Position numbers and translations under genes: made by a program
Shown here: one piece after another, positions 1 to 64,000 of the stretch
Layout: each line of letters opens with the position of its first letter
Numbering within the stretch: position 1 is the first letter of the stretch
The notes under the pieces: model-generated
Told to the model about the DNA's origin: nothing
Seen by the model: only the letters and a program-made list of their open reading frames with translations
The model's database searches: none
Source of the DNA: Paraglaciecola sp. MB-3u-78
Lineage (GTDB): Bacteria; Pseudomonadota; Gammaproteobacteria; Enterobacterales; Alteromonadaceae
Length of the DNA: 64,000 nt
NCBI RefSeq assembly: GCF_002835935.1
Contig: NZ_PJCF01000005.1
Coordinates: 496,001-560,000 of the forward strand
Direction of reading: 5' to 3'

Positions 1-2
1 AC

Positions 3-191
3 ATCAGTTGGCTCATGCGCAGTCTCAATGAGTACATTGCCCGTGAAGCTCAACAGAAGTTGATGTTAAAACTCAAAACAACATACTATCAAGTCAACTC
101 AGAATATTGTGCTAAGGTTGTTTCAACACTTTTAAGCGCTAAATACTGGCGCCTTTCTAATGAAATATTTTTATTTCTCTTGCCGGAATAA
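3..191 (+). pseudogene. 3' fragment of a Y1 (REP-associated, IS200-like) transposase gene
   Basis: An open frame runs in from the left edge and stops at 189-191. Its first residues (ISWLMRSLNEYIAREA) resemble the segment of REP-associated Y1 transposases where a conserved SWxMRxLNxxIAR stretch normally precedes a GRFWExRFK motif. Here the match ends after about 16 residues and the rest (QQKLMLKLKTTYY onward) no longer resembles the family, so this is probably a remnant fused to unrelated sequence. The upstream part lies outside the window. The family call rests on a short motif only. Confidence 0.4.
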
Positions 192-194
192 ACG

Positions 195-1217
195 ATGCCT
201 AACCTAAAACCATTAATCACTCTATTAAGCTCAAGTATCTTTAGCGCTATTTTACTAACGTCAACCGTGCAAGCTGCAGGTGACACAATCCCAGTAAATG
301 TGATGAATTTTGTCGACGCAAAGACATCCGTACAATTCGACAGAGTGATAACCCGGGCAGGCGGAGTGAATTTATGGGGTCATATACGCTCCCCCATCCC
401 CATAGACCAACAGCGACTAAGAAGAATGAATAGAGACACTATTTATAGCTCAGTCGTTGTTGATATTAGCAAAGGGGCTTCGCTGACCTTACCTGACGCT
501 GGAACGCGTTATATGTCGGCAACAGTGACCAACGAGCATAATTATATCAATAATATCTTTCATGGCGCGGGCGACTTTAATCTGGATTTACTGAGTTTCA
601 AAACTAACTTTGTGATGGTGACGGTAAGGATTTTAGTCGACTCAACGGATCCAGAAGATATCAAGCAAGCTAATCATTTACAGGACGAGCTTATGGTTAA
701 CAGTGCAGCCAGCGGCAACTACACGCATCCAAATTATGATATGTCTAGCTTAAAAACAACAGCAAAATCCTTAATCCAACTTGCAACAGGGCTGACCGAT
801 ACTAAAGCCGCATTTGGCAAACAAGAAGATGTAAACCCGGTAAAACATATGCTGACATCTGCCTATGGTTGGGGCGGCTTACCAGAACAAGAAGCATACT
901 ACATCAATGTACAACCTACACTTCCGATAGGCGCCTATACCCTATCAATTCGGGATGTTCCGGTTGATGGTTTTTGGTCAATCAGTGTTTACAACAAAGA
1001 TGGCTTTTTTGAGCCAAACGATTACCAGTCCTACAGTATCAATAACCTCACCGCGAAAAAGAACAGCGACAATTCAATTACGGTAAGTTTCGGAGGACAG
1101 CCAGATAGTATTAATTACATACCTATAGTGGATGGTTGGAATTACGTAGTAAGACTATACCAACCACGAGAGGAAGTACTCGATGGCTCATGGACGTTTC
1201 CAAGTTTGTCGAATTAA
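195..1217 (+). CDS. Secreted DUF1254/DUF1214 domain protein
   Basis: 340 residues. The first 27 form a signal peptide (hydrophobic run ending in VQA before AGDT), so the protein is probably periplasmic or exported. The N-terminal half carries the DUF1254 hallmark NRDTIYSSVVVD around residues 79-90; the C-terminal half carries the DUF1214 hallmark DGFWSISVYNKDGFFEPN around residues 260-277. These two domains commonly occur together in proteins of about 330-480 residues whose biochemical role is not settled. The start is ATG at 195, eight bases after a GGAA motif. It stands alone: a transposase remnant lies just upstream and a 500-base gene-poor stretch follows. The domain assignment is firm and the function unknown. 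Confidence 0.8.
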   Translation: MPNLKPLITLLSSSIFSAILLTSTVQAAGDTIPVNVMNFVDAKTSVQFDRVITRAGGVNLWGHIRSPIPIDQQRLRRMNRDTIYSSVVVDISKGASLTLPDAGTRYMSATVTNEHNYINNIFHGAGDFNLDLLSFKTNFVMVTVRILVDSTDPEDIKQANHLQDELMVNSAASGNYTHPNYDMSSLKTTAKSLIQLATGLTDTKAAFGKQEDVNPVKHMLTSAYGWGGLPEQEAYYINVQPTLPIGAYTLSIRDVPVDGFWSISVYNKDGFFEPNDYQSYSINNLTAKKNSDNSITVSFGGQPDSINYIPIVDGWNYVVRLYQPREEVLDGSWTFPSLSN

Positions 1218-1404
1218 CAAAGACATTGGCCAATGATAAGGCCCCTATTAATTGTAATACCCTTGATAAAAAGAGTGATTTGTAACACCTCATTCTATTT
1301 ATACTCGACTTGGAATAAATGAAAAGGAGCGTCAGTTAGCGTAGGAACAAAAGTGAAGTCAAAGTTGCTCATCTCGGCCAGTTATCTTAGTTGATTGGTC
1401 TGAT

Positions 1405-1629
1405 TTAGATAAGTGTAAACGACACTTTTGGATTAGGGAATTTTTCTATTGTTACTTTCCACGTTGATGTATCAGTATTAGATAACGTGGGTTCATAAAC
1501 CGAAACGTTCAGCTCATATTTTTTAGCAAGATAGTCTTGTAGATGATCGCCCATTCCTGCCAAGGCAGATGCTTTAAAATCTTCACTTAACCGACTGGAC
1601 TTATAACAGTACCTGCGGGTTCTGGTAAC
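1405..1629 (-). pseudogene. Possible C-terminal remnant of an unidentified protein
   Basis: In the 530-base gap between the DUF1254 gene and the adhesin gene, the minus strand has an open frame of about 75 codons with protein-like composition (for example AGMGDHLQDYLAKKYELNV and TWKVTIEKFPNPKVSFTLI), ending in TAA at 1405-1407. It has no credible start or ribosome site and I do not recognise the family. It may be the tail of a lost gene. The rest of the gap holds only the terminator at 1666-1700. Confidence 0.25.
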
Positions 1630-1665
1630 TATTTAATTACTTTATTGGATATTGCCTTTATTGAA

Positions 1666-1700
1666 TAAAAAAATGGCCGAACCATAACAGCCGACCATTT
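1666..1700 (-). terminator. Rho-independent terminator of the DUF3494 adhesin gene
   Basis: Read on the minus strand, AAATGGTCG pairs with CGGCCATTT (nine pairs, one of them U-G) around an eleven-base loop, followed by a run of seven T. It lies about 48 bases after the stop codon at 1748. Confidence 0.75.
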
Positions 1701-1747
1701 ACTTTAAGAAAATACACACATTAAAGTGCGTAATTAAAACTAATTAA

Positions 1748-3244
1748 TTAGAAATCAAGATAACCGAAGACAGCATCAGAATCGCACATGGCTGTAGTAC
1801 CGTCTAACTCGACACCAATGCCACGGAGACTAATTAAACCCGTCGCATAAATGTTACCACAAGTAACAACTGCAGTAGCAGCGGTAAAGGGGCCATCTGC
1901 AAATGCGGTACCACGGAAAGAGGTACTTGCACCGATAGTAGCAGTTTTTACATTCCAGATAATAGTAGCGGTATCCTTAGGACCCAAACCAGCAGTAACG
2001 AAATTTGTAGAAGCACCAACCGTCAGCGTCCCAAAATTCATAACCCAACGGTAGTTCGTACCACCTATATCATTTGGAGTACCAAGACCACCCGCCTCAA
2101 AAGTAATGGTTGAGCTTGCGGTTACATTCACAGCGCCGGCTTGATGTACACCAGGACTTAAGTACTCTGTTCCCATAGTGGTCGTCGCTCTTATGAAATT
2201 AGGTGCTTCAGCAGTCAAAGCTGCACGAACAACGTCTATCTGTAAGAGTGCGGCCGACATACTCGCAGCATTATGTATATCTTCTGGCACTGTGCTTGTT
2301 ATGTTGGCATCTGCAGCTAAACTGCCATCCGAATAAGCGCCCGCGCCGACTGTGGTGGCTGCCCCCGCATAGATGTTATCGACATCACTATGGGCGCCTA
2401 AGGTAATGGCGGCTCCAGCATGGATGTTTTTGGTAGTAGCGTGAGCTCCTACGGTCGTGGCAGCCCCAGAAAAAATGTTATCAACGGGAGCGTGAGCACC
2501 TATGGTAACGGCGGCGCCCGCATAAATATCGTAGGCTTTAGTGTGAGCACCTATAGTAACGTAGTCTTTTGCAGCGAGACAAGCGTTTGCCGAGGAGGAT
2601 GCGGCCACACTGATATAGCCACCGGCTATTGCCTCACGGGGTGATGCATCACAGGATGCTAATGGGCCGGGGTCAGGCTCTCCAGGCGTTGTGATAGTTA
2701 CGGTCCAATAGTCAGAATTATCTCTATAATTATCGTCATTGAATGCAAGATACAGATAACCTGAAGCATTTGCAGTTTGTTCATAATTAGAGCCGACGAA
2801 TCCCGCCCTTTTATTATCACTTGCTTCCGTCACAAGCATACCACCCTCTGACGGATCGGTAGGATGGCTGCCAATGAAACCGACGAGGCTGTATCTAACA
2901 GTACCCTGAACTAAATAATCAGCACTTGAACGTCTAAGATCAAGATAAGGATGGACTACACCATTAGGATTTACTGTGTAATGCGGTTGACCTGGAACAT
3001 CTATAAGTGGCTTATAATTAACCGTGTCAGTCGTATCGACTTGTATAGTGATTAATTCGCCCTTTTCAAATTGGATCCCAGTGGACACAAAAGGCAAATT
3101 ACCAGTGGCAACCTTGACAACGGCGCCACCGTCACCATCAAGGGGGTTAGCATAAACTTTAAGGACAGTAGTTTCTGCATTGACTAAACCAGCAACAGAC
3201 AAAGCCAAACCGGTCAGGCATATTTTTAACACTTTATTTTTCAT
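1748..3244 (-). CDS. Secreted lectin-like / beta-solenoid / DUF3494 adhesin
   Basis: The preferred start is ATG at 3244, seven bases after AAGGA; it gives a clean signal peptide ending VNA before ETTV. A longer reading from 3283 adds 13 residues in front. In the longer numbering, residues 37-198 resemble a LecA/PA-IL-like carbohydrate-binding domain (LYLAFNDDNYRDNS near 177-190). Residues 242-309 are four 17-residue repeats of the type VTIGAHxxxxxIYAGAA. Residues 350-485 resemble the ice-binding-like DUF3494 fold (LSPGVHQAGAVNV, IIWNVKTATIGASTSFRGT). The final segment has two cysteines. The product is probably exported and binds surfaces, glycans or ice. It is a single-gene unit with its own terminator. 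Domain calls come from motif recognition; the ligand is unknown. Confidence 0.7.
   Translation of the reverse strand: MKNKVLKICLTGLALSVAGLVNAETTVLKVYANPLDGDGGAVVKVATGNLPFVSTGIQFEKGELITIQVDTTDTVNYKPLIDVPGQPHYTVNPNGVVHPYLDLRRSSADYLVQGTVRYSLVGFIGSHPTDPSEGGMLVTEASDNKRAGFVGSNYEQTANASGYLYLAFNDDNYRDNSDYWTVTITTPGEPDPGPLASCDASPREAIAGGYISVAASSSANACLAAKDYVTIGAHTKAYDIYAGAAVTIGAHAPVDNIFSGAATTVGAHATTKNIHAGAAITLGAHSDVDNIYAGAATTVGAGAYSDGSLAADANITSTVPEDIHNAASMSAALLQIDVVRAALTAEAPNFIRATTTMGTEYLSPGVHQAGAVNVTASSTITFEAGGLGTPNDIGGTNYRWVMNFGTLTVGASTNFVTAGLGPKDTATIIWNVKTATIGASTSFRGTAFADGPFTAATAVVTCGNIYATGLISLRGIGVELDGTTAMCDSDAVFGYLDF
2357..2560 (-). repeat. Four tandem 51-base coding repeats (17-residue solenoid units)
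   Basis: Within the adhesin gene, four consecutive 17-codon units encode a VTIGAH...NIYAGAA pattern, and a fifth partial unit (TTVGAGA) follows. Spacing is exact with no insertions. This periodicity suits a beta-solenoid and could expand or contract by slippage. Confidence 0.8.
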
Positions 3245-3603
3245 TTTTATTCCTTGGTAACGAAAATTCAGATCCCCATTCAAGGGGAATTTTATTGCTG
3301 ATGTAAGGACAACAGATCAGCTAACACTAGGCAAGTAAAGAGACTAAGCATAAGATAATCGGGTGAGGCTGCTGCCTTCTTATACCCACATAATACAATG
3401 CATGTATTATGCCAAAAAATATTATCGATATTTTTCAATAGGTTATATATTTACGTTTTTGAAAGTGTAAAAAAACTGGACACATGCATTTGGATTAGAA
3501 GACCAATTTACTACAATTTAAAAAGCTTATGTTGGCTGGTTTAAAACGTATTCTAAAATAAAAATTACAAGGACACCCTTCATAAGAGATTAGTAAATTA
3601 ATC

Positions 3604-3718
3604 ACCGATATCGGTTAAAACTGAACATGCACACTCTTCACAACATTAAATCACCGATATCGGTGAATCGATTTGACGATGGAGATTTTCTATCTATAAT
3701 CACTGATAACGGTGATTA
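3604..3718 (+). promoter_or_regulatory. hip promoter with three evenly spaced palindromic operators
   Basis: Three related palindromes lie upstream of hipB: ACCGATATCGGT at 3604-3615, TCACCGATATCGGTGA at 3651-3666 and an imperfect TAATCAC...GTGATTA at 3697-3718. Their centres are 49.0 bases apart in both intervals. A promoter TTGACG (3673-3678), 16-base spacer, TATAAT (3695-3700) lies between operators 2 and 3, and operator 3 overlaps the -10 box. This fits autorepression by the HipB-like protein just downstream. Confidence 0.75.
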
Positions 3719-3730
3719 TAAGTAAATGAT

Positions 3731-4009
3731 ATGGGTAAGCAAGTCACAGAATCGGATATGCCAGAAACGAACGTAATCCTTGATTCGATAAACCTTGGCA
3801 AACTAATCAAGGCCAAACGTACGGCTATGAAAATGAAATTAGTGGATTGCGCATCCTTATGTAATGTGGGTATCAATACCCTGTCGCGCATTGAAAATGG
3901 TAATCCCAACAGCACACTAGGTGCTACCTTTTCTATCCTCAAAGGATTAGGTATTAAGTTGTCTTATTTGGGAGCTTCAGTGGACTCGTCAGACGATGAT
4001 TGGGTATAA
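3731..4009 (+). CDS. hipB: HipB-like XRE-family antitoxin
   Basis: 92 residues with a central XRE helix-turn-helix: LGKLIKAKRTAMKMKLVDCA followed by GINTLSRIENGNPNSTLGA, the usual recognition-helix and turn pattern of HipB proteins. In the family, HipB represses its own operon and neutralises the HipA Ser/Thr kinase. The start is ATG at 3731; no strong ribosome site is visible, and an alternative ATG lies at 3758. The three palindromes upstream are likely its operators. The partner gene just downstream is damaged, so this antitoxin probably no longer has a working toxin to control, yet its own frame is intact. Confidence 0.8.
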   Translation: MGKQVTESDMPETNVILDSINLGKLIKAKRTAMKMKLVDCASLCNVGINTLSRIENGNPNSTLGATFSILKGLGIKLSYLGASVDSSDDDWV

Positions 4010-4011
4010 GT

Positions 4012-4618
4012 ATGGCGTATTCACTGGGTATGTTTTTGCGAGAAAGACAGGTGTATCTGAAAAACAGGTCTACCCGCAGATAAGGGCGCTAGGCGAAGAT
4101 TTGTCTGGGGCTTTTTCGTTTACAGATATTGCGCCAGATCCTAATGCTCCTGCTAGTTTTAGATTATTAGGCGAAGCAGAGCTCGCAGAGCGGCTTAACA
4201 ACAAAGAAGATTTTGGCCTGTTACATTGGGATGATAAACTTAGGCTTAGCGTGGCGGGTGTGCAAGACAAGCTCAATGTATTTGTCACCGCACAAGGGCA
4301 GATTGCTCAACGCACATTTTAAAGTTCGAAAAACCTAAATGCGAACATCTAGTGCTGAATGAATACATTTGTATGCAATTATCAGCAGCAGTAGGACTGC
4401 CAACAGCAAAGGTTGAATTCAAACGCTTCGGCTCTCATCCTGCTTTATTGGTTACTCGCTTTGACAGAAGACTAGACGTAGCCTCAAACCGCGTATTCAG
4501 ACGGCATGTCATTGATGGCTGCCAAGCTCTGAACATATCAAGGGATTACAAGTACGAGAGGAACTTAGGAGACGGACGGGATGTTTTGCACATAAAAAGC
4601 ATACCAACGCCGGCATAA
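4012..4618 (+). pseudogene. hipA: Degenerate hipA (Ser/Thr kinase toxin) with deletions and frameshift
   Basis: ATG at 4012 opens MAYSLGMFLRERQVY, which looks like a HipA start but stops after 23 codons. Another frame (from about 4045) carries VSEKQVYPQIRALGEDLSGA and SVAGVQDKLNVFV, typical of the HipA N-domain and its end, and stops at 4320-4322. The kinase core resumes one frame over at about 4313 (HILKFEKPKCEHLVLNEY, LLVTRFDRR, YKYERNLGDGRDV) and ends at 4618. Most of the N-domain and all of the C-terminal kinase lobe with its catalytic residues are missing. An active toxin is therefore very unlikely. The relatedness to HipA is clear from order and motifs. Confidence 0.8.
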
Positions 4619-4683
4619 TGTTAATACGATCCCTTTATCCACCTCAAAGTTAACTGCGCGTAGTCGTGAATGACATAATTGCA

Positions 4684-5415
4684 CTAGCGACTCAGTCCAT
4701 AGTCTTTGTTTACATCAATGACGCTAATACCAAGCTCTAATGCTTTTATTGTGTCAACAAAATCAAACTGTACTTTACACTCTGCTTTTATCATTTCAAG
4801 CCACACATAGCGCAGGCCGTTGGGCCGTCTGCCGGTCCAGAATTCTTCAGTTTTGTTGATGTAGGCAACAACAGGCGCAATATGCCCATCACGATAAATG
4901 TGGCGAATTAACTCGAGGTCAGGACCAAAAGAACTTAGGACCGCTGAGCCGCTTATGTCGATAGACTTCAATAACTCTTCAAAGGCTAATTCTTGCTTGC
5001 CTTGTCTGTATGCGATCCATGCCCGTGCAATACCTACAGAGTGTTTTTCGCTGCTAAAACTGTCAAACACATCACCGGCTATTTGCTGCTTTATACTTAA
5101 CTTATTTGCATGTTCAAAGATGCGATTAATCTTGGCATTGACCTCATTGATTGGTTCAAATTGCGCGCTGTATTTAAGGTGCCGGCTTAAATCGCCTATC
5201 ACTTGGAATGGGTGTTTGCTTGTCGCTAAGCTTCGTTCATAGTCGCGCAGAGTATAAGCAAGTGTACGTCGATTTTTTGTCTCGAAATGAGCGAATCGCT
5301 CTTTTATATATTGATGATATTCAGGGTCGTTACACCCAAGCGCATAGTCAGCACGAGCAGTTGAGTTTAATATTATACTTATGCACACAAGTATTACGAC
5401 TAAGGGTTTTATCAT
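4684..5415 (-). CDS. Exported protein of unknown family, helical
   Basis: 243 residues from ATG at 5415, with GGAAGG placed eight bases upstream; a GTG at 5424 in the same frame is a weaker alternative. The N-terminus is a signal peptide (LVVILVCISIILNSTARA before DYALG). The mature part is mostly helical and contains a stretch resembling a TPR-like hairpin (ARAWIAYRQGKQELAFEEL) around residues 130-150, plus three further cysteines. I do not recognise the family. It stands alone, convergent with the hip remnant and separated by 280 bases from radD, which is read in the same direction. It is probably periplasmic. Confidence 0.6.
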   Translation of the reverse strand: MIKPLVVILVCISIILNSTARADYALGCNDPEYHQYIKERFAHFETKNRRTLAYTLRDYERSLATSKHPFQVIGDLSRHLKYSAQFEPINEVNAKINRIFEHANKLSIKQQIAGDVFDSFSSEKHSVGIARAWIAYRQGKQELAFEELLKSIDISGSAVLSSFGPDLELIRHIYRDGHIAPVVAYINKTEEFWTGRRPNGLRYVWLEMIKAECKVQFDFVDTIKALELGISVIDVNKDYGLSR

Positions 5416-5509
5416 CTGACACACCTTCCAGATACAGTATAAATTTTATACTTTAAATGCCCGCAGAATGATCGTTAAGTAAAAGCTTCTTGGTACGTTC
5501 ACTACTGTT

Positions 5510-5690
5510 AAGTGGAAAACTGGACACACATCGTAAGAGTACAAGAAAATCGGCTTCGCCGATAACCGCTTTGGTGGCTCGGCCACTGCTTTATCCGTAT
5601 GTAAAGTTCAGCACAAAAAGGCTTATTTTAGGGGTAAATGGCAAGCGGACGCCGCGCGGGACGATGGTGCGCAGCGTGCCTTTTTTTACC
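5510..5690 (+). repeat. Copy E of the dispersed hairpin repeat (L module plus a GC-rich loop block)
   Basis: 5565-5637 aligns with the left module (L) of the repeats near 20.9, 26.5 and 28.2 kb, ending in the shared GGCTTATTTTAGGGGT. It holds hairpins such as ATCGGC-TTC-GCCGAT (5552-5566) and GTGGC-TCG-GCCAC. The R module is absent; in its place is an 18-base GC-rich block (5645-5662) whose exact reverse complement occurs in copy D at 28375-28392. Confidence 0.6.
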
Positions 5691-5695
5691 GACAG

Positions 5696-7495
5696 TCAAA
5701 GTAGTTCATTCGCTTTTCGATAAGGACCCTCGTAATCAAATAAGCGTTCGGTCACTTGCCAGTGATGTTTTTGCTTTTTGGCTATCACAAAGTCAGGCAC
5801 TGGTAGGTAAGGCAAAAACTTCTCCAATTCTTCCAGTGAGTTGAACTGAATCGACTGACTTGCGTTAGCTATTCTTCGTGCAAATAAATCGTTAAAGGCT
5901 TGCCTCGAATTTTTATAATTAAAGCGGAAGGTTTCCGATAACGTGAGGCCGTCTTCGTCATGGTAGGTGACTTTTAAACACTTGTCGGCCCATATAATCT
6001 CTGTGGTAATGGCAGCGCAGCGTAATACTTTATTATTCTTTAAATTTAACGCTCTTCTTAATATATCATCGGGATCAATTAGCTTTTCAGAGCAATGCTG
6101 GCATTGTCTGGCGGCGATATCGTTTTCTTGGTTACAATGTGGGCAGTGTTTGAAGCGAAAACGGTAAGTGCATTGGGTGTAGACTTCTGTGCTTTCAGGG
6201 CCATCTGGGCCTTCGGGACTTTCAATCAAGCCATGGCACCGCCGCCCAAAATGCTCAAGAATATTCCCTTCAGGGTCTTTTCGTCCCCAAAATGCATTGG
6301 CAAAACCGCATTGAGGGCAATGAATTTGCACCGCTACTGAATCTTGTGTGGGCTTTTTTTCGCCAATTTCGGGCTGAAAAATATTGTAACCATTATTGGT
6401 GTAATCCAATACTAAGCAGTCCTTTTTACTCGGACTGAGGCGCAAACCACGACCTACAATTTGTTGAAATAAACTGATGGATTGAGTGGGACGCAAAATA
6501 GCAATGACATCCACGTGCGGTGCATCAAAGCCTGTCGTCAATACAGACACATTCACCAGGTACTTAATTTTTTTGGCTTTAAACGCAGCTATTAGCCCGT
6601 CACGTTGTTTTATTTTTGTGGTGCCGGTAATGAAGGCCGTTTGGTCTGCGGGTAAATAACCGGTGATTTCTTGTGCGTGATCTATGGTCGCAGCAAAAAT
6701 CATCACGCCTTGACGGTCTTGGCTCAGCTGTATAATTTGCTCGGTAACCGCCTTGGTCACTCGTGGGTGTTTGTGGATGAGTTCATTTAAGGCGATATCA
6801 TCGGTGTCTTGTTCACCGTCCAAGCTTTGAGTCAACAAACTAAAGTCATAATGCGCAATGGCTGCATCATAATGAATGGGTGGCGTTAAATAACCGTTTT
6901 TTATCATGTGCTGGAGTGGTAGTTCGAAAATACATTTTTTAAAAAAAGAGGTGGTGCATGGTCGTGTGTAACCATGGTAATGATGCTGATAAATCCAACC
7001 GCTGCCTAATCGATAGGGTGTAGCGGTTAAGCCAAGAATTTTTACACTAGGATTAAGCGTGCGAAAATGCGTCAGCGTTTTATTGTATTGACCGCTTTCG
7101 TCTATGCCCACTCGATGACATTCATCAATAATAATCAGGCTGGCAGGGACTTGAAAAGAGTCTAGGTTAGCTGAAAGTGACTGAATACTGGCAAAGACTG
7201 TTTTTGCTGTACTATTTTTTTGGCCTAGCCCTGCCGAAAAAAGCCCTGCCGAAAAAACACCCGCGGCTGAACCCGTAGCAAGAAATTTTGCGTGGTTTTG
7301 CTCAACTAACTCTTTTACATGGGCAAGGCAAATGACGCGACCTTTTGCCAGTCGACTCAACTCAGCAATCACTAAGCTTTTACCTGCACCGGTAGGCAAT
7401 ACAATCACCGCTGGGTCATCGCCATGACGAAAGTGCTTTACAGCCGCCTTAACAGCTTGAGTTTGGTAATCTCGTAATATGAATGCTTGGCTCAT
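5696..7495 (-). CDS. radD: RadD-type superfamily 2 DNA repair helicase
   Basis: From ATG at 7495 the protein has 599 residues, close to the 586 of E. coli RadD (YejH); a longer frame to 7606 exists but lacks an obvious ribosome site. SF2 motifs appear in order: Walker A LPTGAGKS (residues 33-40), DECH near 125, GLTATPYR, a TTGFDAP stretch and motif VI QQIVGRGLRLS. After the helicase core comes a zinc-binding region with CPQCG and paired CPHC/CQHC motifs, typical of RadD. In E. coli RadD helps RecA-mediated repair and interacts with SSB. The segment VFSAGLFSAGLGQ holds a short internal duplication (FSAGLFSAGL). Repeat copy E begins at the 3' end of the gene. Confidence 0.85.
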   Translation of the reverse strand: MSQAFILRDYQTQAVKAAVKHFRHGDDPAVIVLPTGAGKSLVIAELSRLAKGRVICLAHVKELVEQNHAKFLATGSAAGVFSAGLFSAGLGQKNSTAKTVFASIQSLSANLDSFQVPASLIIIDECHRVGIDESGQYNKTLTHFRTLNPSVKILGLTATPYRLGSGWIYQHHYHGYTRPCTTSFFKKCIFELPLQHMIKNGYLTPPIHYDAAIAHYDFSLLTQSLDGEQDTDDIALNELIHKHPRVTKAVTEQIIQLSQDRQGVMIFAATIDHAQEITGYLPADQTAFITGTTKIKQRDGLIAAFKAKKIKYLVNVSVLTTGFDAPHVDVIAILRPTQSISLFQQIVGRGLRLSPSKKDCLVLDYTNNGYNIFQPEIGEKKPTQDSVAVQIHCPQCGFANAFWGRKDPEGNILEHFGRRCHGLIESPEGPDGPESTEVYTQCTYRFRFKHCPHCNQENDIAARQCQHCSEKLIDPDDILRRALNLKNNKVLRCAAITTEIIWADKCLKVTYHDEDGLTLSETFRFNYKNSRQAFNDLFARRIANASQSIQFNSLEELEKFLPYLPVPDFVIAKKQKHHWQVTERLFDYEGPYRKANELL

Positions 7496-7803
7496 AATGC
7501 TTGGAATATTGAGGAGGGGTGAAGGTGTTGTGAATGAAACTACAGTAACATAGTGGCCAAGGTGGTTTAGATGTTTTATAAAATATAAAAGCAGGGGGCA
7601 AGTCACTTTTTAAAAATCAACTTAAGCACGCAATTAACAACGCAATAAATAATGCAATAAAATTAACAAGCTACTCATCGTCATTCATTTGAAATTGAAA
7701 AGGGTGTCTTTTGCACCTGACAGTAATAATTTCTGCAGGGTTTGACTTGCCTCAGGTAGAATGCCGCCACTTAGGTTATTCATTTTTTTTGGACGTGTTT
7801 TAG

Positions 7804-8673
7804 ATGCAAATTAATCGTGTAGTGCTGACTGCTGTGGGCTGTGTTTTACTCGCTATGGTGACAATTCAAACCGGCGCGTCTTTAGCAAAACAACTTTTTC
7901 CTTTGGTTGGGCCGGAAGGCACCACAGCATTGCGTTTAGGTTTTTCCGCTGCCGTACTTTGGTTAGTGTTTCGCCCATGGCGAGCATTACCTCAGGGGCG
8001 AGAATGGCAGAGTATTATTATTTACGGCCTGTGTTTAGGCGGGATGAATATCCTGTTTTACCTCGCTATTGAGCGCATTCCTTTGGGGATAGCCGTGGCC
8101 CTTGAGTTTACCGGTCCTTTAGCCGTGGCTTTATTTGGGTCTAAGCGAAAAAGCGATCTCCTCTGGGTTGCTTTAGCCATAGCGGGGATTTTTCTGCTAC
8201 TGCCTGATTTAGCTAGCGCACAAGGTTTGGATCTTACTGGTGCATTAATGGCCTTAGGGGCTGGTGGGTGCTGGGCAGGTTATATCTTGTTTGGGACTCG
8301 CACTGGCAAGCAAGCATCAGGTGGCATTACAGTGGCACTAGGCATGACAGTGGCTGCCATAGTGCTCGTGCCAATTGGCGCAGTGAGCCAAGGCTTAGCG
8401 TTAATTACCTGGGAAGTTTTACCCCTTGGGTTATTGGTGGGGGTGTTATCCAGTGCCTTGCCTTACTCCTTGGAAATGGTAGCCCTTAGAAATATGCCTA
8501 CACAGGCCTTTAGCGTGCTGATGAGTTTAGAGCCAGCGATTGCGGCTTTGGCTGGTCTTGTTATTTTAAGTGAGCAACTGACCTTGTTACAGTGGGCTGC
8601 AATTGGTTTGGTCATTATCGCTTCAATAGGCAGTAGTTTTACGCCTAAAAAAGCCATCGAGATGGGGGTGTAA
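7804..8673 (+). CDS. rhtA: RhtA-type inner-membrane amino-acid exporter (EamA family)
   Basis: 289 residues, ten predicted membrane segments in two EamA halves. It closely resembles E. coli RhtA, the threonine/homoserine exporter: TIQTGASLAKQLFPLVGPEG, LGGMNILFYLAIERIPLGIA, VALEFTGPLAVALFGSKR and SSALPYSLEMVALRNMPTQA sit at the expected places. Substrates are inferred from the family. The start is ATG at 7804; no strong Shine-Dalgarno sequence precedes it. It is a single gene between divergent radD and a peptidase gene read in the same direction. Confidence 0.85.
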   Translation: MQINRVVLTAVGCVLLAMVTIQTGASLAKQLFPLVGPEGTTALRLGFSAAVLWLVFRPWRALPQGREWQSIIIYGLCLGGMNILFYLAIERIPLGIAVALEFTGPLAVALFGSKRKSDLLWVALAIAGIFLLLPDLASAQGLDLTGALMALGAGGCWAGYILFGTRTGKQASGGITVALGMTVAAIVLVPIGAVSQGLALITWEVLPLGLLVGVLSSALPYSLEMVALRNMPTQAFSVLMSLEPAIAALAGLVILSEQLTLLQWAAIGLVIIASIGSSFTPKKAIEMGV

Positions 8674-8851
8674 CCCCTGTTTTTAACCTTCCTTTCTAAT
8701 CGGTGGGGCAGGTTCGTTGTAATTACCATAATTACCAAGTCACCCATGATAATGACTACTTTGTTCTATCTAAACATCAAACCCAAGGTCTATTGCATCA
8801 GGCTGCTATAGCGTTTATTCTTTTTCGAAATTCAACCAAAGGAAGATATTC

Positions 8852-10741
8852 GTGCTTAAATCTTATTCAGTAGCCATTAGTGCTGTTTTATTGCTGGCTG
8901 CCTGTGATCAATCATCAGAACAAAAAAACAGTCAAGCCCATGAAACTAAACCTGCAATGGCAGTAGAACAAGCTTCTGCTGTAACAGACGTCTTAGAGTC
9001 TGAGCGTGTCAACGCTTTCTTCGAACGTACCTTCGAGGATTCAGTTGCCCGTTACCCTGAATTTCTTACTGCGCTTGGGCGTAAAGACCGTGCTGATGAA
9101 TGGAACGACTTATCAGAAGCGTTCGCTAATGAGTCTATGGAGATAACCAAGAAGCAGCTTGTTGAATTGCAGACTTTCGATCGCGATAAGCTTGATAAAG
9201 ATACCAGGCTCAGCTACGACTTATCTGTCAAGTCAATGGAAGAGCAGATTGAAGATTATAAATGGCGTTTGTATAACTACCCAGTCAATCAAATGTTTGG
9301 ACGGCATTCAAGTGTGGTCTCTTTGTTGATTAACCAACATAGAATTGGCGACGTGAAAGATGCAGAGAATTATATCGCGCGTCTAAACGCTGTTCCAAAA
9401 TTATTTGATCAACTTATCGTTAACCTCGAAGCACGAACAGCGGCCAAGATCATTCCGCCAAAATTTGTATTTCCTCACGTGATCCGCGACGCCAATAACA
9501 TTATTAAAGGCGCACCATTTGACGATGGCGAACCAAGTGCATTGCTTGCAGACTTTACCAAGAAATTAAATGCATTGAGCGAAAAAGAAGGCGAAGAAGA
9601 CAGCCAATTAACCGACGATAAAAAAGCCACGTTAATTGATGCAGCCACCTTAGCGTTAAGTGATTCGGTTAAACCAGCATATCAAAAACTTGTTGCTCAC
9701 TTAACCGAGCTCGAAACCAAAGCCACAACTGACGACGGTATTTGGAAATGGAAAGACGGTGATGCTTTTTATAATGTTGCCCTCAAGCGAACCACAACCA
9801 CAGACCTCAGTGCCGACCAAATCCATGAAATTGGATTAAAAGAGGTGGCACGCATTCACAATGAAATGCGCGTTATAAAAGACAAAGTAAATTTTGAAGG
9901 TGACCTAAAAGCATTTATGCAATTTATGCGTGATGATGATCAGTTTTACTACCTCAATACAGCTGAAGGTAAAGCTCGTTACTTAAATGAAGCCACAACT
10001 TTAATTGACGACATGAAGCTTAAGCTAGATGAAATGTTCATCACTAAACCTAAAGCTGATTTAAATGTTAAAGCCGTAGAAGCCTTTCGTGAGCAATCTG
10101 CCGGTAAAGCGTTTTACCAACGCCCATCAGAGGACGGAACACGACCAGGTTTGTATTACGCCAACCTGTACGAAATGAAAGCCATGCCAACTTATCAAAT
10201 GGAAGCCCTTGCTTACCATGAAGGTATTCCGGGACATCACATGCAACTTGCGATTCAACAAGAGTTGGAAGATATTCCTAAGTTCAGAAAGTTCGGTGGT
10301 TACACGGCTTATACCGAAGGCTGGGGACTCTATTCAGAATATCTACCCAAAGAATTTGGTGCCTACCAAGACCCTTACTCAGACTTTGGTCGCTTATCGA
10401 TGGAATTATGGCGTGCAGCTCGGTTAGTGGTGGATACTGGCATACATTCTAAAAAGTGGAGCCGTGAAAAAGGCATTGCTTATTATACCGATAACACACC
10501 GAATGCAGTTTCAGATGGCGTGAAAATGGTAGAACGTCATATTGTCATGCCTTCGCAAGCCACCGCTTACAAAATTGGCATGCTGAAAATTCTTGAGTTA
10601 CGTGCTGACGCCAAAACAAAGTTGGCCGACAAGTTCGATATACGTGAATTTCACGATGAGATCCTTAAGTATGGCCCACTACCACTTAATGTCTTGGAAG
10701 CAAAAGTTGATGCCTGGATTGCATTAAAACTGGCAAGCTAA
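8852..10741 (+). CDS. DUF885-family lipoprotein with metallopeptidase-like motif
   Basis: 629 residues starting at GTG (8852), seven bases after AAGGAAG. The N-terminus is a lipoprotein signal with lipobox LLAAC, so the protein is probably anchored in a cell-envelope membrane facing the periplasm. The body matches the DUF885 family, with the zinc-peptidase-like motif HEGIPGHH near residues 455-463 and the downstream YTEGWGLYSE that supplies a further acidic ligand. Members are regarded as envelope peptidases of uncertain substrate. It is monocistronic: a strong terminator follows at 10766-10797. The family call is firm; the substrate is unknown. Confidence 0.85.
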   Translation: MLKSYSVAISAVLLLAACDQSSEQKNSQAHETKPAMAVEQASAVTDVLESERVNAFFERTFEDSVARYPEFLTALGRKDRADEWNDLSEAFANESMEITKKQLVELQTFDRDKLDKDTRLSYDLSVKSMEEQIEDYKWRLYNYPVNQMFGRHSSVVSLLINQHRIGDVKDAENYIARLNAVPKLFDQLIVNLEARTAAKIIPPKFVFPHVIRDANNIIKGAPFDDGEPSALLADFTKKLNALSEKEGEEDSQLTDDKKATLIDAATLALSDSVKPAYQKLVAHLTELETKATTDDGIWKWKDGDAFYNVALKRTTTTDLSADQIHEIGLKEVARIHNEMRVIKDKVNFEGDLKAFMQFMRDDDQFYYLNTAEGKARYLNEATTLIDDMKLKLDEMFITKPKADLNVKAVEAFREQSAGKAFYQRPSEDGTRPGLYYANLYEMKAMPTYQMEALAYHEGIPGHHMQLAIQQELEDIPKFRKFGGYTAYTEGWGLYSEYLPKEFGAYQDPYSDFGRLSMELWRAARLVVDTGIHSKKWSREKGIAYYTDNTPNAVSDGVKMVERHIVMPSQATAYKIGMLKILELRADAKTKLADKFDIREFHDEILKYGPLPLNVLEAKVDAWIALKLAS

Positions 10742-10765
10742 GGTTAGGCATTCTTTAAAATCTGC

Positions 10766-10797
10766 AAGGATAACAACAATGTTGTTATCCTTTTTTT
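10766..10797 (+). terminator. Rho-independent terminator after the DUF885 gene
   Basis: AAGGATAACAAC pairs perfectly with GTTGTTATCCTT around the three-base loop AAT, followed by seven T. Stem length and T-run make this one of the strongest terminators in the window. Confidence 0.9.
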
Positions 10798-10889
10798 ATG
10801 TCTAGCGAATAAATTATGGCCTTACACTTCTTAAGTGTTTGAATGACAGTGATGTTGGATCAATTGATGTTTTTCATCACTATGCATAG

Positions 10890-10960
10890 GAGTTTTAGAG
10901 GGGGATGGCTTCGCCACAAAGACATGTGAACGCCGCGCGGAACGTCGTTTGAGAGGTAGT
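10890..10960 (+). repeat. Partial, diverged copy of the hairpin repeat
   Basis: In the 324-base gap before the NTF2-like gene, 10928-10943 reads GAACGCCGCGCGGAAC, matching the GC-rich block of copies D and E except for G to A changes placed symmetrically on both sides. GATGGCTTCGCCAC just upstream resembles the TTC-loop hairpins of the same repeat. Apart from the terminator at 10766-10797 nothing else stands out in the gap. Confidence 0.35.
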
Positions 10961-11065
10961 AATAATAAAGTCATTCTAATTGTTGATGTACCGCCAAAAT
11001 CTTTATGTCAGTATTAGTTTTAAAACAAATTAATCAAATAATAATATTCAAGTTTTGGAGACTAT

Positions 11066-11428
11066 ATGAGAATTTTACTGGCTATCTTATTTGGCAGCAT
11101 TTTGTTGGCTAATGCTAGCTACGCAAGCCAATCAGCTGAAGACCAAATTGTCGAAAATGTTCATTCAATGTGGAAAGCCGTAGAGACTAATAATTTAAAA
11201 GCCTATTTAAAGCATATTCACCCCGATTATTCTGTTTTTGGCGAAAGTGATGTGTATTTACATCAAGGTAAAGATAAAGAAGCGATTGATTATGGTGACT
11301 ATTTGGGGCGTGTAGAAGGTGTAAGAACCTTCATGCATCAACCACAAGTGATTATTAGAGGGGATACAGCTTGGATATCGTCTCCTGTAGACGCCATGAT
11401 TGTCACATTACCTAAGGAACCATTATGA
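11066..11428 (+). CDS. Exported NTF2/SnoaL-like protein, probably shortened
   Basis: 120 residues with a signal peptide (MRILLAILFGSILLANASYA). The mature part looks like the start of an NTF2-like (SnoaL/DUF4440) cone fold: VHSMWKAVETNNLKAYLKHIHPDYSVFGE. Family members usually continue through further strands ending near residue 140-150; here the frame ends soon after the GDTAWISSP strand, so the C-terminal strands may be lost. GGAG lies seven bases before the ATG. The stop overlaps the start of the next gene by four bases (ATGA), so the two are translationally coupled. The role is unknown. Confidence 0.6.
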   Translation: MRILLAILFGSILLANASYASQSAEDQIVENVHSMWKAVETNNLKAYLKHIHPDYSVFGESDVYLHQGKDKEAIDYGDYLGRVEGVRTFMHQPQVIIRGDTAWISSPVDAMIVTLPKEPL

Positions 11429-11886
11429 CTGTTAAAGTTACCGTTGATCTAAATCGAAAATTTATCGTTACCGCGGACATCAATACCGTATTCTCCCTTT
11501 TATCTAATGTCCCAGCTTCCGCAGAGCATTTTCCTAAAGTCCACGCAATAACTGCTCTGTCAGACAACTCATATCGATGGGATATGGAAAAGGTCGGTCT
11601 TGGTACCTATTCAATCCAAACCAGTTATGCCTGCCTGTATATTTCTGATAGCGATGCTAAAACGATAGTGTGGACACCTATCAAGGGTGAGGGTAACGGC
11701 ATAGTATCGGGTAGATGGGAATTAACAGAGGTTGCAACCGGTACCAATATTTCGTTTAAAACAAAAGCAGAACTCACGCTACCATTACCTGGATTACTTA
11801 AATTAGCGATTAGCCCTTTGGTTAAATTTGAGTTTTCTGGGATGGTCGACACCTATTTGCGAAATCTAAAAAGCTTATGGGGTTAG
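11425..11886 (+). CDS. SRPBCC (START-like) domain protein
   Basis: 153 residues with no signal peptide. The pattern (FIVTADINTVFSLLSNVPASAEHFP, then GRWELTEVATGTNISFKT and a C-terminal helix ending VDTYLRNLKSLWG) fits the SRPBCC/CoxG/polyketide-cyclase-like ligand-binding fold, a hydrophobic-cavity fold that binds lipids or aromatic ligands. The ATG at 11425 overlaps the end of the NTF2-like gene by four bases, suggesting co-expression. The specific ligand cannot be deduced. Confidence 0.6.
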   Translation: MTVKVTVDLNRKFIVTADINTVFSLLSNVPASAEHFPKVHAITALSDNSYRWDMEKVGLGTYSIQTSYACLYISDSDAKTIVWTPIKGEGNGIVSGRWELTEVATGTNISFKTKAELTLPLPGLLKLAISPLVKFEFSGMVDTYLRNLKSLWG

Positions 11887-12254
11887 TCTCGTTAACCCAT
11901 TGTGGTCATAAAATATCTGAATATCTGGAGTCAGAGTCTGAGGGAACCCCACAAATATAACCCCAGATATACTCTGCCCCCAGATGCCTTGACCCCGCAG
12001 TTTGCACGTTTTTTGCAAACGTAACCCTTTTCGTCCAACAACAATTGATAAAGATCCATCGCAATTCATTCACAATTAAAATAGATGTGTTTGTAGGTAA
12101 CTTGTAATCGTCTTGTTAGGTATGTGTAAACGCATAGAGCCCTAAAACCCTATCAAAATAGACAACATACTTCGTTGAGTGATGCTTGAGCGTAAAATAC
12201 TTAGTGGGCATACTAAATTATTCCTATATAAAAATAATCACTTGAGAATGTTCT
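11887..12254. other. Gene-free stretch before the MFS gene
   Basis: About 370 bases without a credible gene. On the minus strand the part around 11925-12000 contains repeated GGGG-TC/AG words (CTGGGGGCAGAGT, ATCTGGGGTT) of a kind seen next to REP-type transposase genes; no transposase is present. No clear promoter or terminator was recognised. Confidence 0.3.
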
Positions 12255-13550
12255 ATGAATGCGGAAACACGCAGTTATCGACGGTATGTCCTGTTTATAC
12301 TTACCTTGGTATATGTATTCAATTTTGTCGATCGACAGATTCTAGTCATTCTACAGGAGCCGATCAAAGCTGAACTTGGTCTGTCCGATACACAGCTTGG
12401 TTTATTAACCGGTTTTGCCTTCGCTTTATTCTACGTAGTAGTCGGTATTCCAATCGCCCGATGGGCCGATGTCGGTAATCGCCGAAATATTGTCAGTCTG
12501 GCCTTAGTGGTTTGGAGCGGTATGACAGCGGTATCGGGTTTGGCACAAAACTATGTGCAATTGTTACTTGCAAGGATAGGTGTAGGTGTAGGCGAGGCTG
12601 GAGCCAGCCCTCCCTCTCACTCCATGATTTCTGATTATTATGCGCCTGAAGAGCGTGGCGCAGCCATGTCTATTTATAGTATGGGGTTGTATATCGGTAT
12701 TCTGGTTGGCCTGTTATTAGGTGGCTGGTTGGCGGACAAAATTGGATGGCGTATGGCATTTTTTGCTGTGGGCTTACCCGGTATCTTGATGGCCGTAGTA
12801 GTGCGTTTAACGCTCAAAGAGCCTCCTCGCGGTGGCGCTGGCATGGTGTCTGATCCTACTGCTGGCGAGGGGTATACCTTTAAAGAGACACTTAGTTACC
12901 TATGGGGTTCCAAAGCCTTTCGAAATGCCTCTTTTGCTGCCGGATTCTGTGCCTTTGCGGGTTACTCTACATTAACGTTCTTACCCTCTTTCTTAATTCG
13001 CAGCCATGATATGAGTGTCTCGGATGTGGGGTTTTCCTTGGGTCTGATTATTGGTGTTTCAGGTGTGATTGGCGCCCTCAGTGGTGGCTATTTGGCGGAC
13101 AAGTTGGGCAAAAACGATATGCGTTGGTATATGTGGATGCCGGGCATAGGCGTCTTAATTTCGTTGCCTTTTAGTATGTTGGCACTGACCTTAGAATCCC
13201 TGAATGCGGTTTTGGTCTGCATATTTATCAGTAATGTGTTTATGTCCTGTTATCTCGGCCCAACTATCGCGATTGCCCATCATTTGGTCAAACCGTCCAT
13301 GCGTGCCACAACTTCGGCTATCTTGTTCTTTATTCTTAATATAGTGGGCCTCGGTTGTGGACCTGTAGTGACAGGTATGGTCAGTGACTATTTGGCACCC
13401 GAGTACGGCGTAGAATCACTGCGTTATGCATTGATTTTTTCTAGCCTTGTTATTCTGATCGCTGTTGTTCAATATCTTCGCAGTGGCTCAGCTTTACCAA
13501 AACATGCCGATGAGAGAAGCCCAGCGGATGGTGAGCTTACGGGAGCATAG
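12255..13550 (+). CDS. Spinster-like MFS transporter, 3' end supplied by IS66
   Basis: 431 residues with about 12 membrane segments. The sequence VYVFNFVDRQILVILQEPIK, the motif GIPIARWADVGNRRNIVS after helix 2, and GVGVGEAGASPPSHSMISDYY are characteristic of the spinster-type MFS group (Spns-like), which in bacteria includes carriers of diverse or unknown substrates. The last codons lie inside the left end of the IS66 element: the IS begins at 13531, so the final residues (GELTGA) and the stop come from the insertion. Family proteins are 420-450 residues, so only a short hydrophilic tail is probably missing and function may persist. Confidence 0.75.
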   Translation: MNAETRSYRRYVLFILTLVYVFNFVDRQILVILQEPIKAELGLSDTQLGLLTGFAFALFYVVVGIPIARWADVGNRRNIVSLALVVWSGMTAVSGLAQNYVQLLLARIGVGVGEAGASPPSHSMISDYYAPEERGAAMSIYSMGLYIGILVGLLLGGWLADKIGWRMAFFAVGLPGILMAVVVRLTLKEPPRGGAGMVSDPTAGEGYTFKETLSYLWGSKAFRNASFAAGFCAFAGYSTLTFLPSFLIRSHDMSVSDVGFSLGLIIGVSGVIGALSGGYLADKLGKNDMRWYMWMPGIGVLISLPFSMLALTLESLNAVLVCIFISNVFMSCYLGPTIAIAHHLVKPSMRATTSAILFFILNIVGLGCGPVVTGMVSDYLAPEYGVESLRYALIFSSLVILIAVVQYLRSGSALPKHADERSPADGELTGA

Positions 13551-13600
13551 CTTGACCTAGGCAAAAAGCCTACGTCAGCCGATGTTTATTGGGATCGTGC

Positions 13601-15202
13601 TTAGCTATTTTCCTGATAATTCCAGGGTAAGTATTTTTCGGGATGGGCCTTAGCTTGTGCTTGCTCCCGTTGCAGTAGCGTAAAGTAATCCATAACGTTG
13701 ACGCCCGCTTCCATACCGGTTGCTATCATCGAGGTGATGACATCTCCGATTGTCGCGCCCAGTAATGTTTTATGGAACATCGCGTTTTTTCTGTCTCTCA
13801 CTACAATTTTCAGCATCGCTTCGATGCCGTTATTGTCGATTTTTGCACCGGGCACGCTGCAAAACAGGCTCAGTCCTGCATAGTGTTTGATAAAGTATTT
13901 TATCGCTTTGCCTAAGCCACTGTTTTCTTCTACTGTCTCGTTTGCCAAATGGGTTTCACCCCACAATTTAATTTCTGCCATGACGGGCAACGAATGCGTT
14001 TGGTGATATTCAAGCCGTTTGGCTACGCTCAGTTGTTGCTCTTCTACGTGATGTTCGTGTGACCAGATCTCGCCATAGCGCGTTAAAATATGTTCAACTT
14101 CTTCCGGGAAATGGTTGATCACATCAACAAACTGCCGCCTTGCATGGCTGTTACATAACGATCCCATGGTTTCCCTCACCGTCGGGCGGTTGCTGGCAAG
14201 TGCGTCACTCATAATAATGGGCTGTGCACTGGATTGACTGCGGTTTTGTAAGATGCTGTCAATAAATTCACCGGCATGGCCGATATTGGTTTCGAATAAC
14301 ACGATGTGTTGATTGTTCTTCGTGGTAGCGATAACACCCGAGGTATACACACCACTGCGTAGCTGCGTTTTATCACTGTTACGTATTTTTTTCTCAATGG
14401 GCTTAGCATCCAGAATTCGGTGTGTGGTGTCATCAATGGCGTAATGCACGGCATCCGCAGACAGATTTAAAAGGTGGTGAAAGACCGGATAAATGGCATT
14501 GCACACCAGCTCAATCTGGTCAAACACCGTTGATGCGCTGATCTTCACGCCCAACAGCTTTTGAATACTGCTCTGGCGGTAAAAAGGTAACCCCGCGAAG
14601 TACTTGTAGATCGCCATCAAGGCGCACGCGGAATAACCGTATTTTCGGGTCCCCGGGCCCTCTTGCAGTACGTCCGGTGGCAGCTCCGCCGTGAAATAAG
14701 CCCCACATGTATTGCAGCGAACTCGCTCCATCACATGCTGCTCGGGCGTAAACGGACTGTGGCCGGTGATCCGCAAGAAACTGCCTGGCTCGGTTTTATA
14801 TACCTTACCGGTGAGGCATTCTGGGCAATTATCCCCTTTACTGATGGTGGTTAACGGGTGAATAACCACGGTGGGTTTGACCGGCGTAAATCCCTTATCT
14901 GAAGAGGCGCTGGTCTGGCGCTTGTTACCAGGCTTTTGAGGCTTGGCGGGCTTTTGCTTTTTTGGCGTGACATCCGATTGTTTCTCAGATGATTTCTCTA
15001 TTCCCAGCAATTTTCGTAACTTATGAATAGTAACGTTATGATGCGTTAAACGGTCCTGCATACTCGCCAACGTCAGCAACGCATCCAATAACAACTGGCT
15101 GTCTTGCTCACTTAACGCCAGGGTGTTTTCCTTGGCCTCAGTCACGCGGGCTATCAGCGCTTCCAGCGCCTGACCATCAATATCTGTAAAAGGTTTACTC
15201 AC
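13601..15202 (-). CDS. IS66 transposase (TnpC)
   Basis: 533 residues, full length for IS66 transposases. The N-terminal part has coiled-coil character (LHKLRKLLGIE), followed by a basic linker and a zinc-finger-like region with CPECLTGKVY and CNTCGAYF. The DDE core shows AIDDTT, ALASNRPT and a C-terminal GLGKAIKYFIKHYAGLSLF stretch, then DNNGIEAMLKIVVRDRKNAM. It probably catalyses transposition together with the two small upstream genes. No frameshift is visible, so the element may still be active. Confidence 0.9.
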   Translation of the reverse strand: MSKPFTDIDGQALEALIARVTEAKENTLALSEQDSQLLLDALLTLASMQDRLTHHNVTIHKLRKLLGIEKSSEKQSDVTPKKQKPAKPQKPGNKRQTSASSDKGFTPVKPTVVIHPLTTISKGDNCPECLTGKVYKTEPGSFLRITGHSPFTPEQHVMERVRCNTCGAYFTAELPPDVLQEGPGTRKYGYSACALMAIYKYFAGLPFYRQSSIQKLLGVKISASTVFDQIELVCNAIYPVFHHLLNLSADAVHYAIDDTTHRILDAKPIEKKIRNSDKTQLRSGVYTSGVIATTKNNQHIVLFETNIGHAGEFIDSILQNRSQSSAQPIIMSDALASNRPTVRETMGSLCNSHARRQFVDVINHFPEEVEHILTRYGEIWSHEHHVEEQQLSVAKRLEYHQTHSLPVMAEIKLWGETHLANETVEENSGLGKAIKYFIKHYAGLSLFCSVPGAKIDNNGIEAMLKIVVRDRKNAMFHKTLLGATIGDVITSMIATGMEAGVNVMDYFTLLQREQAQAKAHPEKYLPWNYQENS

Positions 15203-15294
15203 TGTTTCGCTTAGCCGTTTGTTGTGTGTGGATAGGAGATTGGCAGGCAGTATGATCTCATTAATTGAAAATACAACCCGCTCATGACGCTCAT

Positions 15295-15633
15295 TTATGT
15301 TGCCGTAAATGATCGCTTAAGATCAGGCTTGACGGGGCTTAGAAGTTGACGCAACTGCCTGGCCTCAAACGGATGAACAGGTGAATTAACGGTGGGCCAG
15401 CATTGAAATTTACCCTTAGATAAACGCTTGGTCATCAACCAAAATCCTGTGCCATCATAGGCGAGCGTGCGGATCATGGTTTTATTGCGATTAATAAACA
15501 CAAATAAGATCCCGCAACGAGGCTCGTGCGTCAGCCTGCTACGGCAAAGCGCCGCTAAACCATCAATCCCCATGCGAAAGTCAGCAGGCTCAGTGGCGAT
15601 CAGGATAGGCGTTTGGGCCGTTAAATGGATCAC
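15295..15633 (-). CDS. IS66 accessory protein TnpB (Orf2)
   Basis: 112 residues, the normal size. Diagnostic motifs are TEPADFRMGIDGLAALCR near the N-terminus and FVFINRNKTMIRTLAYDGTG in the middle, with GFWLMTKRLSKGKFQCWP after it. TnpB is required for IS66 transposition in studied members, but its biochemical role is not settled. It overlaps the upstream tnpA by four bases (15630-15633) and is followed by a 92-base gap before tnpC. Confidence 0.9.
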   Translation of the reverse strand: MIHLTAQTPILIATEPADFRMGIDGLAALCRSRLTHEPRCGILFVFINRNKTMIRTLAYDGTGFWLMTKRLSKGKFQCWPTVNSPVHPFEARQLRQLLSPVKPDLKRSFTAT

Positions 15634-16049
15634 GATCTAACTTCCTGGATCATGGCGACGAGGAAGGCTTGGGAAATATCACCCGAAAGGGTTAATGCTG
15701 CACCATTACACAACCGAAGCTCGACACTGAGATGCTCGTTAGCAACAGGCTCCCTCGCGCCTTGCCCAGGTAAGCGAATAAAATCAGAGGATGTTGGGCT
15801 TGGTTCAACGGCTTCACGCCATTGTTTCAATTGTGTGCCACTGATCCGCAGCATCGCGGTGACTTTACTGGACGAGCAGTGTTCGAGTAGATCAACTGCT
15901 TGTTGGCGCAGTGCTTGTGGGGTTGCAGAACGGCGACTAACCCGGTTTTTTCGCCACAGCTCAAATGCTTCAACGATCTGATTTATTTTTTTAGCGATTG
16001 CCATATTTTCATCTTCAATGAATAAGTTGCAAACATTAAACCAGATCAA
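15630..16049 (-). CDS. IS66 accessory protein TnpA (Orf1)
   Basis: 139 residues, with a helix-turn-helix-like region (TPQALRQQAVDLLEHCSSSKVTAMLRISGTQLKQW) that fits a DNA-binding Orf1. It is the first gene of the IS66 operon and overlaps tnpB by four bases. The first residues (MIWFNVCNLFIEDEN) may be an over-extension; ATG at 16001 (MAIAKKINQIVEAFELW) is an attractive alternative start. Confidence 0.8.
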   Translation of the reverse strand: MIWFNVCNLFIEDENMAIAKKINQIVEAFELWRKNRVSRRSATPQALRQQAVDLLEHCSSSKVTAMLRISGTQLKQWREAVEPSPTSSDFIRLPGQGAREPVANEHLSVELRLCNGAALTLSGDISQAFLVAMIQEVRS

Positions 16050-16084
16050 ATTTACGAAGTTGCGCTATGCTGCCGCAAGCTCAC

Positions 16085-16213
16085 CATTGATAGGGTATTC
16101 TATGACTAACTTGTTATCACCCTTGGTGGTTTTATAGTACGCATGAGCCGTATACGAGGCCCGTACGTACGGTTCTGTGAGAGGGATGAGGCATAAGCCT
16201 CACCCTACTCGAT
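16085..16213 (+). mobile_element. 3' tail of a second group II intron, cut by IS66
   Basis: These 129 bases match the last 129 bases of the complete intron (23414-23542) without a difference: the end of the maturase frame, the domain V hairpin starting GAGCCGTATACGAGG, and domain VI ending CCTACTCGAT. Everything upstream is missing and replaced by the right end of IS66. The base after the intron (16214) is therefore the 3' exon of its lost insertion site. Confidence 0.9.
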
Positions 16214-16262
16214 ATTGAACTAAACAATTACATATACACCCAGTGTAAGAATGACTATACAT

Positions 16263-16493
16263 TTATCGCCTAATTCCAGAGTTTATTTCGGACAATATCA
16301 CGGTGGGAGTTTGTGCAGTAAACCCTGTTTTTTCTGCTTTTTCTAGCTTGCTATTGATGGTTTCAGCTCTTCTTGCTCGATGAATAAGGTCATTGACTAA
16401 TTTTCTTTTATTGGAGTATTCGCCGCTGTCGTTGACCTGCAAGCGCAACCATTCGTCGTTTTTATCTATTAATGAAATACTTTGTCTTGGCAT
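16263..16493 (-). CDS. Orphan ParD-like antitoxin
   Basis: 76 residues: MPRQSISLIDKNDEWLRLQV, then SNKRKLVNDLIHRARRAETI, the ribbon-helix-helix pattern of ParD antitoxins, with a C-terminal toxin-binding tail. In complete systems parE follows directly on the same strand. Here only about 50 bases of non-ParE sequence follow before the 3' end of the truncated group II intron, so the toxin gene is gone. A palindrome AATTG-CTCA-CAATT (16498-16511) lies just upstream of the start and may be the operator. It may still act as an antidote to a toxin encoded elsewhere. Confidence 0.7.
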   Translation of the reverse strand: MPRQSISLIDKNDEWLRLQVNDSGEYSNKRKLVNDLIHRARRAETINSKLEKAEKTGFTAQTPTVILSEINSGIRR

Positions 16494-16599
16494 TTTTAAT
16501 TGCTCACAATTGGCTACTCTGATGTGGTTTTACACCAGAAACGTTAAAGCATCTAATTTAATGCTTTTTGTTGATCGTTGTTGTGATGACTATCGTGTT

Positions 16600-16935
16600 G
16601 GGGCGATAATGCATGCGCTGTGTTTATCTGCATCCCGCGAAGCGTGCTTTTAAGGCATGCGCTGACGCTTACCGCATCTCGATAACTGCTCCTGCGTTAT
16701 TCTACCTTCCAACATCCATGTCGGTCGCATGCGGTTTTTCAATTGGCATCCTTGCCAAATGACTTACTTTTTTTATAAAGTGCGTCCTACACTTTACCTT
16801 TCAGGCCAGCTAAAGCTGTTCCATATTTATCCCGTAAATATGGTCTGCAGCCGCAAAAAATAAGCACAAATTTTTCAGGAAAAAATTTGAACATCCACAG
16901 GATGGCCCGAAGGGTGAAATATAGGACGTATTTCA
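16600..16935. repeat. Dense run of small hairpins with GGA/TCC apical loops
   Basis: Perfect hairpins occur in series: TTGGCA-TCCT-TGCCAA (16743-16758), TAAAGTG-CGTCCTA-CACTTTA (16776-16796), CCATATTTA-TCCCG-TAAATATGG (16821-16843), CAAATTTTT-CAGGA-AAAAATTTG (16867-16889) and TGAAATA-TAGGACG-TATTTCA (16915-16935). Stems are unrelated but the loops keep TCC, or its complement GGA. The first three carry GGA on the minus strand, the last two on the plus strand. No gene is visible from 16494 to 17632 apart from a 21-codon frame at 17539. Confidence 0.7.
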
Positions 16936-17019
16936 TAAAAAGGGCCGCTCGAGGGCAATGCTCTTCATCTGATTATTCGGTAAAGTTAGCGGCTTCAACT
17001 GAGTTCAAAACCTTCAAAG

Positions 17020-17120
17020 TAGTCAATCACACGTCCCTGATGATCGGCACCCAATCTCGACTTCCCTGTCGAGCTGTTCAACTGGGCGAAGCCGTGCTTC
17101 TAAAGAATCCACTTTCACCC
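17020..17120 (-). repeat. Repeat copy A, R module (inverted orientation)
   Basis: On the minus strand this matches the R module of copies B and C: GAATCCACTTT end, GAAGC-ACG-GCTTC hairpin, CTCGAC-AGGGAA-GTCGAG hairpin, and the GTGTGATTGACT end. It is joined directly to an S module at its right, whereas in copy C the R module before S points the other way. Confidence 0.75.
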
Positions 17121-17253
17121 TACTAAATTGAAGTAATAATCGGCGAGCCTTGAGTCGAGGGTAGGTCAAAAAATAAGACAAAAGCATCGGCTTCACCGAC
17201 TAAAAATTTTAGATTACTTTGCTGTTAGTTAATATGGATGGTTTTGTTAATCC
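17119..17253 (+). repeat. Repeat copy A, S module
   Basis: Aligns at roughly 85 percent by eye with 26797-26939: CTACTAAATTGAAGTAATA at the start, GGCGAGCCTTGAGTCGAGGG, a hairpin around CATCGGCTT.ACCGACT, then GCTGTTAGTTAATATGGATG. Both copies are on the same strand. Confidence 0.7.
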
Positions 17254-17632
17254 ACATCATCTTCCAACTATCGTCGCTGAGGATGCGTATTTTTGATGGT
17301 TGGGTGGGGCTTTCAAATATTTGAGCGAAAAACGGACACACGGAAAATTGTCTGGTAGTCTGGAATTAGGTCGGTTTTCGACCCAAAGCGGACGTTAATG
17401 TCTTTGTGAAACAGTCAAAATATAATGCAGATGTGCGAAAAAATTCATCAAAATCGGATAGAGAAAGCGGCTGCACACATGCATTGGTGCATCTTGTTTT
17501 TTTCATAATATGCTGTATCAAGGATAGGAAAAGAACCAATGAAAGTCTCTGCTGTGTATGATTTAGTTAGTCACAGAGCTTCCTCAGGAGTTCAACCATT
17601 TTAATAAGTTAAGTTCAAAAGGACGTTGCTCG

Positions 17633-19339
17633 GTGAAAATTAGAAGTTTAAAGATCAGGAACTTTCGTGGGGTAAAACAGCTCGATTGGAGCCTACCAGC
17701 AGGCGATATCTTCTGCCTTATAGGAAAAGGCGACTCCTCCAAATCAACCATCTTGGAAGCAATCCGGTATGCGTTCTTTCCCCAATGGAATCCCACGTTC
17801 AGCGACTCGGACTTCTATCAATGTAAAGTTGAGAACTCTATTGTCATTGAAGTCACAATTGGCGACTTGGTTGAAGAGTTTTGCTCACTCAACAAGTATG
17901 GCAACTACCTCCGAGGATGGGACCCAGCAGCATTGAAGCTAACAGATGAACCGGATGACCATCTGGAGAACGTTTTGACTGTGCGACTCACGGTTGATAA
18001 GGATTTGGAGCCGAAGTGGGTCGTGGTCTGCGACCGCACTCCCGATGGTGTTCCGTTCAAGCAAGGCGACAGAAGTAAAGTCAGTGTGGGGTTGATCGGT
18101 GCGTACAGCGAGAGGCAACTCTCGTGGGCGACTGGAACTGCGCTAGCCAAGTTGACTGAAGCGCAGAGCCTGAATGAACTTTTGGCGAATGCTTCTAGAA
18201 CGGCCAGAAGTTCACTGGATGCTAACCGGCCTGTCAGCCTCAAAAACTTTGATGCTGCGGCTGTAAAGTCGCAGGAAATAGCAAAGCTGCTAGGTGTCCC
18301 AGTGAAGGATGCGTACAAGGCCCACCTTGATCTGACATCCATAAATCTGAAGGTGGGCGGTCTAACCTTGCATGAAGGCGACATGCCGTTGCGTCAATTG
18401 GGTCTTGGATCGAGGCGAATGTTGCTATGTGGTATTCAAAAAGTTGGCCTCGAAGAAGGTCATATCACGTTGTTCGATGAAGTGGAGTTCGGCTTGGAGC
18501 CGCACCGGATCTCCCGACTTATCAAACACGTTAGAGAAGACAAGCGGGGGCAATACTTCCTCACGACCCACTCGCCCATCGTGCTGCGCGAACTTACAGT
18601 AAACGAGCTCCACATCGTTCACAACAATGATGGGGTAGTTCAGATGATTTCTGCTGCCAAAGAGAGCCTTGACGAACATGAGGTGCAGGGGAAAATTCGG
18701 TCAAGCACAGATGCATTTTTGGCAAAGAAGGTTGTCGTGTGCGAAGGCGCTACAGAGGTTGGCTTCCTGAGAGGCTTTGACGACTATCAGGTAGAAAATA
18801 AGAAAGATCCGTTTTCCTTTCATGGCGTGGCAATCTTGAATGCAGGTGGCGGAAGCAAGGTGAAGGGGCTAGCGAAGGCTTTTAAGTCGCTCTGCTATGA
18901 TGTATCGGTACTTGCTGATGCAGATGCTGAAGACCAATTTTCTGCTGCTGACGTTGCCGAGCTGGATGGGCTGGGGGTTCCAGTCCATGTTTGGAGCGAC
19001 AAGCTTTCATTGGAAGAGCGGGCCTTCCAAGATCTGCCGTGGCCCAACGTATTGGCCAGTGTGAAGCTCGCTCAAGATGAGTTGGGTTTTTCTGCGCACG
19101 ACCAAGTACGATCCAAGTTCCTTGAAGAGCTAGACAAGAATATTGACACATGGATGGACAGCCCCAAACTACGAACTGCCATCGGTGTTGCTGCGAAGAA
19201 GGCCGGTTGGTTCAAAGACACAACCAGAGGCGATCTATGGTTTAAGGCCGTAAGCCCGGCGTTTCAAGATGAAGCTTTCTGCAAGAGGAATCTGGCTCTT
19301 GAACTCGTCAAGCTTTGGACATGGGCAGAGCATGTCTGA
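17633..19339 (+). CDS. gajA: GajA-like OLD-family ATPase/TOPRIM nuclease (Gabija-like defence)
   Basis: 568 residues, close to the 578 of the founding GajA. The N-terminal ABC-type ATPase has a Walker A region GKGDSSKST (residues 31-39, serine in place of the usual glycine before lysine), signature QLGLGSRR (255-262), Walker B ITLFDEVEFGLEP (278-290) and TTHSP (311-315). The C-terminal TOPRIM domain follows with VVVCEGATE (E371) and LADADAED (D429, D431). In Gabija, GajA is a nuclease that attacks phage DNA. The start is GTG at 17633; AAGGA lies 11 bases upstream. The helicase gene overlaps its end. Base composition looks more GC-rich than the neighbours, suggesting transfer. A 21-codon frame (17539-17604) precedes it. 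Alternative: another OLD/UvrD pair outside strict Gabija. Confidence 0.75.
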   Translation: MKIRSLKIRNFRGVKQLDWSLPAGDIFCLIGKGDSSKSTILEAIRYAFFPQWNPTFSDSDFYQCKVENSIVIEVTIGDLVEEFCSLNKYGNYLRGWDPAALKLTDEPDDHLENVLTVRLTVDKDLEPKWVVVCDRTPDGVPFKQGDRSKVSVGLIGAYSERQLSWATGTALAKLTEAQSLNELLANASRTARSSLDANRPVSLKNFDAAAVKSQEIAKLLGVPVKDAYKAHLDLTSINLKVGGLTLHEGDMPLRQLGLGSRRMLLCGIQKVGLEEGHITLFDEVEFGLEPHRISRLIKHVREDKRGQYFLTTHSPIVLRELTVNELHIVHNNDGVVQMISAAKESLDEHEVQGKIRSSTDAFLAKKVVVCEGATEVGFLRGFDDYQVENKKDPFSFHGVAILNAGGGSKVKGLAKAFKSLCYDVSVLADADAEDQFSAADVAELDGLGVPVHVWSDKLSLEERAFQDLPWPNVLASVKLAQDELGFSAHDQVRSKFLEELDKNIDTWMDSPKLRTAIGVAAKKAGWFKDTTRGDLWFKAVSPAFQDEAFCKRNLALELVKLWTWAEHV

Positions 19340-20765
19340 AGTACTGGCAATCAAGCTCAACGAATGCACAACTAAAGGGTATGTGATCGCACCCGCCGGG
19401 TATGGGAAAACGCATCTTATAGCATTGGCAGTAAGGGCTTCTGTAGGCCGGCAACTGATTTTGACCCACACATTTGCGGGCGTAAACTCGATTAAGACCA
19501 AGATGGCCGCACTTGGTGTTCCTGCCTCCAAATATCAGGTGGACACGATTGCAAGCTGGTCGCTGCGCCTCTGCTTGGCATATCCCAAGACTTCGACATG
19601 GAAGACAGAAAACCCGACCAGCAAGCAGTGGAACAAGCTCTATGAATGTTGTGCTGGTTTGCTGATAAAGAGGTTTATTCGTCGTGTCGTCGCTGCTTCT
19701 TATGTCGGCGTGTACGTAGATGAGTATCAGGACTGCTCCGATCTTCAACACTTGTTGGTCTGCGCCTTGGCCGAGTTCTTGCCAAGCCGAATCTTAGGTG
19801 ATCCCATGCAGGCCATATTTAACTTTGGCGAAGGCAAGCCTGTAGATTGGGACGAGAGTGTCTACCCCCTTTTCGATTGCTTGGGAAAGTTGGAAATCCC
19901 ATGGCGCTGGGAAAATGCGGGTGAACCAAAACTTGGTGCTTGGTTGAAGGAAGCTCGAAAGAAGATAGAGTTGGGTCAGAAAATCGACCTGTCTGTCAAT
20001 CGTCCACCTTGCGTGGTTCGAGTATACACCGAACCGGTATATTTGGCATCAAACAAGTACTCTTCGCTCTGCAATCTGCTTGGTCATGACGACAGCGTAA
20101 TTGCTCTCCATGACGGGGCTCAGAAGTCCAAAAACAAGACTCACCAATTAGCACGGACCATGGCTGGCCGGTTTTCTTCAATTGAAGAAGTTGAAGGCAA
20201 AGATCTTCACTTGTTTTTTAAGAAATTCGGAGCCGCTAAGACAGTCCAAGCAAGCTTTCTTCTCGCATTGGACTTTGCCAAGAAATGCTTTACTGGCGTG
20301 AACAAGACACTGACTGCGGCTACCAAGAGGGGGGATGTGGCAAAGCAAACTAAAAGGACCAAGTATCCAGGGGTTTTGCATTCAGTGAATGCTTACCTGG
20401 AACAACCAACAAGCTTCCACCTTAAGTCATTTTTCTTGGAGTTGAAGTCCAACCCAGAGACATCGGCTTATCGTCGTGACCTGCTGTATCGCTTCCTCAA
20501 CGTATTGAAGATCCACATCGACGGCGAGGGGGTAGATCTTACCGAGGCAGCAAACCTGTATCAGCGCGAGATGAGGCATAATGGACGGCCGATCAGCCAC
20601 CGAAAGCTCATTAGGACAACGTTGCTAGTCAAGGGACTGGAATACGACCATGCGGTTATTCTCGATGCAGACACACTTGATGCTAAGGATTTGTATGTCG
20701 CTATGACTCGTGGGTCAAAGTCCCTTACCATTATTGGAGCAGGCAGATACTTGCCGGGGAAGTAA
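19332..20765 (+). CDS. gajB: GajB-like UvrD/Rep superfamily 1 helicase
   Basis: 477 residues from ATG at 19332, overlapping the gajA-like gene by eight bases; a frame extension to 19269 lies inside gajA and is unlikely. SF1 motifs in order: Walker A APAGYGKTH (20-28), VYVDEYQDCSDLQ (127-139), GDPMQAIFNF (156-165), LLVKGLEYDHAVILDAD (motif V) and LYVAMTRGSKSLTII (motif VI, near the end). Size, order and overlap match gajB of Gabija systems, where it acts with the GajA complex on phage DNA. The tight overlap implies co-translation. No third gene follows: the next sequence is repeat copy B. Confidence 0.75.
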   Translation: MSEVLAIKLNECTTKGYVIAPAGYGKTHLIALAVRASVGRQLILTHTFAGVNSIKTKMAALGVPASKYQVDTIASWSLRLCLAYPKTSTWKTENPTSKQWNKLYECCAGLLIKRFIRRVVAASYVGVYVDEYQDCSDLQHLLVCALAEFLPSRILGDPMQAIFNFGEGKPVDWDESVYPLFDCLGKLEIPWRWENAGEPKLGAWLKEARKKIELGQKIDLSVNRPPCVVRVYTEPVYLASNKYSSLCNLLGHDDSVIALHDGAQKSKNKTHQLARTMAGRFSSIEEVEGKDLHLFFKKFGAAKTVQASFLLALDFAKKCFTGVNKTLTAATKRGDVAKQTKRTKYPGVLHSVNAYLEQPTSFHLKSFFLELKSNPETSAYRRDLLYRFLNVLKIHIDGEGVDLTEAANLYQREMRHNGRPISHRKLIRTTLLVKGLEYDHAVILDADTLDAKDLYVAMTRGSKSLTIIGAGRYLPGK

Positions 20766-20911
20766 TGAGTGATGGTAAGCCATTGGCTATTACTAAATAG
20801 AAAAGAACCATTACTCTTATATGAGCCTATTGTCCGTAGGACAATTTAGTCCGCTTTGGGCGTAAAGCAGTTGTGCAACTAAACCCGCTTTTGGCCGTTA
20901 CTTGAATTATT

Positions 20912-21132
20912 CAAAATATCAGCACCCATCCTAAAAAGGCAAATTATTAGACCTTGTCGATATCAGCTCCAGTGGCTCCACCACTGCTTTCCCCGCCGTT
21001 AAAGTTTCAGCATAAAAAAGGCTTATTTTAGGGGTGAAACTGGATTCTTTAGAAGCACGGCTTCGCCCAGTTGAATATCTCGACAAGGACGTCGAGATTG
21101 GATTCCGATCATCATGGAGGTGTGATTGACTA
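20912..21132 (+). repeat. Repeat copy B (L and R modules, direct)
   Basis: L spans about 20912-21030 and R spans 21031-21132. Visible structures are CAGTGG-CTCCA-CCACTG, GTTTCA...TGAAAC flanking the L/R junction, GAAGC-ACG-GCTTC, and the perfect ATCTCGAC-AAGGAC-GTCGAGAT hairpin at 21077-21098. R is 102 bases, the same length as in copy C, and nearly identical. The IS1634-type element starts 15 bases after it. Confidence 0.8.
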
Positions 21133-21160
21133 AATATAAGGCCGATCTTCCGCACCACTT

Positions 21161-21448
21161 TTAATAATAAATATGCTGGTATTCACTGCCCAGACAATCA
21201 ATGATTATTTTTTGTCGTTCTTTTAGGTTTACCACTAACTCTTTCCCCTCAATATACAAGAGGGTCACCCCTTGAAAACACTGAAATACCCAACGGGCGG
21301 TGGGGTTTTGACTGGGTTTCTTCTTCATGTCTGGGAAGTAACGGTTTTGGACTTTTAACTGTTTACGTATTTGATGTTCTAACGAAGCGTAAACCATTAA
21401 GCAGCTGGTCATCACCATCAGTAGTGCTTCAATACGCTCTGGTTTTTT
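21161..21448 (-). pseudogene. IS1634-type transposase, 3' part (C-terminal exon)
   Basis: The frame from 21448 to the stop at 21161-21163 reads KKPERIEALLMVMTSCLMVY..., the C-terminal region of IS1634-family DDE transposases. Joining it in frame to the 5' part at 23543 restores SAIYLKKPERIEALL without gain or loss of a base. It is separated from the rest by the intron and cannot be translated as part of a full transposase unless the intron is lost. Confidence 0.85.
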
Positions 21449-23542
21449 GTTTGCCCAGCGAAGCTGGCAAACCCGTCAGGTTGAAAGAAACCTGAATCAC
21501 CCCGATTGAGGGGAAGATAATCCGAATGGTAAGTGCGTCACTGGCTAACGGTGGGGTGTGAAGGAAGCCATAGGAAGTTAGCGATACACAGCGTAAGCGA
21601 ACCTGTTTCGGCGTGGTGGGTGGGTAAGCGTGCAAAATAGCGCAACGCCCAATACTCAATCAGACCCATTACGTGTTTGAGGGTGGAATAGCTAATAGGG
21701 AGCCAGTGCAGTAACTGGGGAAGCCTGACATCATTTCCAGTGTAACTGGAAGTTTGTATCCAAGAAGTGATTCAAGGTACAGATTGGTGGGAGGTGGCAG
21801 ATGAACCCGTAGTAGTGAGTAAGGTCAGGCCTGTGAAAGCCAGTAATGGTGTGGAGGATAAAACCAGACCGACTGTTGGCAGTGTGTTCAACAGAGCAGG
21901 CAATACTCAAAAGGTGTTGTCTGTTGCGAAGGGGGGAAGTGTACTATAAGTGTCTGTTGTTCTTTTTTTTTGAAGTGTTGTGGACTCATAAGTGTGCCGA
22001 CGGGCACAGACATCTTGCTAATGGTTGCTTAGGAATAAGTGGACTGTGGTGAAGAGCCGAGTATTGGATTAGCTTGTTAACGCTCAAGTAGATTGCCCCG
22101 ATTAAGGGGCTAGCACGTTTGAGAAACAAGTGAAGTTGTCAGCCACAATGATGATAAAGCCAAGACAACGACCACAAGTTAAAGGTGAGGGTGGAAATGT
22201 TCTACAGTCTTTATGGTCGATTGTTACATGCGCAAGCATTAGAAGCGGCTTATAAACAAGTGGCAAGGGCGAAAGGTGCGGCCGGAATAGATGGGCAGAG
22301 CCTAAGCGATTTTGCAGCTGACTTGCAGAGCAATCTTCATATTTTACTGCTCGAACTGAAAGGTAAAACCTACCAAGCGCAGCCTGTACGTCGGGTAGAA
22401 ATACCCAAAGAAGATGGCAGTATGCGATTGCTTGGGATACCGACAGTGCGAGACCGCATCGTCCAACAAGCGTTATTAACGATATTGCAGCCCATCTTCG
22501 ATAAGGATTTTCATCCATCTAGCTATGGATATCGCCCGAAGCGAAGTTGCCATGATGCGATTAACAAGGCCACATTGTTTATAAGGCAATATGGTCGGCG
22601 TTGGGTCGTGGATATGGACTTGTCAAAGTGCTTTGACCGTTTATCCCATGAGTTAATACTCAAAGGCGTTAAGTGCAAAGTCACAGATGGCAGTGTGCTG
22701 AAATTAATCCAACAGTTTTTATCCAGTGGTGTGATGGAAGGTAACGAAGTGATACCGACTATCAAAGGCAGTCCGCAAGGCGGGGTAATCAGTCCGTTGT
22801 TATCGAACATTTACCTTGATGCATTCGACCAAGAAATGAAACGCAGAGGGCACCGAATAGTGCGTTATGCGGATGATATTTTAGTGTTATGCATCAGCCG
22901 AGTAGGCGCAGAGCATGCCTTGAACATTGCCACGACTATTTTAGAGGATGATTTACAACTTGTTGTGAATAAGACCAAAACCCATATCACGCACAGTGAT
23001 GATGGTGTTAAGTTCCTCGGAGTCGAAATTGGGACACAATATACCCGAATTCAACCTAAGAAACTGGTTAACTTCAAGCAGCGAGTGAAGCAGCTCACTA
23101 AGCGTAATACAGGGAAACCGCTGATAGATATCATTAAACGGTTAACCCCTGTGCTAAGAGGGTTCGCACATTATTTTAAGATAGCCAATTGCAAGCGAGA
23201 GTTTGTGAGCTTGATGAAATGGATAAGAAGACGCATGCGCGCTATTCAATTGAAGTTGTGGAAACGCCCAGCTCGTCTTCATAGACGACTAAGGCAACTT
23301 GGCTTCAAAGGAAAGTGTGTCTTCATAAAAATGGCGTCATGGCGCAATGCGAATTGTCCAATGGCGACTATTGCCATGAAGAATAGCTGGTTCGATGAAA
23401 TAGGGCTTTATCACATTGATAGGGTATTCTATGACTAACTTGTTATCACCCTTGGTGGTTTTATAGTACGCATGAGCCGTATACGAGGCCCGTACGTACG
23501 GTTCTGTGAGAGGGATGAGGCATAAGCCTCACCCTACTCGAT
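21449..23542 (+). mobile_element. Complete group II intron (2094 bases) in antisense to the transposase
   Basis: The boundaries are set by two independent facts. The 3' end CCTACTCGAT follows domains V (GAGCCGTATACGAGG...GGTTC) and VI. Removing 21449-23542 restores the interrupted IS1634 transposase exactly. The 5' end is GTTTGCCC, not the common GTGCG start, and forms a stem with GGCAAAC downstream. The intron is on the plus strand while its host gene is on the minus strand, so it cannot be removed from the transposase mRNA by splicing. It encodes a full-length reverse transcriptase/maturase. Confidence 0.9.
22197..23438 (+). CDS. ltrA: Group II intron reverse transcriptase/maturase
   Basis: 413 residues from ATG at 22197, preceded by a GGTGAGGGTGG ribosome-site-like stretch; GTG at 22185 is the alternative. 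RT motifs are in order: RRVEIPKEDGSMRLLGIPT, SSYGYRPKRSCHDA, VVDMDLSKCFDRL, KGSPQGGVISPLLSNIYLD and the catalytic YADD (residues 224-227). The thumb/maturase X region follows (LKLWKRPARLHRRLRQLGFKG) and the protein ends with NSWFDEIGLYHI. No HNH endonuclease domain is visible after it. All catalytic residues are intact, so the protein should support splicing and retrohoming. Confidence 0.9.
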   Translation: MFYSLYGRLLHAQALEAAYKQVARAKGAAGIDGQSLSDFAADLQSNLHILLLELKGKTYQAQPVRRVEIPKEDGSMRLLGIPTVRDRIVQQALLTILQPIFDKDFHPSSYGYRPKRSCHDAINKATLFIRQYGRRWVVDMDLSKCFDRLSHELILKGVKCKVTDGSVLKLIQQFLSSGVMEGNEVIPTIKGSPQGGVISPLLSNIYLDAFDQEMKRRGHRIVRYADDILVLCISRVGAEHALNIATTILEDDLQLVVNKTKTHITHSDDGVKFLGVEIGTQYTRIQPKKLVNFKQRVKQLTKRNTGKPLIDIIKRLTPVLRGFAHYFKIANCKREFVSLMKWIRRRMRAIQLKLWKRPARLHRRLRQLGFKGKCVFIKMASWRNANCPMATIAMKNSWFDEIGLYHIDRVFYD

Positions 23543-24856
23543 AAGGTAAATAGCACTGGTTAAAAAGTCGGGGCTCTTTAAGAATCGAAAGCCTTTTTCT
23601 ACGGACTGCTGGGATTTGTAGGTACTGAGTATCTTTTCCATGCTTAAATCATCCGCTAAATCATTACTAGCGATGATAAATAAGCCCAGCTGCTTCAACG
23701 CATCCTGTCGTTTTGCAAGACCAGTATAGAGGCTCCCTGTGATGTGATAATACTCACGTTTAGGCTGTTTGTCCTGGGAAGGGCGCCCTGCACCCGCGTA
23801 AACAGGCACCTTGTTGATCTGGCTGTCGACCATCAGATAAGGCTGTTTGACTTCCCACTGCGCTAAAGCTTGTTTGGCATCCTCTTGGCATGCAAACTCC
23901 TGTTGACCCAATTTCTTGAAGGACTTACGGCCTTGTTCAAACTGTTTGAGCATCCGCTTATCCAGATTATGGCCTTCACGTTTTCTGGCTTGCTCACTGC
24001 ATACCAGCAACCATTTTTGCGCCACATCACCATAGCTCGTTTCGTGCCACACGCCTTGATAACCGTCGCTTATATCAACAAAGTCCAGTTGATGGGCTTG
24101 AGCGATTAAACTTTTCGCCTCGTTCAATGTTTGAGGAACACGGGTAATAAACAACTGATTGATTGCATCAAGATGAACAATACTTTCTTTGACATACAGC
24201 GCCGCATCGGCCACCAGATAGCGGCTCGCTTGTGCGGCTTTTAAGCTTTGGATATGAGACTTAACAATTTTTTTGAAACCTTCCATATCATTAGTGTTGC
24301 CGCTGGACGGCTTCATATATACCGGAATGCCCGACTGGTTTTCGCAAATAAGATTTAAGATCACCTGATTGAGCTCAGGTCGATGCTCTCTGGAGTAGCC
24401 TTTGGCGACCTGGATGCAGTTGAACTCATCCTCTGCTGGCCTACCTTGGCCGTCATAATGGAAACTCGTGGAGTCGAGATGAACAGAGTCACAAGGCAAG
24501 TCTAGGTGTTTAACTACGGCTTCACCAAGGGTTTGATAAAGGGCTGAAACGCCTTTTTCATACAGCGCATCCAGACAGCGACCTAGGGCATCATCGTTGA
24601 TATGCTCAGGCTCGATCCCGGGTGCAATCAGTCGCTCAAGAGGTTTGTCCTCGAAATATTCGCTGTACATATGCAGGGTACGGCCAGTAAAGCCCAGGCC
24701 ATTGATAATCATGGCGACAAAGAGCTGTCCAAAGCTGATATTTCTCTTGTCTGAGACGCCAAGAGCTTGATCAATAATTTGGGCTAAGCGGATTTCTTTG
24801 CAAAAACCGGCAACCAGACCGTGGTGTTCTAATGTTTTAGTAAAAGGTGAGGACAT
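23543..24856 (-). pseudogene. IS1634-type transposase, 5' part (N-terminal exon)
   Basis: From ATG at 24856 (MSSPFTKTLEHHGLVAGFCK, the usual IS1634 family start) through DSVHLDSTSFHYDG and YLVADAALY, DDE core motifs, to SVEKGFRFLKSPDFLTSAIYL at 23543, where the intron breaks the frame. Reading on into the intron stops after two residues. A longer frame to 24889 is not preferred. About 438 residues remain but the C-terminal 95 are separated, so the transposase is inactive. Confidence 0.85.
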
Positions 24857-25196
24857 AATTCTAGCTCTCAAAAGAGAGTAATAGATCAAGATCTGAGATC
24901 TACGTCAAGTTTTTTTTCATTATTCTTTAAATCGTCTGTTTATTGACCAAAATTAATGGTTAATTTAAGTGCGGAACGACAGTTAAATTGACTGCACACC
25001 AACTAATTCTAAATAGGTGTAAAAATATTGAAAGCGGATGTCCTGTTTAGTTAACCTTGAATCAAATCCATATCTGCAGTAGAAACAGGCTTTATTTCTA
25101 TCTCTGGCTTTTGTCATTTCGTCGCTTATCTCTTGTTAAGCCATTACGAATCAAATAGCTTGCTACTTTGCCATTATCAAAGACAAAGAAGTATTC

Positions 25197-26420
25197 ATGA
25201 GACTTAGTTCTATTTTAAAATGCTTAGCCTGTTCCACTTTGATTTTGATCTCCCAAAGTTATGCCAAGCAGCAAAAGTTGTTACCTGATGATGGTAAAGC
25301 AGAAGACCATTTTGGCTTTAGTGTCGCGATAGATGGCACAACTGCATTAGTCGGTGCGTACAAAGCCGATGCCAAACACATCCAAGATTCGGGGGCAGCC
25401 TACGTTTATTCCCTTGGCTCTGAAGGTTGGGAACAGCAAGCAAAATTAGTCGCCGAACCCGCACATGTTGATGACACACTCGGTGGTAATGTGGCGTTGA
25501 AAAATCACATGGCAATGTTAGGCGTGAGTAGAAGAGACGATAAAGGTGATGATGCTGGTGCAGTGTTTACCTTTGAGCTTGAGGCAAATTCATGGTCGCA
25601 AAGGCAAATTTTAACAGCTATAGATGCCAAACCTGGGGATGCATTTGGTCAAAGCATCGCTCTCTCAGAGCAGTTTCTTGTCATCGGCGCGCCCCACAGC
25701 GATGCACTACGTAAAGACTCAGGATCAGCTTACGTTTTCATACGAGACAAAAATACATGGCGGTTTCAAGCCAAACTAACCGCAAAAGATGGCGCTGCAG
25801 GTGACTTGTTCGGGATCAGTGTAGCGATTGATGGTGATACTGTTCTAGTTGGTGCTGACTTGAATGATGAAAAAGCAGAAAAAGCCGGCGCCGTTTATGT
25901 CTATTTATTTGACGGCAAACAATGGAACTAACAAGCAAAGCTTATGGCTGAAGATGGCGCTAACACTGATATCTTTGGCGTGAGAGTGGCGTTGTTTGGC
26001 GATACAGCATTAATATCAGCCAGAAGAGACGATATAGAAGGCGTTGGCGCCGATGCGGGATCTGCCTATATTTTTGAGCGAAGAAAAGACAAATGGACGC
26101 AAACACAAAAATTAGTCGCACCTGATGGTAAAGCCGATGACAGATTCGCTCGTGGCGTAGCGTTAAACAAAGATACGGCTCTAATCAGTGCCATGCACCA
26201 TGATGCCAATGGCATTAATACAGGAGCTTTGTATGTGTTCAAAAAACAATTAGGTCAATGGCGTTTTACATCGAAAGTAGTGGCTAGTGATGGTGCGTCA
26301 GAAGATAGGTTTGGTTGGAATGTTGCCCTTACAGACAATACTGCGATAATCGCTTCTCCTCATCGCGATGAAAATGGTAATGCATCGGGCGCTGCTTACA
26401 TTCAAGATTTTCCGGATTAA
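25197..26420 (+). pseudogene. Secreted FG-GAP (integrin-like) beta-propeller gene with one nonsense codon
   Basis: A continuous frame of 407 codons interrupted only by TAA at 25929-25931, where homologous repeats have QQAKL (CAA to TAA would explain it). The first part has a signal peptide (LACSTLILISQSYA) and about five propeller units; the second adds three more, so seven or eight blades were present. Each unit has the pattern DxFGxxVAIDGDTxLVGA...GAVYVYxxxxxxW followed by QAKL. Such proteins are exported and usually mediate binding. Translation may stop at the nonsense codon or resume at ATG 25944 without a signal peptide. A terminator follows. Confidence 0.8.
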
Positions 26421-26433
26421 AAATTGTCCTGTG

Positions 26434-26473
26434 AGGTTGACTGGTTCAAGCAGCTTTAGTCAGTCACCTTTTT
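26434..26473 (+). terminator. Terminator after the FG-GAP gene
   Basis: AGGT-GACTG with one bulged T pairs with CAGTCACCT, followed by TTTT. It lies 14 bases after the stop codon at 26420. Confidence 0.6.
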
Positions 26474-26534
26474 GTATCCACCAGTAACAAATATGTCTAG
26501 CTTCAAATATGGAGTGTGTTGCGAATTACATAAT

Positions 26535-26749
26535 CACATGGACACTCATCCTAAGAAGGTAAATTAATCGACCTTGTCGATATCAACTCTGGTGGCAGCC
26601 ACAGCTTTTCCCGCCTTTAAAGTTTCAGCTTAAAAATGCTTGTTTTAGGGGTGAAACTGGATTCTTTAGAAGCACGGCTTCGCCCAGTTGAATATCTCGA
26701 CAAGGACGTCGAGATTGGGTTCCGATCATCATGGAGGTGTGATTGACTA
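26535..26749 (+). repeat. Repeat copy C (L and R modules, direct)
   Basis: L is about 26535-26647 and R is 26648-26749 (102 bases). R differs from copy B at only a few positions and keeps the CTCGAC-AAGGAC-GTCGAG hairpin and the GTGTGATTGACTA end. An S module follows after a 47-base linker, so this is the most complete copy (L-R-S). Confidence 0.8.
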
Positions 26750-26796
26750 AATATAAGGAAGTGCTTCAGCCTCAATTTGCATCCCTGAAAATCACT

Positions 26797-26939
26797 CTAC
26801 TAAATTGAAGTAATAGTCGGCGAGCCTTGAGTCGAGGGTACGGCAAAAGATAAGACAAAAGCATCGGCTTTGCCGACTGTGGGTTTTAGATTGCTTTGCT
26901 GTTAGTTAATGTGGATGTCTTGTTAATCGTGTTAGATGT
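26797..26939 (+). repeat. Repeat copy C, S module
   Basis: Aligns with 17119-17253 on the same strand (CTACTAAATTGAAGTAATA, GGCGAGCCTTGAGTCGAGGG, GCTGTTAGTTAATRTGGATG). Here the hairpin is TCGGC-TTT-GCCGA, perfectly paired. The rest of the 26421-27268 gap holds repeat copy C, the terminator, the parDE promoter and otherwise nothing recognisable. Confidence 0.7.
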
Positions 26940-27212
26940 CGTGTTAATCCATATAAGACAAGAGCCGGAAGTACTACTGGGATTGCTGCTTGTTTAGATC
27001 TCATTAAGTCAGAAGATTTGCTAACAATCTATACTCAGTATACGCCCTGTAAAGATGTGTCTTCTTGGCGAGATAAAAATGAGTATGCAGTGCGTTGTAA
27101 AGGTGGCTAACAAGACCATGCAATCTGACTCCGCAACCTGACACTTTTTGTGCAATACCGCATAAAATGATTTGCTTGGACACCCTTCTTAATAAAGTAT
27201 CAACATCAAAGA

Positions 27213-27241
27213 TTGACAATGATTGTCACTAGCGTTATTTT
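27213..27241 (+). promoter_or_regulatory. parDE promoter overlapping an operator palindrome
   Basis: TTGACA at 27213-27218, a 17-base spacer and TATTTT at 27236-27241 form a sigma-70-like promoter. A perfect inverted repeat TGACAAT-G-ATTGTCA (27214-27228) overlaps the -35 box, well placed for autorepression by ParD. Confidence 0.7.
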
Positions 27242-27268
27242 CAAAGTGCACAAACAAGAGGTAAGACC

Positions 27269-27508
27269 ATGCACGTATCATTAACACCAGAACTTGAGAG
27301 CCTTGTAAAAGGTCAAGTCGAAAGCGGTTTATACAATTCATCGAGCGAAGTAGTGCGCGAAGCCCTGCGCGTATGGAATGAACAGCGGCAATATAAAAAG
27401 AAAATGGAAATATTGCGCGCAAAACTCGAACTTGCCGAAAAAAGCCCGTTGCTTGATAATTTTTCTATGGACGAACTAATAAAAGAACTTGATAACGAAG
27501 TCACTTAG
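27269..27508 (+). CDS. parD: ParD-family antitoxin
   Basis: 79 residues. The N-terminal ribbon-helix-helix (MHVSLTPELESLVKGQVESG, SSSEVVREALRVW) is typical of ParD, and the acidic C-terminal helix would wrap the toxin. GAGG lies nine bases before the ATG. The promoter and palindrome upstream fit autorepression by the ParD-ParE complex. The toxin gene follows immediately. The module lies between repeat copies C and D, as expected for a mobile stability module. Confidence 0.85.
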   Translation: MHVSLTPELESLVKGQVESGLYNSSSEVVREALRVWNEQRQYKKKMEILRAKLELAEKSPLLDNFSMDELIKELDNEVT

Positions 27509-27512
27509 TAGC

Positions 27513-27806
27513 GTGGCCATAAAATATAAATTACACCAAGAGGCCATAGAAGACCTAAAAGAAATTGGGCGTTATACCCTAAAACATCACGGTAAAAATC
27601 AACGTAACATCTATTTGCAAGGTATCAATAAACACTTTGAATCTCTAGCAGATATGCCCTTAATGGGCCGCCCTCGTAATGAAATAAAAGAAGGCTATTA
27701 CAGCAGCGAATATAAGAAACACGTAATTTTCTATCTCATTCAAGAGAACTTTATAGAGGTACTAGGGGTATTGCATGAAACCATGCTGCCAGAACGACAT
27801 TTATAG
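27513..27806 (+). CDS. parE: ParE-family toxin
   Basis: 97 residues from GTG at 27513 (MAIKYKLHQEAIEDLKEIGR), four bases after the parD stop; a TTG at 27489 in frame would overlap parD. The fold signature is complete: YTLKHHGKNQRNIYLQGI, FESLADMPLMGRPRNEI, GYYSSEYKKHVIFYLIQENF and the final VLHETMLPERHL. ParE toxins studied inhibit DNA gyrase. Both genes are intact, so this is probably a working toxin-antitoxin pair, the only complete one in the window. Confidence 0.85.
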   Translation: MAIKYKLHQEAIEDLKEIGRYTLKHHGKNQRNIYLQGINKHFESLADMPLMGRPRNEIKEGYYSSEYKKHVIFYLIQENFIEVLGVLHETMLPERHL

Positions 27807-28159
27807 AAATTTTCGCCACTATTGAAGGTTATCGTAAGCATTGCGGCAGGTACTTTTACCATGTGAGTATTTTAGTCCATTAGCCCTTTTTGCCATTGAA
27901 CTAACCACGGGATTGGTTACCGATATTATACTTTCTTCTCGAACAACGATGTTAAAAATCAACAAAATATTAAGTCAGCTTTCAGGCAGTTTGGTCATTA
28001 ACCAATTCTTCTCAATTGTGGAAAGTTGAGCGATGACTTGCAGTTCGAAGTGAAAATTTGAAATGTTCGCTATTTTGCGACAGTTAATATGATGGCCACT
28101 GATCAATAGCGTTGTATTAATAGACAAAAAAACTTCCAGTCGAGTCATTACTTATTACA

Positions 28160-28447
28160 ATTATATGGACACTCGCCGTAAGTAAAATAATAGACCACGT
28201 CGATATCAGCTCTGGTGGCTCAAGCACTGCTTTCCTCGCCTTTAACGTTTCAGCAAAAAATGGCTTATTCTTAGGGAAAATGACATGGAAGTCATTAAAT
28301 CATTGGGATATCCTTAAGCTAGTCAATCACACGCCATGATGATCGGCACTCGGTTACCGCGTAACAATCTCGACGTCCCGCGCGGCGTCCGCCTGTCGAG
28401 ATGTTCAACTGGGCAAATCCGTGCTTCTAAAGAATCCAGTTGAACCC
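28160..28447. repeat. Repeat copy D (L direct, R inverted, enlarged loop)
   Basis: L (about 28160-28275) has the same orientation as in copies B and C, but R (28320-28447) is reversed. Between them sits a hairpin AATGAC-ATGGAA-GTCATT (28280-28297). The CTCGAC/GTCGAG hairpin of R has an enlarged 20-base loop containing the GC-rich block (28375-28392). The copy ends ten bases before the next gene. The remaining 350 bases between parE and this repeat contain no recognisable gene. Confidence 0.75.
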
Positions 28448-28456
28448 ATCAAATAA

Positions 28457-29896
28457 ATGCTACGATTTAGTACACCGACAACTGCTTCAAACGATGGCAA
28501 CATAACCATGATTTCCGACGATGACAAAACTTCCGTGACTGCGGACGACTTGCAAGTATCCTCCTCGCAATCAAGCGCTCTACAACGATTGCGTGATCGC
28601 ACTGATGAGCTCGAACTAATCATTTCGAGCCTGACAATTTTTGCTCTTTTTACTCTGCCGGGTTGGCTTTTCGATAGTTTCTCTAACATTTATACTCATC
28701 TGTCAGACGGTTTGGTTGTCGCCGGAACCATAAGTATCACATTGATCGCTGGCGTAAGTTATGTCCTAGCCACCTGTTTTGTGATGCATCTAATGGCTCG
28801 TGCTTACTGGGTAGGACTTATCGGCCTTCGTACAGCGTTTCCAGAGGGCATTAATTGGGGCAAGACACCCGGTATCGGGCCGGTTACCAAGAAACGTTAT
28901 AAGGAAGTACTTCTTGACTTGGACACTGTGATTCAACGTACAGATCGGTTGGCATCATCACTGTTTGCCGTTATTAGCCTGATCACCTTAAGTGCGCTTT
29001 GGATTGGCATTATTATGCTGATAACGCTGGTGATTGCAGTACAGATTGGCGCTCGATTTGGTCTGACAAACGCGGCTATTGGCATCGCTACTGCGTTCCT
29101 GCTAGCCGTACTTGCCGGACCACCGCTTCTCTTGTGGTTGATGGACGCGCAATTGGCGGCGCGGTTTCCGAGCCTGCAAAAAAGTCGAGTTTTTGTTGGC
29201 TTCGTCCGTCTTCTCGGGCGATTGGCAGGGTTCGTCTATCCCCAGCGTCTGATTTTGCCTGTGCAGCTTACGTTGCAAAGTAACATCCGTCCGGTGGTTT
29301 TTTATTTGGCGCTAGTTTTTGGCGTCACCAGCATAGTTGTCGTTGGCAACGTGCAGTTTCTCGCGTGGGGAAGTTTTTCGCTATCTGGTGAGTTTACATA
29401 CCTTGATACAACGACCTCTTCGACCGGCTTTCGCAGTACCTATTACGAAGATATGATCAGCCCCAAGGATCGCCTGCGGGCATGGCCACGAATCGACAGT
29501 TTCAGTCAAAAAGGCAGTTTCGTCACACTATTTCTACCTTACCAACCGCTGCGCGACAACATGATGCTAGACGCACAGTGTCCAGATGCTGAGGATTCAG
29601 AAGACCGAGTAAATTGCCTCCGAAATTTGTGGTCAGTGAGTATAGGAGACAAATTGGTATCTATGAGCACTTTCAAAACTGCTGAACGTATGGACATTCA
29701 AATGCGGGGTCTAATTGGAATAGTCCCGTTAACTGGGCTATCGCCGGGAATTCATGATATATCCGTTGTATGGAATCCAAGTGCCAGTACGGAAGATGAG
29801 TTAGTCGATGACCGTTACACCGAAAACAGCAGTACCTACGCTATCCCCATTGCCTTTGCGCCTGACTACGAATTACCACTACAGGGTATTAAATAA
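28457..29896 (+). CDS. Multi-pass membrane protein of unknown family
   Basis: 479 residues from ATG 28457, though ATG 28508 (MISDDDKTS) may be the real start. About five membrane segments are predicted: LIISSLTIFALFTLPGWLF, a second near 90-115 (VAGTISITLIAGVSYVLATC), two closely spaced near 170-230 (LSALWIGIIMLITLVIAVQI; IATAFLLAVLAGPPLLLWLM) and one near 283-300 (VVFYLALVFGVTSIVVVGNV). A C-terminal extracytoplasmic domain of about 170 residues follows, with two cysteines (QCPD, NCLRN). I do not recognise a family. Base composition looks more GC-rich than the neighbours. It directly follows repeat copy D, so it may be island cargo. Confidence 0.6.
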   Translation: MLRFSTPTTASNDGNITMISDDDKTSVTADDLQVSSSQSSALQRLRDRTDELELIISSLTIFALFTLPGWLFDSFSNIYTHLSDGLVVAGTISITLIAGVSYVLATCFVMHLMARAYWVGLIGLRTAFPEGINWGKTPGIGPVTKKRYKEVLLDLDTVIQRTDRLASSLFAVISLITLSALWIGIIMLITLVIAVQIGARFGLTNAAIGIATAFLLAVLAGPPLLLWLMDAQLAARFPSLQKSRVFVGFVRLLGRLAGFVYPQRLILPVQLTLQSNIRPVVFYLALVFGVTSIVVVGNVQFLAWGSFSLSGEFTYLDTTTSSTGFRSTYYEDMISPKDRLRAWPRIDSFSQKGSFVTLFLPYQPLRDNMMLDAQCPDAEDSEDRVNCLRNLWSVSIGDKLVSMSTFKTAERMDIQMRGLIGIVPLTGLSPGIHDISVVWNPSASTEDELVDDRYTENSSTYAIPIAFAPDYELPLQGIK

Positions 29897-30376
29897 CCTG
29901 AACTCGTGATAAGCCATACCGTCCAGTAACGCTATTATTGCGCCTATCTTCGTTGAACTTGCTCTCAATAGCTGGCTATTCCTTCACAAGCTCGCCTTGA
30001 TAAACACAATAATATCAGCACTGGATGCATTAAATGACCGAACAAATCAACTGCACACATCTAATTTACTGTTTTTATTAGAGTTAATTTATGTTTCGCG
30101 GCACGTCTTAACCCAAGTTCAGGTTAAATAGTTCCATAAATCAAGAAATCAAAATCAAGGATCAGATCACTTGATTTGCCACTCGCTTTATTTGGAAAGA
30201 TAAATGTCTATTTTGACCGATAGCCTAGCTTAAAATTAGTTGAGCAATGACCTTAAATGGGTTCTTTACGGAATATCTCTGATGGCAATGGCGAGTAGCG
30301 AGCTTTCAAATTAACTCGATACTCACTTGGACTCTTAATTCTTCTGTATTATTTTTAGGATTGTTAAAAACAATCT
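29897..30376. other. Gene-free stretch between convergent genes
   Basis: About 480 AT-rich bases with no credible reading frame. An inverted repeat TTAACC-CAAGTTCA-GGTTAA lies near 30108-30127. The terminator of the S9 peptidase gene closes the stretch on the right. Confidence 0.4.
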
Positions 30377-30402
30377 TAGGGCACGCATTAAGCTGTGCCC
30401 TA
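30377..30402 (-). terminator. Terminator of the S9 peptidase gene
   Basis: On the minus strand TAGGGCAC pairs with GTGCCCTA around a ten-base loop, followed by AGATTGTTTTT. It lies seven bases after the stop codon. Confidence 0.7.
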
Positions 30403-30408
30403 GATTAG

Positions 30409-32574
30409 TTACTGACTAACGTCTTCCGATTCCGTTTCACTGCTTTCCTGCTTAGCAGGATCATACTTAGCGAACCAACCCATAATATTATCGGTTTTGC
30501 TGATCAAGCGGCTAGGGCGAGAAGCAATATAATGGGGCGCGCTGGGTACGCGTATTAATGCAGTATCTACTTTTAGCATTTTCAACGCAGTATAATATTG
30601 TTCTGCTTCCCAGGCTGGGGTGCGGTAATCTTCTTCGCCAACCATAAGCAGTGTGGGGGTTTTAACTTTATCCACATAACGTATAGGTGAATGTTTTAAA
30701 AATGCTTCTGGATCAGCCCAAGGATCGGCGCGTATCCAATGTCTGCGTACATATTGGCCAATATCAGCAGCTAGTGCCATCGTCATCCAGTTGATGACAG
30801 GTTTAATTGACGCGGCGGCTGCGAAACGTTGGGTTTTAGTGGTGATCCACGCGGTTAAAATGCCTCCGCCTGAACCCCCTGTGACAAATAAACGCTCAGG
30901 ATCTGCGTATTTTTTGGCTACCACTTCGTCTACGACTGTCATTAGGTCATCGTAATCGTATCCGGGATAAGCTAAATCAATGGCCAGTGCAAACTCTTCG
31001 CCGTAACCAGTAGAACCCCTTGGGTTAACCCACACAGTGACATAACCTTCGGCTGCATAACGCTGAATTTCACTGGCAAAAAACGGTCCATACATAGCAT
31101 AAGGTCCGCCATGAATTTCTAAAATCATGGGGTAGGTGCCATCTGCTTTAAAATCTGTAGGGAAGGCTACCCACGCCTCTATTTCTAGGCCATCGTGGGA
31201 AGACTTAACTTTGATTTCTTCAATAGGTGCTATATCTAGATAGGGCAGTACATCTTCATTTAAAGCCGTTAAAATCTCTGGGTTTTTACCATTTAGGCTC
31301 ACTAAGCCAACTTCGGCTGGACGATCACTAAATCCCGCGGTAAAAGCGATTAGTGGTTTTTTATCATTGCTCACAGAAAAACTGCCGTCGGCGTAAGGTC
31401 GGCCAATGGATGTCCCGCCAATATTCGTGACTACCTTAGATATTTTGCCTCGTAGACTGATGTTAAATAGGCTTAATACACCATGATCTTCAGATAACAC
31501 CAACAGACTTTTAGCATCAGGGGCCCAGATTGTTTGGCCTATGCTACCTGCAAATTTTTCTGCCAAAGGCCTCACGTTAGAGCCATCAGCATCGATTAAA
31601 TACAGGTCATCTTGCTGATACGACAGTGTCTTATCGTCGTAGCCTCGAAAAGCAATGGTTTTACCATCGGGTGAAACAATAGGGGAATGGTCTGGCCCAT
31701 CTCTTGTGGTTAACGCCGATAGCTTTAGGTCGGATAAATCTAATTGGTAAATTTCACTTTCGATAGGATCGAGATCTCTATCTTCAGCTAAGTTACCGGT
31801 AAGCAATAGTTGGTTATTGTCGAGCCACTGCGGACTTGAGAGGCCCGCCTCTTCAAATGTAACCTGTCTTGGAGTGCCACCACCTACTGGCAGGGTAAAT
31901 ATTTGGCTGGCACCGTCTTGTAAATAGCCTGCCCCATCAAAGCGAAAAGTCATATCGTCTATTACATTGAAAGCTTTGTTCCACTTGGCATCTTTAGGGG
32001 GCGTAAGGGGGGTGGCAAAAGAAGGTTTATCCGCTTCGACAAACATACTAAAGGCTAGCTGTTTTCCATTTGCTGACCAGACTACTCCAGAGGCGCCTTT
32101 ATGTAATTGGGCCAGTGAAAAACTCATACCTGAATCGATAAACACTCGTCGTAACTCGGGTTTACCCTCATGAGAACTGGTAAATACTAGACTTTTTCCA
32201 TCGGGAGACCAGCGCGGGGATGATGCGTTTTTGTCGGCTATTAATGGCCGATTTGTGGCTGATTTTATGTCTAAAATCCATAACTTGCCAGCGTCTTGGT
32301 CGGTCATTTTATCCATGCTTTGGCGCACGTATACAATGGTTTTGCCATCGGGAGAAATTTGCGGATCATTCGCGTATTCCATATCGAATACACGCTCAGC
32401 AGTAAATTGTTTTGAAGGCTTTTTATTGTTTTGTGCCGCCAATGCAGGGGTTGTAACTAGGCCGATAGATATCATCAACCAAGTTATTGCCTGTAACAGA
32501 CTTAAATTTGTAAACCTTTGGGCCATCGCAGGGTTGAGTAATCCACAGAACTGCTTGGGGTGTATAATACGCAT
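30409..32574 (-). CDS. Exported S9-family prolyl oligopeptidase-like peptidase
   Basis: 721 residues from ATG 32574, eight bases after AAGGAG; a frame extension to 32616 is unlikely. An N-terminal hydrophobic stretch (SLLQAITWLMISIGLVTTPALA) is preceded by about 27 residues, a long signal sequence. A beta-propeller with TolB-like units (DPQISPDGKTIVYVRQ, SPRWSPDGKSLVFTS, SPIVSPDGKTIAFRG) precedes an alpha/beta hydrolase domain. The catalytic triad is Ser568 (GGSGGG), Asp649 (GEEDYRTP) and His681 (APHYIASRPSR). Such enzymes trim peptides in the periplasm. It is monocistronic with a terminator. Confidence 0.9.
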   Translation of the reverse strand: MRIIHPKQFCGLLNPAMAQRFTNLSLLQAITWLMISIGLVTTPALAAQNNKKPSKQFTAERVFDMEYANDPQISPDGKTIVYVRQSMDKMTDQDAGKLWILDIKSATNRPLIADKNASSPRWSPDGKSLVFTSSHEGKPELRRVFIDSGMSFSLAQLHKGASGVVWSANGKQLAFSMFVEADKPSFATPLTPPKDAKWNKAFNVIDDMTFRFDGAGYLQDGASQIFTLPVGGGTPRQVTFEEAGLSSPQWLDNNQLLLTGNLAEDRDLDPIESEIYQLDLSDLKLSALTTRDGPDHSPIVSPDGKTIAFRGYDDKTLSYQQDDLYLIDADGSNVRPLAEKFAGSIGQTIWAPDAKSLLVLSEDHGVLSLFNISLRGKISKVVTNIGGTSIGRPYADGSFSVSNDKKPLIAFTAGFSDRPAEVGLVSLNGKNPEILTALNEDVLPYLDIAPIEEIKVKSSHDGLEIEAWVAFPTDFKADGTYPMILEIHGGPYAMYGPFFASEIQRYAAEGYVTVWVNPRGSTGYGEEFALAIDLAYPGYDYDDLMTVVDEVVAKKYADPERLFVTGGSGGGILTAWITTKTQRFAAAASIKPVINWMTMALAADIGQYVRRHWIRADPWADPEAFLKHSPIRYVDKVKTPTLLMVGEEDYRTPAWEAEQYYTALKMLKVDTALIRVPSAPHYIASRPSRLISKTDNIMGWFAKYDPAKQESSETESEDVSQ

Positions 32575-32632
32575 GACATTCTCCTTATCAAATTGTGTTT
32601 TTAGTTCATAGAGCACGAAATATCACGATTTA

Positions 32633-33289
32633 TTATTCAGTCGGATACCTGAGTTTTAAGCCAGCGTAAACTTTATCACTATAGTCACTTAGACCAATAT
32701 CAAGACTGTTTAATACATCCACTAAATGTTCATTATCCTCACGGCCGTTCCAAATTTTATGGTATGTGCCTTCTTTATAACCATGGTCTTGACGGAAAAA
32801 ATTCAATACGTTTTTGCCAACGTATTGGCGATACAACTCGTCTGAGTCCATTTCTGCTTGTTCGACTATCTTTAAAAATAAAGGTACATCGAAACGTTTG
32901 GCGGCGCATAAGCCGGCCATTAACTCTAAATTATTTAGAATATCTTGTTCTGTGAAGACATAGTCCTTGCCATCAAAAGTGACTTGGCTGCGGTTGGATG
33001 CGAGTTGCTCGGCGATGGTGTTGGCAGATTTTTGAATGTCGCCAGTAAAACCAATGATGATGTCTGATAACGCAAAGTGCCATATATCCACCAGTTCCAT
33101 TTGTAGCTGCGGTAGATCCTTGTGCTGGGCTTTCCACCATTTCCAGCCGTGGTGTTCTATGCCTTCTATTGACTCTATCATGGCGGCCCGTAAATAAGCG
33201 TAACCGGCGTCGAGCCAATCAGGGTTAACCTTTTTATTCATGGCGTCTTGCAGAGATAACATAGTCGCGAGTTGGTTTGAGCTGAGCAT
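32633..33289 (-). CDS. Dimeric (all-alpha) dUTPase-type NTP pyrophosphohydrolase
   Basis: 218 residues. The all-alpha NTP-PPase pattern is clear: RAAMIESIEGIEHHGWKWWK followed by LPQLQMELVDIWHFALSDII, supplying the ExxE/ExxD magnesium ligands typical of MazG-like dimeric dUTPases. It would hydrolyse dUTP to dUMP, keeping uracil out of DNA. The C-terminal part (YKEGTYHKIWNGREDNEHL) is typical for the marine gammaproteobacterial group. It lies 26 bases after cca on the same strand, probably in one transcript with it. Confidence 0.8.
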   Translation of the reverse strand: MLSSNQLATMLSLQDAMNKKVNPDWLDAGYAYLRAAMIESIEGIEHHGWKWWKAQHKDLPQLQMELVDIWHFALSDIIIGFTGDIQKSANTIAEQLASNRSQVTFDGKDYVFTEQDILNNLELMAGLCAAKRFDVPLFLKIVEQAEMDSDELYRQYVGKNVLNFFRQDHGYKEGTYHKIWNGREDNEHLVDVLNSLDIGLSDYSDKVYAGLKLRYPTE

Positions 33290-33315
33290 AGTGATGGTTG
33301 TCCTTTATTTTTTTG

Positions 33316-34545
33316 TTATGTCTTATAAAAACGTTTAAATGTTTGAATAACGCCAATGCGTTGTTGTTCGGTTTGTTCTTTAATGGCTTTACCTTGGTAA
33401 CCTTTGGCAACTATGGCTTTGATATCGACTTTTGCCGCCGCTTCATAAGCCTGCCATATATACTCGGCGTTTTTGTATTCACTTTCTTCAAAGGTCGTTC
33501 TACCTCTGGCATCTGCTTTACAGGTGAGCAAACAATCGGCAAACCTTTGCGGTTTGCGCCATACGTCACAGCGATTCAACATGCCCAATATAGTACTGTG
33601 TTTCAGTTCGAAGGCATTATGCACATGGGTGTGGAATTCGCTGACCATTAAACCGAGTTCGCGGCAGTCGTTAGGCGCTTTTAGGCGGTCGCAAAGGGTG
33701 TTGATTGCCTCTAGTCCTAGCTTTTCATGGCCTGGGTGTGATGGCCATTTTTCAGAGGAGGTGAGCCCTTTACCTAAGTCATGTACTAGGGCTGCAAAAC
33801 GCACCGTTAGTTTATCTGATAGCTTAACAGCCTGTTGCAACACCATCATAGTATGAATGCCGGTATCTATTTCAGGGTGCCATTTTGGCGGATTGGGAAT
33901 GCCCCAAAGCACATCTAACTCAGGGAACCATACGGCTAGTGCTTTGCAAGCTCTAAGGTTTTCAAAATACACTTCAGGATGAGTTTCTAACAAGCTGCGT
34001 GCGGATTCTTGCCACACACGTTCGGCGCTAAGGGCGGTGAGTTCCCCATTGGCGACTATTGTTTGCATTAATGTCAGTGTTTCAGGTGCAATGCGAAATC
34101 CCAAGTCGTAATAACGGGCAGCAAATCTGGCTACTCGTAAAACGCGCAAGGGGTCCTCAACAAAAGCATCAGACACATGGCGCAGTAATCTGTTCTCTAA
34201 ATCTTGTTGGCCGTGGTAAGGGTCGATGATATTACCTTGATCATCCATGGCCATGGCATTGATGGTCAGATCTCGGCGTAATAAATCTTCTTCTAGGCTG
34301 ACCTCACTAGAGGCATCGCAGATAAAACCGGTATAACCTGCGCCTATTTTGCGTTCAATGCGAGCAAGGGCATATTCTTCTTTGGTATTGGGGTGCAAGA
34401 ATACCGGAAAGTCAGCGCCAACAGCTTGATAACCTTGGGCTAACATTTGTTTTGGGGTGCTGCCTACCACCACCCAATCGCGGTCTTTTATAGGGCGGCC
34501 AAGCAACTTGTCGCGCACGGCGCCACCCACTAAATAAGTTTGCAT
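33316..34545 (-). CDS. cca: CCA-adding tRNA nucleotidyltransferase, HD-domain type
   Basis: 409 residues, the length of the multifunctional gammaproteobacterial enzyme. The N-terminus holds YLVGGAVRDKLLGRPIKDRD, the nucleotidyltransferase motif with its metal-binding aspartates in DRDWVV, then EDLLRRDLTINAMA and EDPLRVLRVARFAARY. A C-terminal HD domain (RFAALVHDLGKG, SEFHTHVH) adds phosphatase/phosphodiesterase activity. The enzyme builds or repairs the CCA end of tRNAs in the cytoplasm. It is followed by the dUTPase-type gene at 26 bases. Confidence 0.95.
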   Translation of the reverse strand: MQTYLVGGAVRDKLLGRPIKDRDWVVVGSTPKQMLAQGYQAVGADFPVFLHPNTKEEYALARIERKIGAGYTGFICDASSEVSLEEDLLRRDLTINAMAMDDQGNIIDPYHGQQDLENRLLRHVSDAFVEDPLRVLRVARFAARYYDLGFRIAPETLTLMQTIVANGELTALSAERVWQESARSLLETHPEVYFENLRACKALAVWFPELDVLWGIPNPPKWHPEIDTGIHTMMVLQQAVKLSDKLTVRFAALVHDLGKGLTSSEKWPSHPGHEKLGLEAINTLCDRLKAPNDCRELGLMVSEFHTHVHNAFELKHSTILGMLNRCDVWRKPQRFADCLLTCKADARGRTTFEESEYKNAEYIWQAYEAAAKVDIKAIVAKGYQGKAIKEQTEQQRIGVIQTFKRFYKT

Positions 34546-34962
34546 AAAATCTTAGAATGTTTCATTGAACCTAGAATCCGTGGTTGGACAGGCGTTGAGG
34601 CGCAGGAAAACATCGTTGGATCAAGGCATGAATTGCAATAAGTGGTTGTTCCACTTATAAAATTTATAACGTAGAGCCAGCGGTTTTTAACCAGCCTCAA
34701 TGTCTGTAGCGTCTGCACCTTTGAGGTGAGACATAAAATAACGTTTATTTTCAGATAGGTAAAAATGTTAAATATCACTTCTAGCGGTCAACTGCGGTTT
34801 CTAGGTTGAAGCTATTATGCCTCAGACCTAGTCTATGAAGAAGCCGCTTAAGCTTAAAATCACTCTAAAATAGCAACTGTCTCTTTGACAATATCTAGCT
34901 AACTGGTTAGTTTAGACCTTATATTAATGCTGTATCTTTTTCACGGATTGTCTGCCTAACTT
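34546..34962. other. Intergenic region between divergent cca and the gspA-like gene
   Basis: Contains a perfect hairpin ATAAGTGG-TTGTT-CCACTTAT (34638-34658) without a T-tract, so it is not an obvious terminator. Promoters for both divergent genes must lie here, but no convincing -35/-10 pair was picked out. Confidence 0.4.
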
Positions 34963-35874
34963 ATGTATCTCAGCTATTTTGGATTATCCGATAATCCGTT
35001 TTCTATTGCCCCCAATCCTGACTATTTGTATATGAGCCCTCGTCATAAAGAGGCTTTGGCTCACTTGACCTTTGGCTTACGTGAAAGTGGCGGGTTTGTG
35101 ATGTTAACCGGTGAGGTTGGTACCGGCAAAACGACAGTGTCCCGCAAGTTGATGCAGCAATTGCCCGAAAATACCCAAGTTGCGATGATTTTGAATCCTA
35201 CTTTATCTGCATTAGAGCTGCTGGGCACCATTTGTAATGAGCTGGGCATTGAATACAAACGTAAACATGCCAGCCTTAAATATTTTACCGACCAAATTCT
35301 CGATAAATTAGCTAATAATCATGAGTTTGGTGTGAACACTGTGTTGATTGTTGATGAAGCGCAGCATTTATTGCCTGAAGTATTAGAGCAACTTAGATTA
35401 CTGACAAATCTAGAAACTAACCGTGAAAAGTTGCTGAAGGTGGTGTTGATTGGCCAACCAGAATTACAGCAATTGTTAAAACGTAATGAGTTGCGTCAAT
35501 TAGCCCAGCGGATTACCGCCCGTTATCATCTTTTGCCTTTAAGCTCTTCCGAAGTGGGTGCGTATATTGGCCATAGGTTAGGCGTGGCTAATGGTGATAT
35601 CAGTGTGTTTTCTAAAGCCACTATTCGAGCTGCATTTGATATTACGGGTGGTATTCCAAGAGTGATCAACTTGTTGTGTGATAGAGCCTTAACCTTAACC
35701 TTTACTAAACAAATGCCCGTTGTACCGCAACATGTTTTTATTGCCGCAGCGCAGCAGATTTTAGGGGAAGATGTGGTGAAACAGCGACAAGGCAAACGCT
35801 GGACTTATACCCTGTTAGGAGTATTTTTAGCAGCGGCCGCCCTTGGCTTTGTCATAGGCCAGTTCAATGTTTAG
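34963..35874 (+). CDS. GspA/ExeA-like AAA ATPase, short form with membrane tail
   Basis: 303 residues. MYLSYFGLSDNPFSIAPNPDYLYMS is the ExeA/GspA/MshM start; Walker A GEVGTGKTT (about 46-54), Walker B VLIVDEAQHL (about 129-138) and GGIPRVINLLCDRAL complete the AAA domain. A single membrane segment near the C-terminus (YTLLGVFLAAAALGFVIGQF) ends the protein. Aeromonas ExeA continues with a peptidoglycan-binding region of about 200 residues, which is absent here. With GspB, GspA helps insert the type II secretion secretin through the cell wall. It overlaps the gspB-like gene by eight bases. Confidence 0.8.
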   Translation: MYLSYFGLSDNPFSIAPNPDYLYMSPRHKEALAHLTFGLRESGGFVMLTGEVGTGKTTVSRKLMQQLPENTQVAMILNPTLSALELLGTICNELGIEYKRKHASLKYFTDQILDKLANNHEFGVNTVLIVDEAQHLLPEVLEQLRLLTNLETNREKLLKVVLIGQPELQQLLKRNELRQLAQRITARYHLLPLSSSEVGAYIGHRLGVANGDISVFSKATIRAAFDITGGIPRVINLLCDRALTLTFTKQMPVVPQHVFIAAAQQILGEDVVKQRQGKRWTYTLLGVFLAAAALGFVIGQFNV

Positions 35875-36901
35875 ACAAATAAATATTCAAGAATTACAGC
35901 CAGGCATGGTGATTGTGCGGATCACTGCGCAAAACGGGCATGTCAAAATCAAGAAGGCAGGGCTGGTCACTAGCCAAAATATGGTGCAAGGCTTGATTGA
36001 AATGGGTATCCAACAAGTGGAAATTGATCCAGACCAAACCGTTGAAGTAGACGCAAAAGTAGAAGCGCCACAGATTAAAAAATCGGCGACTCGCAGAATG
36101 CTGGAAAGCAATAAAGTCACCCATACCCGCATCGATGATGGTTTGTCAGATCAATTTCATCGCAGTTTGTATTTACCTTCTGTACAAGATATTCCATCGG
36201 CTTGGCAGTTTTATACTAAACGTTACTTGTTAGCGGCGTTTATTGCTCTAGGTGGTTTGAGCTTAGGCTGGACCTTGGCTAATTATCAGGAAATATTGAC
36301 CTTATGGAGCCTCCAGACTGATAAGCCAGTAAGGATAGTTTCTATAGCCGTTCCAACGGCCGTTGCCCCTGCGACTGAGCAACTGGATAATAAAATTGAA
36401 CCATCAGTTAAGGTTGATAACCTTCGAGATGCCAACACTGACGTCATTATAAATCCAGCTGCGCAACAGGTCGCTGGGACAGATGATATTGCAAAAAAGT
36501 CTGAGCCAAGTGACGTTGTAGCAACCATGAGTCCAGCACCTGAGCCAGATCCAGAGCCGCAAATTTCTGCTGAAGTGCTAGCGAAGTTTAGAAAAGCCAT
36601 CACCGAAGTGGCAGATTCGCCAGTTACCCCGCCGCCTGTGCCAAGTATATCTAGCAAAAATGACGTACCAAGAATTGATCAGTTACCGGCATGGGTGATG
36701 AATCGATTACCTAGTATGGCTTTTTCGGCTCATATGTATGCCTCTATCGAATCTGAAAGGTGGGTTAGAGTCAATGGCACTCGAATGGTTGAAGGCGATA
36801 AAATTGATGGCATGATTGAAATTGTCCGTATAGAACCTCAGCACGTTATCTTAAATTACTCTGGACAAACCTTTTCTATGGCGGCTCTGACGGATTGGTA
36901 G
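35867..36901 (+). CDS. gspB: GspB-like protein with an N-terminal DUF3391 domain
   Basis: 344 residues in three parts. Residues 1-65 (INIQELQPGMVIVRITAQNG, KKAGLVTSQNMVQGLIEMG) match DUF3391, normally the N-terminal domain of HD-GYP phosphodiesterases. A membrane segment follows near 122-140 (LLAAFIALGGLSLGWTLANY), then a proline-rich periplasmic linker, and a C-terminal GspB domain (ESERWVRVNGTRMVEGDKI, HVILNYSGQTFSM). GspB works with GspA in assembly of the type II secretion outer-membrane pore. The DUF3391 cap would face the cytoplasm. The start overlaps the gspA-like gene by eight bases. The convergent neighbour is a DUF3391-HD-GYP gene. Confidence 0.8.
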   Translation: MFRQINIQELQPGMVIVRITAQNGHVKIKKAGLVTSQNMVQGLIEMGIQQVEIDPDQTVEVDAKVEAPQIKKSATRRMLESNKVTHTRIDDGLSDQFHRSLYLPSVQDIPSAWQFYTKRYLLAAFIALGGLSLGWTLANYQEILTLWSLQTDKPVRIVSIAVPTAVAPATEQLDNKIEPSVKVDNLRDANTDVIINPAAQQVAGTDDIAKKSEPSDVVATMSPAPEPDPEPQISAEVLAKFRKAITEVADSPVTPPPVPSISSKNDVPRIDQLPAWVMNRLPSMAFSAHMYASIESERWVRVNGTRMVEGDKIDGMIEIVRIEPQHVILNYSGQTFSMAALTDW

Positions 36902-36939
36902 ATAACCTTCGCTCGGGTATGATCATGAATGGTTCAAAC

Positions 36940-36964
36940 CGATACCCAAGCTTGTTGGGTATCG
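36940..36964. terminator. Probable bidirectional terminator between gspB and the HD-GYP gene
   Basis: CGATACCCAA pairs perfectly with TTGGGTATCG around GCTTG. It lies between the converging 3' ends at 36901 and 36973. The plus strand continues AT-rich without a long T-run. Confidence 0.6.
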
Positions 36965-36972
36965 AGTAATTA

Positions 36973-37592
36973 TTATTGAGTAAAAAAGGACTGACGCAAA
37001 AAGACTGATAAGCGAATTCCAAAGTCATCAGGTGAAATACTACCAACAATCTCATCCTCTACTTTAGATAAGTCTAGTTGTGCTACTTCGTCTAATTTTG
37101 TGGTTAAATTATAAAAAACCATTACCACTGGCGACAGCGGCTGAAGGCGATTAAGGCGCATTACCATGGCGAGTTTTCCGCTGGCTAGTTTTACCAAAGA
37201 ACCAATAGGATTAGCGCCAATACAAACAATAAATTTGCACAACAGTTCTTTATCTAGACCCAAGTCCTCATCTTGCATTTTTTTCAAGGCATCAGCAGGT
37301 TTGAAAATATCTCGGTAGGGTCTAGAGGTGGTTAATGAATCGTAGGTATCGACAATTGCAGCCATTCTGCCGTATTGAGATATTTGTTCACCCTTCAATC
37401 CGTCAGGGTATCCTGTTCCATCAAGTCTTTCATGGTGTTGCTTAATGACTGTGAGACACACTTCATCTATACCGTCGATGGGCTCTAGGAGCTTTAATGC
37501 GATGTCTACATGACGCTGTATTCTTTGTGTTTCTTGAACAGACAAACTATCGGCCTTTTGTGTTAACAAAAGAGGCTGTTTGACCATACCTA
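36973..37592 (-). pseudogene. HD-GYP phosphodiesterase gene, 3' part
   Basis: This is the C-terminal 206 codons of a HD-GYP protein (GMVKQPLLLTQ onward), severed from its 5' part by an IS630 element. HHERLDGTGYPDGLKGEQIS is the GYP motif region and RMAAIVDTYDSLTTSRPYR follows. Such domains degrade cyclic di-GMP. Without an own start and DUF3391 domain it is unlikely to be expressed as a working protein. Confidence 0.85.
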
Positions 37593-38691
37593 TACCCAAG
37601 TTACTTCAACTTGCAGGTTTTAGTACCTGAAAGTTATCATTTATCCGACTGTTTAATATGTCAGCAATATCCGGAAGGGTGACGTTAAAAAAATGCCGAA
37701 TGTGTTGTCGAAATTCCTTTGCGCTAGAGAAATATCGATTATTGCGAGCATATTCATTCATGACTTTCCATAATCGCTCTATGGGGTTCAGATTAGGGCT
37801 GTATGGGGGCAGATAATGCAGTGTAATTCCTAATTCAGCCGCTTTGTCTTTCACCTCCTTGGAACGATGATAACCCGCCCCATCCAGCACTAAATGAAGC
37901 GTATTATTTGCTAAGTACCTCTGCTTTAGGTGCTCCATAAAATCCATGATGGTGCTGCCATTTACAGTCTCGTAATCATGCACTACCGCTTCAGCTAAAT
38001 GATTTAACCGGATCGCGCCTACAACATTCATTCGGGTGCGACTGCCTGTGGTTTCAATGGGTTTATCTACCCCTTTACGTATCCATCCAGATGTCACCTT
38101 GGTCGCTTGAGTAGGATGCACTGCATCCATGAATAAAATAGGCTCATCATCCGATACGCTATCCCGTAACGTTTCATATTCTTCGATAAACGCAGCTTGC
38201 TTTTGCTCATCAAATTTATGAGGCACACCTTTAGGCTGTTTGTAACTAAAGCCGTTTTGGTGGAGCCATTTATTTAACCCAGACACTGAATAGGTAATCT
38301 TCCACGTCTTTTGAATGTAGGCCACTATTTGATGGGTGTGTAAGTAAGTGATATCTGACAGGTGTGCAACCAATTGCTGGGTTTGCTCAGTATTTAAATG
38401 ACTGGCAGAGCCACCACCCGCAGGCTTGAGCTTCAGACGTTTGGCGTAATCACCGATATGGCGTGTAATGCTGGCTTCACTCTTACGCAAGGCTTGTGCA
38501 ATTCTAGCGACGGTCCACCCTTCACTGCGTAACAACACCGCTTTAATACGGTCACGCTCCCTTCCATCACGGGCTTTCGTATGTCTCGCTTCTAGCGCGG
38601 TTTTTTGGTCGGGTGTAAGGGAAATATCAATCATAGGTACAGCCTGATCCTCAAATCAGACAAAATCAAGCATTTTCATTGATCACGGGTA
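37593..38691 (-). mobile_element. IS630-type insertion sequence (1099 bases)
   Basis: Ends are TACCCAAGTT at 37593 and, inverted, TACCCGTGAT at 38691. Both are flanked by the TA dinucleotide (37591-37592 and 38692-38693), the normal IS630 target duplication. Removing the element and one TA restores ALLMDIGMVKQPLLL in frame, so this was a clean insertion. Confidence 0.9.
37606..38634 (-). CDS. IS630-family transposase
   Basis: 342 residues. An N-terminal helix-turn-helix pair (EGWTVARIAQALRKSEASIT, then a winged second domain ending WLHQNGFSYKQPKGVPHK) precedes the DDE core: ILFMDAVHP, LVLDGAGYH and LPPYSPNLNPIERLWKVMNE supply the three acidic residues. The protein is full length without frameshift, so the element may still be mobile. 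It lies in the same orientation as the gene it interrupts. Confidence 0.95.
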   Translation of the reverse strand: MIDISLTPDQKTALEARHTKARDGRERDRIKAVLLRSEGWTVARIAQALRKSEASITRHIGDYAKRLKLKPAGGGSASHLNTEQTQQLVAHLSDITYLHTHQIVAYIQKTWKITYSVSGLNKWLHQNGFSYKQPKGVPHKFDEQKQAAFIEEYETLRDSVSDDEPILFMDAVHPTQATKVTSGWIRKGVDKPIETTGSRTRMNVVGAIRLNHLAEAVVHDYETVNGSTIMDFMEHLKQRYLANNTLHLVLDGAGYHRSKEVKDKAAELGITLHYLPPYSPNLNPIERLWKVMNEYARNNRYFSSAKEFRQHIRHFFNVTLPDIADILNSRINDNFQVLKPAS

Positions 38692-39258
38692 TATATCCAT
38701 CAGCAAAGCACCCGCACCCAGATGTCGCAGAGTAGATTTTTCTATTTCAAGTGAACGGCCAAATATCACCATCAAGATGGCGCAGTTTATACTGTGCTCT
38801 AGAAAATATTCATCGTCCTTCTTGAGCATGGTGACGATGCCAAGGGCATCATCACAATCAAAGGCATTTCTAACAATTTGTTGGGTAATGGTATTAACAT
38901 CTTCAAGATCAGCGATTTTGCTCTTTGCTACGCGTTTAATTAAGCGCCCGTGAATTGTTTTGGCTTGGTCATGGAGATTAAGTGAATGTTTTAATTGTTG
39001 GCTATAACTTAATCCAGAAGCGTTGATATACGTGTCATCTAGGTCATCAAAGTCACTTAGTTCATCGTCAGTATCAAGGTGCGTGCTTTTAGTCAGATCA
39101 ATTTGAACTTGTAATATTCCCTTAGCAACTAGACCAACAATATCTTGCTCACTACTGATTTTCCCCGCGGAGGCGACTGCAATGTTACCCCTTTGTTTGG
39201 TCACCTTAACAATGAACATACCCGGTAAAAGTGTGTCTACATTAACCCTTTCTAACAT
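38692..39258 (-). pseudogene. HD-GYP phosphodiesterase gene, 5' part with DUF3391 domain
   Basis: From ATG 39258 (MLERVNVDTLLPGMFIVKVT; a TTG at 39291 is less likely) to the IS630 junction. The first 50 residues are DUF3391. A helical linker and the start of the HD domain follow (EHSINCAILMVIFGRSLEIE, HLGAGALLMDI). At the position where HD domains normally have the His-Asp pair (LLHDIG) this protein reads LLMDIG, so one metal ligand was lost or moved even before the IS insertion. The gene is broken by the IS element. Confidence 0.85.
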
Positions 39259-39349
39259 GTTTTTTATTTCTATAGGTGAGCAGATGTTCAAGTCTTAGAG
39301 AATTTGACTGTGCAGTCAAGTGACATTGGAATAAATATGTGCAGTTTAA

Positions 39350-39400
39350 CAAGTTGAATAATACTTTTTGGTAAAAGGCCAATACATGTTATTCAACTTG
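39350..39400. repeat. Perfect 12-base inverted repeat between porin and HD-GYP genes
   Basis: CAAGTTGAATAA (39350-39361) and TTATTCAACTTG (39389-39400) pair perfectly around a 27-base loop. No T-run follows on either strand. It could end the porin transcript or mark a short mobile sequence. Confidence 0.55.
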
Positions 39401-39484
39401 GACAATAACTGCCGGAATTTACGCTACACGCTTATAAAAAAGACAAGGGTGCAGAGCTCTCTGAGCATACATCAGTGATATCCA

Positions 39485-40603
39485 TTATAGGGTGTATTTC
39501 ACTGAGGTTTGCACATAGCTGGAGTCAAGATCTAGACCGCCGTCATCGACTACGTATTTACCAAATTCCACCCCAATTATCATTTTAGGCGTGTACTGTT
39601 TGATAAGATTAACGGCGTAATGAGAGCGATCATGTCCGAGTATATCGGTTTCGCCATTACCGTAGAATACAGTACTGCGATATTCTTCATTCCATACCCT
39701 TCTATACCCCACATACCAGGCCGTGGTTTTTTCTGCCTTAGTTTCACCGCTAACAGGGTCAATAACTATATCTGTTGCCAGCGTTGTTCCGACATATCGA
39801 CCCGACTCACCTAAGGTTAGCTGAAAACGGATATCATCTTTACCAACAGCATTTATCCTGCCAGAAAAACTTACAGCTGTGGCCGTATCATCAATCCCGC
39901 CCTGGTCGACTTTTCTAACTAAACCAGCCATACTTGCCTGGCCCCAATCGCCTTTAAAGTTATATCTAGCCACAAAATCAGGAAGACTACTATCAGGATC
40001 AGCATTCGCGCCACTGACTCCCACATTACCGGAGCCGCCGTTGCCGTCACTGTCGCCATAGGTTTGCGAGTTTTCTACGGCAAATTGCCAGTTTCCAACG
40101 CTATAGCGTATTTGTACTTGACGAATAAATCCTTCGGCCACATGGGGGCCACCAAAGTCCAGAGACTCAACTAATGCAGCTAAGGGCATAAAGGTCGACC
40201 AGGTTTGACCAATCAACCAGTTTTTGTTCTTAACAAACCCATGACGCAGTCTTGGCAGTACCGAGTTACTGATTATTTCGTTGCCCCCTCCGCCATAAAA
40301 ATCCAATTCGATAAAGCCTGTCCAGTCATCGTGAACGTAAGTCATATTAAAGCGAGTTTCTTTGATGTTTAAACCCAGTTTAGAGGTGTCTACTGCCCCT
40401 GGATTATTGCCAATCCAGTAATCTTGATAATTTAAATCGCCGCTAACATATCGTGCATCTGCTTTTATGTAGCCACCAAACACCATTTTGTCACCGTTTT
40501 TGAAGTCTACTTCAAATTCATCTGCATGTGCTACTGAGCCAAAAAGGCTGGCTCCTGTTAGCAACGCGGCAAACGCTGTGGTTTTGTTAATATATTTATT
40601 CAT
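39485..40603 (-). CDS. DcaP-like outer-membrane porin
   Basis: 372 residues. A signal peptide (TTAFAALLTGASLFGSVAHA before DEFEV) precedes a beta-barrel rich in alternating aromatic strands. VFGGYIKADARYVSGD, the FIELDFYGGG stretch, PRLRHGFVKNKNWLIGQTWS and the terminal aromatic-ended strand (SYVQTSVKYTL) fit the DcaP-like trimeric porins, which take up dicarboxylates and other small acids in Acinetobacter. There is no coiled-coil segment before the barrel, unlike some DcaP proteins. Two palindromic GACCAAGGTC sites lie 90 and 246 bases upstream. Confidence 0.75.
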   Translation of the reverse strand: MNKYINKTTAFAALLTGASLFGSVAHADEFEVDFKNGDKMVFGGYIKADARYVSGDLNYQDYWIGNNPGAVDTSKLGLNIKETRFNMTYVHDDWTGFIELDFYGGGGNEIISNSVLPRLRHGFVKNKNWLIGQTWSTFMPLAALVESLDFGGPHVAEGFIRQVQIRYSVGNWQFAVENSQTYGDSDGNGGSGNVGVSGANADPDSSLPDFVARYNFKGDWGQASMAGLVRKVDQGGIDDTATAVSFSGRINAVGKDDIRFQLTLGESGRYVGTTLATDIVIDPVSGETKAEKTTAWYVGYRRVWNEEYRSTVFYGNGETDILGHDRSHYAVNLIKQYTPKMIIGVEFGKYVVDDGGLDLDSSYVQTSVKYTL

Positions 40604-40692
40604 GTGTTTTCCAAGTGTTATTCAAGTGTGTAAGAAACGATTTTGACATTGAGCCATGACAAACAAATTGTATATAAGCTCATGGTCTATAC

Positions 40693-40858
40693 GACCAAGG
40701 TCTTAGGAGGTTAGCAAAAAGGATATTCTTCTCGTATACAGACATCTCATACCATTTCTATGTTCTGATATTTGGGAATATTGCTGGCCAAAATAAGATT
40801 GAGGGGGATTTACATGAATTAAGTAATACGCCTTAATTTGTGATGGTCGACCAAGGTC
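40693..40858 (-). promoter_or_regulatory. Two GACCAAGGTC sites upstream of the porin gene
   Basis: GACCAAGGTC occurs at 40693-40702 and 40849-40858, each followed by a CTTA/CCTA context. The motif is near-palindromic (GACC-AA-GGTC). Two exact ten-base copies 156 bases apart upstream of a porin suggest binding sites of a dimeric regulator, perhaps of the LuxR/NarL type; that assignment is inference. Confidence 0.45.
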
Positions 40859-41898
40859 CTATGGCAGAACCCAAAGACAGGGTGAAAGTTATATTTTGCA
40901 AGGGCTCAGTTTTGATATCAGACAAGGTGAGGTACTTTCCCCGTTCGGTAGAATTTCACAATCAGATGGGCACTGATGCCACACCAGATGACATTAATAG
41001 CCCCGTGATGGGGACCGTTAATGCCCGCTTTGAATCACCATTCACCGCCTAGCCCCTGCGAACAAAGCGCGGGTTTGGTCGATGCCTTTAAAGCGGCTAC
41101 CAGTATGCTAATACCATTCTATATAAAAGAGTGATCTAATTGCTCTTTCCTAATTCAGGGGCACAGCAAAATTTGCTTAATCAGGAGGCTTTGCTTCTCT
41201 CTGTGCTATCCGTGTCCTCTGCGCTACACAGAGGTAAGAAATATTAAATGACAAGATCTTTGTAGTTCGTACATCTGCCTGGAAAGATTATATTAGCGAC
41301 CCACTAAGGATACTAAATGCAGATCCAAGGGATTGGGTAAAGGTGGGCAGTAATTAAGATGGAATTATATAACAGGTTGTGCCAATAGCGGATTGGATAT
41401 TGTTGCAGACTTCAAGGTGTCTCTCATTTTATGGGCAGATAGCTGTCGACCAAAATGCTGAGTTATATATTGAATTAGGCTTAGGCTCAGTGTTTTCTGG
41501 GTCCACTGGGTGGGGGATATCACTAGGCTATTGGTTGGGGCGTATATAAGGATATTTTAAAGGCGACGATAGTAAAGAATAAATGGAATATGAGGTGGCT
41601 TGTGAGCACCGCGTATTTTTATGGACTTCATCTTAATAAACAGTGAGCCGGCTCATTAACAGGCATTTAATCATGCTATGAAATTTTTTGGCAAGGGTTT
41701 CCCAGCGAATATTCATGAAACCCTGCAGAAGGCGCTATTCTTTTGTCCCCTAAAGAAAACTTAGCTCAGTGGTTAGAAGCAGCATTTTTAGCAAAGGTAG
41801 TCAACTCTTGAGATTTCAGTCAAGACTCAGACTCATCTATAGAACGGGATTTTAATTCTAAGCTCTTTATCTTCCGATAGTTTTAACCACTGGCTAAT
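40859..41898. other. Gene-free stretch of about 1 kb
   Basis: No credible gene. A 70-codon plus-strand frame (40840-41052) has no family resemblance and no ribosome site. Near 41728-41812 a short frame encodes a protein-like tail (ILLSPKENLAQWLEAAFLAK) ending in TGA, perhaps the end of a lost gene. The words ACCATTCTATATAAAAGAGTGATCTAATTG around 41113-41142 look like intergenic repeats common in this bacterial group. Confidence 0.35.
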
Positions 41899-42915
41899 TC
41901 ACAGGGCTGAGTAGCGAATTAAATCATCTATACCAATCTTAAGTGCATTTAAAGCCGTTTGTGGCATTAGCACACTTCCGTCAGTTTCAATCACTAAACA
42001 GCTGATACAGACACGATAGGACTCAAGGGTACCGGCGCAAACCAGATATTCTTGACCTTCTTGAAGCGCCACGGTGCCACTTACCCTGACTTTGTGACTC
42101 TCTTTGATTGTCTTTAGTTCGTCGATATGGGCATCTACACTAGGCGCACCATCAAAAATATCCACTTGGCCGTTGTTTCTAAAGCCTTCTTTTTCGAGCA
42201 TCGTCAATGCAGGCTTACCTTGATCATTTGGCCGTCCAATCACTTCTCTCGCTTCCATTGGCAACAAGTTGACGTAAATGGGATGTTTCGGCATTAAATC
42301 AGCAATAAATTGATTGCCATTAAGTGCACCATACAAATCAGCTTCAGAGTAACTCATATCAAAAAAGTGTCGTCCTAGTGCTTCCCAGAAGGGAGAACGC
42401 CCATTTTCATCGAAATATCCTCGCAAATCTGCCATGACTTTATCGGGAAACCTTTCTCTAAACTCGGCCATAAACAAATAACGACTGCGTGCTAATAGTT
42501 TGCCGTTACCATTTTTTCGATAAGCATCAGTGAGATATAAAGTGGCAACTTCCGCAAATCCCTCAAAGTGATTGGTGAGATGTAAGGTTTCTACCGTCAC
42601 TTTTTTGTTTATCTGTCGACTGTACTGGGTTTGTTTATTGAGCTTGTAAGAGTAAAACTGATCGTCAATACCTAACTTAGCGATGATACTGGCGGTACCT
42701 ACTAATTTCCCTGTATCAGTGTCTTCCATGACTAACAAGTAGACTTCACTGCCCGGTTCTTTGATGGTACGGGTGATACTTTCTGATGAAAGCAATATTT
42801 TATGTTCTAAGGTTTTTCTGTCTGGGGGCAATGTTGTCATCCCGGGGGAGGCTGCCACAGCAATCTCCATAAGATGATCAATATCTACAATCTCTACTGG
42901 CCTAACAATTATCAT
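41899..42915 (-). CDS. astA: Arginine N-succinyltransferase
   Basis: 338 residues from ATG 42915 (MIIVRPVEIVDIDHLMEIAV); a frame extension to 42984 lies inside the upstream gene. The whole sequence follows AstA: PGMTTLPPDRKTLEHKI near the start, EVATLYLTDAYRKNGNGKLL in the acetyl-CoA-like site, and FIADLMPKHPIYVNLLP. AstA transfers succinyl from succinyl-CoA to arginine, the first step of the ammonia-producing AST pathway. The rest of the ast operon is not here. The start overlaps the ctlX-like gene by 14 bases, so the two are co-translated. Confidence 0.9.
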   Translation of the reverse strand: MIIVRPVEIVDIDHLMEIAVAASPGMTTLPPDRKTLEHKILLSSESITRTIKEPGSEVYLLVMEDTDTGKLVGTASIIAKLGIDDQFYSYKLNKQTQYSRQINKKVTVETLHLTNHFEGFAEVATLYLTDAYRKNGNGKLLARSRYLFMAEFRERFPDKVMADLRGYFDENGRSPFWEALGRHFFDMSYSEADLYGALNGNQFIADLMPKHPIYVNLLPMEAREVIGRPNDQGKPALTMLEKEGFRNNGQVDIFDGAPSVDAHIDELKTIKESHKVRVSGTVALQEGQEYLVCAGTLESYRVCISCLVIETDGSVLMPQTALNALKIGIDDLIRYSAL

Positions 42916-43888
42916 GGGCAACGCCTTGTTCAAGGTGAGTGAAACTAGTCTTGTCTTTTGTGGGGGGCAGATGAATACCCGCAATCATACATCTCACAGA
43001 TCCGCCGGCCAATTCTATGGTCTCGACACTTAGTGGCAATAATACTGCACTTTTTTCAATCGTGGCGATTTGATCTTGGGTGAGTGAATTAAATGCACTA
43101 CGAGATAAAACCAATATTTTCCCGGTATTTCCGGTTAGCTCGATGCAATTGCCCGCAAATTGATAAACTTGCTCAGCACTGAGGTCAATAATGTCACGAC
43201 CAGAACGACTTAAGTTGCGCACAATGTTGTCACGTTGCGTGAGGTCAGGGATCATTTGCAAACTCAGAACCGCAAAGTCGCTGCAGATGGACATAAATAC
43301 ATTGGTGTGATAAATCGGAATATCGTTTAAATCTAATGCCGAAAAAACAAAGGGTTCATAGTTAAATTGGCGACAAAAGCGTTCAAACAGTGCTGGGTTG
43401 GCGCGATTGGATGGGATCATATAGGCCACGCGTTCAAGATGATCAATAACCATGGCGCCGGTACCTTCCAAATATAAATCGTCATGTTCAGAACCTGAAT
43501 AATCAACTATTTCGCACACCTCATATTCACATTTCAGCATTTCTACTATATCGCTGCGGCGCTCTTTTCTGCGATTAGGCGCGTACATTGGATACAGCAC
43601 AACTTTACCCTCCGGATGGGTAGAAAACCAATTGTTTGGAAAGACTGAATCGGGAGTGTTATGAGATTCATCTTCAAACAAATGCACATTAATGCCACTG
43701 TTTTTAAGCAACTCAACGGCTTGCGTAAATTCCATATAGGCGCGATTAGATAGATTTGTTCCGTTTGTATCATTGCTTAGCGCTTGAAACCCATTGTCAG
43801 CCAAGGTTTCAGGATTGGGGTTAAAGTGATGGGGCCTAATCATGACTATCGAAGCCGGAGATTGCGGATTTGAGTGTGATAACGTCAT
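42902..43888 (-). CDS. ctlX: CtlX-like citrulline/arginine hydrolase (amidinotransferase fold)
   Basis: 328 residues. Members of the guanidino-group-modifying superfamily show the motifs seen here: MIRPHHFNPNPETLADNGF at the start, DSVFPNNWFSTHPEGKVVLY, LEGTGAMVIDH, YHTNVFMSI and GGSVRCMIAGIHLP, whose cysteine is the nucleophile. CtlX-type proteins are annotated as citrulline-utilisation hydrolases or arginine deiminase-related proteins. Coupling with astA, and an Lrp-type regulator 240 bases upstream, point to arginine or citrulline catabolism. Confidence 0.8.
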   Translation of the reverse strand: MTLSHSNPQSPASIVMIRPHHFNPNPETLADNGFQALSNDTNGTNLSNRAYMEFTQAVELLKNSGINVHLFEDESHNTPDSVFPNNWFSTHPEGKVVLYPMYAPNRRKERRSDIVEMLKCEYEVCEIVDYSGSEHDDLYLEGTGAMVIDHLERVAYMIPSNRANPALFERFCRQFNYEPFVFSALDLNDIPIYHTNVFMSICSDFAVLSLQMIPDLTQRDNIVRNLSRSGRDIIDLSAEQVYQFAGNCIELTGNTGKILVLSRSAFNSLTQDQIATIEKSAVLLPLSVETIELAGGSVRCMIAGIHLPPTKDKTSFTHLEQGVAHDNC

Positions 43889-44127
43889 ATAAATAATGTC
43901 TGTTCAGTGGCAATGAATAATAGGTTTTACGTAAGCCATGGTAAGCAGAAATATTGTCAAGTTCTATGGGCAAGATTGCCAGTTACCAAGCAACATTTAG
44001 CTAAACTGATAGACCCATGTTACATATTGCTAGGTGATTGAACTTTGTTCATTTTTTACGGATCACATACTTTTGATTTAACGGCATCTGACCCGTGGTA
44101 TTGGTTTGAATAGCGAGTGTTGTAAAC

Positions 44128-44580
44128 TCAGACGGTACTTAGCAAAATGCTGGTTTCGCTATTGAGTACACCGTTGGTTTCTCTTACATCCCTGAGTACC
44201 CTGTCAAACTCTCTAAGGTCGCAAACAGATAATTCGGCTATCAAATCCCACCCTCCATTGGTTGTATGTAATTTCTCAATTTCTGGGATCCGGCGTAATC
44301 TCTGTATCACTTGTGAAGTGGATTTTCCTGCCACTTCAATCATCATAATCGCCCTAAGGCTGTTGGGATCAAAGTCCTCTCTGACGCGGATCGTAAATCC
44401 CAATAACGCCCCTGATTTTAAGAGCCTTTCCAGACGATTTTGCACTGTACCCCGTGATATATTCAGTATTTCAGCTAAAACCGAGATGGGCGTTCTTGCA
44501 TCTCGCTTGAGTACTGCGATCAACTCTCGATCAGTTGAATCGAATGCAATTAGTGGGTTGGGAGTTGGGTCTTTTGGCAT
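44128..44580 (-). CDS. Lrp/AsnC-family transcriptional regulator
   Basis: 150 residues. The N-terminal helix-turn-helix (LIAVLKRDARTPISVLAEIL, ISRGTVQNRLERLLKSGAL) and the C-terminal RAM ligand-binding domain (MIEVAGKSTSQVIQRLRRIP, TTNGGWDLIAELSVCDL) identify an Lrp/AsnC regulator. It lies 239 bases upstream of ctlX-astA on the same strand and is likely to control that pair in response to an amino acid, probably arginine or a relative. The effector is inferred from context only. Confidence 0.85.
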   Translation of the reverse strand: MPKDPTPNPLIAFDSTDRELIAVLKRDARTPISVLAEILNISRGTVQNRLERLLKSGALLGFTIRVREDFDPNSLRAIMMIEVAGKSTSQVIQRLRRIPEIEKLHTTNGGWDLIAELSVCDLREFDRVLRDVRETNGVLNSETSILLSTV

Positions 44581-44835
44581 TTTAATAACTCGTTAATCTG
44601 TGGTTAAGTGATATCTGTTGAGTGGTTTCTGCTCCCCCCATTGCTGCATATCATGATATTAGAGGAGGCAATATTAACGTTCATTTAAATACCTTTAATG
44701 ATGGTTACTTTGGTTTCCAAACCTTTGAGTAACCATTTGAAGTTTGATTATCCGCTTTTTAGTATTGAGCGTTTCAAATTAGTACAAATAAACCCCTTAT
44801 TCTGAATTGTCTGAGTGGATATGGTCTATTAAGTA

Positions 44836-45132
44836 TTAGGCTAACCAACCCTTAGTTTCGGCGTTATTGGCCAGCCAAACTAAATATAGTGCAATGATGA
44901 GCACCATCATTGGCATGATACTGCCGCCTAGCCCATATACCTCAAAGGCATGAGCGATAAAAAATGCATGGAACATCTGCTCTTTTTCTGGCAGTGCCAC
45001 GATTTGCTAGGCTGTCATAGTTATTGTTATTTGTTGCATAATAAAAGCCATCACGCCCAGTAGATTCCATATGGCCATGACAATTGCCAGAATTACCAAC
45101 CACTTTGGTGCCATGGTATTGGCGTCATTCAT
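44836..45132 (-). pseudogene. Small membrane protein gene with an internal amber codon
   Basis: ATG 45132 opens MNDANTMAPKWLVILAIVMA, with a first membrane helix, and the frame stops at TAG (codon 42, 45007-45009). It continues in frame through QIVALPEKEQMFHAFFIAHA and a last helix (MPMMVLIIALYLVWLANNAE) to TAA at 44836. It resembles small four-helix membrane proteins of Alteromonadaceae annotated loosely as sugar transporter-like. The middle helices appear shortened. One nonsense codon plus internal loss make it a pseudogene. Confidence 0.55.
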
Positions 45133-45285
45133 CTGTTTTCTCTGATTATTATTTGATTTGCATACTTATGTTAGCAAATTGTTAATGGGAAGGTGAGTTT
45201 ACCTTGCTCTTGTTGAAATTTATTCCATTGATTGTCCTCAGCATTTTCTTCACACTATTGTTCAAAATAAACCTGAGTAAATTTG

Positions 45286-47043
45286 ATGAGTGTTTTAGGT
45301 TCAGCAGTGATTTTTTTGACCGCTACTGTCATTGCGGTGCCCATTTTTAAGAAGTTTAAATTAGGTGCTATTTTAGGTTATCTGGTTGCAGGGTTGGTGA
45401 TTGGCCCACAAGTTATGAATTGGGTGAATGATCCTCAGACCATATTACATTTTGCTGAACTGGGTGTGGTGTTGCTGCTGTTTGTGATTGGTTTAGAGTT
45501 ACAGCCCGAAAAACTTTGGCGAATGCGCAATCAAATTGTATTCACTGGCGGTGGGCAATTACTTGTCAGCGCACTCGTTATTGCGCTTATTTTACGTTTT
45601 GCATTGGATTTTTCTATCAGTATTTCACTGATCATTGGTTTGTCTCTCGCCTTGTCATCCACTGCATTTGCTGTGCAATTGATGACAGAGCACCGTATTC
45701 TAAAATCCCCAATTGGTCAGCAGGGTTTTTCTATATTGTTGATGCAGGATCTCGCGGTGATCCCTATTTTGTTGTTAGTCGAAAATCTATCACCCACAAA
45801 CAATCATGCTTCACCGTCCTGGTGGATAGGCGTGTTAGCCATAGTGGCAGTCTTAGCCGTGGGTCGCTACTTAACCAATCCGTTTTTACGCCTAGTGTCT
45901 AAATATGGTAGCGAAGAAGTGATGACTGCAGCTGCGCTACTCATTGTTATGGCAACGGCTGTAGGCATGCAAGAAGCAGGTCTAACTATGGGCATGGGCG
46001 CTTTTGTGGCCGGTATTTTGTTAGCCAACTCTAGTTTTAGACATCAACTAGAAACTGAAATCGAACCCTTCAAAGGTTTGTTATTAGGACTGTTTTTTAT
46101 GGCTATAGGCATGAACCTCGACTTAAGTTTATTAGTCGATAAACCGCTATTTATCTTGTCTGCCAGTGTCATATTAGTGTTGCTTAAAACAACCATTATA
46201 TTTTCAATACTAAAACTGGCTAAACAGCGCAAAACAGATGCCATGCGTATTGGTTTGATGTTGTCTCAGGGAGGCGAATTTGCATTCGTGGTTATGGCAC
46301 AAGCATCAAACAATGGTTTATTGCCTGTTCAAATTAGTAGTGAGGTTACGTTAATAGTAGGTATATCTATGGCGTTAACGGCTCCTTTGGTTATTTTGCA
46401 TAGTGTGTGGTTTACCAGCAAAGATTGTCCCGCAGTGTATGACACTAAAAGCGATCTTAATGAGCCAGAAGTATTGATTGCTGGGTTTGGACGATTTGGT
46501 CAAGTATCTGGCAGGATTTTAGCCGCTAACAATATTCATTTTACTGCACTTGATAAAGACGCTGAGCATATTGAATTCGTCAGGCAGTTTGGTAATAAAG
46601 TATTTTTTGGTGATGCGTGTCGATTGGACTTGTTGGTGGCGGCAGGAATAGAACACGCTAAGGTGATCTTGGTGGCTGTAGATGATGAAGATGATGCACT
46701 TAAGATTGCAGAGTTGGTCAGGGAGCATTTTCCTGAAGTAAAAGTTATTGCTAGAGCTAGAAATCGTTATACAGCGGTCAAACTTTATAATCTTGGCATT
46801 CAAACCAATGTCAGAGAAGTCTTCGCTGGTGGCTTGGAAGCCGCAAACATGCTGTTACAAGCATATGGACTAAGTGAAACCGAAGCCAAGGGCTTAATTG
46901 ATATTTTTGCGGTTCACGATAAAAACTTACTAGAAAGTACTATGATGCAAAATATGGATTTTGATCAATTGATCGCAATCAGTAAACAAGGTCGCCAAGA
47001 GTTACAAACCTTATTTGAAGAAGATAAGCAAAATTTTGACTAA
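45286..47043 (+). CDS. Kef-type (CPA2) potassium/proton antiporter with RCK domain
   Basis: 585 residues from ATG 45286 (TTG at 45283 also possible). The N-terminal two thirds form a cation/proton exchanger (VPIFKKFKLGAILGYLVAGL, ELGVVLLLFVIGLELQPEKL, LALSSTAFAVQLM, LLMQDLAVIPIL). The C-terminal RCK/TrkA-N domain begins with VLIAGFGRFGQVSGRILAAN, the Rossmann glycine motif, and contains FGDACRLDLLVAAGIEHAKV. Architecture is that of KefB/KefC, which export K+ under glutathione-adduct control, but no KefF/KefG partner is adjacent, so the gating ligand is uncertain. Confidence 0.9.
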   Translation: MSVLGSAVIFLTATVIAVPIFKKFKLGAILGYLVAGLVIGPQVMNWVNDPQTILHFAELGVVLLLFVIGLELQPEKLWRMRNQIVFTGGGQLLVSALVIALILRFALDFSISISLIIGLSLALSSTAFAVQLMTEHRILKSPIGQQGFSILLMQDLAVIPILLLVENLSPTNNHASPSWWIGVLAIVAVLAVGRYLTNPFLRLVSKYGSEEVMTAAALLIVMATAVGMQEAGLTMGMGAFVAGILLANSSFRHQLETEIEPFKGLLLGLFFMAIGMNLDLSLLVDKPLFILSASVILVLLKTTIIFSILKLAKQRKTDAMRIGLMLSQGGEFAFVVMAQASNNGLLPVQISSEVTLIVGISMALTAPLVILHSVWFTSKDCPAVYDTKSDLNEPEVLIAGFGRFGQVSGRILAANNIHFTALDKDAEHIEFVRQFGNKVFFGDACRLDLLVAAGIEHAKVILVAVDDEDDALKIAELVREHFPEVKVIARARNRYTAVKLYNLGIQTNVREVFAGGLEAANMLLQAYGLSETEAKGLIDIFAVHDKNLLESTMMQNMDFDQLIAISKQGRQELQTLFEEDKQNFD

Positions 47044-47230
47044 TGTTTGGCAACGTAAAATTCGCGAAATTAGTGCTAAAGACAGCTTTGTGAATATTTA
47101 CCATGAAAAGTTTGGTGACGATGTTTATGCCAAAATAAAAGAGATGCGCAGATGGTTAAATACCCAACCCCACAAAGCCGATTTACGGGCTTATTTGATG
47201 GCTGAAGATCCTTATTCTGCCAAGCGTTAA
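47015..47230 (+). CDS. Small basic protein overlapping the kef gene end
   Basis: The frame has only non-ATG starts (TTG at 47015, overlapping the kef gene by 29 bases, or TTG at 47036). From the latter it encodes about 64 residues: WQRKIREISAKDSFVNIYHE, KFGDDVYAKIKEMRRWLNTQ, ending DPYSAKR. The amphipathic, charged sequence looks like a real protein rather than chance, and its position suggests co-transcription with the antiporter. I do not recognise the family. A downstream extension of the kef protein displaced by a frameshift is an alternative. Confidence 0.45.
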   Translation: MKKISKILTNVWQRKIREISAKDSFVNIYHEKFGDDVYAKIKEMRRWLNTQPHKADLRAYLMAEDPYSAKR

Positions 47231-47343
47231 ATGTTGCCTAGCCTATTAATTTAACATGGTTCTCTTTGTAAGCACGCCACACAATAACGTTGATAAGCCA
47301 TAAGCTTATGCAGCGAAATATTCTTTAGCGGGAGCGAGTAAAC

Positions 47344-47402
47344 ATGCCCTGTCTCATTGTGAATACTAAATAACCTGAGTTCAGGTTAAATTAACAGGGC
47401 AT
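47344..47402. terminator. Nested stem-loop between convergent genes
   Basis: ATGCCCTGT (47344-47352) pairs with ACAGGGCAT (47394-47402). The enclosed loop contains a second perfect hairpin, AACCTGA-GT-TCAGGTT (47372-47387). On the plus strand TTTTC follows. It lies between the converging ends at 47230 and 47432 and probably ends one or both transcripts. Confidence 0.5.
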
Positions 47403-47431
47403 TTTCTATTGTTGGCTGATCCTAAAAGGTC

Positions 47432-48838
47432 TTACTTGAAAGACCCTGGCCATTCTGCAGCGATAAAGGTGAAGACAGTCCATACCGCTAAATTTTGGCG
47501 CATATGTTCAGGGTTCACCTTATCAAAGGTATCGTCAGGCGTATGGTGCAGATCAAAATAATCTGTTCCATCTTGCATCAGATTCAGGGCAGGGACACCC
47601 AGTGCTGCTAAAGGGATCATATCTGGGCCACCGCTAGTATCACCACTACGACGACTCACGCCCAGCTTACCCATTAGTCCGGCCATGGTATCAACCACAT
47701 GTATAGCATTAGGTGAGACGTTGTTAGATGATTGAAGTCCATAAATAGGACCCGCGCCAAAATCAGATTCGGATCCAATCACATGATTTGCGATGGTACC
47801 GTCCTCTTGTCTCGCCTTGGCATAAGCACGTGCTCCGATTAATCCCAATTCTTCCGCGCCCCAAAGGATGACACGGATAGTGCGTCGTGGACGTAATTTT
47901 GCATTATTTTTGATAAAAGCGCCTGTGGCCATGGCGATGGCAACGCCAGCCCCATCATCAACCGCTCCTGTTCCCAAGTCCCAGCTGTCCAAATGGCCAC
48001 CAATGACAACCACTTCATTAGGCAGTTCGCGGCCTGTTATTTCACCTATGACATTTTTGGTGACAATAGGCCCCAAGTCTTTGGTTTGGATATTTAGACG
48101 AATTTTCGGGCTGTGACCGTAGTCCATTAAACGCACCAACTGGTCCGCATCTGGATTCGAAAGGGCAACAGCAGGCACCGCTGTATAACCCATGGCTACA
48201 TTAGTTGCACCTGTATGTGGGTTGCGGTGGTCATCTGTACCAATAGAGCGGATGAGTAACGCTTCTGCCCCTTTTTGAGCTGCAAGCTCGTGGCCTTTAC
48301 TCCGGGCGATGTTAGCAGGGCCGTAACCACCACCATCTTTTAACTGTTGCATACGATTACTGATAAAGGCGATTTTTCCCTTTAAGCTGCCATCCAGCGC
48401 TTTTTCAAGGTCTGCATAAGTTTTGAAATGCACAATATCGGCTTCTAAGCCCCCTTCAGGTGTCGATTTTGAACGACCTAGAGCTGTTATTATCAATTTT
48501 TGGTAAGAGGGTAACAAAATTTCAGCCGTTTCGACGCCGCGTAGCCAGCCATTCATGTTCACGTCTTCGGTGTACACCTTATCAAACCCTAGGGCCTTTA
48601 ATTTATTAATGGCCCATTCAATACCCGCCTTTTCCCCAGGAGTACCAGGATGTCGAGCACCGACTTCGGTGGTGAGTGATTTTAATATTTCATAAGCGCT
48701 ATCATCATCAATGGCCTTATCCCGCAGATGGGTGGCGATATCTTTGGTCTCTTTTGAAACAGGAATAATGTTGTCATTAGCCAACACTGGTGCAGTGAGT
48801 ATGAGGGCAGCAACAGCTGCCAATTTGATCAGTTTAAT
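47432..48838 (-). CDS. Exported M28-family aminopeptidase, apparently starting at ATT
   Basis: The only start that gives a normal signal peptide is ATT at 48836-48838, reading KLIKLAAVAALILTAPVLA after the first residue, with AGGGAA six bases upstream. TTG at 48823 would leave a signal lacking its lysines. The mature protein has a PA-like insert (about 120-230) and an M28 zinc-peptidase core: GGHLDSWDLGTGAVDDGAG, ILWGAEELGLIGA, SESDFGAGP and FDLHHTPDDTFDK provide the two-zinc ligands and catalytic glutamates. Such enzymes release N-terminal amino acids from peptides in the periplasm. Length (about 468) is normal. The ATT may be a mutated ATG. Confidence 0.85.
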   Translation of the reverse strand: MKLIKLAAVAALILTAPVLANDNIIPVSKETKDIATHLRDKAIDDDSAYEILKSLTTEVGARHPGTPGEKAGIEWAINKLKALGFDKVYTEDVNMNGWLRGVETAEILLPSYQKLIITALGRSKSTPEGGLEADIVHFKTYADLEKALDGSLKGKIAFISNRMQQLKDGGGYGPANIARSKGHELAAQKGAEALLIRSIGTDDHRNPHTGATNVAMGYTAVPAVALSNPDADQLVRLMDYGHSPKIRLNIQTKDLGPIVTKNVIGEITGRELPNEVVVIGGHLDSWDLGTGAVDDGAGVAIAMATGAFIKNNAKLRPRRTIRVILWGAEELGLIGARAYAKARQEDGTIANHVIGSESDFGAGPIYGLQSSNNVSPNAIHVVDTMAGLMGKLGVSRRSGDTSGGPDMIPLAALGVPALNLMQDGTDYFDLHHTPDDTFDKVNPEHMRQNLAVWTVFTFIAAEWPGSFK

Positions 48839-49065
48839 AGGAAATTCCCTGTGAGTGTTTTGTATTTTGAAGATACGTTATTCTTTTTCTAATATTTGTC
48901 CAGTGCTTCCTTCAAGTTGACTATTTTACGCTCAACCTTTTTATCCTTAGGACTAATCGTCAGCTCGTATCCTTGGTATCAGTCATTAGGCCGAAATTAA
49001 TATGCATCTTTATGAGAACCTGAAATTTAATCATGTAGGGGCAACATGCCCTGTGCGGGTAAAGG

Positions 49066-50595
49066 CTATGGCAGCCTTTTCTGCATTTGTGTCATGATTT
49101 TTTCCAGCATCGGAACCTGTTCATAATCGCAATGTCCAGCCCCTCTTACCCAAGTGAATTTAGCATCGGAAAGTGGCTCTTTCTGTACATTTAACATTTC
49201 CTGATATAAGTGCATGGCGTTATTAAGATAAAAATTATCCATATCACCCATCCATATATTCAGCTTACCTTGTAACTTGGGCCCAAGAGTTTTCCAATTT
49301 TTTTCGGTGTATAATCGTAAGTCATACTGAGTCCATTGTGCGGCAATGGACTGATCAATTTTGCCTGTTAGAGGATCCCAAATAGTTGACGGAGAGCCGT
49401 CTTGCAGTTTTGGTCCAAACACCGCATTCCAACCTCCCCACTGACCGCCACTGTATGCAAACGATGCATTTCTGCCCATTTGGTTTTCCATCATTATTTC
49501 ACGCTTTATACTAAAAATGGTTTCGCCGTCTTTTGCTCTATAAGACGGTCTTAGCATGCCATTTTCATTCACAAAGGCATTCTCGTCTTGATAAATATCG
49601 ACCAACTGAAAATATTTAAAATCCACACCATCTGCACTGAATGACCATGCGCCATTAAATAAATCGGGATAGTAAGTTTGTAACGCTAAGCTGACCCAGC
49701 CGCCCGTTGAACACCCAGTGACAAACCGCGAATTAGCATGGTCTACTAAGTTAAATTGATTGGTTAAGTAAGGCAAAAACTCTTGCCAAGTGGCTTGTCC
49801 ATAGGGGCCATTGTTTGCTGAATCAATTTGATATGAATCTCCTAATGGGGCTTCACCATCCAAAAATACTATGACCATTTGGGGGGTGTCGGGGGCTAAC
49901 CAAAACTGTTTAAATGCTGCGTTCTCATACATATTTTGAGCTCTGTCATATCGTGCGTGATAGCCGCCAATATTAAAAATCACTGGGAAGTTTTTAAGAG
50001 GATTGTCATAATAACTGTTGGGTAAAATGACCCCTGCCCGAAGATACATATCAGCACTCCAAAACGCAGACAGCATGTCACTCGGCATTTTGACAAACTT
50101 TAAAAATTTATCGCCGACGGGTAACGTTTCCTCTGGTAGACGTTGATTTAAATCAAGGGATAACGACATATCGCTGGCACTATCATTGAGATACTCAACA
50201 ACATCTGAATAGAGATTCAGCGGCGAATTAATGCGTGAATCCAGAAAGTCACTGTCGTAAATAGCTTGTACATACCACTTACCCGCAGGCAGGTCAGCCA
50301 ATGAATCGAAAGGAAAACCTTTAGTCGATGTATCAAAGGTAATGATTTGTCCTTTTGACAACCCCAATAGGTCTTGTGAAAATAGTGGTTCAATATTTTT
50401 TGTTGGCCAAGCACTGTATAACCTTGGCTCTTGCTCCATTGAGCTTGAAAAAACAAGGTGCAGACGACCCTCTTTCTGTTCTGTTTGTAAGTTTGTAATC
50501 TTTACCACGACCGATTTTGCAGCGGCAGTTTTAACGCATATCTGCGACATAGTGAAAAGAATAACTACGATGACAAAGGTAAAATGGGCGTGCAT
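49066..50595 (-). CDS. Exported esterase-like alpha/beta hydrolase
   Basis: 509 residues with a signal peptide (HFTFVIVVILFTMSQICVKTAAA). The N-terminal 190 residues form a beta-rich domain (LQTEQKEGRLHLVFSSSMEQ). The C-terminal half is an enterochelin-esterase-like alpha/beta hydrolase: SRFVTGCSTGGWVSLALQ carries the nucleophile elbow (GCSTG), MGDMDNFYLNNA a likely acid and GAGHCDYEQ the histidine. The substrate is unknown; the family acts on esters of diverse secreted or siderophore-type compounds. It stands alone, 228 bases from the M28 gene, which is read in the same direction. Confidence 0.75.
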   Translation of the reverse strand: MHAHFTFVIVVILFTMSQICVKTAAAKSVVVKITNLQTEQKEGRLHLVFSSSMEQEPRLYSAWPTKNIEPLFSQDLLGLSKGQIITFDTSTKGFPFDSLADLPAGKWYVQAIYDSDFLDSRINSPLNLYSDVVEYLNDSASDMSLSLDLNQRLPEETLPVGDKFLKFVKMPSDMLSAFWSADMYLRAGVILPNSYYDNPLKNFPVIFNIGGYHARYDRAQNMYENAAFKQFWLAPDTPQMVIVFLDGEAPLGDSYQIDSANNGPYGQATWQEFLPYLTNQFNLVDHANSRFVTGCSTGGWVSLALQTYYPDLFNGAWSFSADGVDFKYFQLVDIYQDENAFVNENGMLRPSYRAKDGETIFSIKREIMMENQMGRNASFAYSGGQWGGWNAVFGPKLQDGSPSTIWDPLTGKIDQSIAAQWTQYDLRLYTEKNWKTLGPKLQGKLNIWMGDMDNFYLNNAMHLYQEMLNVQKEPLSDAKFTWVRGAGHCDYEQVPMLEKIMTQMQKRLP

Positions 50596-50857
50596 TTTTT
50601 GACCTGTTTATTTTCTAGATGGGACTGGATTTAGATTACCTAAATTATTCGACTTTGGCATCCTCAGATTTGAATTGGCCAGAGGTGCACTGATACGTTA
50701 GCTAAAAAAGTCAGTGGTTTGAAGACTTATTTGGGGCTTTTATTTTTTTTAACTATCTAAAATTCCGTGAGCCAAAGTTAATCTGTGGTATTTTTATGGC
50801 CGGATTTTTAAGGGTAGGGGTTTCTAAATAGTGCAGTTGTGGCTTCAAGATGATTTA

Positions 50858-51099
50858 TTGTCCAGAAAAGCACTTGTCCAAAGGGCATTGATTTTTTCTG
50901 CCGTTACTTTGTTCGTCATTACTTTCATTACAAATCAGAGACTAATCAAAAGATTTTAGCGCTGCAAAAAGACAGTGATACTGATGCAGTGATAACTCTG
51001 CAACAGAGGGTAGAAGTGTTGGTTGAAAGAGTTATAGTGCTTGAAAGAATTGTGACCGATAACAATTTCGACTTACGCCATGAAATTAATCAATTGTGA
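50858..51099 (+). pseudogene. PspB-like small membrane protein gene, frameshifted
   Basis: In the 585-base gap between the esterase and leuD genes one plus-strand frame encodes a hydrophobic helix (RALIFSAVTLFVITFITN), and the next frame continues with ILALQKDSDTDAVITLQQRV and VLERIVTDNNFDLRHEINQL to TGA at 51097-51099. Together they resemble small one-helix envelope proteins with a PspB-like coiled-coil tail (LExIVTD...L). A shift of one frame near 50935 separates them and no ATG start is visible. The call is tentative; the rest of the gap holds no gene. Confidence 0.4.
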
Positions 51100-51134
51100 T
51101 GTTGTTGGTATCTGACATTTATTGATAAGCAGTG

Positions 51135-51164
51135 GATAAAAAAACGGCTCAAAGTGAGCCGTTT
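51135..51164 (-). terminator. Terminator of the leuABCD operon
   Basis: On the minus strand AAACGGCTCA pairs with TGAGCCGTTT around a three-base loop and runs into TTTT. It lies 17 bases after the leuD stop codon. Confidence 0.85.
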
Positions 51165-51180
51165 ATATGAATAGCTGAGT

Positions 51181-51792
51181 CTAAGCTCTTTGCCATTCAG
51201 GCAAATTATTTTCAAATGCTGTGATTTTATCGTCAAGCTCTAAGGTTTGACCAATAGTATCTAAACCTTTGATTAAGTTAGTTTTATGTTGCTCGGCAAT
51301 CTCAAAAGTAACACTTAGGTCACCCACGCTGACTTTTTGATCTTGCAAGTTAACCGTTATTTGCGCAGCAGGATCGTTTTCAACTATTGCAAACAGTTGA
51401 TCCATTGTTTCGCTGGCAAGCTGCACGGGTAACAATTGATTGTTGATACAGTTGTCGTAAAAAATGTCAGCAAAGCTGGTACCTATGACGACTTTAAAGC
51501 CATAGTCGTCTAGTGACCAAGGTGCATGTTCCCGGCTTGAGCCACAGCCAAAGTTTTCGCGGGTTAACAACACGCTGGCACCTTGGTGCTGTGCTTTGTT
51601 AAATACAAAATCAGGGTTAGGCACTTGTTCGTGCTGATCGAGGTAACGCCAATCGTGGAATAAGTGTTTACCGTAACCGCTGCGTGTGACGGCGGTTAAA
51701 AATTGCTTAGGGATAATTTGGTCGGTATCTACATTGGCCTGATTAAGGGGCATTGCGGTACCGGTGTGGATATTAATACCTGTATTAGTCAT
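51181..51792 (-). CDS. leuD: 3-isopropylmalate dehydratase small subunit
   Basis: 203 residues. NQANVDTDQIIPKQFLTAV at the start and NFGCGSSREHAPWSLDDYGF with its conserved GCGSSREHA stretch, plus FADIFYDNCINNQLLPV, identify LeuD. With LeuC it isomerises 2-isopropylmalate to 3-isopropylmalate in leucine synthesis. It is the last gene of the operon, 29 bases after leuC, and is followed by a terminator. Confidence 0.97.
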   Translation of the reverse strand: MTNTGINIHTGTAMPLNQANVDTDQIIPKQFLTAVTRSGYGKHLFHDWRYLDQHEQVPNPDFVFNKAQHQGASVLLTRENFGCGSSREHAPWSLDDYGFKVVIGTSFADIFYDNCINNQLLPVQLASETMDQLFAIVENDPAAQITVNLQDQKVSVGDLSVTFEIAEQHKTNLIKGLDTIGQTLELDDKITAFENNLPEWQRA

Positions 51793-51821
51793 GAATCATT
51801 CCTTCTTTATCGCCAAACGGC

Positions 51822-53252
51822 CTATTGATAGTCGCGCACATCGGCGAAGTGACCAGCCAATGCAGCCGCTGCTGCCATTGCAGGGCTAACTAAATGTGTA
51901 CGTGCACCACGGCCTTGACGACCTTCAAAGTTACGGTTGCTGGTGGAGGCACAACGGTCACCTTGTTTTAGGAAATCGTCGTTCATGCCTAAACACATTG
52001 AACAACCGGGTAAACGCCATTCAAAACCCGCTTCGATGAATATTTTATCTAGCTGTTCTGCTTCTGCTTGTTGTTTGACCGATACTGAACCCGGCACAAC
52101 GATAGCGGTAACGCCTGGTGCTACCTTACCTTGTTTGGCAATCGCGGCTGCGGCGCGCATATCTTCAATACGTCCATTGGTACATGAACCAATAAACACA
52201 TTATTAACCGTTATGTCAGATAATTTTTGACCCGCTATTAGGTCCATATATTTAAGGGCTTTGTTGGCTGAGTCTTTATCAATGGGATCTGAAAAATCGC
52301 TCGGCTTAGGTACCGGTTGATTCACACCTATTACTTGCCCTGGGTTGGTGCCCCAAGTCACTTGCGGTGTGATATCAGTGGCGTTTAATTCAATAATCTT
52401 ATCAAAAACAGCATCTTTATCAGACATTAAGCTAGTCCAGTAAGCCATTGCTTGAGTCCAATCGTCGCCTTTAGGTGCGTATTCACGCCCTTTAAGGTAG
52501 TCGAACGTGGTCTTGTCTGGTGCAATTAAACCGGCTTTAGCGCCAGCTTCGATACTCATATTACAGACTGTCATGCGCTCTTCCATGGATAGCGCTGAAA
52601 TAGCTTCACCAGTATATTCAATGACGTAGCCGGTTGCGCCAGCGTGACCGATTTTACCTATGATAGCCAAGATAATATCTTTGGCTGTAATGCCAATAGG
52701 TAAGCTGCCGTTGACCTGTACTTTCATGCTTTTGGCTTTGCTTTGTTTTAGGGTTTGCGTTGCAAAAACATGTTCAACTTGTGATGTGCCTATTCCGAAC
52801 GCTAATGCGCCAAATGCACCGTGAGTAGCGGTGTGAGAATCACCACATACTACTGTCATTCCCGGTTGAATAAGCCCAAGTTCTGGCCCCATTACATGTA
52901 CAATACCTTGTTTTTGATGGCCCACTGGAAACAAAACTATACCGTGTTTTTCGCAGTTATCAGCTAAGGTCTGTAGTTGTAATTTGTTTGTTGGACCACA
53001 GGCATCAAGGGCTAAAGAGCGGGTTGATATGCTGTGATCCATAGTCGCGAAGGTGCGCTCTGGGCAACGCACTTTGCGACTTTTTTCATCTAGACCTGCA
53101 AATGCTTGAGGCGTGGTCACCTCATGGATCAAATGTCTGTCTATATAAATTAATCCCTCTTCACCGGTTTCAGAGGTTTTTTTCGCATCTTTTACATATT
53201 CCACATCAACAAGATGCGCTTGCCATATTTTGTCATATAAGGTGGTAGCCAT
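51822..53252 (-). CDS. leuC: 3-isopropylmalate dehydratase large subunit
   Basis: 476 residues, normal length. The iron-sulfur cluster cysteines appear in [14 protein letters not shown] and in [31 protein letters not shown] and [14 protein letters not shown] are further aconitase-family marks. LeuC carries the [4Fe-4S] cluster and, with LeuD, interconverts isopropylmalate isomers. It lies 18 bases after leuB and 29 before leuD, in one operon. Confidence 0.97.
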
Positions 53253-53270
53253 GACTATTTCCTAAATTTG

Positions 53271-54362
<1,092 letters not shown>

Positions 54363-55931
54363 TTATACCCCTGCAATCTTTACTTGTTCTTTTTGCTGGT
54401 CAATCTGATCAGCTAAATGTGTGTTGTTTAATACGTAAATCAACGCTTTGACTCCTGATTCGACTATATCGGTTGCCAAACCAATACCGTTGAAGCGACG
54501 TCCATTGTATTCAGCGACTACGGATACTTGTGCTAAGGCATTGGCACCTTTGCCTTTAGAATCAAGTTTAAAATCCACTATCTCAACCTGATTATGACCA
54601 ACAACCTTGGTGATAGCGTTGTAAGCCGCATCGACTGGCCCATTACCGGTTGCAGACTCGGTGATTTCTTTATCACCCACTAACATCCTTACGGTGGCGC
54701 TAGGTATGATTTGTTTACCTGAATTGGCTTGCAAATACAGTAATTTATAATGTTCGTCTTCTTGTTTGGTTTGATTAAAAAACAACAGTGCCTCTAAGTC
54801 ATAATCAAACACTTGGCCCTTTTTATCGGCTAATTTCACAAAAGAATCGTAGATTGTTTCTAAGTCAAAATCAGTGTCTTTGTAACCCAATTCGAATAAG
54901 CGATGTTTGATCACATGGCGGCCAGAGCGCGACGTGAGATTCAAATTGTTTTTGTTAATACCCACACTTTCTGGGGTCATAATTTCGTAAGTGTTTTGAC
55001 CTTTTAATACGCCATCTTGATGTATGCCTGAGGAGTGGCTAAAGGCATTGGCACCCACTATCGCCTTGTTAGCCTGTACTGGCATATTGCACAAATTACT
55101 GACCAGCTTAGAAGTACGAGAAATTTCTTCACTTTTGATATTGGTGGTAAACCCAAGTTTTGCCTGACGGGTTTGCAAAATCATCGCAATTTCTTCTAAT
55201 GAGCAGTTACCCGCACGTTCACCTAGACCATTGATGGTGGCTTCAACTTGCCTTGCACCTTGCTCTACTGCCGCTAAAGAATTAGCTACAGCCAAACCTA
55301 AATCATTGTGGCAATGCACCGAAATCACCGCTTTATCAATGTTGGGTACACGATTAAACAGATTCTGAATAATGCCACCAAACTCTGTGGGTGTGGTGTA
55401 GCCGACTGTATCGGGAATATTCACTGTGGTTGCGCCAGCGTTAATCGCGGCTTCTACCATACGGCATAGATAATCTATATGTGTACGGCCAGCATCTTCG
55501 CAGGAAAATTCAACATCATCAGTATAACGACGTGCATGTTTAACTGCGTTTACGGCCATCTCGACCACTTCATCTTGAGACTTACGTAATTTAGTGTTCA
55601 CATGAATATCAGATGTGGCGATAAAAGTATGGATGCGGAAATGTTCTGCTACTTTTAACGACTCCCCACAAGCATCAATATCTTTAGATAGAGCTCGGGA
55701 TAGGCCACATACAGTGGCATTTTTTATTTCTCGGGCGATGGTTTGTACTGATTTAAAATCACCAGGAGAAGAAACCGGGAAGCCCGCTTCGATAATGTCT
55801 ACACCAAGACGCTCCAGAGCCAGAGCAATTTTCAGTTTTTCCTTAACGCTTAAACTGGCAGGTAACGCTTGTTCGCCATCCCGTAAGGTGGTGTCGAAAA
55901 TTTTGACCTGGTTTGTATTGGGGCCTGACAT
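54363..55931 (-). CDS. leuA: 2-isopropylmalate synthase
   Basis: 522 residues. The catalytic TIM barrel starts [20 protein letters not shown] and holds [20 protein letters not shown] and the HxH metal site; [19 protein letters not shown] follows. The C-terminal regulatory domain (about 390-510) binds leucine in the family. It condenses 2-oxoisovalerate with acetyl-CoA, the committed step of leucine synthesis. AGGAGAAAGG precedes the ATG by one to eleven bases. It is the first structural gene behind the leuL attenuator. Confidence 0.97.
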
Positions 55932-55995
55932 ACCTTTCTCCTAATTGTTCTGTTTGTTGGATTACACAATATAATCGCGGTTTAAAATACACATA

Positions 55996-56026
55996 CAAAA
56001 AACCCGTGCTATGCACGGGTTTTTTG
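55996..56026 (-). promoter_or_regulatory. leu operon transcription attenuator
   Basis: On the minus strand ACAAAAAACCCGTGC pairs with GCACGGGTTTTTTGT around ATA, a strong terminator with a six-T tract between leuL and leuA. The end of the leader gene contains a second GCACGGG (plus-strand complement at 56057-56063), which can pair with the 5' arm instead and so form an antiterminator. This is the usual amino-acid attenuation layout. Confidence 0.85.
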
Positions 56027-56052
56027 TAAACTAGTTAACGCTCGCTTACAAC

Positions 56053-56109
56053 CTACCCGTGCAGTCTTGCTGCCAGCAGTAGTAGAGTAGAAAAAATAGC
56101 GTTATTCAT
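56053..56109 (-). CDS. leuL: leu leader peptide
   Basis: An 18-residue frame from ATG 56107-56109 to TAG at 56053-56055, MNNAIFSTLLLLAARLHG, with four consecutive leucine codons (CTA CTA CTG CTG). It lies directly before the attenuator hairpin, 122 bases ahead of leuA. Ribosome stalling at these codons when charged tRNA-Leu is scarce should favour the antiterminator. Only weak AAAGAA serves as ribosome site. The run of leucine codons and the paired hairpins make the assignment nearly certain. Confidence 0.9.
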   Translation of the reverse strand: MNNAIFSTLLLLAARLHG

Positions 56110-56318
56110 TATTTGAATTCTTTAATTTGTGTGTAACAAAATTGAAGTGTATTTGTATCGCGGGAGGGGCTTTAGGTCAACTGTAAATGGCTTAAAACAT
56201 ATAACTTAAAAGTATAAATTGAAATATTATACCAATCCATCTTGAAAACTTCCCAAACAGTGAGCATTTTAGATATCTATCCCCATTCAAATTTGACTTG
56301 GTACACTGGGAAGGTGAG

Positions 56319-56963
56319 TTAACGAAAGGTCTTCCAATTTATTGATAAGGACAACAGCAATTCACGTAAAGAGAGCGCCCGTTGTTGACCTTTGCCTTTG
56401 TGATCCCACTTATGACCACAGCATGCAGCAGTTAAAATGGCTTTTGTGGGTTTGAGTAGTCTTAGGTTAAGCACATCGGCTTGTCTATGACTATCTTCAG
56501 CAAATTCGCCGTCTATGTTGAACCAACCAAATTTATTGGTATGTACACGATTGCTGCTTAGTTCGATTTTGTCTATTGAGTCCAGCTCAATATGTTCAGA
56601 GCCAAGCTGCTTAACATGCACTGCAATACTGCAACCAATTTGAATATTACTAGAAAACCACTGTTGGGTTTTCTGTGCGACATAGTTGTTAGCCATACAT
56701 TTGGCTGCTTGTTTAGCTTGCCAACTGGCGTTGTGTACATCCACTTGTAATGGTGATTGGTGTTGCAACAGGCTATACGCTGCGCGCTTCACATGATGCC
56801 TAAGTCCAGCGATTTTTCGTTGTAACAGGCTGATATTACTAATTTTTTGTTGGGATAAGCTGGCGAGTTCTCGCTCATACAAAGCATTACACATTTCAGC
56901 ATAATGCAACTGACATTGATCGTCAGAAAAAATATCTACCTGTTGGGAGTTTGAAATTTGCAT
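56319..56963 (-). CDS. Protein of unknown family, helical N-terminus
   Basis: 214 residues with no signal peptide. The first 100 residues are helical and charged (CNALYERELASLSQQKISNI, LLQRKIAGLRHHVKRAAYSL). The second half is more beta-like and includes AACCGHKWDHKGKGQQ, an unusual Cys-Cys-Gly-His cluster near residues 182-190. I do not recognise the family. It lies alone between the leu operon and eno, both read in the same direction. An AT-rich 200-base gap separates it from leuL and includes the group-typical words ATACCAATCCATCTTGAAAA. Confidence 0.55.
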   Translation of the reverse strand: MQISNSQQVDIFSDDQCQLHYAEMCNALYERELASLSQQKISNISLLQRKIAGLRHHVKRAAYSLLQHQSPLQVDVHNASWQAKQAAKCMANNYVAQKTQQWFSSNIQIGCSIAVHVKQLGSEHIELDSIDKIELSSNRVHTNKFGWFNIDGEFAEDSHRQADVLNLRLLKPTKAILTAACCGHKWDHKGKGQQRALSLRELLLSLSINWKTFR

Positions 56964-57054
56964 GGTTAATTATGTGTACATTATTCTAATAAAGTTTCTA
57001 ATGGGCTTCTCATATAAAGAGTTAATAAAAATCTTTATAAAAGTGCTTAAAACT

Positions 57055-57082
57055 AAAATGGCCAGCGTTAGCTGACCATTTT
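57055..57082 (-). terminator. Terminator downstream of eno
   Basis: On the minus strand AAAATGGTCAGC pairs with GCTGGCCATTTT (one U-G pair) around TAAC. It lies 66 bases after the eno stop. The stem resembles the terminator at 1666-1700 in its AAATGG/CCATTT base. Confidence 0.6.
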
Positions 57083-57147
57083 ATACTCTATACCGTTGAA
57101 TTTGCAGTTTTATTATCTACACATTCAATTATCTATTAAGAAACGGT

Positions 57148-60150
<3,003 letters not shown>

Positions 60151-60280
60151 TTAAAAAGCCAAGAAAAAAACCATTACCGGACGGAGTAACATTGTACTAA
60201 AAAATGCCATCTCAGACAAAGATTAATCTAAAATAAAAGACATAAGGTATTTCAATTTAGTGAATATCATATAGCAATCA

Positions 60281-60315
60281 CCATAAGTATTTGCTCAGAG
60301 GGTAATTACTTATGG
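60281..60315. repeat. Inverted repeat between the MAPEG gene and pyrG
   Basis: CCATAAGTA (60281-60289) pairs perfectly with TACTTATGG (60307-60315) around 17 bases. No T-tract follows on the minus strand, so it is only a weak terminator candidate for the MAPEG gene. Confidence 0.45.
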
Positions 60316-60340
60316 CGATTAGTATTTTGTCTAGTACCGA

Positions 60341-60727
60341 TTATGCCATTATGCTATATATCGCTCCGCCCAAACCACCCACTATTAATGCAAGGTTAGC
60401 GAAAAATCCCATGATAAAACCAAGGGCTCGGCTGCGAGGATCTTTGACATAACTGATATAGTAAATAGGTCGGCCTACTATAAATAAAATGCCAATTGCG
60501 GCGCCTATTGAGGGACTGACCAAATATGAAAAAATCCACAACGAAGGTAAAAATACGATTAATTGTTCAAGGGTGTTGAGTTGAACGCGGTACAGCCTTT
60601 CCCATATAGGGTTGCCTGACACAGCAGGCGCTAGCACGTTATATTTTTCCCGACTAAAACCGACTTTGAAGGCAAAAAATAAATATTCCAATAAAGCTAT
60701 AAGTGTCACAATTGCTGGTAATTCCAC
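60341..60727 (-). CDS. MAPEG-family membrane protein
   Basis: 128 residues with four membrane helices ([75 protein letters not shown]). [13 protein letters not shown], with its conserved RVQxNxxE pattern, marks the MAPEG family, which includes microsomal glutathione transferases and leukotriene synthase-like enzymes; bacterial members are mostly uncharacterised. It lies 35 bases downstream of mutS on the same strand and may be co-transcribed. Confidence 0.85.
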
Positions 60728-60762
60728 AGTGTATCCTTTGGTTAATGTGATGGCGTTGATGT

Positions 60763-63381
60763 TTAATTTTCCGCAGCCAAGGTTTTTAGTTGATATAAAT
60801 ATTCTAACGCCTGTTTAGGGGTTAAATCGTCTGGATTAATTTGGTTTAGACTCAGGCGCAACTCATCTACAGAAGTAAGTAGGTTGAGTTGTTGCTCTTG
60901 CCTAAAAGATGGCTGATTGTTAGATACTGGTTGGCTTTCTAACTCTGCTAATTTACGTTTTGCTTGCTGAATTACACTTCTAGGCACCCCGGCTAGTTGA
61001 GCTACCTGTAAGCCGTAACTTTTGTTGGCGGCGCCTTCTTGTACCGCATGCATAAAACGGATCGCTTCTTCGTGCTCCACCGCATCTAGGTGTACATTAG
61101 CCAGTTCAGGCATATCTTCGGCTAATTGCGTCAGTTCAAAGTAATGAGTGGCGAATAATGTATAAGACTGAAGGTTGATCGCCAGGTATTCAGCACAGGC
61201 CCATGCCAGTGATAAGCCATCATAGGTACTAGTACCACGGCCTATTTCGTCCATTAACACTAAGCTATTGGATGTGGCATTATTTAGGATATTAGCGGTT
61301 TCGGTCATTTCTACCATAAAGGTCGAACGACCTGATGCTAAATCATCGGATGCACCAATACGAGTAAATATTCGGTCGATAGGGCCTATTTGTGCATTTT
61401 CAGCCGGTATAAAACTACCAATATATGCCATCAACACTATTAATGCAGTTTGGCGCATATAGGTTGACTTACCTCCCATGTTAGGGCCAGTTATTACCAA
61501 CATACGTCTGTGGGGATTGACTGCAATAGGGTTGGCTATAAAGGGGGTCTTCATTACATGCTCGACTACGGGATGGCGACCTTGATCGAAGTGAATTCCA
61601 CTCTTTTCGCTGAGTTCAGGGCAATGGTAATTTAACGTTTCGGCTCGTTCGGCTAAATTAGTCAGCACATCGAGTTCGGCTATGGCATCAGCGCTTTGCA
61701 TCAAATTCGCTAATTCAGGCATTAATATATCGAACAGTTCGTCGTAGAGGCGCTTTTCTAAGGCCAATGATTTACTTTGACTGGTGAGCACTTTGTCTTC
61801 GTGCTCTTTTAATTCCTGAATGATATAGCGTTCATTATTTTTTAGGGTTTGGCGACGAACATAATCAGCGGGTACTTTGTCGGCGTAACTACGGCTAACC
61901 TCGATAAAATATCCATGCACTCGGTTATATCCGACCTTTAGAGTAGAAATGCCGGTACGGTCTTTTTCGCGCTGTTCTAATTCATCTAAATAATCGGTGG
62001 CCCCTTTGGACAAGGCGCGAAGTTCATCAAGCTCTGGGTTATAGCCAGTTTTTATGACTCCGCCATCACGAATTAAAACAGGGGGGGCTTCTTGTATCGC
62101 GTTGTTGAGTAAATCTGCAAAACTAGGGAACTGACTGATGTCATTTGCCAATTGCATCAAGCCAGCGTTGGCAGACTCTGCCGATTGGTCGGTGACAAAA
62201 CCTTGAATATCAGGTAACAACATAAAAGCTTGTCTGAGCCTGACAAAATCTCTGGGTCTTGCTGAGCGAAGTGCTAAGCGGGCCAATACTCGCTGCATGT
62301 CTCCGACTTGTTTGAGATTGCTTTGTAATTGCGGATAATCACTATTAATAAGTGATTTAATATTTAACTGACGTTGCTTAAGTATGCTTACATTGGTTAA
62401 AGGGCGATGAAGCCAGCGTTGTAACAACCGACTACCCATTGGCGTTGCTGCATTGTCTAAGACACTGGCAAGCGTGTGTTCTTTACCACCTGATAGGTTT
62501 TGAGTTAATTCTAAATTGCGTCTAGTGGCAGCATCCATCAATACGGTATCGGATTCTGTCTCGAGCACGATATTACGAATATGGGGCAGGGCACTTCTTT
62601 GTGTGTCTTTAACATATTGCATCACGCAACCTGCCGCGCACAACCCTATTTTGTTGGCTGTAACACCAAATCCAGTTAGCTCTTTAGTACCAAACTGTTG
62701 ATTTAACTGCTTAGTGGCAGTGTCAAAATCAAACTCCCACTGTGGACGGCGTCTCAATCCTTTGCGTTGTTCAATAATATGTTGGAAAGCAAAATCTTCT
62801 GGATACAATAATTCTACTGGATTGGTGCGCTGAATTTCAGCTGCCAGTGCTTCAGCATCTTTAGGTTCACACAGTGTAAAACGACCCGTGGTGACATCTA
62901 ATGTGGCATAGCCGAAGTAGATGTTGTTCTTTTGTTTGACACTCACTACCGCGGCTAAAATGCTGTCTTGCTTATCTTCTAACAATGCTTCATCCGAGAC
63001 AGTGCCTGGGGTGACAATACGTTGGACTTTTCTGTCTACTGGGCCTTTGCTTGTTGCAGGATCGCCCACTTGTTCGACAATGGCCACCGACTGCCCCATT
63101 TTAACCAAACGAGCGAGGTAATTTTCCACTGCATGATAGGGGACTCCAGCCATAGGGATCGCATTGCCGCCTGATTTACCTCTAGCGGTTAAAGATATAT
63201 CGAGTAATTCTGAAGCTTTCTTGGCGTCATCAAAAAACAGCTCATAAAAATCACCCATGCGATAAAATAGTAATATGTCTGGATGTTCAGCCTTTATCTT
63301 TAAATATTGCTGCATCATAGGGGTGTGAGTTTGCAGCGCGGGGCTAATGGGTGTTTGCTCTGAAAAATTGTTCGATGGCAT
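60763..63381 (-). CDS. mutS: DNA mismatch repair ATPase MutS
   Basis: 872 residues from ATG 63381 (MPSNNFSEQ); a frame extension adds 18 residues to 63435 but would be unusual for the family (E. coli 853). The mismatch-binding motif appears as [12 protein letters not shown] in the N-domain. ATPase motifs are [13 protein letters not shown] (Walker A), [17 protein letters not shown] (Walker B and D-loop) and [12 protein letters not shown]. The C-terminal [20 protein letters not shown] is the tetramerisation-type tail. It recognises mispairs and recruits MutL. The start is close to the divergently read pncC. Confidence 0.97.
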
Positions 63382-63462
63382 AATAGAGATTACTTTATTC
63401 TTTTTATCTGATGGCTGGCGTGACATATTCATCATTAGATATCACATATTTAGGTTGCCCAT

Positions 63463-63948
63463 ATGACTGAAGACATTACCCAATTAGCGCAACGTTTAGG
63501 AAATACACTTTCTGCTAAAGGTTGGCAAATCTCTTGTGCTGAATCATGCACAGGAGGTGGGGTAGGATACGCCATCACAAGTATTTCTGGAAGCTCAGCA
63601 TGGTTTAAAAAAGGTTTTATCACCTATTCAAATGACGCTAAACAAGAACTATTAGGGGTAAGTGAGGATACTTTAATTCAGCATGGAGCCGTGTCGGCAC
63701 AAACCGTCGAAGAAATGGCTGAAGGTGCTGCAAAAAACGCCAATGCTGAAGTGGCTATTGCTATTAGTGGTGTTGCAGGCCCCGACGGCGGCACACCCAA
63801 TAAGCCGGTAGGCACCGTCTGGTTTGGTTTTTATATTAACGGGCAGAGCATCAGTCAAAAACTTCTGATTACGGGAAACAGGCAAGCTGTTAGAATAAAA
63901 GCTATTGAGTTTGCTTTATCAAATACATTAATGTTGTTGAAAAAATAA
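63463..63948 (+). CDS. pncC: Nicotinamide-nucleotide amidase (CinA C-terminal domain)
   Basis: 161 residues, the stand-alone CinA C-terminal domain. QISCAESCTGGGVGYAITSI, SGSSAWFKKGFITYSNDAKQ and AIAISGVAGPDGGTPNKPVG are its hallmarks. PncC deamidates nicotinamide mononucleotide to nicotinate mononucleotide in pyridine-nucleotide recycling. The mutS/pncC divergent arrangement is common in gammaproteobacteria, often with recA downstream, which would lie beyond the window. Confidence 0.95.
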   Translation: MTEDITQLAQRLGNTLSAKGWQISCAESCTGGGVGYAITSISGSSAWFKKGFITYSNDAKQELLGVSEDTLIQHGAVSAQTVEEMAEGAAKNANAEVAIAISGVAGPDGGTPNKPVGTVWFGFYINGQSISQKLLITGNRQAVRIKAIEFALSNTLMLLKK

Positions 63949-63951
63949 ACA

Positions 63952-64000
63952 ATGATGAAAAAAATGACCAAGCGCCCTAAAAATTATTTCTACATTTCAC
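63952..64000 (+). other. Possible start of a gene cut by the window edge
   Basis: ATG at 63952 opens MMKKMTKRPKNYFYIS with no stop before the edge. It lies four bases after the pncC stop codon. Sixteen codons are too few to judge, and the sequence is not the usual start of recA. Confidence 0.2.

Follow-up and report, generated by a model that had tools for sequence, protein, structure and literature searches.

Dispersed mosaic repeats with a CsrA-type loop motif, probable decoys for CsrA, in Paraglaciecola and other genera

To our knowledge, known CsrA decoys are dedicated sRNAs. CsrB/CsrC and RsmX/Y/Z each have a gene of their own with many CsrA-type sites, repeated in hairpin loops and in single-stranded stretches. 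The rtT repeats at the E. coli tyrT locus are structured units repeated in tandem at a tRNA gene, and every unit has a piece of the tRNA end; REP/BIME elements with their RAYT are intergenic, dispersed, hairpin-forming and mosaic. CsrB has 22 GGA, and SELEX for CsrA yielded the consensus RUACARGGAUGU; of 55 ligands, 51 had GGA within the loop of a hairpin, 44 had six-base loops and most had no more than four contiguous pairs (PMC7652899, excerpt). For Rsm proteins, the recognition word is given as CANGGANG (PMC6849547, excerpt). In Alteromonas macleodii Te101, the three neighbouring CsrB-like sRNAs Aln1a-c occupy 404 bp, are rich in A(N)GGA and are very highly expressed (PMC5864184, excerpt). 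The R module described here resembles the CsrB/CsrC and RsmX/Y/Z RNAs in its repeated CsrA-type sites, and decoy action is proposed for it; it differs from them in having two sites, in being dispersed and mosaic and in matching no Rfam family. Its host belongs to the same bacterial family as that of Aln1a-c, and, compared by description only, Aln1 was reported at one locus whereas R is dispersed (PMC5864184, excerpt).

The window, a stretch of 64,000 nt of Paraglaciecola sp. MB-3u-78 (NZ_PJCF01000005.1, positions 496,001-560,000, forward strand; coordinates below are window positions), holds four copies of a composite repeat. A sequence-only reading had placed these at 17020-17253 (A), 20912-21132 (B), 26535-26939 (C) and 28160-28447 (D), with a fragment, E, at 5510-5690. 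All five are real, as judged by scores of our model R1 and by BLAST E-values of repeat pairs within the window, which lay between 6e-53 and, for fragment E, about 1e-10, far beyond chance. Copy A comprises an R module on the minus strand (17019-17120; R1 119.3 bits; hairpin 2, with an ANGGAN loop, at 17056-17073) and an S module on the plus strand (17116-17252), the latter 88% identical to the S module of copy C. Copy B, on the plus strand, comprises an L module (20918-21030) and an R module (21032-21133; 117.0 bits; hairpin 2 at 21077-21098, a second ANGGA site within 21106-21128, fold z -3.04). Copy C, also on the plus strand, has an L module (26543-26647) 82% identical to that of copy B, an R module (26649-26750; 119.2 bits; hairpin 2 at 26694-26715, second site within 26723-26745, fold z -3.22) and an S module (26793-26960) found by DNA search at 25 places in the same genome. 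In copy D, the L module (28166-28310, plus strand) has its end hairpin AATGACATGGAAGTCATT intact at 28279-28296, while the R module (28319-28447, minus strand; 59.8 bits) carries two nested inserts, one in the loop of hairpin 2 and one in its 3' foot. Fragment E is an L module (5521-5643, plus strand), 71% identical over 124 nt to that of copy D, with a nested palindrome inside its end hairpin. Of another fragment proposed near 10930, what holds is a likeness by eye of 10918-10953 (plus strand) to an L end hairpin with a nested palindrome, possibly a weak remnant; BLAST found no match to it within the window. At 16640-16960 lie two further modules in the style of L, R and S, which, like the genome-wide extent of the family, were absent from the sequence-only reading. 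We name them T (16640-16780, minus strand; ANGGAN hairpins at 16709-16724 and 16743-16758) and U (16780-16960, no strand assigned; GGA-loop hairpins on either strand). T occurred at 12 and U at 23 places in the regions retrieved from the same genome, and both at none in control regions.

The R module is about 102 nt long, and its strand was defined as the one reading GGGTGA... Its base-pairing as a single strand is strongly supported by covariation: 16 of 22 pairs had changed on both sides, as against 0 of 500 shuffles, and in other genomes the count was 19 of 20 pairs over 117 distinct rows, which had been aligned to the model. For the diverse-copy set, 44 of 130 rows were kept, all less than 75% identical. 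In these copies hairpin 2 showed 34 different stems, yet its loop was ANGGA in 39 and its closing pair C-G in 41; pairing over all six positions, as aligned, was found in only 29. A second ANGGA, 29 nt downstream of hairpin 2, was present in 39 of the 44, with its flanking C and G in 41. In alignment A1, which used 45 of 57 copies (five aberrant or truncated and seven near-duplicate or gapped copies were dropped), the fixed bases of the motif were kept in 42-45 copies, while the N positions showed all four bases. Both GGA sites were retained in only 62 of 92 R matches.

The same ANGGAN-type loop, on different stems, can occur in the end hairpin of the L module. Among 24 L ends defined by a strict anchor, six were intact hairpins, ten ran into R, four held a palindrome and four were of other kinds. 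When R was masked and six-base loops were counted, ANGGAN was the commonest in R-bearing regions of the same genome (15 of 531 hairpins), and none of the 268 hairpins in control regions totalling 400 kb, which we picked away from R, had it; in R-masked loci of other genomes it was not clearly raised (3 of 249). A wider count, with stems of at least five pairs and G-U allowed, gave 115 ANGGAN hairpins in 616 kb and 13 in the 400 kb control. Part of the list of 115 is without C-G closing and resembles another repeat.

Compared at the level of sequence, the hairpin 2 loop, the most constant part of R, equals the recognition motif reported for CsrA/RsmA, and the closing pair and the size of the loop agree as well. 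The eight-base word of the hairpin 2 loop is found again outside the hairpin, at the second site. R hairpin stems have more contiguous pairs than most SELEX ligands. Set beside CsrB/RsmZ-type decoys, R likewise has repeated GGA in hairpin loops in a form that fits the CsrA motif; each unit has just two such sites, and R matches no known CsrB/Rsm covariance model. Rfam searches gave group II introns and otherwise chance-level matches, none of them to R, and on these searches a known Rfam family was rejected. The genome has one csrA and, separate from R, a GGA-rich CsrB-like locus (C45:358170-358494; 33.8 bits, family cut-off 71). On the GGA-rich strand of that locus R1 scored no more than 11.6 bits (E-values 0.043 and 0.59), and the idea that canonical CsrB had been copied to give R was rejected. 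In the open-access literature searched, no report of dispersed CsrA-site repeats was found.

On balance, we lean towards the view that the R family consists of mobile, mosaic CsrA-binding RNA modules, which probably serve as CsrA decoys where they are transcribed. R and the L end would both be CsrA/RsmA-binding modules. R RNA would fold into hairpin 1, a structural arm, and hairpin 2, with its six-base ANGGAN loop closed by C-G, followed by the second CANGGANG site. Since there are two GGA sites per R, a CsrA dimer could be bound by a single R. A transcribed R would then work like a short segment of a decoy of the CsrB/RsmZ kind, tying up CsrA and relieving its mRNA targets. Weighing against this reading are the lack of strand bias in promoter- and terminator-like sites and in orientation to neighbouring genes, the many tRNA-Ser leaders that lack R, the copies that have lost a site or full hairpin 2 pairing, the shorter stems of most SELEX ligands and the loop counts in R-masked loci of other genomes. 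We infer CsrA binding, transcription and decoy function, as well as the direction in which R has spread, from the letters of the genomes.

The repeats A-D are not special to the window; they are members of a large scattered family. At least 48 R matches were found in the same genome (150 candidates scored), and R occurred in at least 34 of 147 genomes and at least 17 of 52 genera in a sample of the host's family that took one genome per species (27 candidates scored per genome; 20 in further tallies). Among the matches listed for the own genome, 47 of 48 lay outside ORFs of at least 120 aa, and 10 neighbouring pairs were less than 10 kb apart, as against 2.1 expected. No match to R was found on plasmids or phages, in a search that may omit records very close to this genome, and on that search R as a plasmid- or phage-borne element was rejected. 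A viral contig had a single exact 18-nt match to R, and R1 reported nothing on it.

Direct repeats flanked R in 49 of 141 copies, compared with 13 of 423 swapped pairs, and in 29 of the 49 cases the duplication stopped at base 1-4 of R. Such direct repeats, abutting the unit itself, are as expected of a mobile non-autonomous element; tandem duplication after one insertion could be an alternative source of them. Inserts of at least 5 nt numbered 19 in 92 matches, with 11 in the loop of hairpin 2, five in its 3' foot and three in the loop of hairpin 1, positions taken from a structure-fitted alignment; some of the inserts have a common origin, and copies interrupted at other places are more easily missed. 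We propose that R is an interspersed element whose junction with the target DNA lies at GG and which has a duplicate of target sequence next to it. Modules nest within the hairpin loops of R, and this nesting in one another would give mosaics such as A-D.

Dispersal between genes at high copy number, duplications that end at the first bases of R and nesting within hairpin loops would equally fit a palindromic repeat acting at the level of DNA, REP/BIME- or MITE-like, whose single-stranded hairpins are seen by a transposase or nuclease and whose likeness to CsrA sites is incidental. So would the mixed orientation of R and the lack of any bias towards its strand in terminator-like sites (26 against 25 of 47 own loci; 25 against 25 of 43 loci in other genomes) or promoter-like sites (1 against 0 in the own set; 1 against 0 in the other-genome set). 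However, the stems of R vary while the loop stays, whereas a palindrome maintained for its own sake would show the reverse. The recurrence of the same word outside the hairpin, and its identity with a known RNA-binding motif down to closing pair and loop size, also tell against a DNA-level repeat, which we consider an unlikely though serious explanation. R is longer than REP/BIME units, has constant loops on varying stems and is missing from the 11 Y1_Tnp (RAYT/IS200-type) loci of the genome; with 0 R1 matches at these loci of about 3 kb, R was rejected as the REP of a resident RAYT. Two of the RAYT loci in this genome carry their own, different short repeats.

If R and L instead acted in cis, as CsrA sites in 5' or 3' UTRs, CsrA would regulate the genes beside them. 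As this would have it, gajB is followed in sense by copy B, and the FG-GAP ORFs by copy C. In the 44 copies with neighbours compared, however, R was antisense to both genes in 21 and in sense with both in seven, with no sense bias, and its distance to genes was frequently hundreds of bases. We think a cis-acting role improbable.

The sequence-only reading had likened the layout to a cassette array and had taken the repeats for recombination sites, or for a mobile non-coding element, that help to move genes for defence and stability. It named the units between copies correctly: GajA and GajB (PADLOC), ParD and ParE, an IS1634-type transposase (DUF4277 and DDE) and FG-GAP ORFs. GajAB, the IS1634/FG-GAP stretch, ParDE and a membrane protein are indeed set apart from one another by the copies, and R is clustered, as at C67:240-260 kb, where four of the five large ORFs scanned are transposase-like. 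But with orientations mixed (minus in A and D, plus in B and C), boundaries mosaic, the genome-wide copies adjoining tRNA genes, transposases and ordinary metabolic genes alike, and the duplications enclosing R rather than cargo, such an array is very improbable. No link between R and defence cargo was found, and an integron/attC array, with sites in one orientation and cassettes of single genes, was rejected on the mixed orientations and genome-wide presence of R. Even scatter of R, or its absence elsewhere, had been named as grounds for abandoning the idea; R proved clustered and is found in other genomes. What survives of that reading is the mobile non-coding element, borne out by dispersal, avoidance of ORFs, excess flanking direct repeats and occurrence in other genera. 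The CsrA-module reading is better supported than a new defence-gene cassette system, which is not supported.

R is enriched beside tRNA genes. In all 10 genomes with R and tRNA-Ser(GGA) within 600 nt of each other, from six genera, R was upstream and in sense. Given the lack of sense-strand bias, R shows no sign of a promoter and terminator of its own; in the tRNA-Ser(GGA) leaders, 7/7 loci checked had, ahead of R, a GCGC stretch and a -35/-10-like pair spaced by 17 nt. Nine genomes had a single R match among those listed; at seven of these loci examined, the sole copy was in a tRNA-Ser(GGA) leader in five. R is not a general rule of tRNA-Ser leaders: among 26 loci selected for their likeness to the tRNA-Ser of this genome, 24 were without R, one of the other two being a fragment, and CANGGANG occurred in only three of the 26 leaders. 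Beside tRNA-Leu(CAA), nearby R was downstream and antisense in seven genomes. The fixed orientation at given tRNAs could follow from the joining rule alone. R arrays bear pieces of tRNA, from the 5' end in the case of tRNA-Ser or from the 3' end in that of tRNA-Thr and tRNA-Leu. Like rtT, they are tandem structured units at a tRNA gene with tRNA pieces; unlike rtT, R is also dispersed, and Rfam searches of R gave no rtT match.

For the proposed CsrA-binding modules, the tRNA-Ser(GGA) leader would be the clearest transcribed context, with R units in sense in the order promoter-like sequence, R, tRNA. Cleavage at the tRNA 5' end would release R RNA. More tentatively, a class of CsrA decoys may be made as tRNA-Ser 5' leaders, so that titration of CsrA would be linked to the synthesis of tRNA and to growth rate. 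These decoys may have turned into a selfish or half-selfish interspersed repeat, which would spread through joining to GG and through the nesting of hairpins in hairpin loops.

If the CsrA-module reading is true, tens of extra CsrA sites could be strewn across one genome, and a tRNA precursor would be able to carry a sponge for a global regulator. An RNA regulatory module could, in that case, turn into a mobile repeat.

BLAST within the window recovered the modules at the positions proposed in the sequence-only reading; additional modules are also present. R (about 102 nt) lies at 21031-21141 and 26648-26758 and, in reverse, at 17120-17020 and 28447-28320, the last split in two pieces; L matches lie at 20918, 26543 and 28184, with a weak one at 5560, and S matches at 26793 and 17116. 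The copies are mosaics, ordered R(-)-S, L-R, L-R-S and L-R(-). An element proposed near 10930 gave no BLAST match within the window, and by eye is at best a remnant of an L end hairpin. The cargo had been named correctly: GajA (682 bits), GajB (542 bits), ParD, ParE, an IS1634-type transposase and FG-GAP ORFs (25197-25931 and 25944-26420) were all identified. An in-frame break at ~25931-25944 splits the FG-GAP repeat gene (25197-26420) into this pair of ORFs. A group II intron in 21160-24889 (RT/maturase ORF 22185-23438; Rfam RF02001 and RF00029) adjoins, and apparently sits inside, the IS1634-type element, and its final 130 nt have an unchanged second copy at 16085-16214. For the proposal that the repeats are recombination sites for the defence cargo, nothing was found in favour and several points were found against.

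The consensus of R reads GGGTGAAACTGG-ATTCTTTA-GAAGC-ACN-GCTTC-GCCCAGTTGAAC, followed by a second hairpin, GCTCGAC-ANGGAN-GTCGAGA, and TTGGGTGCCGATCATCANGGAYGTGT. Among 45 copies, both sides change in 16 of 22 pairs; none of 500 shuffles came near this value, nor did slid structures. In 117 distinct rows from other genomes the count was 19/20 pairs, in an alignment fitted to the covariance model and biased towards it. R folded better than shuffled sequence in copies B and C (z -3.0 and -3.2) and barely so in copy A (z -1.1), while L did not (z 0.3 and 1.9). Of the insertions of at least 5 nt within R, 11 interrupt the loop of the second hairpin, 5 lie at that hairpin's 3' foot and 3 interrupt the loop of the first; some are themselves hairpins with the loop ATGGAC. 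With a strict anchor, 24 L ends were found: 6 intact, 10 continuing into R, 4 with a palindrome and 4 other.

In the second hairpin the stem is nearly free to vary and the loop is fixed. Forty-four copies less than 75% identical carry 34 stems, with the loop ANGGA in 39/44 and a C-G closing pair in 41/44; ANGGA recurs in the 3' segment of 39/44, flanked by C before and G after in 41/44. Across the 45-copy alignment, the N positions of both sites show all four bases and the fixed bases are kept in 42-45 copies. SELEX for CsrA/RsmA gave RUACARGGAUGU, in which ACA and GGA are invariant; 51/55 ligands present GGA in a hairpin loop, and 44 have loops of six bases (PMC7652899). For Pseudomonas Rsm proteins the recognition word is written 5'CANGGANG3' (PMC6849547). 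By sequence, the loop word of R is the CsrA/RsmA recognition word. L end hairpins can bear the same loop on different stems. With R masked, an unguided census of six-base loops carried by perfect stems of six pairs ranked ANGGAN first in R-bearing regions of the window's genome (15/531); the loop was absent from 400 kb of that genome chosen away from R (0/268) and showed no clear excess at similarly masked loci of other genomes (3/249).

The genome has a single csrA. A separate CsrB-like locus scored 33.8 bits, below Rfam's 71, at a lax limit that also gave matches in 8/14 control genomes. Its reverse strand is AGGA-rich, and the R covariance model scored only 11.6 bits on the GGA-rich strand; the likeness to R is distant at most. 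This CsrB-like locus, intergenic, GGA-rich and of canonical type, is on contig C45 (~358.2-358.6 kb; L265, L296) and adjoins a pair of small conserved genes (341 and 101 aa). In this neighbourhood, one strand carries at least nine ANGGA within 350 nt at 17/30 family loci, compared with 1/40 control strands.

An L+R query found at least 53 places in the genome (40 of 82 candidates scored), an S query 25, and the covariance model 48 on 12 contigs. Of the latter, 47 are clear of ORFs of at least 120 aa, which random placement overlaps in 73%. Merged into 40 clusters, they form 10 neighbouring pairs under 10 kb (5000 uniform draws: mean 2.1, maximum 8). DNA similarity placed R in 17/60 relatives, all of one genus, and an exact 31-nt match was found in a Paraglaciecola MAG. 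The model detected R in 34/147 genomes and 17/52 genera of the family sample, and in 6/197 of the order sample, five within this family and one from a different family. That one holds a single good copy (L204, G266:C1:3791723-3791824; 87 bits), possibly acquired by transfer; the 3.1-kb locus contains no tRNA gene. Searches of plasmid and phage collections gave zero matches. From this spread and clustering, R is a family-wide, clustered interspersed repeat, also present in the window's accessory region.

A tRNA gene lies within 500 nt of 6/40 R clusters (control bases, 0.36%) and of 8/30 R loci listed from four other genomes, several being copies of one array. Within 600 nt of tRNA-Ser(GGA), R was upstream and sense in ten genomes of six genera (G000, G002, G006, G008, G032, G033, G065, G074, G083, G122), and alternative arrangements were not seen; G032 repeats this at tRNA-Ser(UGA). 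The tRNA-Ser leader tally is 13 loci, three repeating a place. A TTnnnn-17-TAnnnT pair and then a GCGC stretch precede R in 7/7 such leaders checked. Among nine single-R genomes (seven loci examined), the copy is in the tRNA-Ser(GGA) leader in five, apparently so in G169, where the contig ends, and without a nearby tRNA in G031. R is downstream and antisense at tRNA-Leu(CAA) in seven genomes. At L182 (G060), a sense copy whose first hairpin is enlarged precedes a tRNA-Gly gene by 19 nt, so the leader arrangement is not restricted to tRNA-Ser; duplicated tRNA 5' sequence flanks this copy on the far side.

The stretch preceding R is repeated behind it in 49/141 copies, compared with 13/423 swapped pairs, and 29 of the 49 duplications end at base 1-4 of R, often at ...TGG/G. 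The pattern is consistent with R inserting at GG and duplicating its target, or with a tandem duplication that followed insertion. Such a process would give constant orientation beside any one tRNA even if R had no function there, and the argument from the leaders is weaker for it. The earlier suggestion of a mobile non-coding element is likely right. The genome's RAYT-type transposase genes on contigs C34 and C13 (L125, L126) have their own short repeats, unrelated to R.

Several points count against R as a CsrA-type RNA module with decoy function. R is absent from 24/26 tRNA-Ser loci drawn by similarity to the genome's own tRNA-Ser, a sample that missed the diverged genes of G032, G033, G065, G074 and G083. 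R stems exceed the length in most SELEX ligands (PMC7652899), and only 62/92 matches keep both sites. Neither a promoter or terminator strand bias nor a sense preference relative to neighbouring genes was found. Because of these points, a decoy function is putative and held with less confidence, whereas R itself is, with fair confidence, a predicted CsrA-type RNA module.
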